Positions 1 through 29,229 of a stretch of DNA of 29,229 nt are shown piece after piece. Positions within the stretch are counted from its first letter, which is position 1, and every line of letters starts with the position of its first letter. The stretch is from a virus: positions 1-29,229 of IMG/VR virus record IMGVR_UViG_3300045282_000091; one strand, 5' to 3'. The notes below the pieces were generated by a model, which was given only the letters and a program-made list of their open reading frames with translations, made no database searches and was not told the origin of the DNA. A program made the translations under genes and the position numbers.

Positions 1-2
1 CG

Positions 3-455
3 CCGCTCGACGACGTGCTGACGGCCGGGAAGGCGTGCCTGTCGACCTCGCGCACGTTTCCGAAGCCGGCCGACTGGCTGGCGGCGTTGCCGGCCCCGCC
101 TGTCACCGCGGTAGCCGACCTGCGGGTGATGACGACCCCCGAGCGCGAGGCGTATGACCGTGCCGAGGCGCTGCGCTACCAGGACGAGGCGTGCGGGTGC
201 TGGGACTGTCAGGACGCCGGCGTGACGGACCGCCCGATCCGGTTCGTGCCCGATGACGTCAACGGGGTGCTCGACCGCGCGATCGACACCGTCCGCAACC
301 GCATCGTGATCACCGGTCACTGGGCCCACGGCCAGGCGCTCGCGCGCTGGTACGCGGCCCGCGATCGGTTCTTCGCGCGCGTGCCCCGCCACACGCCCGT
401 CGGGCGTGCGGTGCTCGCGCTCGTCGCGCGGGAACCGGGGTGTGACGATGACTGA
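3..455 (+). CDS. Hypothetical protein, 5' end outside window
   Basis: The frame is open from base 3, so the gene probably begins upstream of the window; the first start codon inside is GTG at 15, giving 146 residues. I do not recognise the family. A short Cys cluster (CGCWDC) lies about one third of the way in and could bind a metal. The C-terminal half reads as an amphipathic helical segment (GHWAHGQALARWYAARDRFF) rich in Arg and Ala. GC3 is high, as expected for a real gene in this genome. It overlaps the next gene by 8 bp, which marks it as the upstream member of the same operon. Confidence 0.6.
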   Translation, partial: PLDDVLTAGKACLSTSRTFPKPADWLAALPAPPVTAVADLRVMTTPEREAYDRAEALRYQDEACGCWDCQDAGVTDRPIRFVPDDVNGVLDRAIDTVRNRIVITGHWAHGQALARWYAARDRFFARVPRHTPVGRAVLALVAREPGCDDD

Positions 456-966
456 CCGACCCCCGCCGCCCACGGGAGCCGCCATGCCCACGGAGGGAGC
501 ACTGCCAGATGACATCGGCCTGAGCATCGACATGCTCGACGTGGACCGCCTACGTGAATGGGCGCGATTGCTGCTCGTTCACGGCCCTGACGTCAGCTAT
601 TGGGGCTCGGTGGCGTTCGTCGTGACGAGGATGCAAATCATGGCAACCGACATCGAGAAAGCTGTCCGCGACATCGGGCGTCTCCGTGCGGCTCACGGAG
701 GGCGCAAGGAGGCGGCGACCGATGAGGGGCTTCAGCGGATCTGCGAGGTGGTCGCTCAGAGCCTCGTACGAGTAGAAACTGCAGAAACGAAGTATCACGA
801 ATTACTCTACGCCGTGGGCAACAAGCACGCGGGAGAATCGCGGCACGAAACCGCACTGCGCTACATCCGACAGGCAGAGCAGTCACACGGTCCAGTATCA
901 GCGGGATGGGCGCTCAGCCGCAGGAGCGGAGACACCGGCCCCGCCACAGGAGCCCGCATGCGATGA
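448..966 (+). CDS. Hypothetical protein, lower-GC gene
   Basis: A 172-residue protein of unknown function. I chose the ATG at 448, which overlaps the preceding stop, but ATG 484 has the better ribosome-binding site (GGGAG, 5 nt spacing) and is equally possible. The middle is predicted helical and mixed-charge (MATDIEKAVRDIGRLRAAHG, then VETAETKYHELLYAVGNKHA). Bases about 590-880 have clearly lower GC and AT-ending codons such as GAA, ACG-AAG-TAT and GAA-TTA, unlike both neighbours, which suggests more recent acquisition or relaxed codon choice. The 13-mer CGATGACTGACCG at its start is repeated at the start of the next gene. Confidence 0.65.
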   Translation: MTDRPPPPTGAAMPTEGALPDDIGLSIDMLDVDRLREWARLLLVHGPDVSYWGSVAFVVTRMQIMATDIEKAVRDIGRLRAAHGGRKEAATDEGLQRICEVVAQSLVRVETAETKYHELLYAVGNKHAGESRHETALRYIRQAEQSHGPVSAGWALSRRSGDTGPATGARMR

Positions 967-1169
967 CTGACCGCGTCGACAAGATTCGGGTGAAGGGCAG
1001 CGCGAAACAATACAAGCGCGGGCCGGGGCCGACCGGCGCCGCCCGGCTCGCGCAACGCGCGCAGCGCCTGGCGCTCGACGCCGCCCGCCTCGCGCGCCGC
1101 GAGGACGCGTACGCCGCGCGCCTGCGCGAACTGCTGCAGACGTTTCTCACCGACGAGGCGCAGCCGTGA
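963..1169 (+). CDS. Small basic Ala/Arg-rich protein
   Basis: A 68-residue protein starting at ATG 963, which overlaps the preceding TGA (ATGA). An AGGAG lies at 946-950. The N-terminus is Lys-rich (KIRVKGSAKQYKRG) and the rest is a long Arg/Ala helix (ARLAQRAQRLALDAARLARR). This composition suits nucleic-acid binding, but I do not recognise a family. It is coupled to the next gene by a GTGA overlap at 1166-1169. Confidence 0.55.
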   Translation: MTDRVDKIRVKGSAKQYKRGPGPTGAARLAQRAQRLALDAARLARREDAYAARLRELLQTFLTDEAQP

Positions 1170-1441
1170 CGCCGTACGAACCGCCGAACGGCATGGCCGA
1201 TCTGGTGCGCATTGTCCAAGCGGTCTCGCCGAGCCGCGCGGCCGATCTGCTGGCGCTCGCGTTCCAGGACTGCGCCGCCGACGCGCTCACGCAGGATCTG
1301 CGGCTCCGGTTCGCGGCCCCGGTGCTGCTCGCGGCGTGCAAACGCGCGCTCGAGACCATCGAGACAGGCCGCGCGCTCGACTGGCCGTCCCTGGTGACCG
1401 CGGTCGACCAGGCCGAACGATCCGAGGCGCCCGTTGGCTAG
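1166..1441 (+). CDS. Hypothetical helical protein
   Basis: A 91-residue protein beginning with GTG 1166 in a GTGA overlap with the previous gene. It is predicted almost entirely helical (LVRIVQAVSPSRAADLLALA, then VLLAACKRALETIETGRALD) with single Cys residues that form no evident metal site. No family recognised. Its position inside an unbroken run of overlapping small genes, together with strong GC3, supports a real gene. Confidence 0.55.
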   Translation: MTPYEPPNGMADLVRIVQAVSPSRAADLLALAFQDCAADALTQDLRLRFAAPVLLAACKRALETIETGRALDWPSLVTAVDQAERSEAPVG

Positions 1442-1667
1442 ACGGTCCGCACCGGCGCCGTGCCCGGATCGCGTCAAGGACGAGGCGATCGTCGTCCCGC
1501 GCGGCGAGCCGGTCTACACGCTCGACTTCGACGACGCGACGATCGAGCTGCTCGCGGCTGGGATCTGTCCGGCCGACGTGGCGCGCCGCGCGTGGGAGTG
1601 TCTCGGCTGGAAACGCGAACAACACCGCAACCAGGCGCGCTTGGAGCGCGTCAAGGAGACCGCATGA
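1434..1667 (+). CDS. Small protein with acidic N-terminal half and helical C-terminus
   Basis: A 77-residue protein. The likely start is TTG 1434, which overlaps the stop of the preceding gene by 8 bp; no ATG or GTG fits better. The segment YTLDFDDATIELLAAGICP, then ADVARRAWECLGWKREQHRN, looks like a compact helical domain, perhaps helix-turn-helix-like, but this is inference. Its stop overlaps the ATG of the next gene (ATGA at 1664). Confidence 0.5.
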   Translation: MARRSAPAPCPDRVKDEAIVVPRGEPVYTLDFDDATIELLAAGICPADVARRAWECLGWKREQHRNQARLERVKETA

Positions 1668-2371
1668 AGGTGACGATCAAAACGGCGCACGGGTACCTCT
1701 CGCCGCAACCGGCGACCAGCAAACAACCCGGCGTGCGCTGGGAGTACCGCGACACGGCCGGCGAATGGGAGACGCTCGAGCTCGTCGGCCTCGATCTCCC
1801 GACGCGGCCCGTGCCGCCGACCACGCCGACGCCGCCGGATCCCACGACGCCACCCGACCCGACCCCGCCGCCGCAGAGCGCGGACGCGTTCGACCTGTCC
1901 GCCGCCATCGTGGCGTCGGGCGATTGTCCCGCGGTCGCGCACCTGCCGATCCTGGCGTCGATGGCGTCGATTTCCCTGATCGACGTCGGCGGGGACGGGC
2001 AAGGCTATGCGATGAACTTCCCCGGTCGGGATACGTGGACGGGGGTCATTCCGCCCGGCTGGGACGGGCCGATCAATCACACGTTGTGGATTGCCGAGAA
2101 GATCGCGGGCACGTGGTACGTGCTCCCGATCAAGGAAGCCCTGAACGACTACTGCACGCTCGGGCCGATCCTGACACCGGGACAGATTCCGAAGAACCTG
2201 TGTTACTTCGCGCAGTCGCCCATGAACGGGTACCAACCGGCCCCGTATGAGCAGATCGGCTTCTTCGCCACGACCGGCGACACCCGACGCATGAACCTCC
2301 AACCCATGACGGGCGCAGGCCGGACCAATGTCGTCTTGGTGCCGTTTGCGGCGGGCGAATATCACTGGTGA
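1664..2371 (+). CDS. Fascin-like beta-trefoil repeat protein with Pro/Thr linker
   Basis: A 235-residue protein with ATG 1664 preceded by AAGGAG. Residues 1-48 (KTAHGYLSPQP, then WEYRDTAGEWETLELV) match the repeat signature of fascin-like/actin-crosslinking beta-trefoils (HG-YLS ... GPWETF-L), which generally act as carbohydrate or protein binding modules. A Pro/Thr/Asp-rich linker follows (about residues 50-72). The remaining 160 residues form an unrecognised domain with repeated Gly, Trp and Tyr that reads as beta-rich. Only one trefoil repeat is visible, so the fold would need partners or multimers. A virion-surface or receptor-contact role is plausible, but its place in the small-gene cluster does not prove it. 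Confidence 0.6.
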   Translation: MKVTIKTAHGYLSPQPATSKQPGVRWEYRDTAGEWETLELVGLDLPTRPVPPTTPTPPDPTTPPDPTPPPQSADAFDLSAAIVASGDCPAVAHLPILASMASISLIDVGGDGQGYAMNFPGRDTWTGVIPPGWDGPINHTLWIAEKIAGTWYVLPIKEALNDYCTLGPILTPGQIPKNLCYFAQSPMNGYQPAPYEQIGFFATTGDTRRMNLQPMTGAGRTNVVLVPFAAGEYHW

Positions 2372-2408
2372 CCACCGACGATCCCGACCCGACCCCAGCG
2401 CCTGCGAC

Positions 2409-2813
2409 GTGGACCGGCACCCGATCGGCTACGCCACGCGCGCCGAGGCGCTCGATGCCTGCGAGGCGCTGATGGATGCCGACCGCGCCGCGCCCGGCTG
2501 TCACATCATGCCGGTGTACTGCAAACGCTGCGGCGCGTGGCATCCGCGCCAGCAGCGGATCGTGTTTCCCGAGGGGGCCGAAGCCGGACGGACTGGAAGG
2601 GGAGGGCACACCGTGGGACTGATTGAACTGCTCATCTACATCGTGGTCGTCGTCCTGATCGGCTGGCTGGCGATCTGGATTCTCGGGGAGGTCGCAGCGG
2701 GCCACCCGCCCATCATCGACCGGATCATCTGGGTCGTCGTGGTGCTGATCATTGTGTTGACGCTCGTGCGCGCGTTCGGGATCGTGGATCCGCAGGTCCC
2801 GAGGTTGCGATGA
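2409..2813 (+). CDS. Zinc-ribbon-like protein in frame with a two-TM protein
   Basis: The open frame encodes a small phage-type zinc motif protein (RHPIGYATRAEALDACEAL ... YCKRCGAWHP), the pattern seen in short phage and actinobacterial proteins that read the sequence YRCP-CGGWH. It continues without a stop into a hydrophobic 67-residue segment. I chose GTG 2409 because it keeps the whole conserved part; ATG 2328 is possible but would overlap the upstream gene by 44 bp, and neither start has a good ribosome-binding site. The product would be 134 residues: a cytosolic Cys motif followed by two membrane helices. Internal initiation at 2613 is likely (separate entry). Confidence 0.5.
   Translation: MDRHPIGYATRAEALDACEALMDADRAAPGCHIMPVYCKRCGAWHPRQQRIVFPEGAEAGRTGRGGHTVGLIELLIYIVVVVLIGWLAIWILGEVAAGHPPIIDRIIWVVVVLIIVLTLVRAFGIVDPQVPRLR
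2613..2813 (+). CDS. Small two-TM membrane protein (internal start)
   Basis: GTG 2613 has a much better ribosome-binding site (GGGGAGGG, 6 nt spacing) than the start of the longer frame. It would give a 66-residue protein with two hydrophobic helices (VGLIELLIYIVVVVLIGWLA and IIDRIIWVVVVLIIVLTLVR) joined by a short polar loop. The N-terminus MGLIE-LI and the general plan resemble the 51-residue protein at 28933-29088, so the two may be paralogues of the small phage/bacterial membrane families of the Lmo0937/Thivi_2564 type. A holin role is possible by size, but nothing proves it. Confidence 0.5.
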   Translation: MGLIELLIYIVVVVLIGWLAIWILGEVAAGHPPIIDRIIWVVVVLIIVLTLVRAFGIVDPQVPRLR

Positions 2814-3343
2814 ACGCGATGGCGAAGAAGCAGATACAGATGCGGCCGGACGATTCGCCGCAACCCCGGCCATCGCCGCCACCGCGCGCCGTTCATCGCA
2901 CTGTGTCGCACGCTCCGCAATCCGCGCCGACCTCGCGCCCGTTGCCCCGAGGATCACGGCGTGTTTCTGCTCCCCGTGTGGTGACCGCGATGCACGCCAC
3001 GCGCGACCTCTACCGCCGCGGCTGCCGCTGCACGCCCTGCCGGGCCGCCAACGCCGCCTACTGGCGCGCCTGGTGGGCGGCGCAGCGCGGCGGCCGCCCC
3101 CGTCTCGGCGCGCGCGTCTCGGCCGTCGAGGCCCAGCGGCTGCTGCGGCTGTTGTTCATCGAGTGGCGGGCCAGCACCGCCGCCAAGACCCTGCTCAGTC
3201 AGGCGCTCGGGTTGCGGCACAATCTCCCCCGGCTCCGGCAGCAGGACCGGGTGACGCTGCGCACGGAACTCAAGATCCGGCAGTTCTACCGCTGGCGCAT
3301 GTTGGCGGACCCGGACCGGCGGCGCGCGCCGGGCGCGTCCTAG
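2810..3343 (+). CDS. Cys-motif (GCRCxxC) putative DNA-binding protein
   Basis: A 177-residue protein; ATG 2810 overlaps the preceding TGA. The first 55 residues are Pro/Ser/Arg-rich and probably disordered. Residues 61-90 (MHATRDLYRRGCRCTPCRAA followed by NAAYWRAWW) match a motif common in actinobacterial and phage small proteins, HGT-x-YxxGCRCxxCRxANxxYxR, with Cys 72, 74 and 77. The C-terminal half is helical and basic (AVEAQRLLRLLFIEWRAS, LRTELKIRQFYRWRML). The family has no firm biochemical role; the metal-type Cys cluster with basic helices suggests nucleic-acid binding. A shorter product from GTG 2982 or ATG 2990 would keep only the conserved part. Confidence 0.6.
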   Translation: MNAMAKKQIQMRPDDSPQPRPSPPPRAVHRTVSHAPQSAPTSRPLPRGSRRVSAPRVVTAMHATRDLYRRGCRCTPCRAANAAYWRAWWAAQRGGRPRLGARVSAVEAQRLLRLLFIEWRASTAAKTLLSQALGLRHNLPRLRQQDRVTLRTELKIRQFYRWRMLADPDRRRAPGAS

Positions 3344-3365
3344 AATTCTTCACGGGTTAGAAAAA

Positions 3366-3779
3366 GTGGCCGCCGATCCTCAAGCCCACGCCCCCCGCGG
3401 CCCCCTCGTCCGCCGCGACCCCATGGCGCACGCCGACCCCATGGCGGCCCGGTCGTGCACGGCTCGCTCGAAGTCCACCGGGAAGGCTTGCCGCCAGCCC
3501 GCGATTCCCGGCGGCACCGTCTGCCGCTACCACGGCGGCGCCGCCCCGCAGGTCAAGGCCGCCGCGATGGACCGCCTGCGCGCCTTGCAGCATCCCGCCA
3601 TCGACCGTCTCGGCAAACTCATCGATCAGGAGCAGTTTCCGAGCGTCTCCTACGCCGCCAGCAAGGACGTGCTCGACCGCACGCTCGGCAAGCCGGGCGA
3701 GCACCTCGACCTGACGTTGAACGTCACGGATGAGCTGTTAGGGCGACTGGACCGGGGGCGGTTGAGGCTGAAGCGATGA
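3366..3779 (+). CDS. HGG-motif zinc protein, candidate small terminase
   Basis: A 137-residue protein from GTG 3366 (ATG 3423 and 3441 are alternatives). Residues 31-61 carry C-x10-C-x10-C-xx-H-GG-AAP (C31, C42, C53, H56), the well-known HGG motif of a phage protein that usually lies just upstream of the large terminase. After it comes a helical region ending SYAASKDVLDRTLGKPGEH, the kind of repeat-like helix pair that ends with DRxxGKP in this family. Small terminases recognise the packaging site and hand the DNA to the motor. No other small-terminase candidate lies near, so I infer that role from position; the zinc motif itself is seen directly. Confidence 0.65.
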   Translation: MAADPQAHAPRGPLVRRDPMAHADPMAARSCTARSKSTGKACRQPAIPGGTVCRYHGGAAPQVKAAAMDRLRALQHPAIDRLGKLIDQEQFPSVSYAASKDVLDRTLGKPGEHLDLTLNVTDELLGRLDRGRLRLKR

Positions 3780-4066
3780 CGCACCACGCGAGGCTGGGCT
3801 CGCTGGGCCACGTCGAGGTCACTCTGGCTAAGGGCGGCCGCGTACCGGCCGGGTTCGTCACGGCTGTGCGGGAGGCTGTGCTGGAGGCCGTGACGCAGGT
3901 GTACGCGCGCGTGCGCAAGTGCCCGCAGTGCGGCGCGGCGTTTCTGAAACAGGGGAAGCAGACGTACTGCTCGCCGGTCTGTGGACAAGAGATGCGGATG
4001 GCCCGGTTCCTGGCCCGCCGGCCGAACTATTACCGTGAACGCGAACGCGCGCAGGGGCCGTCATGA
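3776..4066 (+). CDS. Zinc-ribbon protein (CxxC...CxxxC)
   Basis: A 96-residue protein, ATG 3776 in an ATGA overlap with the previous gene. Residues 49-69 hold a four-Cys site (CPQCGAAF ... YCSPVC; C49, C52, C65, C69) followed by a basic helix (QEMRMARFLARRPNYYRERE). This is the pattern of treble-clef/CGNR-type zinc ribbons found in small nucleic-acid-binding phage proteins. The N-terminal half lacks recognised motifs. Its stop overlaps the terminase start at 4063, so it is translated together with the packaging motor and may help with DNA recognition; this is inference. Confidence 0.7.
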   Translation: MTHHARLGSLGHVEVTLAKGGRVPAGFVTAVREAVLEAVTQVYARVRKCPQCGAAFLKQGKQTYCSPVCGQEMRMARFLARRPNYYRERERAQGPS

Positions 4067-5565
4067 CCGTGCCCCTCGCCGCCAGCCGCGACTTCGAAGC
4101 CGAGCTGCACGACTTCTGCGCCGACCACTACGCCGACCCGCTCAACTGGGTCCGCGCCGCCTTCCCGTGGGGCGAGCCCGGTCCGCTGGCCGCCTACGCC
4201 GAGCCCGACCGCTGGCAATGCGCGTTCCTCGAATGGCTGGGCGGCGAAATTACCGCGCGCGGCTTCGACGGCGTGCACCCCGTCATGCCCATCCGCGGCG
4301 CCGTCGCCTCCGGCCACGGCATCGGCAAGGGCGCCCTGACCGGCATGCTGGTCGCGTTCCTGATGTCGACGCGGCGGGATGCCAAGGGCGTCATCACCGC
4401 CAACACCAACACGCAGCTGCAGGACAAGACCTGGGCGGCGATTCAGGTCTGGGTTAAGCGGGCGCTCACCGCGCATTGGTTCACGGTCAACACGTCGATC
4501 CTGTATCGCACGGGCTACCGCGAGTCGTGGAAGGTGAGCCCGCAGACCTGCGACCCCGACAACTCCGAAGCCTTCGCCGGCCAGCACAACGTCGGCTCGA
4601 CCAGCTTCTACATCAACGACGAAGACAGCAACGTCCCCAACATCATCCACGAGGTCGAGGAGGGCGGCCTGACCGACGGCGAGCCGATGCAGTTTCTCTT
4701 CGGCAACCCGACGCGGCGGCGCGGCGCGTTCTACGACATCGTGTTCGGCGGGCTCGGCACGCGCTGGCAGACGTGGGTCATCGACGCGCGCGACTGCGCC
4801 TTTCCGAATAAACAGCTCATCGCCGAGCAGCTCGAGGACTACGGCGAGGACAGCGACCGTTTCCGCGTGCGCGTGCGCGGCCTGCCGCCCAACGCCGAGG
4901 ATGCGCAGTTCATCGACATGGCGCGGGTGCGCGCGGCCCAGAAGCGCCAGGTGGCCGTGCTGCCCGACGAACCGCTGGTGGCCGGCTGCGATCTGGCGTG
5001 GGGCGGCAGCGACAGCAACGTGATCCGGTTCCGCCGCGGGCGCGATGCGCGCACGATTCCCAGTATCCGCATCCCCGGCGAGCTGACGCGCGACCCGGCC
5101 GTGCTGACCAACCGGCTCGCGGACGTGCTGCGGCAGGACTACGACGGCCAGAAAGTGGACATGCTGTTCCTCGACAGCGCGGGGATTGCCGGCGCGGTCG
5201 GCGCGCGGCTGCGGCAGCTCGGGCACCGCAACGTCTCCGAGGTCAACTTCGGCGCCGACTCGCCCTCGCCCAAGTGCCGCTACATGCGCGACTACATGTG
5301 GGCGGAGATGAAGGACTGGCTGCTGACCGGGGCGATCGACACGTCCCCGCGGCTCGAGGCGGACCTCATCGGCCCCGGCGTGCGCGAGGAGCTGAAGCAG
5401 CGCATCTGGCTGGAGTCGAAAAAAGAGATGAAGGCGCGCGACGTGCCCTCGCCCGACGAGGGCGACGCGCTCGCGCTCACCTTCGCGCAGCCGGTCGCCG
5501 CGCCGCGGCCGGTCGTCGCGGCCTTGCCGCTGCCGCGGGGCGTGGGGGGCTGGATGGGGGCGTAG
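4063..5565 (+). CDS. terL: Terminase large subunit (packaging ATPase-nuclease)
   Basis: A 500-residue protein with both halves of a large terminase. The ATPase domain has a P-loop at residues 84-90 (GHGIGKG) and a Walker B-like strand at 182-188 (FYINDED, with D186-E187). A FGNPT motif (coupling/motif III position) follows near residue 210. The RNase H-like nuclease half shows three acidic positions: D310 (AGCDLAWGG), D371 (LFLDSAGIAG) and D468 (SPDEGDALALTF). It cuts concatemeric phage DNA and drives it into the prohead through the portal. Length is normal for the family. ATG 4063 overlaps the upstream stop. This is the firmest marker of phage identity in the window. Confidence 0.95.
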   Translation: MTVPLAASRDFEAELHDFCADHYADPLNWVRAAFPWGEPGPLAAYAEPDRWQCAFLEWLGGEITARGFDGVHPVMPIRGAVASGHGIGKGALTGMLVAFLMSTRRDAKGVITANTNTQLQDKTWAAIQVWVKRALTAHWFTVNTSILYRTGYRESWKVSPQTCDPDNSEAFAGQHNVGSTSFYINDEDSNVPNIIHEVEEGGLTDGEPMQFLFGNPTRRRGAFYDIVFGGLGTRWQTWVIDARDCAFPNKQLIAEQLEDYGEDSDRFRVRVRGLPPNAEDAQFIDMARVRAAQKRQVAVLPDEPLVAGCDLAWGGSDSNVIRFRRGRDARTIPSIRIPGELTRDPAVLTNRLADVLRQDYDGQKVDMLFLDSAGIAGAVGARLRQLGHRNVSEVNFGADSPSPKCRYMRDYMWAEMKDWLLTGAIDTSPRLEADLIGPGVREELKQRIWLESKKEMKARDVPSPDEGDALALTFAQPVAAPRPVVAALPLPRGVGGWMGA

Positions 5566-5578
5566 AATGGGGCGTCCG

Positions 5579-5980
5579 ATGCAGCGTCGAGAATTTCTGG
5601 CAGCGTTATTCGGCACGGCCGCGGCTGCCGCAGCATTCCCGACCTTCTTCGAGGATGTCGCTGTTCCGCCGCCCGTCGCGCCGCGCTGGATCATGCAGGC
5701 GGAAGCACTGCAGGTGGGCGACGTATTCACAATCGCGGGCGTTCATGCCCTCAATCCGCTGACACGGCGGCCGATCGCGCACCTGCAGCGCTTCCTCGTG
5801 ACCGGCCAGGTGACCGGTGACACGGCCTCCCCGCAGATTTACCCGCCGTTAATCGTGGAGGGCCCGTATGCGAATGTCGATACGTGGCCCGCGCATGATG
5901 CCGCTCTGCAGGTAGGATGGACCGACGAGTGGATCGGTGAGCCCGCGCCCGCACACGGCGTCCGCATCCTCAACCCCTGA
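5579..5980 (+). CDS. Tat-type signal peptide fused to a free coat I-domain
   Basis: A 133-residue protein (ATG 5579; ATG 5567 would add four residues). It starts MQRREFLAALFGTAAAAAAF, a textbook twin-arginine signal: RRxFL and then a weakly hydrophobic Ala-rich stretch. Residues 43-112 (VGDVFTIAGVHALNPL ... LQRFLVT ... IYPPLIV ... YANVDTWPAHDAALQV) align with residues 248-322 of the coat protein of this same phage (KGDILTIAGVNTVNPL ... LQQFVVT), i.e. the I-domain inserted in P22-type coats. No other coat part is present. It lies between terminase and portal. Roles could be an exported decoy, an exclusion factor or a capsid-assembly partner; all are inference. The Tat signal may be non-functional. 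Confidence 0.75.
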   Translation: MQRREFLAALFGTAAAAAAFPTFFEDVAVPPPVAPRWIMQAEALQVGDVFTIAGVHALNPLTRRPIAHLQRFLVTGQVTGDTASPQIYPPLIVEGPYANVDTWPAHDAALQVGWTDEWIGEPAPAHGVRILNP

Positions 5981-6031
5981 CCCGCCTAGATTTGCCCGCC
6001 GCCCGCGCGCCGTCGCATCCTGAGGGACCCG

Positions 6032-6238
6032 ATGGCGACTCCGGCCAGCTTTAACCCGCGTGAGCTCCACCGTCGCCAGTTCCAGACCGCGGCCGCGTCC
6101 GCGCTCGACCGGCACGCGCTGGCGATTGGCGCAACGCGCGAGGTGCTCGCCGATCTCGCCCTGCGCCTCGACGTGCTCGAAGGGCTGCAGCGGCGCGACC
6201 TCTGGGGCCGGCTGCGCTGGCTGGTGACCGGGCGATGA
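6032..6238 (+). CDS. Small helical protein before portal
   Basis: A 68-residue protein, ATG 6032 preceded by TGAGGGACCCG. It is one long helical stretch (ATREVLADLALRLDVLEGLQ followed by RRDLWGRLRWLVTG) with an amphipathic, Trp-containing C-terminus. No family recognised. Gap of 51 bp from the upstream gene; its stop overlaps the next start (ATGA). Confidence 0.6.
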   Translation: MATPASFNPRELHRRQFQTAAASALDRHALAIGATREVLADLALRLDVLEGLQRRDLWGRLRWLVTGR

Positions 6239-6255
6239 GCGACCGGGCGATGAGC
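6226..6255 (+). repeat. 15-bp perfect tandem duplication over a start codon
   Basis: GACCGGGCGATGAGC occurs twice in a row (6226-6240 and 6241-6255), with the first five bases repeated again afterwards. Each copy contains an ATG in the frame of the downstream gene, and the first copy also contains the stop of the upstream gene. A recent replication slippage event is the simplest explanation. Confidence 0.9.
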
Positions 6256-6528
6256 GACCGCGTCGCGACGCTCCTCGCGCAGGCGCGCGAGGCCCACCAG
6301 CGCTATCGGGACGCGCTGCCGCAGCGCCGGGCCGCAGACGGCGCGATCACGCCAGGCGACCCCGTCGCCGCACGCGCCGCGCTCCAGACCGCGCTCGACA
6401 TGCGCACGGCGGCGATCGCCGAGGACCCCGAGCAGAACGATCCCGCGTGGCAGGCCGAGGCCGCGTCCGTCTACGACCACGGCGCGCTCCTGACCTTTTA
6501 CCGCGAGCAACTGGCGCGGGTGCCCTGA
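6235..6528 (+). CDS. Small hypothetical protein before portal
   Basis: A 97-residue helical protein. The start codon lies in a 15-bp tandem duplication, so both ATG 6235 and ATG 6250 are possible and the longer form begins MSDRAMSDR. The body (LLAQAREAHQRYRDALPQRR; ALQTALDMRTAAIAEDPEQ; DHGALLTFYREQLARV) is helical with no known motif. Its stop overlaps the portal ATG (ATGA at 6525-6531), so it is translated immediately before the portal. Confidence 0.6.
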   Translation: MSDRAMSDRVATLLAQAREAHQRYRDALPQRRAADGAITPGDPVAARAALQTALDMRTAAIAEDPEQNDPAWQAEAASVYDHGALLTFYREQLARVP

Positions 6529-8933
6529 TGGCGTCTACCACCGCACCCGCCGCGCCCGACGACGCCGACGACGCGACCGGCGCGCGCGACCGGGGCGATG
6601 TCGTGCAGGAGGCGCTCGACCGCTTCGATCTCTGCGTCACGGCCGAGCACGCCCAGCGGGCGCGCGAGCTCGCCGCGCTCCAGTTCCAGGTGCCCGAGCT
6701 GCAGTGGCCCGACGACGTGCGCGCCGCCCGCAAGGCGCAGACCGTCGGGGGCGTGACGCTGGCGGGGCGGCCGATGCTCGCCATCCCGAAGCTCGATCAG
6801 CCGATTCAACTCGTGCTGAACCAGGAGCGCGCCGCGCACCTGGGCATCGAGGTGCATCCGATCAGCGAGGCGGCGGATGATGCGACCGCGACGATCCTGC
6901 AGGGCCTCTACCGCGCCATCGAGGTCGACAGCCGTGCGGGGCTCGCGCGCTCGTGGGCGTTCGAGCGCCTGGTGAAAGCGGGGCGCGGCGCCTATCGCAT
7001 CCTCAAGGCCTACGACGAGACCTCCGATCACCCCTCGGACCAGAAGATCGTCATCGCGCGGATCTACGAGCAGGGCGCGGTCTACGTCGACCCGGCGTCG
7101 ACCGAACCCGATGGCAGTGATGCCGAGTATGCGTTCGTGGTCGAGGACGTGCCGCTGCGCCGTTACACGCGGCGCTATCCCACGTCCACGCTGACCCGTT
7201 ACACCGACGAGGACTTCGTCGCGCTGGGCAATGAGCGCCCGGGCTGGATTACCGGCGAGAAGGACGCGGTCGCGATCCGCGTCTGCGAATATTTCTACTA
7301 CAGCTACGAGACCACGACCGTCGCGTGGGAGGGCGGCAGCCGCACCAAGGAGCAGCGCACCGTGCACTGGTGCAAGCTCAATGCGGTCGAAGAGCTGGAG
7401 CGCGAAGTCTGGGACGGCCAGTACCTGCCGATCGTGCGCCTCGCGCGCCAGCTCGTGCCCTTCGACGGCGACCAGCGCAGTGTCGGCCTCATCGAGCCCA
7501 ACAAGGACGCGCAGCGCCTGTTCAACTATGCGGCGAGCGCCTCGGTCGAGATGGCCGCGCTCGAGACCAAGGCCAGCCACGCGCTCGACCCGCGCCAGAT
7601 CGAAGGCTACGAGGCCTGGTGGAACCAGAAAAACACGCGCAACTTCCCGTACCTGCCGTTTCGCCGGCAGATCGACGGGCAGGACCTCGGGCCGCCGGTG
7701 CCGATCCAAGCCGACATGAGCAAGATGCAGATCAACGCGCTGCTCCTCTCGCAGGCCGGGGACTTCATCAACGCGGGCACGTCGACCTTCGAGCCCTCGC
7801 TCGGCGACACGACGCCCAACGTGCGCACCAAGGGCGGCACGCTCGCGCTGCAATCGCAGAGCGAGCAGGCGACCAGCCATTGGATCCAGATCCTGGCCGA
7901 CACCGCCATGACGCACGAGGCCCGGATCGTGCTCGACCTCATCCCGCACGTCTACGACCGGCCCGGCCGCATCGCGCGCATCCTCGACACGGAAGACAAC
8001 CCCAAGCAGGTCATGCTCAACGCGCCGTTCGTGCGGCAGGGCACGCGCCCGGTGCCGGCGCCGCTCGGGGCGCTCGGGCCGCGGCCGGTGGGCGGCCCGC
8101 CGCCGGGGCTCCCGATGGGCGCTTCGCCAGGACCGCCGCCCGGCCTGCCCCCTGGGATGCCATCCCCGGGCGGGCGGCCGGGCGCGCTGGCGGGCGCCCC
8201 CCCGCCGATGGGTGGGCCGCCGCGACCAGGCGCGCCGTCCGCCCCAGCCGTCGAGCACTACGACCTCAAGAAAGGCCGCTACGGCGTCACCGTGTCGGTG
8301 GGGAAGGCCTATCAGTCGCTGAAGCAGGAGGGCCAGGACGCGCTCGCGGCGCTGTTCCAGGCGCAGCCGCAACTGTTCGGGATTCTCGGCGACATCTGGC
8401 TCCAGTTCGCTGACTTCCCCGGCCATAAAGTCGCCAGCGAGCGCGTCAAGAAAATGCTGCCGCCGCCGCTCCAGGACCAGGACGCGCAGGGGCAGGCGCA
8501 GACGCAGCAGCAGCTCGCGGCGGCGCAGGCCCAGATCCAGCAGTTGACGCAGGCGCTCCAGGCGCTCGAGCCCGAGAAGATGGCCGCGCAGGTGCAGATC
8601 GCGACGACCCAGGCCAAGGTCCAGGCCGACACGCAGCAGGCGCAGCTCAAGAGCGCCGCCGACGTCGAGATCGCGCGCATGAACAACGCGACCAAGGTGC
8701 TCGTCGCGCGCATCACGGCGGCCAAGGAAGCGTCGAACGCGGGCAAGGAAGATTTCGAAGAGCGCCTGGCGCTCGCCGCCGACCTGGCGCACGACGCCGA
8801 GCAGCAGGGGCTTGACCGCCGGCACGAGGTGGCGATGGCCGCGCACACCGCCGCGCTCCAGCCGCCGCCGGCCCCGCCGGGACCAGATTTGCCCGCGCCG
8901 CCGCCGGGATCGCAGACTGAGCCGCAGCCCTGA
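6528..8933 (+). CDS. Portal protein (P22 gp1-like)
   Basis: An 801-residue protein of the size and position of P22-type portals (P22 gp1 is 725 residues). The core (residues about 25-505) contains typical portal segments such as PMLAIPKLDQPIQLVLNQER, then the NIxxA-like helix region, KAGRGAYRILKAYDE and the long stem region QINALLLSQAGDFINAG. A Pro/Gly/Met-rich linker of about 70 residues (509-578) follows, then a Gln/Ala-rich helix (QQLAAAQAQIQQLTQALQAL ...) like the C-terminal barrel helix of P22 portal. It forms the dodecameric DNA gate at the head vertex, docks the terminase and later holds the gp4-like connector. ATG 6528 overlaps the preceding stop. Confidence 0.88.
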   Translation: MASTTAPAAPDDADDATGARDRGDVVQEALDRFDLCVTAEHAQRARELAALQFQVPELQWPDDVRAARKAQTVGGVTLAGRPMLAIPKLDQPIQLVLNQERAAHLGIEVHPISEAADDATATILQGLYRAIEVDSRAGLARSWAFERLVKAGRGAYRILKAYDETSDHPSDQKIVIARIYEQGAVYVDPASTEPDGSDAEYAFVVEDVPLRRYTRRYPTSTLTRYTDEDFVALGNERPGWITGEKDAVAIRVCEYFYYSYETTTVAWEGGSRTKEQRTVHWCKLNAVEELEREVWDGQYLPIVRLARQLVPFDGDQRSVGLIEPNKDAQRLFNYAASASVEMAALETKASHALDPRQIEGYEAWWNQKNTRNFPYLPFRRQIDGQDLGPPVPIQADMSKMQINALLLSQAGDFINAGTSTFEPSLGDTTPNVRTKGGTLALQSQSEQATSHWIQILADTAMTHEARIVLDLIPHVYDRPGRIARILDTEDNPKQVMLNAPFVRQGTRPVPAPLGALGPRPVGGPPPGLPMGASPGPPPGLPPGMPSPGGRPGALAGAPPPMGGPPRPGAPSAPAVEHYDLKKGRYGVTVSVGKAYQSLKQEGQDALAALFQAQPQLFGILGDIWLQFADFPGHKVASERVKKMLPPPLQDQDAQGQAQTQQQLAAAQAQIQQLTQALQALEPEKMAAQVQIATTQAKVQADTQQAQLKSAADVEIARMNNATKVLVARITAAKEASNAGKEDFEERLALAADLAHDAEQQGLDRRHEVAMAAHTAALQPPPAPPGPDLPAPPPGSQTEPQP

Positions 8934-8934
8934 C

Positions 8935-9474
8935 ATGCCTGAGACACTCACGCTCGACGTGCTCGATCAGCGCCAGCAGCATTTGACGAGGGCGCACGAC
9001 GCGTTACGTCGTCGCCTGAACGAGGTGATGACGTCGCGCCCGCTGAAGACGGACTTTGTGTCACTCGCGGATCTGCAGCGCATGCGCGATCAGATTGATG
9101 CGCAGGATGCCTCTCTGAAGAAACGCATGGCGTCGGTCGAAGGCCAGATCGACGCGCGCGTGCAGGGGCCGGACCCCACGCTATTCGTGACCAAACGTGA
9201 GGCGGCGACCTTCCTGACCATGGAGACGTTCAAGCAATCGTTCAAGATGATCATGGACACCCTCGAGGAGCGCTTCGACAAACGGATGCACGTGCACTTA
9301 CAGCCGTGGGCGGCCGTGAGAAAGCGTCTCGAAGCGCGCGTGAAGGCGCTCGAAAAAGCGGCGTTGACGATGTCCGGCCCCTGCGGCGACGCTGCGCGGC
9401 AGCAGAAGGAACAGCTGCTCCGCGTGAGCCGTGTGACGTGGACCCGCGCGATGGGGACGGAGGCCTTCCAGTAA
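8935..9474 (+). CDS. Coiled-coil hypothetical protein after portal
   Basis: A 179-residue protein, ATG 8935 one base after the portal stop. It has predicted coiled-coil segments at the N-terminus (LDVLDQRQQHLTRAHDALRR) and around residues 50-75 (QDASLKKRMASVEGQIDARV), and an Arg/Lys-rich C-terminal helix. Codons at the third position are somewhat less GC-biased than in the portal gene. No family recognised. Its place between portal and scaffold suggests a head-assembly accessory, but that rests on position alone. Confidence 0.65.
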   Translation: MPETLTLDVLDQRQQHLTRAHDALRRRLNEVMTSRPLKTDFVSLADLQRMRDQIDAQDASLKKRMASVEGQIDARVQGPDPTLFVTKREAATFLTMETFKQSFKMIMDTLEERFDKRMHVHLQPWAAVRKRLEARVKALEKAALTMSGPCGDAARQQKEQLLRVSRVTWTRAMGTEAFQ

Positions 9475-9689
9475 TGCCCGCCAAGTCACGTGCTCAAGCA
9501 AACCTGATGGCGGCCGCCGAGCACGGCGCGACGTTTCCGCTCGCGCAGAGCATCCGGTCGCAGATGACGCAGACCCAGCTCCACGACTTCGCCGCGACGC
9601 CGCGCAAGGGCCTCCCCGCGCACGTCAAGAGCGCCGGCCATCCCGCGCGCAACCTCGGCGCGCATCTGCATCCGAAGCGCGGCCGGTGA
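9474..9689 (+). CDS. DUF3008-like small protein
   Basis: A 71-residue basic protein whose start MPAKSRAQANLMAAAEHG and ending LHDFAATPRKGLPAHVK match the short phage/bacterial family DUF3008 (MPAKS-xxQ-xxM ... FAxTxxKGLPxxV). Function unknown; members are common among head genes of podoviruses and siphoviruses. ATG 9474 overlaps the preceding TAA, and its own stop overlaps the scaffold start (GTGATGG). Confidence 0.75.
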   Translation: MPAKSRAQANLMAAAEHGATFPLAQSIRSQMTQTQLHDFAATPRKGLPAHVKSAGHPARNLGAHLHPKRGR

Positions 9690-10729
9690 TGGACACCCAG
9701 ACGACCGAGCCGACCGTCGACCCCGCACAGACCGCCGCGGCCGCGTTCGAGGCCGCCATCACGAGCGAATCGACCGCGCCCGAGCCGGAGCCGGAGGACC
9801 CGGTGGCCGCCGCCGCGGCGGCCGCGCGGGGCGCCAACGGCCAGTACACCAAGACGGCGGCGCCCGACGTCGAGACGACGCCCGCCAAGAAAGCGCGCCA
9901 CGATCCGCAGGCGCGCATCGAACAGGCCATCGCGAAACAACGCGAGGCGGAACGGCGCGCCGAGCAGGCCGAACAGCGCGCGCAGACGCTCGAGCAGATA
10001 CGGCCGCGCCTGGCGGCGCCGCCGCCGCCGCGCGCGGACGCCGCGTCCGCCGCCGCGCCGGCCGCCGAGAAGTTCCCGCGCTTCGACCAGTGGAGCGCGA
10101 CGCGCCCCGAGGCGACGCACGACGACTATCTCGACGCGCGCGACGAGTGGCGCGACGCGCGCGCCGAGACGGTGCAGCGCGACCGCGCCGAGACCGCGCA
10201 GCGCACGCAGGCCTTCGAAACGCGCGCCCAGACGTTTGGGCAGCGCTACGCCGACGCCGTGCAGGCCGACGCGACGCTGGCGCAGCGCATCAACCCGCAG
10301 CTGCTCACGGCGAAACCGCTGTCGACGCTGACCCGCGCGGACAAAGCGATCATCAGCGCGATTCCCGACCCGACGCAGCGCGATCAGTTCGCGTTCCTGT
10401 GTTTTCTCGCCGACCAGTGGATTGATTCCGATCACGCGGTGGCGCTGCTCGAATATGTCAGCGACCCGCGCGAATTTCAGCGCCTCGCCACGCTGCCCCC
10501 GGACCAAGTCATCCGGACCTTGGCGAAAGTCGAAGCCGGTTTCGCGGCTGCCCCCTCCGATCGCGGCCCAGTAGCGAAACCATCCGCCAGTCAGGCGCAT
10601 CCCCCGATCAAGCCGCTCGGGAGCGCGCCCCGTGCGCCCGACGCCGACGACGGATCCGACGACGAACCGGTCGAGAAGTTTTTCGCCCGGGAAAACGCGA
10701 AGGACCGCAAAGCCGGCCGTCTGGGCTGA
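9686..10729 (+). CDS. Scaffolding protein (P22 gp8-like)
   Basis: A 347-residue protein from GTG 9686 (ATG 9689 gives one residue less). It is mostly helical and low complexity, with acidic/Ala-rich N-terminal and Pro-rich segments, a coiled coil (IEQAIAKQREAERRAEQAEQ) and a helical core (DSDHAVALLEYVSDPREFQR) typical of phage scaffolds. The last 40 residues mix acidic and basic stretches (DDGSDDEPVEKFFARENAKD), as in the coat-binding end of P22 gp8. Scaffolds direct coat protein into a closed procapsid and then leave. Position directly before coat and size agree well; direct sequence identity to gp8 is not claimed. Confidence 0.75.
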   Translation: MMDTQTTEPTVDPAQTAAAAFEAAITSESTAPEPEPEDPVAAAAAAARGANGQYTKTAAPDVETTPAKKARHDPQARIEQAIAKQREAERRAEQAEQRAQTLEQIRPRLAAPPPPRADAASAAAPAAEKFPRFDQWSATRPEATHDDYLDARDEWRDARAETVQRDRAETAQRTQAFETRAQTFGQRYADAVQADATLAQRINPQLLTAKPLSTLTRADKAIISAIPDPTQRDQFAFLCFLADQWIDSDHAVALLEYVSDPREFQRLATLPPDQVIRTLAKVEAGFAAAPSDRGPVAKPSASQAHPPIKPLGSAPRAPDADDGSDDEPVEKFFARENAKDRKAGRLG

Positions 10730-10741
10730 GCAGGCCCGCTA

Positions 10742-11974
10742 ATGAATACCCTCGCGACACCCACATGGGTCACGAAGGAAACGGCCCGGGAGTTTTTCAA
10801 CGACCTGACGTTTCTCGCCAACGTGAACCGCACGTATGACGACCAGTACATCCAGAACGGCGCGAAAGTCGGCAACACCGTCAACGCGCGCCTGCCGCAG
10901 CGCTTTCAGGCCACCGACGGCCAGGCGCTGCAGCTGCAGAACATCTTCGATCAGACGGTCCCGATCTCGCTCACCAACCAGAAGAACGTCGCGTTCGGCT
11001 GGAGTAGCGCGCAGGGCACGACCGAGATCGACGAGGTCCGCACGCGCTACACCAAGCCGGGCGGGGAAGCACTCGCCAACGTCGCCGAGGTGCTCGCCTT
11101 CAACGCGGTCTACCGCGACGTGTTCAACGCGGTCGGGACGCCGGGCACGACGCCCGCGGCGACGCTCACCTACCTGCAGGCCGGCACGAAGCTGACCGAC
11201 CAGGCGACGCCGCTGCGCGGCCGGGTGGCGGTGCTCGATCCGCTCGCCATGCAGACGATCGCGAATGCCTCGTCGACGCTCTTCAACCCCTCGGCCGTGA
11301 TCGGCGAGAACTACAAGAACGGGATGTTCGGGCGCCGGCAGCTCGGCATCGACGAGTGGTATCAGGACCCGGTGCGCCCGACGCACACCACCGGCTCCTT
11401 TACCGCGTCGACGCCGATCGTCAGCGGCGCGGGGCAGACCGGCTCGGCGATCAGCACGACCGGCTGGGCGTCCAGCGCGACGACGCTGAAGAAGGGCGAC
11501 ATCCTCACGATCGCCGGCGTCAACACGGTCAACCCGCTGTCGTACTCCTCCGTCGGCCGGCTCCAGCAGTTCGTCGTGACCGCGGATACCAGCGACGTGA
11601 CGGGCGCGATCGCGGCGCTCCCGATCGCGCCCTCGATCATCACGTCGGGGCAACTGCAAACGGTGGACGTCTCGCCGGCGGCCAACGCCGCGATCACGGT
11701 GTGGTCGGCCAACCCGGTCGCCGGCACGCTCGCCGCGACGAGCTCGCCGCAGTCATTCGTCTACCATCCCGACGCCTTCGCGTTCGTGATGGCCGATCTC
11801 ATTAAACCGGGTGCGGGCGCCGACGCCACGACCGTGCGGTCGAAGGCGCTGGGGTTCTCGATCCGGATGGTCGAGCAGTACCAAATCGGCACCGACCAGA
11901 ACCCGTCGCGCCTCGATATTCTCATCGGCGCGGCCACTGTCCAGGCGCGGCTCGCGTGCCGCGTCGTCGGGTAA
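10742..11974 (+). CDS. Major coat protein (P22 gp5-like)
   Basis: A 410-residue protein (P22 gp5 is 430). It starts MNTLATPTWVTKETAREFFN and has a HK97-fold N-terminal part with DDQYIQNGAKVGNTVNARLP and QKNVAFGWSSAQGTTEIDEV, both characteristic of the P22 coat family. Residues 248-322 (KGDILTIAGVNTVNPL ... LQQFVVT ... PSIITSG) are the I-domain insertion, which in P22 stabilises the monomer and controls capsid size. The C-terminus (SIRMVEQYQIGTDQNPSRLD) ends the coat core. Builds the icosahedral head on the scaffold. A segment of this gene has a separate paralogue at 5579-5980. Confidence 0.9.
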   Translation: MNTLATPTWVTKETAREFFNDLTFLANVNRTYDDQYIQNGAKVGNTVNARLPQRFQATDGQALQLQNIFDQTVPISLTNQKNVAFGWSSAQGTTEIDEVRTRYTKPGGEALANVAEVLAFNAVYRDVFNAVGTPGTTPAATLTYLQAGTKLTDQATPLRGRVAVLDPLAMQTIANASSTLFNPSAVIGENYKNGMFGRRQLGIDEWYQDPVRPTHTTGSFTASTPIVSGAGQTGSAISTTGWASSATTLKKGDILTIAGVNTVNPLSYSSVGRLQQFVVTADTSDVTGAIAALPIAPSIITSGQLQTVDVSPAANAAITVWSANPVAGTLAATSSPQSFVYHPDAFAFVMADLIKPGAGADATTVRSKALGFSIRMVEQYQIGTDQNPSRLDILIGAATVQARLACRVVG

Positions 11975-11988
11975 AGGGAGGCACGATC

Positions 11989-12618
11989 ATGGCACTCACA
12001 TCCACCACCCTCGCCTCGCCGGTCTCGGTCAACGACGTCAGCATCGTGGTCAGCTCGGCGGCCGGCTTCGCCGTGGGCATGCCGTTCCGCATCGACAGCG
12101 AATGGGGCCAAGTCGCCAAGGGCTACGTGGCCGGCAGCACGACGATCCCCTGTTCGCGGGGCTTCGACGGCTCGGCCACCGCGGCGCACAAGAGCGGCGC
12201 CAACGTCACGGTCGGGCTCGCGTCCGACTTCCAGACCCCGCTCCCGCAGACCATGGTCACGGCGCCGCTGCAGGCGGCGTGGCCGATCTACTCCTACTCG
12301 GCCTCGGGCGCGATTCCGCCGATCGCGGGCGTGCACGTGCTCAATGGCACGGGCGCGCTGACGATGACGCTGACGAGCCCGACCAAAGATCAGGACGGCC
12401 AGATCTTGATCCTCATCGCCAATGGCAAAGCCGCGCACACCGTCACCTACACCACGGCGATCGGGTGGGGCGGCGGCGCGGGCGCGTCCGACGTGGCGAC
12501 GTTTACCGCGTCGTATCAGGTCGGCAGCATCAGCATGGCGATGAACGGCGTCTGGGTGCTCATCGGGAACGGGCTGTTCTCGGCCGGCACACAGGTCGGC
12601 GGCGTCGCGATCGCGTAA
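11989..12618 (+). CDS. Putative head decoration or virion beta protein
   Basis: A 209-residue protein, ATG 11989 preceded by GGGAGG. The first 75 residues (MALTSTTLASPVSVNDVSIV, then GFAVGMPFRIDSEWGQVAKG, RGFDGSATAAHKSGANV) match a phage-head pattern in which a short beta domain carries Gly-Asp/Glu-V and RG-x-GT-AxxH. The rest is Gly/Ser/Thr-rich and beta-type. It directly follows the coat gene, the usual place of decoration proteins. No catalytic motif seen. Confidence 0.65.
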   Translation: MALTSTTLASPVSVNDVSIVVSSAAGFAVGMPFRIDSEWGQVAKGYVAGSTTIPCSRGFDGSATAAHKSGANVTVGLASDFQTPLPQTMVTAPLQAAWPIYSYSASGAIPPIAGVHVLNGTGALTMTLTSPTKDQDGQILILIANGKAAHTVTYTTAIGWGGGAGASDVATFTASYQVGSISMAMNGVWVLIGNGLFSAGTQVGGVAIA

Positions 12619-12683
12619 CCCGGATCCCCGGCGGCGCGCGTCGCGCGCGGCGGACGCCGTCGGGGTCACTTGAGAGGCGTGGC

Positions 12684-13265
12684 ATGAACGTCGAACATCT
12701 GTCGCCGCATCCGCTCGACGATGACGCCCCGGGCGGGCTCGTCATCAATCCGCATTCCGCCCTCGGCAAGGAGCTGCGCAAGTGGGAGCAGTTCCGCACC
12801 GAGCTCGTGCCGCGCGGCACGCAGCCCGGCAATCCGTACGTCTACCGCCCGTATCCCAAGATGCTCTACCTCGCGCAGATTGATCCGGTCACGCTCCAGG
12901 CCGCGTGTCTGCTGCCGCTGCCCGAGCCCTACGCCTTCGACACCGCCGACGCGTATCAGCGCGCGTGTCTGCGCGTCGACTCGTTCAACCGGTCCTGCAC
13001 GCGCATCGTGGGCGATGAGAGTGAAGAGCGGATCGCGGGCGGCCAAGGCTGCGCGGAGACGCCGGCCGAGGCGCTCGCCAAGTACGAGCAGCGGCAGCAG
13101 GCGATCGGCAACGCGGCGGCCGAAGCGGCGTATGCCGCGCGCAGCATGAGCGCGACGGCCCAAGCGGAGTTCAAGGCGGCGGGCGAGAGTACCCATCAAC
13201 ATGTCACCGACCTTAAAGGCGGCAAAAAAGGCGCGAAAGCGGTCACCGCGGTCGAGGAGGCCTAG
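12684..13265 (+). CDS. Hypothetical head-region protein
   Basis: A 193-residue protein; ATG 12684 follows GAGAGGCGTGGC. It has a conserved-looking start (LVINPHSALGKELRKWEQFR) and a stretch PYVYRPYPKMLYLAQIDPVT, then a helical Ala-rich region and a Lys-rich C-terminus. I recognise no fold. A 65-bp gap before it contains a GC hairpin without a T-tract. It could be a head-tail completion or virion protein, judged only from position. Confidence 0.65.
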   Translation: MNVEHLSPHPLDDDAPGGLVINPHSALGKELRKWEQFRTELVPRGTQPGNPYVYRPYPKMLYLAQIDPVTLQAACLLPLPEPYAFDTADAYQRACLRVDSFNRSCTRIVGDESEERIAGGQGCAETPAEALAKYEQRQQAIGNAAAEAAYAARSMSATAQAEFKAAGESTHQHVTDLKGGKKGAKAVTAVEEA

Positions 13266-13266
13266 C

Positions 13267-13785
13267 ATGACGACGCACAAGGCGCACCCGAAGGCGCCCG
13301 ACCACCCGCACGTCGAGCGGCTGGCGACGCGCGCCGGGGTCGAGCCGGTCTATCCCCGCTGGGCGCATCAGGTGGGCGGCGCGTCGCAGGTCGTCTACTC
13401 CGAGGAGGAAGCGCTCGCGCTCGGCGACGACTGGAACTGGGTGCCGCCGCCGCCGCCGCCGATGCTGACGGCGCTCGAGCCCGCCACCGTCGCGATCGGC
13501 GATGCCTCGTTCACGCTGCACGTCCGCGGCACCGGGTTCCTCGACGGCGCGGTGATCGTGTTCGCCGATCACGACGAGCCGACGACGTGGGTCTCGCCGA
13601 CCGAGGTGACGACCGGCGTCGACATGGCCGTCTGGCTTGGGCCGGACACGGTGCCGGTGACGGCGCGCAATGCCGACGACGGCGCCGTGAGCAACGCGCT
13701 CGACTTCGTGTTCACCGACCCGCCAGCCGCGCGCAGCCGCCCGGGCCACGGGCACAGTAAGCCCGCCGCGCATGAGGGGGATTAG
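13267..13785 (+). CDS. IPT/TIG Ig-like domain protein
   Basis: A 172-residue protein; ATG 13267 has a strong GAGGAGG site at the end of the previous gene. After a poly-Pro stretch (WVPPPPPPM), residues 58-145 (MLTALEPATVAIGDASFTLH, VRGTGFLDGAVIVFADH, VTARNADDGAVSNALDFVF) are a classic IPT/TIG immunoglobulin-like domain. In phages such domains often decorate heads or tails and bind polysaccharide on cells. The C-terminus is Arg/His-rich. It lies next to the coat and decoration-like genes, so a capsid-surface role is the best guess. Confidence 0.8.
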   Translation: MTTHKAHPKAPDHPHVERLATRAGVEPVYPRWAHQVGGASQVVYSEEEALALGDDWNWVPPPPPPMLTALEPATVAIGDASFTLHVRGTGFLDGAVIVFADHDEPTTWVSPTEVTTGVDMAVWLGPDTVPVTARNADDGAVSNALDFVFTDPPAARSRPGHGHSKPAAHEGD

Positions 13786-13787
13786 GC

Positions 13788-14042
13788 GTGTCCAACGACT
13801 ACTACAACAAAGCGGCGGCGATCACGCCGTCCGATACGGTCAATATCGCCGGCGGCCCGCCGGGGCTGCTGGTGGATGCGATCTATTCCGGCGCCGGCGG
13901 CACCGTCGCGGCGGTCTTCCAGGACGATACCGTCGTGAACTTCACGACCGTCGCCGGCGAGATCCTGCCGATTCGGATCAAGCGCGTCAACGCGGCGGGG
14001 ACGGCGGCGACGCTGTTGGTCGCGCTCTGGACCACGCCATGA
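13788..14042 (+). CDS. Small virion-type beta protein
   Basis: An 84-residue protein from GTG 13788, two bases after the previous stop. The sequence DYYNKAAAITPSDTVNI ... GLLVDAIYSGAGGTVAAVF ... PIRIKRVNAAGTAAT resembles the short phage head/spike-base family that has the pattern lLvdaIyvG-gG-vavv. It lacks catalytic features. Its stop overlaps the start of the next, 22-codon gene. Confidence 0.65.
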   Translation: MSNDYYNKAAAITPSDTVNIAGGPPGLLVDAIYSGAGGTVAAVFQDDTVVNFTTVAGEILPIRIKRVNAAGTAATLLVALWTTP

Positions 14043-14107
14043 ACCTGGGCAAAGGCGGCAAGGTCGCCGGCGGCGGCAAAACCGTCGGCAAGGGCAAAGG
14101 CAAGTGA
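14039..14107 (+). CDS. 22-codon Gly/Lys-rich mini-gene
   Basis: ATG 14039 to TGA 14107 encodes a 22-residue peptide made almost only of Gly, Lys, Val, Ala and Thr, starting MNLGKGGKVAGGG and ending KGKGK, with no acidic residue. It is joined at both ends by 4-nt overlaps: ATGA with the upstream stop and GTGA with the gp4-like start. Such a peptide could bind DNA or the inner head surface, or serve only to couple translation. Too short to prove by sequence alone, but both overlaps and the lack of any other explanation for these 60 bases support it. Confidence 0.5.
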   Translation: MNLGKGGKVAGGGKTVGKGKGK

Positions 14108-14841
14108 CGTATCGCGATCTGATTCAGGCGGCCCTGCAGGATCTGCAGATCGTCGCCGCGGGCGACACGCTGAGCGCGGATGATGCGCAGCTCGGCCTCG
14201 ATCGCCTGAACGACTGGATCGACGCGCTCGCCTTGGAAGGGCTGACGATCGGGTCGGTGCGCGGCACGACGTGGCCCCTGGTCCCCGGATTGAACTCCTA
14301 CACGATCGGCGCGGGCCTGAGCGGCCCCGGGACGATCCCGATCCCGAAGCCGGTCAGTCCGCAGACGATCGCGCAAATCGGCTATTACGATACGACCCTC
14401 ACGCCGACGCAGTACATCCTGTTTGGCGGCGTGCTGACCGATCAGGCCGCGCTGGCGGAACGGCTCCCGACCCTCACGGCGCCGGTCCCGACGCGCTTCG
14501 TGTACACCCCGACGCTGGGCTCGACCGGCGTGCTCTTTCCTGTGCCCATTCCGACGGCAACCACGTTGGTTGGCGTGATCTTCACGCCAAGCACGCTGGC
14601 CGCGGTGCAGCTGCCGGATCCCGTGGCGCTGCCGCCGGGCTATCGACGGTTCGTGCGCTCGAATCTCACCATGGAGCTCGCCGCGGCGTTCGAGAAACCG
14701 GTGCCGCCGGCGGTCGCGCGCATCGCGGCCGAGTCCATGGCGCGCGTCAAAACGGCGAATACGCGGATGAGCGATCTCGGCTTCGCGCTCGGCCTGCCTG
14801 GCGTGACGCCCACCGGCTATGACATTCGGACGGATAGCTAA
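14104..14841 (+). CDS. Head-tail connector (P22 gp4-like tail accessory factor)
   Basis: A 245-residue protein, GTG 14104. The N-terminus MTYRDLIQAALQDLQIVAAG, then DTLSADDAQLGLDRLNDWID, is the helical signature of P22 gp4-like connector proteins, followed by a beta-rich middle (WPLVPGLNSYTIGAG) and a helical C-terminus with LPPGYRRFVRSNLTMELAA. In P22 gp4 binds under the portal ring once packaging ends and forms the first tail layer that gp10 sits on; P22 gp4 is shorter (166 residues) but many relatives have this length. The next gene is the gp10 relative, which fits the P22 order. Confidence 0.85.
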   Translation: MTYRDLIQAALQDLQIVAAGDTLSADDAQLGLDRLNDWIDALALEGLTIGSVRGTTWPLVPGLNSYTIGAGLSGPGTIPIPKPVSPQTIAQIGYYDTTLTPTQYILFGGVLTDQAALAERLPTLTAPVPTRFVYTPTLGSTGVLFPVPIPTATTLVGVIFTPSTLAAVQLPDPVALPPGYRRFVRSNLTMELAAAFEKPVPPAVARIAAESMARVKTANTRMSDLGFALGLPGVTPTGYDIRTDS

Positions 14842-14843
14842 GC

Positions 14844-16319
14844 ATGCCCTCCTATCCAGGCTTCATCGGCGGCTCGGCGCCCAGCCAGAGCGTGATCGCG
14901 ACCAGCGAGCGCACGGTGAACTTCTACCTCGAGACGATCGGCACCGAGGGGCCGCAGCACAAGACCGCGCTGTATCCGACGCCGGGGCAGCAGCCGTGGA
15001 TTACGGCCGCGAGCGCGGGCGGCGCGCTGACCGACATCAACGCCAGCGCCGGCATCTTTGCCGACACGCGCGCCTTTGTGGTCGTCGGGAGCGGCCTGTA
15101 TGAGATCTTTGCCGACGCCACGATCGTGCGGCGCGGGACGGTCGCGCCGGGTCCCACACCGGCCCAGATCACCTACAACGGGATCACGGGCGGGCAACTC
15201 CTGGTCGCCAGCGGCACCAACGCCTACTGCTACGCCCTGAGCAGCAACACGCTCACGCCGGTCCTCACGGGCGAGGCCACGCAGATCGGCATGCTCGACG
15301 AGTACTTCCTGGCGCTCAACGCGGCCACGGGGAAACTGCGGCTCTCGAATCTCAACGACGGCCTGACGTGGGACCCGACGCAGTTCGCGCTGCGCAGCGC
15401 GCAGCCCGATCGCTGGATCGCGATGGAGGTCAACCCGCCCGACATCTGGCTGCTCGGCCGCAATTCGGGCGACATCTGGTTCGACGCCGGGACGTCGCCC
15501 TTTCCGCTGGCCGCACGCACCGGCCTCAACATTCAGTACGGCATCGTCGCGCCGGCGTCGTTTCAGTTCACGGCGGGCCAGGGCTTCTGGTTGACGCAGA
15601 GTCAGGACGGCGCCGGGCTGATCGTGCAGAGCAGCGGCTACGGGCCGCAGCCGATCTCGACGCTGGAGGTGGCGACCGCGATTGCGGGCTATCAGCGCAC
15701 CGCGCGGATCGATGACGCGGAGGCGCTGGTCTACCGCATGGCGGGCCACACGCTCTACGTGCTCCGGTTCCCGGCGGCCAACGCGACCTGGCAATACGAT
15801 CTGACGACGCAGCGCTGGACCGAGCTCGGCTCCTGGAACGCGGCGCGCGGCGACTATGACGTGTGGCGGCCGCGGTTTCACCTCTACGCCTTCGGCTACC
15901 ACCTGGTCGGCGAAGCGCAGACCGGCACGCTGTCGCGGCTCGATATCATCTACACCACCGAATCCACCGGCGAGTACGTGCGCCGGCTGCGGCGCGGGCC
16001 GGTGCTGATCCAGGACCTGCAGCGGTTGTCGCTGCGGCGCTTCGAGCTCGTGCTCGAGACGGGCCTCGGCCTGGCGACCGGCCAGGGGAGCGATCCGCAG
16101 CTGCTCGCGCGCTTCTCGGCCGACGGCGGGCACACCTGGGGCGTCTGGCGATCGGGCGGGGTCGGGAAGATCGGCCAATACCTGCGGCGCGCGGTCTTCA
16201 CGCGGCTCGGCTCGCCGCGGCTGCTGGTGGCCGAGATCGTCATGACGGATCCGATCCCGTGGCGGATCATCGATGCCCTCGTCAATAACGAGGCGACGGC
16301 GGGGGCCAATGCCGCGTGA
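14844..16319 (+). CDS. Tail hub / DNA stabilisation protein (P22 gp10-like)
   Basis: A 491-residue protein (P22 gp10 is 472). N-terminal YPGFIGGSAPSQSVIATSER followed by TVNFYLE, the repeated beta-blade style (GLYEIFADAT; LLVASGTNAYCYAL; WDPTQFALRSAQPDRWIAME) and TTQRWTELGSWN correspond to the gp10-type packaged-DNA stabilisation family. In P22 a hexamer of gp10 closes the connector and binds the tailspikes and needle. ATG 14844 is two bases after the preceding stop. Its stop overlaps the next start in a GTGA. Confidence 0.85.
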   Translation: MPSYPGFIGGSAPSQSVIATSERTVNFYLETIGTEGPQHKTALYPTPGQQPWITAASAGGALTDINASAGIFADTRAFVVVGSGLYEIFADATIVRRGTVAPGPTPAQITYNGITGGQLLVASGTNAYCYALSSNTLTPVLTGEATQIGMLDEYFLALNAATGKLRLSNLNDGLTWDPTQFALRSAQPDRWIAMEVNPPDIWLLGRNSGDIWFDAGTSPFPLAARTGLNIQYGIVAPASFQFTAGQGFWLTQSQDGAGLIVQSSGYGPQPISTLEVATAIAGYQRTARIDDAEALVYRMAGHTLYVLRFPAANATWQYDLTTQRWTELGSWNAARGDYDVWRPRFHLYAFGYHLVGEAQTGTLSRLDIIYTTESTGEYVRRLRRGPVLIQDLQRLSLRRFELVLETGLGLATGQGSDPQLLARFSADGGHTWGVWRSGGVGKIGQYLRRAVFTRLGSPRLLVAEIVMTDPIPWRIIDALVNNEATAGANAA

Positions 16320-16786
16320 GTACCCCGATCGATCCGATTCCGCAATACGACCCGCTGGTCGACGCCAACCAGAAGATGGGCGAGCGCTGGTATCGCTGGT
16401 TGTCGACGGTGGTGGCGCGGATCTTCGAGGCGCCGACGGTCGCGGCGTCCACGCACCGGGTGGCGCTGACGGGCGCCGTGGCGCCGGTGACGCTGCTGAC
16501 CCCCACCCAGCCGGGCGCCTATCGCGTGAGCTGGGCGCTGCAGGTGACGACGCCGGCGACCACCAGCAGCAGCGTGGCGGTGGTCGTGCGGTGGACCGCG
16601 AACGCCATCGCGCAGACCGAGACGTTTCCGGCCGTGACGGGGAACACGACCGGTACGCACGCCTTCGGCACCGTCGTGATCTATCCGACCTCGGCGCTGC
16701 CGATCACGATCGCGACCACCTACAGCAGCACGGGGCCGATTCCGCTGGCCTACGCGCTCGACGCCGTCGTGGAGGCGCTGACGTGA
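16316..16786 (+). CDS. Putative virion beta protein
   Basis: A 156-residue protein from GTG 16316. It starts with DPIPQYDPLVDANQKMGERW, then YRWLSTVV, a short helical anchor, then a Thr/Val/Ala-rich beta region (RVALTGAVAPVTLLTPTQPG). The plan, a small N-terminal anchor plus a beta domain, occurs in minor tail or head proteins of podoviruses. It stands directly after the hub gene. Function not known. Confidence 0.65.
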   Translation: MSTPIDPIPQYDPLVDANQKMGERWYRWLSTVVARIFEAPTVAASTHRVALTGAVAPVTLLTPTQPGAYRVSWALQVTTPATTSSSVAVVVRWTANAIAQTETFPAVTGNTTGTHAFGTVVIYPTSALPITIATTYSSTGPIPLAYALDAVVEALT

Positions 16787-17223
16787 CGCGCCGGCCCGCG
16801 ACGGCGGCCGATGTGGACGCCATCGTGGCGATGGGGCAGCGGTTCCTCGCGCAGAGCGTCTATCGCGGGCACCTGGCCGATAACCCGGGCCAGGTGCGCA
16901 CACTCGCGACGTCCCTCATCGCGTCGCCTGAGGGCGACGTGCTCGTCGCCGACGACGGCGACGGGCTCGTGGGGATGCTGGCGATCGTGGCCTATCCGCA
17001 CCATCTGAGCGGCGAGTGGGTCGCCGGCGAAGTCGCCTTCTGGGTGGACCCGGCCGCGCGCGGGATCGGGCTGCGGCTGCTACGCGACGCCGAACGCTGG
17101 GCGCGCGCGCACGGGGCGGCGCGGCTCGAGCTGATCGCGCCCACGCCGGAGGTCGAAAGGCTGTACGCGCGGCTGGGCTATCGGCCGGTCGAGCGGACCT
17201 ATCACCGGGCGCTGACCGCATGA
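16783..17223 (+). CDS. GNAT-family N-acetyltransferase
   Basis: A 146-residue protein (GTG 16783, GTGA overlap). Typical GNAT layout: RRPATAADVDAIVAMGQRF at the N-terminus, strands around GMLAIV and GEVAFWVDP, acetyl-CoA pyrophosphate loop R93-G94-I95-G96-L97-R98 (motif A, RGxGxR) and the C-terminal LYARLGYRPVERTYHR (motif B). GNAT enzymes move an acetyl group from acetyl-CoA to an amine. Acceptor unknown. In phage tail cassettes GNATs are common and may modify a virion or host protein. It is followed by an oxygenase gene, so the pair may form a modification cassette. Confidence 0.88.
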   Translation: MTRRPATAADVDAIVAMGQRFLAQSVYRGHLADNPGQVRTLATSLIASPEGDVLVADDGDGLVGMLAIVAYPHHLSGEWVAGEVAFWVDPAARGIGLRLLRDAERWARAHGAARLELIAPTPEVERLYARLGYRPVERTYHRALTA

Positions 17224-17894
17224 CGCCGGACATGGCCGCGGTGCTCGCCGACCTCGCGCAGCGCGCCATCGCGCAGGCGCCGCCGGTGGCCTCGCGCCCG
17301 GCGGCCTCCTCGCATCTGGGCGCCGGGTGTCTGCGCGTGCATGAGGACGTGCTGCCCGACTGGCACGCCTACACCGCGGCCGTGCGGGCCTTGGCGTTTC
17401 GCAGTGTGCCCATCGGTGCCGCGCTGTTCCACGGGCTCGCGTCCTGCGACGACCCGCGGCTGGCCGACTGGATCCGCGCGCACTATCCGCAGGCGCTGCC
17501 GACGCTGAGCTTTTATCGGCAGAGCCCGGCGGGGCAGGTCGAGCCGAATTTCATCCACACCGATCGCGACCTGGGCGACTGGACCGCGATTTTCTACTTG
17601 ACCGTCGATCCGCCGCCCGAGGACGGCACGACGTTCTGGCGCGATCGCGAGACGGGCGCGACCGCGAGCACCGCGACGACGGAGGCGCAGTTTCGGGCCG
17701 AATGGCCGACCTGGCGCGACGGCGATCGCTGGGAGCCGTGGCACACGGTCGACGCTGCGCCGAATCGGCTGGTGCTGTTTCCCGCGCCGCTGTTTCACTC
17801 GCGCGCGATCGTCGACAACTACGGGACCGCCGGGACGGACGCGCGCCTGATTCAGGTCGTGTTCGGCACCGGCACGCTGGAGGATGAACGATGA
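17220..17894 (+). CDS. 2OG-Fe(II) oxygenase-like protein (DUF6445 type)
   Basis: A 224-residue protein, ATG 17220 overlapping the previous stop. The centre carries NFIHTDRDLGDWTAIFYLT with H113-x-D115, a Phe/Tyr-rich beta core, GTTFWRD, and a distal H193 in LFPAPLFHSRAIVDNY; H-x-D...H is the iron triad of the jelly-roll 2-oxoglutarate oxygenases, and the sequence style matches the DUF6445 phage family. Arg 195, or the Arg in DARLIQV, may bind 2-oxoglutarate. It would hydroxylate a protein residue, probably Pro or Asp/Asn as in prolyl-hydroxylase relatives; the substrate is unknown. Next to a GNAT gene. Confidence 0.75.
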   Translation: MTPDMAAVLADLAQRAIAQAPPVASRPAASSHLGAGCLRVHEDVLPDWHAYTAAVRALAFRSVPIGAALFHGLASCDDPRLADWIRAHYPQALPTLSFYRQSPAGQVEPNFIHTDRDLGDWTAIFYLTVDPPPEDGTTFWRDRETGATASTATTEAQFRAEWPTWRDGDRWEPWHTVDAAPNRLVLFPAPLFHSRAIVDNYGTAGTDARLIQVVFGTGTLEDER

Positions 17895-18691
17895 GCGTCG
17901 CCACCTCGACGGCGATTGCGCTCGGCACCGCCGCCGCGACGGCGGGGGCCGGCGTGTATGCCGCCAATAAGTCTTCGGGCGCGGCGAAAGAAGCCGCGAC
18001 GGATCAAACCGCCGCGGCCAACTACGCCGCCGATGCGCAGTCCAAATCCAACGCCGCCGCGCTCGACTTCCAGAAGCAGCAGGCCGCGGCCGATCAGGCG
18101 CGCTACGAAGCGAGTCAGCGCGCCAACTACGCGCAGTACCTGACGCACTACAACGCGGCCAAGGGCCTGGGCGGGCAGCTGGGTCTGGATCTGCCCGATG
18201 CGCCGAGCTACGACGCCGCGCTCACGCCCCCCGGCGGCCCGAGTGCCGCGCCGCCGGCGGCCGCGCCGGGCACGAGCCCGTCGCCAGGCGCTGCGAGTCC
18301 CAGTCTGACCGCACCTGGCGGCGCGCCGGTCCTCAGTGGGGTGACGGCGCCCCCGGCCTACACGGGCGCGCCGACCGACCGCGCGGCGATTACCGCGTGG
18401 GTGAGCTCCTTGGCGTCGCTCCCAGGCGCCGATCCGTCGCTCGCGAAGGATCCGGGCTACTGGGCCGGCCGCATCATCGACACCGGCGGGCTCACGGGCG
18501 CCAACAGCGACTACTGGGTGAAGGCGTCCACCGGGCCGACGGCCTTCGTCAACAATCCGAACCGCGAAGGCGGCGGCGCGGCCGGGGCCGGCGGCGGGCT
18601 GCCCACCGGGATCAGCGCCTATCTGCCCTCGGCGCCGACGGCGCCCGCCCTCCAGCGGCCGGCGGCGTTCCGGCTGGGGACCCGGTCATGA
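17891..18691 (+). CDS. Ala/Gln-rich protein in the place of P22 ejection proteins
   Basis: A 266-residue protein, ATG 17891 overlapping the previous stop. Residues 1-30 (TAIALGTAAATAGAGVYAAN) form a weak hydrophobic segment, followed by an Ala/Gln coiled coil (AKSNAAALDFQKQQAAADQA style), a long Pro/Gly/Ala linker (about 105-155), and a small C-terminal domain with WVSSLASLPGADPSLAKDP then GYWAGRIIDTGGLTGANSDY. The last pattern (gaDPxL-xDPxYWxxxI..tGGL) occurs in other podovirus virion proteins. The position corresponds to P22 gp14/7/20/16; direct similarity to those is not seen. Confidence 0.6.
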   Translation: MSVATSTAIALGTAAATAGAGVYAANKSSGAAKEAATDQTAAANYAADAQSKSNAAALDFQKQQAAADQARYEASQRANYAQYLTHYNAAKGLGGQLGLDLPDAPSYDAALTPPGGPSAAPPAAAPGTSPSPGAASPSLTAPGGAPVLSGVTAPPAYTGAPTDRAAITAWVSSLASLPGADPSLAKDPGYWAGRIIDTGGLTGANSDYWVKASTGPTAFVNNPNREGGGAAGAGGGLPTGISAYLPSAPTAPALQRPAAFRLGTRS

Positions 18692-19815
18692 GCGCGCCGG
18701 GCGCCCCGTCGTTCGCGCAGGTCAATAGCGATTATCAGACCTATCTCGGGCGCCCGCTGTCGCAGGCCGAATACGATCAGTACTGGGCGAACAAGACCGA
18801 TTACAACGCGACGAACGTCTCGAACAGCGCCGAGGCGATCGCCTACAACCAGCGCAATCTGCCGGCCAGTGGCAATGCCGGGCCGACGCCGACCACGCCC
18901 ACCGGCGGGGAGGTCGGCAGCGGCACGCCGTGGGCGCCCGGTGCGAGCGCCCCCAGCAGCGCCCCGCCGGGCTATCACTGGGATGCGGGCCTGGCGATGT
19001 TTCAGCCCGACGCGCCCGCTGCGCCTCCGACCACCGGCGGCCCCGGCGGGGGCGGCAGCGGCGGGCCTGCGGCGCCGCCACCGGTCTACACGCCACCGCC
19101 GGTCGCGCCGCCGCAAGTCGGGCCGCCCTCGGGCGATAATCCCGGCGCGCCGGTCTTCACGCCCCCCAGCTACACGCCGCCGCCGGCCTACGTGCCGCCG
19201 CCGGCGTTCTCGTACGCGGACTATGCCGGCGCGGATCCGTTCTCGTACGCCGACTTCGCCGCGCCCGATCCCAACGATCTGCAGAACGACCCGACCTACC
19301 AGTACACGCTCAAGACGCAGCAGGACGCGATCAGCAAGTCGGCGGCCGCCAAGGGCATCCTCAACACCGGCGGCACGATCAACGATCTGCTGCTGAACGC
19401 GAACGACATCGCGCAGCAGGGCTATCAGAATCTCTACAATCGGAAGCAGCAGGACTACGCCACCAACCGGGGCAACGCGTTCCAGAACTACACCACCAAC
19501 GAGCAGAACCGCTTTCAGGACTACGCGGCCAATCGCGCCGGCGCCGTGCAGCAATACAACACCAACTATCAGACGCAGTACGTCGACCCCTACACCACGA
19601 ACTATCAGACGCAGTACACCGACCCCTACAAGTACCAGTACCAGAGCGCGCAGGACGCCTACAACGCCGCCGCGCACAACTTCGACCAGGGGCAGTACTA
19701 CACGCAGCACAACATCGACCAGAACAAGCAGTACGACTGGGCCGGGACGCTCTTCGGCTACCAGCAGCAGCAGGATCAGTGGGCGAATAAATTCAAACTG
19801 CTCGGGTTGATCTGA
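18688..19815 (+). CDS. Tyr/Asn/Gln-rich virion protein, candidate ejection protein
   Basis: A 375-residue protein, ATG 18688 overlapping the preceding stop. The first 30 residues (VNSDYQTYLGRPLSQAEYDQ) resemble the start of DUF4214-type repeats. A Pro/Gly-rich spacer (about 60-175) follows, then SYADYAGADPFSYADFAAPD and the helical core LKTQQDAISKSAAAKGILNT with GGTINDLL, and a very Tyr/Gln/Asn-rich end with regular NR-Q-Y helices. The order DPxYxxxLxxxQxAxxxSAAAKGxLxxGG is frequent in large internal virion proteins of P22-like environmental phages, probably DNA ejection. It carries the 36-bp tandem repeat at 19564-19635. Confidence 0.65.
   Translation: MSAPGAPSFAQVNSDYQTYLGRPLSQAEYDQYWANKTDYNATNVSNSAEAIAYNQRNLPASGNAGPTPTTPTGGEVGSGTPWAPGASAPSSAPPGYHWDAGLAMFQPDAPAAPPTTGGPGGGGSGGPAAPPPVYTPPPVAPPQVGPPSGDNPGAPVFTPPSYTPPPAYVPPPAFSYADYAGADPFSYADFAAPDPNDLQNDPTYQYTLKTQQDAISKSAAAKGILNTGGTINDLLLNANDIAQQGYQNLYNRKQQDYATNRGNAFQNYTTNEQNRFQDYAANRAGAVQQYNTNYQTQYVDPYTTNYQTQYTDPYKYQYQSAQDAYNAAAHNFDQGQYYTQHNIDQNKQYDWAGTLFGYQQQQDQWANKFKLLGLI
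19564..19635 (+). repeat. 36-bp tandem repeat encoding a 12-residue repeat
   Basis: AACTATCAGACGCAGTAC begins at 19564 and again at 19600, and both copies continue with xxCGACCCCTACA, giving a period of 36 bp. At protein level it is NYQTQYVDPYTT followed by NYQTQYTDPYKY, a recent in-frame duplication within the Tyr-rich tail of the host gene. Confidence 0.9.
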
Positions 19816-21470
19816 TGGCGTTTACCTTTCAGCCCTACAGCTCGCCCCTGACCGCGTCGATCGCCGACCGCCTCGCGCAGCAAGGCGCCATTGAGGCGCA
19901 GCGCGCGTATGCGACCGGGAACGCGGCGGCGAACGCGGCGCAGCAGAGCGGCAACGCGTGGGCGGGCGCGATCCAGGGCATCGGCCAGACGATCGGCGCG
20001 CTGCCGGGGCAGATCGCTGCGATCAATCGCTCGAACACCATCGACCAGATGAACCAGATCAAGCTCGCCGACGCGCAGCGGGACCAGCAGGGCGAGCAGG
20101 CGGTCGCGGGATTGATGCGAGGCGATACGTTGCCGGCAGGGCAGGAGGGGCCGCGGCGGCCATCGTATCTCGACGAGAACAATTTGTACGACATCCCGAA
20201 GCTCACGGCGGCGCTGGGCGCGCAGGGGTTCGGCGACCGCGCGGCGGACCTCGTCAAGGGCGCCGAGACGATCAATGAGTCGATCACCAAGCACCAGGCG
20301 ACGCAGGCGCAGCTCGCGAAAGACCAGTCCATCCTGACGGGCGACATGGCGCACGGCACGCTCGCGCTGATGACCGGCGGCATGCCGATCGATCAGGCGA
20401 TGGACGTCGCCTCCAGTGCTGCGGTGATGAGCGGCAGTATCGCGCCCGCGCAGTACGCCAAGGTGAAGCAGCAGATTCTCGGGCTGCCGCCGGAGCAGCA
20501 GCAGGCCGCGCTCGAGGGCATCCGCAATCAGGCGGCGAAACTCGCGCCGACCAAGGTGCTCGCGGAAGGCGCGACCGAAACGGATCGCTACGGGCGCCCG
20601 GTCGCCAAGGGCGGCGAGAAGCCGCAAGACTTCACGCTGGGCGAAGGACAGATCCGCTACGACAAAGACGGCAATCCAGTCGCGTGGGGGCCCGATAAGC
20701 CCACGCCGAAACTGACGCTCGAGGAAGCGGAAAAAAACGCCTACGCGCTCTCGATCGGGAAGCCGGACGCCTCGGCGTTGACGTATGCCGATTTGCAGAC
20801 GTTCGACCAGAACAAACAGAAAATCCAGAGTGATGCGAGCTACCAGCAGCACGTCCGCGAGCGGCTCTACGATCAGGCCCACCCCGCGCCGGACAAGCCC
20901 ATCGATCAGAACAAACTCGAGAAGGATTACCGCGGCGTGCTCGTGCGCGCCGTCTCCGCGCGGACGGGCGGCATCGGGCTCGAAAATGCGAAGGTGCAGC
21001 AAGCCAATCACCTGCTCGGCCTCCTCGACCAGACCTACGACCCGAAGACGGGGCAGTACACCATCCCGAAGACACAGCAGACCGAGCTCGCGATGGGGCT
21101 CGCGACCCTCATCGCGCCCGGCGGGAATGTCGGCGTCGAGATGGTCAAGGAGATCAACCAGCGCACCTCGCAGGGCGATCTCGCGGGCGCCGTGAGCTAC
21201 ATCACCGGCCAGCCGGTCGGGGCGACGCCGCAAGCCTTCGCGCAGCAGTTCCGGGACTCGATTCAGCGCCAGGGCACGATCGCCGAGCAGAACCGCGAAG
21301 GCGGCATGGCGTATCTGCGCGGCTTGGTGCCGACGGACCTTGACCCGGCCCGCGCGGCTGCGCTGGAGGCGACCAATCTGATCCCGCTGCGGCAGTCGAA
21401 GATCCTCACCAACGCGCAGGGGCAACGCAAACTGGTCACGTCCCTCGATGGCGGGAAGACATGGCAGTAG
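19815..21470 (+). CDS. Large helical virion protein, candidate ejection protein
   Basis: A 551-residue protein; ATG 19815 shares one base with the preceding stop. The N-terminal half is Ala/Gln-rich and helical (QGAIEAQRAYATGNAAANAA; GNAWAGAIQGIGQTIGALPG), the centre has DRYGRPVAKGGEKPQDFTLG, then RYDKDGNPVAWGPDKP, and the C-terminal half is a long mixed helical domain that ends NAQGQRKLVTSLDGGKTWQ. I see no lysozyme or peptidase motif. Position, size and Ala/Gln composition are as in podovirus internal or ejection proteins such as P22 gp16/gp20, though identity to these is not shown. Confidence 0.65.
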   Translation: MAFTFQPYSSPLTASIADRLAQQGAIEAQRAYATGNAAANAAQQSGNAWAGAIQGIGQTIGALPGQIAAINRSNTIDQMNQIKLADAQRDQQGEQAVAGLMRGDTLPAGQEGPRRPSYLDENNLYDIPKLTAALGAQGFGDRAADLVKGAETINESITKHQATQAQLAKDQSILTGDMAHGTLALMTGGMPIDQAMDVASSAAVMSGSIAPAQYAKVKQQILGLPPEQQQAALEGIRNQAAKLAPTKVLAEGATETDRYGRPVAKGGEKPQDFTLGEGQIRYDKDGNPVAWGPDKPTPKLTLEEAEKNAYALSIGKPDASALTYADLQTFDQNKQKIQSDASYQQHVRERLYDQAHPAPDKPIDQNKLEKDYRGVLVRAVSARTGGIGLENAKVQQANHLLGLLDQTYDPKTGQYTIPKTQQTELAMGLATLIAPGGNVGVEMVKEINQRTSQGDLAGAVSYITGQPVGATPQAFAQQFRDSIQRQGTIAEQNREGGMAYLRGLVPTDLDPARAAALEATNLIPLRQSKILTNAQGQRKLVTSLDGGKTWQ

Positions 21471-22543
21471 AGCAAGGCCAAACCCTCGAGCAGCTCCAGC
21501 AGGACGGCTGGAGCGTCGTCGCGGATCCGTCAGCCACGTTCCACGGGACGAACGAGAAGGACGCGCAGGGCAACGCGGTCGTGTTACCCGAGATCCGCAT
21601 GCCGGCCGGCGTGCCCGCGCGCGGCCGCGGCACGCAACTCGATCCCGATCAATCGTGGCGGGGCGTCGCGCTCGCGACGACGCCGCTCGCGCATCCGACT
21701 GGCGTCGATGCCATCGACAATTTCACGTCGCCCGTCGGCCTCGCCTCGCTGGCGGCCGGCGGCGCCGGCATCGTACGGGCGGGGATCGCCGACGGCGCGA
21801 TCGCGGCCGCGAAAGCGACGGCGGCGTTCACCAACCCGGTGCTCAAGTTTGAAGTGGCCCGGCGGACGATGAAGGCGATCGGCGTCCCCGAGTGGGCGGC
21901 GTTGCCGATCGCGTATGGGCTCTCGGGGTACACGAAGGGCGCGAAAGGGGCGCCCGAAGGCGTGCCCCCGCCCGCCGACCTGCAGGCGCCGCACCTTGAC
22001 CGCTCGGTGCCGGTCCCACCCTCCGCGCTCACGCAGGAGCAGCTCGCCGAGCGCGTCCTCTATGGCCGCAACGCGCCGCCGCCCGCGGCCGTGAAACCGC
22101 CGCTCGGCCGCGTCAGAGGCGTCGCCGACGTGCTGCCGCCCGACGTGGCGCCCGCTCCACCAGCCGCAGCGCCTCTCGACGTTCCAGCACGTCCAGCCGC
22201 GTCAGGTGGTCCAGCAGCTGCTCCACCATCGCCGCCGGGATCAGCAGGTCCGACGAACTCGCTGCCGGATCAGCGGGCGCTGAACGAGGCGGCGCTGGCA
22301 CAACGGCGCGCGGCGTATCAGGCGCGCGTACAAGCCGCGGCCGAGGCCGACGCCGTCGCGCAGACGCCGGCGCCGGCGCGGCTGAAACTGACGGCGCCGG
22401 AATCGAAGGAATATCTGCGGCTGCGGCAGGCGGGGATGACGGATCCGCAAACGATGGAGGCGCTGCAAGCCGCGCGCGACTTTCAGGCGCGCTTCGGGAC
22501 GCCGACGCCGACCGTCGCCGAGACCAAGTTTCCGAAACAATGA
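21461..22543 (+). CDS. Hypothetical virion protein with Pro/Ala-rich linker
   Basis: A 360-residue protein; ATG 21461 overlaps the preceding gene by 10 bp. Residues 1-160 look folded (QDGWSVVADPSATFHGTNEK; DNFTSPVGLASLAAGGAGIV; RRTMKAIGVPEWAALPIAYG, with one hydrophobic Ala/Gly stretch). From about 165 to 270 it is Pro/Ala-rich; here, in bases about 22150-22255, third codon positions are mostly A or T, the reverse of the rest of the gene. The C-terminus (LTAPESKEYLRLRQAGMTDP) is helical. The linker overlaps an antisense frame at 22113-22574 that carries the normal codon signal. Function unknown. Confidence 0.6.
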   Translation: MAVEQGQTLEQLQQDGWSVVADPSATFHGTNEKDAQGNAVVLPEIRMPAGVPARGRGTQLDPDQSWRGVALATTPLAHPTGVDAIDNFTSPVGLASLAAGGAGIVRAGIADGAIAAAKATAAFTNPVLKFEVARRTMKAIGVPEWAALPIAYGLSGYTKGAKGAPEGVPPPADLQAPHLDRSVPVPPSALTQEQLAERVLYGRNAPPPAAVKPPLGRVRGVADVLPPDVAPAPPAAAPLDVPARPAASGGPAAAPPSPPGSAGPTNSLPDQRALNEAALAQRRAAYQARVQAAAEADAVAQTPAPARLKLTAPESKEYLRLRQAGMTDPQTMEALQAARDFQARFGTPTPTVAETKFPKQ

Positions 22544-22574
22544 CGCCGACAGCCACGCCGATCAGGAACCACAT
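22113..22574 (-). CDS. Candidate antisense overlapping gene with N-terminal TM
   Basis: A minus-strand frame of 153 residues. It begins in the gap between two plus genes with MWFLIGVAVGVIVSETW, a good single membrane segment. Its last third, LLIPAAMVEQLLDHLTRLDV then LERREALRLVERA, is a clean amphipathic helix in codons ending almost always in G or C (CTG, GTG, GAG, CGG). The middle is Pro/Ala/Arg-rich low complexity, as expected where two genes share bases. The start has no strong ribosome-binding site. Size and plan (one TM plus cytoplasmic or periplasmic helix) recall small membrane-anchored phage proteins. Chance openness in GC-rich DNA is the main alternative, as is a small inversion in the plus gene. 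Confidence 0.4.
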   Translation of the reverse strand: MWFLIGVAVGVIVSETWSRRRSASASRSAPESRARLAAPPSFADPSSPPAAAADIPSIPAPSVSAAPAPASARRRRPRPRLVRAPDTPRAVVPAPPRSAPADPAASSSDLLIPAAMVEQLLDHLTRLDVLERREALRLVERAPRRAAARRRRL

Positions 22575-22605
22575 GTCATTCTCAGTTTCTCAGGAGCCGC
22601 AGTAA

Positions 22606-23988
22606 ATGGCCGTCGGCACGATCATGCCGTCGCCGCGCTTTACCGGCTTGGATGTCAACGCCGATCCGGTCCCCGGCGGCCTGCTGTGGACCTACATCGC
22701 CGGCACCTCGACGCCCGTGGCGACCTATAGCGATGTCGGGCTGACGGTCCCGCACGCCAACCCGATCGTTCTCAACAGCGCGGGGCGTCCGGCCTCGGGC
22801 GGCAGCGAGCTGGGCGTCTACCTCACGCCGGGCTCGTCGTACAAGTTCGTGCTGCAGACCGCGACCGGTGCGCTCGTCTGGACGCAGGACAACGTCGCCG
22901 CCGTGCCCACGTCCTCGCAGACCGTCGATATCGTCGGCACGGCGGGCGAGGCGCTGTTTGTCAACGCCGCCGTCTACCTCTCGATTGGCGCGCGGGGCAA
23001 GACGGCGGGGCAGTGGTTCCTGACCGACGCGGATTTTCCGGATGCCTCCTCGCTCGCCAATACCGTCGGCATGACGCTGGCCGCGATCCCGGTCGGGGCG
23101 CAGGGCACGATCCGGACGCAGGGCACGATCCCGTTTGGCGGCGCCCCGCTGACGCCCGGCGCTCTCGTCTACGCGCATGCGACGGCCGGCGCCATCACGG
23201 CGATCCCGCCGTCGAATACGCGCGTGATCGGGCAGGCCCTCGACGTCTCGACCTTGCTCCTGGGCAGCAGTTCGCTCGGCGCGTACACGGTCATCGGCAA
23301 TACGCAGACGGGGACCGTGAACGATTGGGCGCCGGGCCTCCTGGGCAATACGGTCGTGACCTGGTCGGGCACCGCGGATCTGACCGTGACCGGGCTGGCG
23401 GGCGGGAGCAATGGGCAGATCGTCATCGTCAAAAACCGTAGTTTCAACAACGTCCTCTATTGTGCGCACCAGAGCGCGTCGTCCGCAGCCGTCAATCGCT
23501 GGCTCAATCAGGCGACCAGTGGCGCCACGCCGATCGCGCCGGGGGGCGCCGCGCTCTACTACTACGAGGGCGCCAACGGGATCTGGGTGCTCGCGTTCCA
23601 CGAGCAGGGCGCGTGGGTGCCGATCCCCTACAACGCGGCCAACTTCACCGGCAGCGCGAGCATGACCTGGACCGTCGACGCGGGCGACGTCGTGACGTGG
23701 CGCTATCGGCTGCAGGGGCGGACGATGCAGATCCAGTTCTACTTCAACACGACGAGCGTCGGCGGCACGCTCAGCAACGTCCTGCAGGCCGCGCTGCCCT
23801 TCATCCCGGGTGGCGGACAACTGCTCGCGCCGGTCATCGTCACCGAGGCCGGCGGGCAGAGCCTGGGCACGGTCACGGTGGCCCCGCCCACCGCCGCGCT
23901 GCTGCTCCAGAAATTGAACGGCGCGCCCTGGGCGGCCGCCACCAACGCGACCAGTGTCAGTGGCGCGGCCGTGATCGAGATCACCTAA
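22606..23988 (+). CDS. Tail fibre / tailspike with head-binding N-terminus
   Basis: A 460-residue protein; ATG 22606 preceded by AGGAG at 8-10 nt. The first 110 residues (SPRFTGLDVNADPVPGGLLW, then TYIAGTSTPVATYSDVGLTV, PGSSYKFVLQTATGALVWTQ) match the head-binding domain of podovirus tail fibres and tailspikes that attach to the gp10-like hub. The rest is Thr/Gly/Asn-rich with beta repeats and no visible enzyme signature (no obvious polysaccharide lyase or hydrolase motif); the C-terminus ends in a beta-rich Gly/Thr tail. It binds the host surface and sets host range. Being the last large gene of the late operon agrees with the P22 gp9 position. Confidence 0.8.
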   Translation: MAVGTIMPSPRFTGLDVNADPVPGGLLWTYIAGTSTPVATYSDVGLTVPHANPIVLNSAGRPASGGSELGVYLTPGSSYKFVLQTATGALVWTQDNVAAVPTSSQTVDIVGTAGEALFVNAAVYLSIGARGKTAGQWFLTDADFPDASSLANTVGMTLAAIPVGAQGTIRTQGTIPFGGAPLTPGALVYAHATAGAITAIPPSNTRVIGQALDVSTLLLGSSSLGAYTVIGNTQTGTVNDWAPGLLGNTVVTWSGTADLTVTGLAGGSNGQIVIVKNRSFNNVLYCAHQSASSAAVNRWLNQATSGATPIAPGGAALYYYEGANGIWVLAFHEQGAWVPIPYNAANFTGSASMTWTVDAGDVVTWRYRLQGRTMQIQFYFNTTSVGGTLSNVLQAALPFIPGGGQLLAPVIVTEAGGQSLGTVTVAPPTAALLLQKLNGAPWAAATNATSVSGAAVIEIT

Positions 23989-24003
23989 CCACGAGGGACT
24001 CCC

Positions 24004-24297
24004 ATGAGTGTAGGCTTGCCCGTCACCAAAACCGAGATCGATCAGCGCGCCGGCGACCTCGCGCGATCGTTTCAGCGCGCGTTCGATGATGTCGCGGTGA
24101 TGAAAACCTATCTGGACGCGACGGTCGACGCCGAACTGGTCGCGCTCGGCTACACCAGCGAGGAGGTCGCCACGCTGAAAACGGCGTTCACCGACCTGAC
24201 CCAGCTCGGCACGATCTGGATCGGGGCGGCCGCGTTGCCGACGGCGCAGGATTTTCGCACCTTCGTCCGGCGGCTCTGGGGCGTGGGCGCGTTTTAA
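24004..24297 (+). CDS. Small conserved phage protein after tail fibre
   Basis: A 97-residue helical protein, ATG 24004, with GAGGG 8 nt upstream. The sequence KTEIDQRAGDLARSFQRAFD, then KTAFTDLTQLGTIWIGAAAL, PTAQDFRTFVRRLWG, is a known style of small phage tail-region protein, with no assigned function. It is the last gene of the plus-strand late run; 17 bp downstream the convergent minus-strand BrnA-like gene ends. Confidence 0.65.
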   Translation: MSVGLPVTKTEIDQRAGDLARSFQRAFDDVAVMKTYLDATVDAELVALGYTSEEVATLKTAFTDLTQLGTIWIGAAALPTAQDFRTFVRRLWGVGAF

Positions 24298-24314
24298 GGC
24301 GTCGGCGCGGGGCG

Positions 24315-24656
24315 TCAGCGCGGCCCCCGGGGCGCCCGGCGTGGCTTCGCCGTCGTCGCGCGCGTCGGGCGTCGGGCGCGCGGCACGTGCGCCGCCAGGG
24401 TGCTGTTGATCCGCGACTGCCAGCCTTTACCAGTCGCGCGGAAACGGGCGAGCACGGCCGCATCGAGGCGCAGACTCACCATCTGCTTACGCGGCGCCTT
24501 CTGCGGACCGCGACCGCGGCGCGCCGCTTGGTACTGCGCCTTCGCAGCCGCCATCGCCGCTTCGAGGGTCGGGTAATCGGCCACGCGGACAGACGCCTCG
24601 AAGTCGGCGCGCGTCCACTCCGGATTGTCGGGATCGGTCAGGTCCGGTTCACGCAT
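24315..24656 (-). CDS. brnA: BrnA-family antitoxin
   Basis: A 113-residue protein. Residues 6-20 (LTDPDNPEWTRADFE) and 57-90 (KQMVSLRLDAAVLARFRATG followed by KGWQSRINSTLAAHV) are the defining parts of BrnA: an N-terminal toxin-binding segment and a C-terminal ribbon-helix-helix with RLDxxVLxxFxATGKGWQxRIN. It neutralises the BrnT nuclease and represses its own operon through the RHH domain. ATG 24656 lies 10 nt after AAGGAG; ATG 24665 is nearer but too close to that site. The gene overlaps the toxin stop by 8 bp, toxin first, as normal for brnTA. The C-terminal 23 residues are an extra Arg/Pro-rich tail. Confidence 0.9.
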   Translation of the reverse strand: MREPDLTDPDNPEWTRADFEASVRVADYPTLEAAMAAAKAQYQAARRGRGPQKAPRKQMVSLRLDAAVLARFRATGKGWQSRINSTLAAHVPRARRPTRATTAKPRRAPRGPR

Positions 24657-24906
24657 GGCGAGCATGCTCCTTTCGTTCGCGTCGGCTCGCGCGCCGCAAA
24701 CTGATCGGGCGCCGATCGCCGTCGCGGATGGTAAACACGAGCGCGTGTAATGTCCCGTCGAGCGGGCCGAACCCGATCCAGCGCTCTTCGCCGTACCGCG
24801 GCGAGTAGCGCACCCGCTCCAGCGTGATCGCATCGAAGCGGGCCAAGCTGATGCCGTGGCGTTTAATGTTCTCGGCATCCTTCGCGGGGTCGAATCGGTC
24901 AGCCAG
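24649..24906 (-). CDS. brnT: BrnT-family toxin, start codon unclear
   Basis: The BrnT sequence is clear from base 24900 downward: DRFDPAKDAENIKRHGISLA, then YSPRYGEERWIGFGPLDGTL and a basic end RRASRRERKEHARHA, matching the RelE-like ribonuclease BrnT (FDPxKxxxNxxKHG ... GEERW-xG-xDG ... ISxRxAxRRER). It would inhibit translation when BrnA is lost. The frame has no ATG, GTG or TTG before TTG 24846, which would delete the conserved N-terminus; CTG 24906 is the only reasonable in-frame start. GTG 24911 lies near the predicted transcript start but out of frame, so a one-base deletion is an alternative. Toxin function is therefore uncertain. Confidence 0.75.
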   Translation of the reverse strand: MADRFDPAKDAENIKRHGISLARFDAITLERVRYSPRYGEERWIGFGPLDGTLHALVFTIRDGDRRPISLRRASRRERKEHARHA

Positions 24907-24915
24907 CGCACGTAT

Positions 24916-24951
24916 ATTGTATCTACATCATCATGGTGATGTCCATACAAT
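24916..24951. promoter_or_regulatory. brnTA promoter covered by a 36-bp dyad operator
   Basis: Outer arms ATTGTAT (24916-24922) and ATACAAT (24945-24951) and inner arms ACATCA (24925-24930) and TGATGT (24937-24942) form a symmetric dyad. On the minus strand the same bases hold a promoter: -35 TGGACA (plus 24940-24945), 18-bp spacer, -10 TACAAT (plus 24916-24921). The palindrome covers both elements, as expected for RHH autoregulation by BrnA or the BrnTA complex. The island is strikingly AT-rich in this genome. Confidence 0.7.
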
Positions 24952-25161
24952 TTAACGCTGCGCGATCGCGGCGAGCTGTGCCCGGATCCCGTGCAGGTGG
25001 TCGACGACCACATAGACGACGATCAGCGCCCCTTCGTAGTAGTAGCTCGATGCGGGGGCCGTGTGCCCGGTGGCCGTGTCCCCGAGCCAGGAGAGGCCCG
25101 CGACCACGGCCATCGCCGTAATCACGCGCATCGCCGACGCATTTGTGAGTGGTTCAATCAT
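24952..25161 (-). CDS. Small two-TM protein, holin-sized
   Basis: A 69-residue protein; ATG 25161 has a very good AGGAGGT site on the minus strand. It has two hydrophobic stretches (MRVITAMAVVAGLSWLG and YYYEGALIVVYVVVDHLHG) separated by a short polar turn, then a short amphipathic helix RAQLAAIAQR. Size and layout suit a small class II holin, which would let an endolysin reach the wall, but no endolysin is seen near it and sequence does not identify a family. Its stop touches the brnTA operator. Confidence 0.6.
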   Translation of the reverse strand: MIEPLTNASAMRVITAMAVVAGLSWLGDTATGHTAPASSYYYEGALIVVYVVVDHLHGIRAQLAAIAQR

Positions 25162-25244
25162 CACGCGACCTCCTGCTTGGTGCGACCCCGCCAGGCCTGA
25201 TCGTTGGCGTGCTGCCACTGTCGGAGGTGCCGCTCGGCGCCAAA

Positions 25245-25424
25245 TTACCGGGCTTTCTTCGCGCGCGCCTTCGCCGTCCGCGCCGCCGCGGCCGCCCGGC
25301 TCGCCTTCGTCGCGCGCGCCTTCCGTTGCGCCGCCGTCAGGCCGGCACTCCCCAACTTCCCGCCGCGCGCCCCATGCCGGCGAAAGAACATCAATGCATC
25401 GTCAGACAATCGCCCTCGCGCCAT
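25245..25424 (-). CDS. Small basic Lys/Arg/Ala protein
   Basis: A 59-residue strongly basic protein from ATG 25424. It carries LMFFRRHGARGGKLGSAGLT and AAQRKARATKASRAAAAART, the style of small MGE-borne basic proteins with RHGxxGGxxxxxxLTxxxRxxxAxKAxxAR. A nucleic-acid binding role is likely from charge but unproven. The start has no clear ribosome-binding site. A weak minus-strand promoter (TTGTGC, 17 bp, TAAGAT) would start transcription about at the ATG, so a leaderless mRNA is possible. Confidence 0.5.
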   Translation of the reverse strand: MARGRLSDDALMFFRRHGARGGKLGSAGLTAAQRKARATKASRAAAAARTAKARAKKAR

Positions 25425-25507
25425 AGGCGACCATCTTACCCCGTCAGGCAGAGCCGCACAACCGACGCCGGTCACAAACATTTACACCACTCCTGGCGGA
25501 TCGTTGC

Positions 25508-25537
25508 TTGACATCCTAGGGGGTTAGGTGGGATACT
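25508..25537 (+). promoter_or_regulatory. Sigma70-type promoter for the 25679 operon
   Basis: TTGACA (25508-25513, perfect -35), 18-bp spacer, GATACT (25532-25537, -10). Transcription would start near 25544 and run through the leader into the genes from 25679. This is the best-matching vegetative promoter in the window. Confidence 0.7.
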
Positions 25538-25601
25538 CTGGGTGTTCGTTGTTGAAGCGGTGCCGGCGCGGTGGATCAGACCGCGGCCAGGCACCTAACC
25601 C
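25521..25601. repeat. 10-bp perfect inverted repeat, operator or antiterminator arm
   Basis: GGGTTAGGTG (25521-25530) is the exact reverse complement of CACCTAACCC (25592-25601). The left arm lies in the spacer of the promoter, so a repressor bound there would block polymerase. The right arm overlaps the 3' side of the leader hairpin, so the two could also compete as RNA if transcription begins farther upstream. Confidence 0.6.
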
Positions 25602-25678
25602 GTAACCGAGGCTAGTCGGCTCGCGGGCTCCCGCCAGTGTAAACGGGGAGCCGCCGCCGCACCAAAGGCAGGCCCCCG
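25545..25678 (+). ncRNA. Structured 5' leader RNA (possible cis-regulatory element)
   Basis: The leader folds strongly. Hairpin 1: GGTGCCGGCGCGGT (25559-25572) pairs with ACCGCGGCCAGGCACC (25580-25595), 14 bp with two bulged bases and a 7-nt loop. A short hairpin CGAG/CTCG follows at 25607-25623. Hairpin 2: GGCTCCC (25626-25632) pairs with GGGAGCC (25646-25652) around a 13-nt loop. The loop strand CCCGCCAGTGTAAACGG resembles the conserved CCCGCaACTGTAAgcGG of cobalamin riboswitches, and GCCAGGCACCTAACC resembles a B12 box, but the order is wrong and other core parts are missing. No known class assigned. Confidence 0.45.
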
Positions 25679-26053
25679 ATGGCACGCTCCACCCGTACCC
25701 GTAAGACCGCCGGCATTCCTGCCGGCGCCTGGTTCGCCGCGCAGTCGTTTCACTCGTCCATCCTCACGCAGCCGCGCTTCGTCGCGCCGGCGGCCACCCC
25801 GGAACCGGCGGATCTGTTCGCCCCGATCCAAGCCGACCGCGACGCCTGGGAGGCGTCATGGCGCGCTGAGCCCGAACCGGCGGACCTGTTCGCCGGCCTC
25901 GAGGCGCTCGACCCGCGCGAGGCGCTCATGGACGCGCTCGAGGACGCGCGCATCATCGCCGACCGTGACCTCGAGCGCGAGCTCGACTATCGCGCCGCGC
26001 GCGAGGGCGACGCCTGCGGCCGCGCGTGCGGTCACTGCGGGCGGTGCGCGTAA
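25679..26053 (+). CDS. Small acidic protein with repeated PADLF motif
   Basis: A 124-residue protein, ATG 25679 after a weak AAGGCAGG site. The N-terminus is basic (STRTRKTAG), then two copies of EPADLFA (in PEPADLFAPIQADRDAWEAS and PEPADLFAGLEALDPREAL) lie in an acidic helical region, and the end is Cys-rich (CGRACGHCGRC). The repeated xADLF pentamer is similar to sliding-clamp-binding peptides (Q-L-[SD]-L-F), which would suit an early protein acting on host or phage replication, but this is inference. It is the first gene behind the structured leader. Confidence 0.6.
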   Translation: MARSTRTRKTAGIPAGAWFAAQSFHSSILTQPRFVAPAATPEPADLFAPIQADRDAWEASWRAEPEPADLFAGLEALDPREALMDALEDARIIADRDLERELDYRAAREGDACGRACGHCGRCA

Positions 26054-26235
26054 TGGCCACCGCGCCGCGTCTCACCCTGACTCCCAGCGAGCTCGCCGTC
26101 GTCGTGCGGTGGCTCGGCTGGGGCCGACCACTGACCGCGTGCCTGCGCCGCATCGCGCAGCAGCGCGCGACCCTCACCCAGATCCCGCTGACGCTGGATC
26201 GCCCCCAGGACCAAGGACAGACCCGTGAATATTAA
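26053..26235 (+). CDS. Small hypothetical early protein
   Basis: A 60-residue protein; ATG 26053 overlaps the preceding TAA. It reads LTPSELAVVVRWLGWGRPLT, then ACLRRIAQQRATLTQIPL, a short helical and hydrophobic segment rather than a clear membrane helix. No family recognised. It overlaps the next gene by 11 bp. Confidence 0.5.
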   Translation: MATAPRLTLTPSELAVVVRWLGWGRPLTACLRRIAQQRATLTQIPLTLDRPQDQGQTREY

Positions 26236-26635
26236 CGACGTATACCCCTCAAAATTTCTCAAGACGCACGATCTCAAAGGCACCAGCCCGACAGTCAGCA
26301 TTGAACGTGTGGGCGTCGAACAGGTCCGCAACCGCGTCAAGGCCGACACGCGCGTGGTCCTGTATTTCAAGGGAAAAACAAAGGGGCTGCTGCTCAACAA
26401 AACAAACGCGCAGACCGTCGCCCAGATCGCCGGATCACCGTTGACGGAACAATGGGCCGGTGTCGCGGTGACGCTCTACGTCACGACGGCGACGTTTGGG
26501 GCCGTCGTGCACGACGTCATCCGCATCAAGGCGCCGGCCGCGGGGGCAGCGCCCGTGCGCCGGCCGATCGCGGCGGCTCCGGCGATCCTCACCGACGAGC
26601 TCGAGATCGACCTGCAGGACGGGAGGGCCTACTAA
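26225..26635 (+). CDS. Conserved phage protein near exonuclease gene
   Basis: A 136-residue protein from GTG 26225. The sequence NINDVYPSKFLKTHDLKGTS, VVLYFKGKTKGLLLNKTNAQ and WAGVAVTLYVTTATFGAVVH is a recognised recurrent phage pattern (MNINDVYPSxFLKxxDL ... FKGKxKGLxLNKTNA ... G) of unknown function, usually in recombination or replication clusters. A compact beta-rich fold, perhaps OB-like, is plausible. It is followed at once by a PD-(D/E)XK exonuclease, which supports a role in DNA recombination. Bases 26225-26420 are less GC-rich than the surroundings. Confidence 0.75.
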   Translation: MNINDVYPSKFLKTHDLKGTSPTVSIERVGVEQVRNRVKADTRVVLYFKGKTKGLLLNKTNAQTVAQIAGSPLTEQWAGVAVTLYVTTATFGAVVHDVIRIKAPAAGAAPVRRPIAAAPAILTDELEIDLQDGRAY

Positions 26636-27483
26636 TGGCCGTCCAGGTGACGCAGGTCAACGGCCCGGATGGCCGGTTCTACGACGTCGACGGCGAGCTG
26701 TATCCGTCCGTGACGCATATCCTCGGCGCGATCGCGAAACCCGCGCTCGTGCCGTGGGCGGCCAAGGTCGAGCGGGAGGCCGTCACGGAGGCGGCCACCG
26801 CCCTCTACGGCGAGCTGAGCGCGGGGGGGCAGCCGTACCCCGCCTCGTGGTTCGCGGCGGCGCTGGCGGCCAAGCTGGGCACCGTCAAGGCCCATCAGCG
26901 CACGCTGGCGCGCGCGGGCGACATCGGCACCGAAGCGCACCACGCCATCGAGTGGCTACTCCGGACCGCGCTCGGCGCCGAGGCCGGCCCGAAGCCGGTG
27001 ATCAGCGCGCCGGCCAAGATCGCCGTCGAGGCGTTCAAAGCGTGGGCGGTGCGTGTGGCGCTCAAGCCGATCCTCATCGAGCGGATCGTCTACTCGAAGG
27101 CGCACCGCTACGCCGGCACGCTGGACCTGCTCGCGCGCGTCGACGGCGTCCTGACGATGATCGATTTCAAGACGGGCAAGGCCGTCTATGCGGAAGCGCA
27201 TCTGCAGGCCGCGGCCTACGGCGCGGCGCTCGAGGAGATGGGCTACCGCGAGCCGGCGCAATCGCTGATCGTGCGGCTCCCCAAGGTCGCCGGCGATCCG
27301 CCCGTCGAGGTCGTGCCGGTGCCGCCGCGCGCGGATCTGTTCCCGGTGTTCCTCGCAACGCGGCAGCTGTGGGAATGGACCTGGGCGAATGACCAGGCGT
27401 ACAAGGCCCGGACACCGCGCGCGGCGAAGGCGCCGAAGACGGCGCGCATCATGCGCGTCGAGCCGATCGCGGGGGCCCGATGA
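26635..27483 (+). CDS. PD-(D/E)XK exonuclease (RecB/Cas4-like fold)
   Basis: A 282-residue protein; ATG 26635 overlaps the preceding TAA. The nuclease core is clear: motif I GTEAHHAIE with H102/H103 (residues 98-106), GTLDLL with D164, D177-F-K179-TGK (the D/E-x-K pair) and LQAAAYG with Q191 and Y195. This is the RecB-like/Cas4-like exonuclease arrangement used in phage recombination, degrading one strand so that an annealing protein can pair ends. The N-terminal YPSVTHILGAIAKPALVPWA is also typical of this phage family. Neighbour at 26225 may be a partner; no annealase is recognised here. Confidence 0.88.
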   Translation: MAVQVTQVNGPDGRFYDVDGELYPSVTHILGAIAKPALVPWAAKVEREAVTEAATALYGELSAGGQPYPASWFAAALAAKLGTVKAHQRTLARAGDIGTEAHHAIEWLLRTALGAEAGPKPVISAPAKIAVEAFKAWAVRVALKPILIERIVYSKAHRYAGTLDLLARVDGVLTMIDFKTGKAVYAEAHLQAAAYGAALEEMGYREPAQSLIVRLPKVAGDPPVEVVPVPPRADLFPVFLATRQLWEWTWANDQAYKARTPRAAKAPKTARIMRVEPIAGAR

Positions 27484-27635
27484 CGGGCGATCCCGTCTGC
27501 GGGCGCCACGGCTCACCGCTGCACGTCGACGCGATCCGAGGGCTTATCTGCGCCCGCTGCGACGCCGAGCAGGAAGCCCAGACGTGGGCGGCGCTCGGGC
27601 GCCTCTGGCGCGCGCTCATGCGCCTGTTCACCTAG
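27480..27635 (+). CDS. 51-residue zinc protein
   Basis: ATG 27480 overlaps the exonuclease stop (ATGA). The short protein has C7-xx-H10 and C24-xx-C27 (VCGRHGSPL ... ICARCDAE), a compact treble-clef-like metal site, and then an amphipathic basic helix TWAALGRLWRALMRLF. This helix could lie on membrane or bind DNA. The gene ends just before a strong GC hairpin and is probably the last of the early operon. Confidence 0.65.
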   Translation: MTGDPVCGRHGSPLHVDAIRGLICARCDAEQEAQTWAALGRLWRALMRLFT

Positions 27636-27645
27636 CCTGCCCCAT

Positions 27646-27675
27646 CGGGCCCGGCCGTCTCAGACGCCGGGCCCG
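27646..27675 (+). terminator. Strong GC hairpin, terminator-like without close T-run
   Basis: CGGGCCCGGC (27646-27655) pairs perfectly with GCCGGGCCCG (27666-27675) around a 10-nt loop, 11 bp after a stop codon. A TTTT follows only at 27691-27694, so intrinsic termination would be weak; it may instead protect the mRNA end or need a factor. Confidence 0.5.
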
Positions 27676-27951
27676 GTGTCTGTACCGCACTTTTGTCTCG
27701 CGCCGCGGCCGGGCGCTACCGTAGACACTCTGACCTGCCGCCTGATCCTGCTCGGCCTCGCCGCGACGACCGGCAGCGCCTGTCTCAGTGCGCACCGCTT
27801 CGACGCGAGCCTCGACTCGGTGCGCGCGCTCGTGCGGCACGTCGACTGCCACGACGGCGCGCCGGCGCGTATTCTCGTCGATCCGCGCTGTGTGGATGGG
27901 ATCTGCGGCGTGACGTGTGCGCCGGATCGCTGGCGCCCGCCGCCGCCGTGA
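27676..27951 (+). CDS. Small lipoprotein-like Cys-rich protein
   Basis: The open frame gives 91 residues from GTG 27676, which sits at the foot of the preceding hairpin, so the true start may be further in. LTCRLILLGLAATTGSACLS contains a hydrophobic helix followed by a lipobox-like TGSAC, as in bacterial lipoproteins; the mature part has ILVDPRCVDGICGVTCAPDR, a Cys pattern I have seen in small phage proteins. GC3 is high from about base 27730 onward. An outer spanin or exclusion lipoprotein is possible. Without a clear start the call is tentative. Confidence 0.55.
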   Translation: MSVPHFCLAPRPGATVDTLTCRLILLGLAATTGSACLSAHRFDASLDSVRALVRHVDCHDGAPARILVDPRCVDGICGVTCAPDRWRPPPP

Positions 27952-27983
27952 GAGGGGTGAGAGGACTGAGAGGGCTGAGCGGG
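27948..27983 (+). repeat. Four 9-bp tandem repeat units
   Basis: GTGAGAGGG, GTGAGAGGA, CTGAGAGGG and CTGAGCGGG follow one another without a gap (unit xTGAGxGGx). It is a small microsatellite-like array and is not a CRISPR. Confidence 0.85.
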
Positions 27984-28073
27984 TTCGACGGATCGACGGC
28001 GTGCTGGGACGTGCATCGCGACAATCCAGCCGTGGCACGAGTAGCGCGCGCCGTTGGTCCGTCGTCGGAGTAG
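27948..28073 (+). CDS. Short ORF starting in a 9-bp repeat
   Basis: A 41-residue frame from GTG 27948 in a GTGA overlap with the previous gene. It starts VRGVRGLRGLSG from a fourfold 9-bp repeat, followed by CWDVHRDNPAVARVARAVG. No family recognised. Coupling to the upstream stop supports translation, but the low-complexity start makes it uncertain. Confidence 0.3.
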   Translation: MRGVRGLRGLSGFDGSTACWDVHRDNPAVARVARAVGPSSE

Positions 28074-28082
28074 GTCGGCGGA

Positions 28083-28595
28083 TCAGACGGCGAGACGCAC
28101 GGATCCGTCGCGCCCGTCGTAGACCAGAAGCATGTCCCTGAGGATGGAGCGCCCGATGAGGGCTTGGTGCGGTTGGTTGCCGGCGCGCAATTTCACACCC
28201 ATAAACCGCCCGAATTGCACGAAGCCTAACGCCGCAATTCGAATATACCCAAGGTAGATATTGAAGTTCTCCGTGCCGCCAATGCCGGATCCCTTGGCCT
28301 GATCGATGAGGGGCAGCTGCAGCGCCTTCGCGAGGTCCTCATCGATGCAACTCTCACTCGCCCCGGTGTCGATTAACGCGTCGACCAGCTGCGCCGGCTG
28401 CTGGGCCCGCATCGACGCAATCGCCTGCTGGACGACGGCCGGATCGGTATGAAAGAACGCCTGATTGAACCCGATCTCGACCCCCACCGTTGGGCCTTTC
28501 ATGACGAGCAGATCGCGCCCCGTGATGAAGCGCGCGGGTGTGCTCCCGGGCATCTGGACCAACGCCGGGAATCCGCAGTTCGCGATCGGGCTCAC
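28083..28595 (-). CDS. Retropepsin-like aspartic protease
   Basis: A 170-residue protein, GTG 28595 overlapping the stop of the upstream gene (GTGA). The active-site loop is LIDTGASESCID (D76-T77-G78-A79), and the second conserved element of the family is ALIGRSILRDMLLVYD (145-160). This is the retroviral-type single-domain pepsin fold, active only as a dimer. The N-terminal 70 residues have a beta strand-rich start and a helix with DPAVVQQAIASMRAQQP. Such proteases occur in bacteria as small stand-alone genes. Here it is encoded right after a DUF5678-like gene. Its substrate is not known; the stretch from about 28140 to 28260 is AT-richer than the surroundings. Confidence 0.8.
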   Translation of the reverse strand: MSPIANCGFPALVQMPGSTPARFITGRDLLVMKGPTVGVEIGFNQAFFHTDPAVVQQAIASMRAQQPAQLVDALIDTGASESCIDEDLAKALQLPLIDQAKGSGIGGTENFNIYLGYIRIAALGFVQFGRFMGVKLRAGNQPHQALIGRSILRDMLLVYDGRDGSVRLAV

Positions 28596-28861
28596 CCGAT
28601 CGCCTGCTGGCGAAAGAGCACGGAGGCGGGAAGAGTGGCCCGCGGCGCGCCGACTTGGCGAATGAGATACGGCCCACGCCCGAAGCGCGTGGCGGCGTCC
28701 TCGGCGGCCGCGTTCAGGGTATCCCAGGCGCCGATGAAGTCGTGCCCCTTGAACACCACAAACTTGCCGAGGTACAGCCGCTCGAGCTCCGCCTGCTGCT
28801 GCTCGAAGGCGGCAATCTCCGTCGTGAGATCCGCGGCGGGCGCCGACGCCTCATCAGGCAT
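28592..28861 (-). CDS. DUF5678-like small protein
   Basis: An 89-residue protein from ATG 28861 (TTG 28909 would add 16 residues). The N-terminus is a short acidic helix (TTEIAAFEQQQAELERLYLG), then KFVVFKGHDFIGAWDTLNAA and EDAATRFGRGPYLIRQVGA, the two-part pattern of the DUF5678 family (hkkWvvl...v-gG-tfxxAxxxA...g...v). Members often precede a retropepsin-like protease gene, as here, with a GTGA overlap. The role may be regulatory or inhibitory towards the protease; that is inference. Confidence 0.65.
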   Translation of the reverse strand: MPDEASAPAADLTTEIAAFEQQQAELERLYLGKFVVFKGHDFIGAWDTLNAAAEDAATRFGRGPYLIRQVGAPRATLPASVLFRQQAIG

Positions 28862-28932
28862 GTCGGTTCTGTTGTACGGCGGTTTGCCCGGAGAAATCAA
28901 CTCGCACAAGATGTAGTGCCACGGAGGACCGC
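28862..28932. other. Divergent promoter gap between minus and plus genes
   Basis: These 71 bases separate the two divergent starts (28861 minus, 28933 plus). They are less GC-rich than the genes. The plus start has GGAGG at a 6-nt spacing. I see no -35/-10 pair that I trust. Confidence 0.5.
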
Positions 28933-29088
28933 ATGGGCCTGATCGAAGCGTTGATCGTCCTGCTGCTCGTCGGCTGGCTGCTCGGCGTGTTCATCGTGCC
29001 GGTCGGCGGGTCGGCGATTCACGGCCTGCTCGTCGTCGTGCTCGTGCTGATCGTCGTGCGGCTGCTGCAAGGGCGGGACGTGATCTGA
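28933..29088 (+). CDS. 51-residue membrane protein (Lmo0937/DUF5670-like)
   Basis: ATG 28933 follows a clean ACGGAGG site. The protein is two hydrophobic helices (GLIEALIVLLLVGWLLGVF and AIHGLLVVVLVLIVVRLL) around a PVGGSAIH turn and a short charged tail, which is the layout of the Lmo0937/DUF5670 small membrane family in bacteria. Function unknown; family members are often stress-linked. It resembles the protein at 2613-2813 in its MGLIE-LI start. Confidence 0.7.
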   Translation: MGLIEALIVLLLVGWLLGVFIVPVGGSAIHGLLVVVLVLIVVRLLQGRDVI

Positions 29089-29229
29089 GTGGAAAAAGGA
29101 ATCGCGCGCGGGACGCCCCATGCGGGATAGAATTATTGCTGGCCGCGCTGGCTAGTGCGTGGAAGTCGAGCGTGGAAGTTTACGGAACTAGCTGTTTTTA
29201 AAAGTGTTATCGCGTCAATATCGTGCCTC
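29089..29229. other. AT-richer right end, no gene seen
   Basis: These 141 bases are lower in GC than the rest. A 10-bp direct repeat GCGTGGAAGT occurs at 29157-29166 and 29170-29179. GCTAGT (29151-29156) and ACTAGC (29187-29192) form an inverted repeat with a 30-nt loop followed by GTTTTT, a weak terminator candidate for the 28933 gene. Confidence 0.45.

Follow-up and report, generated by a model that had tools for sequence, protein, structure and literature searches.

Coat proteins are not expected to exit the cytoplasm through a protein export pathway, and we know of no function for export-tagged coat pieces. Among the described systems closest to the gene considered here, the P22 coat protein gp5 has an I-domain (residues 222-345) whose D-loop (239-254) is part of the inter-subunit contacts, and an N-arm that is the site where the scaffold gp8 binds coat (PMC9965877). 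It is established that bacterial immune systems can sense capsid protein, as CapRel-SJ46 and Gol/Lit (PMC9712102) and a TIR system (PMC11312562) do, and the Tat pathway is known to export leaderless partner proteins by hitchhiking (PMC4273604). The window, by which we mean the whole 29,229-nucleotide stretch of DNA that was analysed (IMG/VR virus record IMGVR_UViG_3300045282_000091), contains a gene of another kind. Its product consists of a Tat-type leader and, behind it, part of a major head protein; of this anatomy we are nearly certain. The gene is one of a kind that recurs in phages, a previously undescribed family that tags different pieces of three unrelated head-protein families.

The gene begins one base past the stop of the terminase large subunit gene, TerL (Table 1). 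Two small ORFs, at 6032 and 6235, separate its slot from the portal gene, whose open frame runs from 6447 with a first likely ATG at 6528, and a scaffold-like ORF (phrog_8865, 2.2e-10) is among the neighbours in the window. The close relative L081 aligns with the window on both sides of the slot (its bases 1-935 with window positions 4631-5565, and its bases 938-3802 with positions 5982-8927) and is without exactly the segment 5566-5981 between TerL and portal, which marks the gene as accessory. Two other relatives, L010 and L011, with TerL identities of 96% and 95%, have other short Cys-rich ORFs in this post-TerL slot. The non-coding element TTTGCCC-N18-CATCCT, just past the slot, recurs in L010, L011, L012, L014-L016 and L081; its spacing appears promoter-like, and a function of that sort is putative. 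A further Cys-rich short ORF, L076:9871-10185, lies downstream of TerL and has a coat C-terminal piece at its end. Elsewhere in the window, an ORF on the minus strand (28083-28595) with ALIDTGASESCID resembles by eye a retropepsin-like aspartic protease, and among the tail genes lie two ORFs that look like a GNAT acetyltransferase (16786-17223) and a 2-oxoglutarate-type oxygenase (17220-17894).

Table 1. Coordinates of the features discussed, in the window and in related loci (prefix L).
Feature	Position	Strand	Basis or remark
Terminase large subunit (TerL), left neighbour of the accessory slot	4063..5565	+	phrog_2, E 3.6e-26
Tat-leader / coat I-domain gene	5567..5980	+	137 aa from ATG 5567; 133 aa from in-frame ATG 5579
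Tat-type leader MQRREFLAALFGTAAAAAAFPTFFE (RR-x-F-L, uncharged Ala-rich stretch)	5579..5653	+	sequence, TIGR01409, model helix 3-19
Truncated coat I-domain, corresponding to P22 coat 257-344; first third and D-loop missing	5687..5914	+	
Conserved non-coding element TTTGCCC-N18-CATCCT, just past the slot	5991..6021	+	seen in relatives
P22-type portal, right side of the slot	6528..8933	+	PF16510, E 1.7e-96
Own P22-type coat protein	10742..11974	+	phrog_283, 5e-67; PF11651, 1.2e-31
Own-coat I-domain part matching the small gene	11465..11701	+	BLASTP
Different Cys-rich short ORFs in the post-TerL slot of close relatives	L010:8350-8564; L011:11479-11700		
I-domain without leader	L092:7947-8216		
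Tat-leader ORF	L092:8213-8620		
TatA/TatE-like protein on a phage contig, between two Tat-leader genes	L092:8633-8842		NF001940, 8.3e-17
Tat-leader ORF with coat N-arm	L092:8838-9197		

The initial annotation had read the start of the protein as a Tat-type leader, and the RR-x-F-L motif bears this out. From the in-frame ATG at 5579 the N-terminus, MQRREFLAALFGTAAAAAAF, has the twin-arginine motif and uncharged hydrophobic stretch of a Tat substrate, and it scores 15.1 bits with TIGR01409 (cut-off 16.7). Leaders of relatives reach 22.5 (L236), 18.5 (L149) and 16.7 bits (L237) with the same model, and that of L005 reaches 22.8 with PF10518 (cut-off 22.7). Relatives also keep the arginine pair: the family leader motif is RRxFL...LDPERLLWVPGAKTIFLP, and RR is present in all 56 leader-motif ORFs, which were found with patterns not containing RR. 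The segment LDxERLLWVPGxKTIFLP, which stands behind the leader in L005 and in the 60 leader-search proteins described below, is absent from the window, L003 and L092 proteins. Judging from design and slot, common descent of these three leaders with the large family is likely, if not proven; the window protein, with the same design and slot, may yet represent a parallel branch.

The likeness of the remainder to a coat I-domain, also noted earlier, is borne out by several comparisons. Residues 41-116 align with residues 242-320 of the phage's own coat at 42% identity over 79 aa (pair E 4e-16, BLASTP), and the virus record contains just two matches, the small gene and the coat gene. The match holds in profile searches: residues 45-116 match phrog_283, a major head protein family (E 1.9e-6), and PF11651 (P22_CoatProtein) is matched at E 0.0039 with 16.5 bits, under its gathering score of 24, as expected because the protein is a fragment. 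A coat HMM built from 29 coats gives the window protein 68.9 bits, and none of 2,000 shuffled C-terminal parts exceeds 3.2 bits. Only coat columns from about 241 to 320 are matched, in agreement with the claim that no other coat part is present, and the 137-aa protein does not contain the full HK97 core (N-arm, E-loop, P-domain and A-domain). It should be regarded as a fragment derived from coat and not as a coat protein in its own right.

An AlphaFold model, made without templates from a 45-sequence alignment that included coat I-domains, predicts a helix at residues 3-19 and a core with pLDDT block means of 82-95 over residues 41-110. The best 19 PDB matches in Foldseek are the coats of P22, CUS-3 and Sf6 or isolated I-domains. 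In the best VIA-align row, the P22 procapsid coat 8i1v_B (Z 9.0, rmsd 1.9 A, 79 residues), model residues 34-114 superpose on coat residues 257-344; the I-domain 6mnt gives Z 6.7. As modelled, the protein has the P22 I-domain beta-barrel fold (gp5 222-345), a match which is not independent of the sequence match, because the alignment behind the model contained coat I-domains. The VIA-align ranges begin at P22 252-257 in most of the best rows, and the sequence match begins at own-coat residue 242 (coat HMM column 241-246). Since the match starts at P22 257 and the D-loop occupies 239-254, the I-domain in the window is truncated and its D-loop is gone. We also note that the I-domain of the own coat (window 11465-11701) matches phrog_1302 distal tail proteins (E 5.9e-6) and that T5 pb9 is among the structural matches (Z 3.7), so that the barrel may be common to tail proteins.

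The same design recurs in other phages. A direct search led to L003, a 157-aa protein (TRRAFMGGLLG) encoded between portal and scaffold that matches in both leader and I-domain; a phmmer search of the loci added L005, a 96-aa protein (NRRGFLRWLGG) with leader and I-domain, encoded upstream of the portal. Searching with the L005 protein returned more phages with the same leader and different tails, and a search with a leader alignment yielded 77 loci with 60 distinct proteins, from uncultured IMG/VR phages. As a reference set for the C-terminal parts we took every ORF of at least 200 aa in the loci, 1,989 in all, of which 46 are head proteins: 41 of 67 match a longer ORF at E 0.01 or better, the best match being a head protein in all 41, and the other 26 have no detected head-protein match. 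Identified independently, the targets belong to phrog_283, phrog_14242 and phrog_9953. Tails that outscore all 3,350 shuffles number 14 with the P22-type profile, 26 with that of phrog_14242 and one with that of phrog_9953; with the P22-type model, shuffles stay at or below 6.1 bits and real tails attain up to 67.9. Because the 77 loci, picked by leader, were confirmed by comparison with L145, a member with a phrog_14242-type N-terminus as its tail, the counts for that type are too high; this ascertainment bias does not affect the phrog_283-type matches, and a Fisher test (p 1e-58), to which the same L145 caveat applies, is not relied on.

The pieces carried by P22-type members come from different parts of the coat: the N-arm (L210, L220/L149, L215, L092, L239, L236, L214, L238), the I-domain (window, L003, L005, L232, L237, L222, L235), the stretch after the I-domain (L133) and the C-terminus (L209, L236, L235). 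The order is permuted in some, with coat columns 336-353 followed by 40-57 in L133 and 355-397 followed by 245-267 in L235. No TerL fragments were found in short ORFs away from contig ends, and a portal fragment occurs in one short ORF only, L128:11850-12524, so the choice of head proteins is specific, not absolute. That 225-aa ORF, located in the same record as L005, has no Tat leader; its start is Cys-rich, and it combines the portal-like piece with permuted pieces of coat. In another ORF, L005:3554-4111, the end consists of a piece of coat N-arm that runs straight into the beginning of an I-domain, and two leaderless short ORFs, L226:11969-12292 and L171:11100-11426, match the C-terminal part of the phrog_14242-type head protein in records that also hold Tat-leader members.

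The initial annotation knew of no such protein in P22-like phages, and indeed the design is absent from described ones: when members served as tblastn queries against 50,697 deposited phage records, practically all the matches were full coats, the L092 N-arm query returning coats and one weak Bacillus phage match (E 0.06) and the L145 query one weak unrelated match. The leader alone has no match in the 50,697 phage records (E up to 10) or in 72,556 plasmid records (E up to 1). A scan of genome contigs returned one Xenorhabdus coat only, the DNA pattern RRxFL-gap-GDVFT gave coats and chance matches and no new members, and in the open literature we found no report on Tat-tagged capsid pieces or phage TatA.

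We suggest, with a probability of roughly 0.3, that the protein is a Tat-targeted capsid mimic that carries a capsid-binding partner to the membrane or periplasm. The mimic would be made in the cytoplasm, where its capsid-derived part would bind whatever usually binds coat, be it a host capsid sensor, the scaffold or coat subunits; the Tat leader would then direct the mimic, along with anything bound to it, to the inner membrane or into the periplasm, and transport would thereby remove the partner from the cytoplasm. Our first guess for the partner is a host capsid-sensing defence, which is favoured because the pieces vary by phage, form tandem arrays (L214, L210, L238, L172, L145, L136, L235, L092) and tend to resemble the own coat. 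More tentatively still, several unrelated head-protein lineages might use Tat-tagged capsid epitopes as swappable cassettes behind a constant leader, once with a private TatA, so that host defence proteins which bind capsid would be drawn from the cytoplasm. In the pairs L178/L191, L180/L185 and L199/L203, leader dS is far below tail dS, which suggests cassette exchange, with tails swapped behind a constant leader.

Several points weigh against the mimic. If a sensor recognises the epitope, the outcome might be activation of the sensor and not its blockage. The N-arm pieces probably do not fold alone, and Tat prefers folded cargo. The detected head-protein matches leave 26 of 67 tails aside, and the leader in the window falls just below the TIGR01409 cut-off. 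For the most part the P22-type genes have late head genes as neighbours, a setting that is equally consistent with a role in assembly. In general terms the protein may titrate coat, scaffold or some other partner that binds coat; the earlier proposals of a minor head part or of titration special to the I-domain are too narrow, because the I-domain is one of several head-protein pieces on such leaders, and for the proposed action on incoming virions we found no support.

An assembly role is tentative in its turn. The leader would tether the coat piece at the inner membrane, where the piece would bind scaffold or coat and start, limit or quality-control procapsid assembly; T4, for comparison, starts its proheads at the membrane. 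P22-type members do lie upstream of the portal. Most have the slot between TerL and portal (window, L149, L211, L222, L234, L237, L239; L221 is inverted), where the initial annotation had proposed to look for the same gene in related phages. The N-arm, where scaffold gp8 binds coat gp5 in P22 (PMC9965877), is moreover a frequent piece. Against an assembly factor, the gene is accessory, as L081 illustrates; a cleaved or exported Tat substrate would land on the wrong side of the membrane; phrog_14242-type members are found among non-head genes (by eye, for instance cold-shock-like and uracil-DNA-glycosylase-like ORFs); and the I-domain in the window is without its D-loop.

It is also conceivable, if doubtful, that the fragment interferes with competing phages, poisoning or removing another phage's coat in the same cell. 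The fragments have diverged from their own coat, those of L003, L005 and L209 are nearer to other phages' coats, and tandem arrays of different pieces would suit such a task. When coats were ranked in gapless HMM columns among about 42 coats, however, the own coat came 7/43 for the window, 2/43 for L003, 7/43 for L005, 7/41 for L209, 8/41 for L212, 5/40 and 1/41 for L236, 1/41 for L239 and 22/43 for L235, and thus within the best quarter in eight of nine comparisons (the L092 record, a fragment without a full coat, was left out). This is the opposite of what a foreign-only target predicts, and fragments aimed at foreign coats only are not supported, since the own coat ranks high; by these rankings the fragments, diverged as they are, lean towards their own coat lineage.

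A lysis or envelope function that depends solely on the Tat leader and on membrane targeting, the capsid-derived tail being passive or a timing element, strikes us as improbable. It accords with a leader more conserved than the tail, with the many tails that have no detected match, and with the one phage that has its own TatA-like protein. That protein, encoded on L092, scores 45.3 bits with TIGR01411 (cut-off 53.9) and 20.4 bits with PF02416 (cut-off 21), and such a gene is present in only one of 18 records examined. A passive tail would be expected to derive from any phage gene, whereas the detected tails are all head-protein pieces and TerL pieces are absent. Separately, the tail of L092b was considered as a coat spine-helix piece, and the match was not significant.

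There is little to recommend a decaying by-product of recombination, in which head-gene pieces copied beside a leader gene have no function. Permuted and partial pieces (L214, L236, L133, L235) and the accessory position are what such decay might leave; yet the pieces are in-frame, sense and uninterrupted though about 40-60% diverged, one leader is combined with three head-protein families, and the same genes are recovered from independent samples. Close pairs have dN below dS in both leader and tail (for L180/L186, dN 0.05 and dS 0.20 in the leader, 0.12 and 0.64 in the fragment), which is suggestive of purifying selection, few pairs being close enough for the comparison. Assembly chimeras are not a tenable explanation, since genes that are nearly identical come from independent samples (L180-L183, L187-L189, L215/L216, L147/L149). 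Least plausible is a place in the virion, as a decoration or minor protein on the head or inside it. A coat-derived domain within a late head operon might suggest this; against it stand a Tat leader without evident use in a virion part, N-arm pieces that are not surface domains, and the missing D-loop of the I-domain in the window.

That one gene family recurs in phages whose major head proteins are of three unrelated kinds points to a task they have in common, so far undescribed, in which both capsid protein and the cell envelope play a part. Should the Tat-targeted mimic serve counter-defence, bacterial capsid sensing would become testable from the phage side, and the family would be an example of secretion employed to remove immune proteins.

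Set beside the I-domain of P22 gp5 (PF11651, phrog_283; 2m5s, 6mnt, 8i1v), the window copy has the sequence and predicted fold of residues 257-344 in common with it, and differs in being free, in bearing an export leader, and in having neither the HK97 core nor the first third of the I-domain with its D-loop. With Tat signal peptides (TIGR01409, PF10518) it has in common RR-x-F-L at the start and a weakly hydrophobic stretch; in contrast to these, most relatives add LDxERLLWVPGxKTIFLP and then head-protein pieces, and export is predicted only. The L092 neighbour gene matches models of the TatA/TatE subunit (TIGR01411, NF001940) and differs in being phage-borne and below curated cut-offs. Tat hitchhiker export, as of PaoABC (PMC4273604), provides by analogy only a model for a tagged protein that exports a leaderless partner. 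In capsid-sensing immunity (CapRel-SJ46, Lit/Gol, TIR), host proteins bind pieces or the whole of the major capsid protein (PMC9712102, PMC11312562); those are host sensors, whereas the mimic proposed here would be their phage-side counterpart, a link that is putative.
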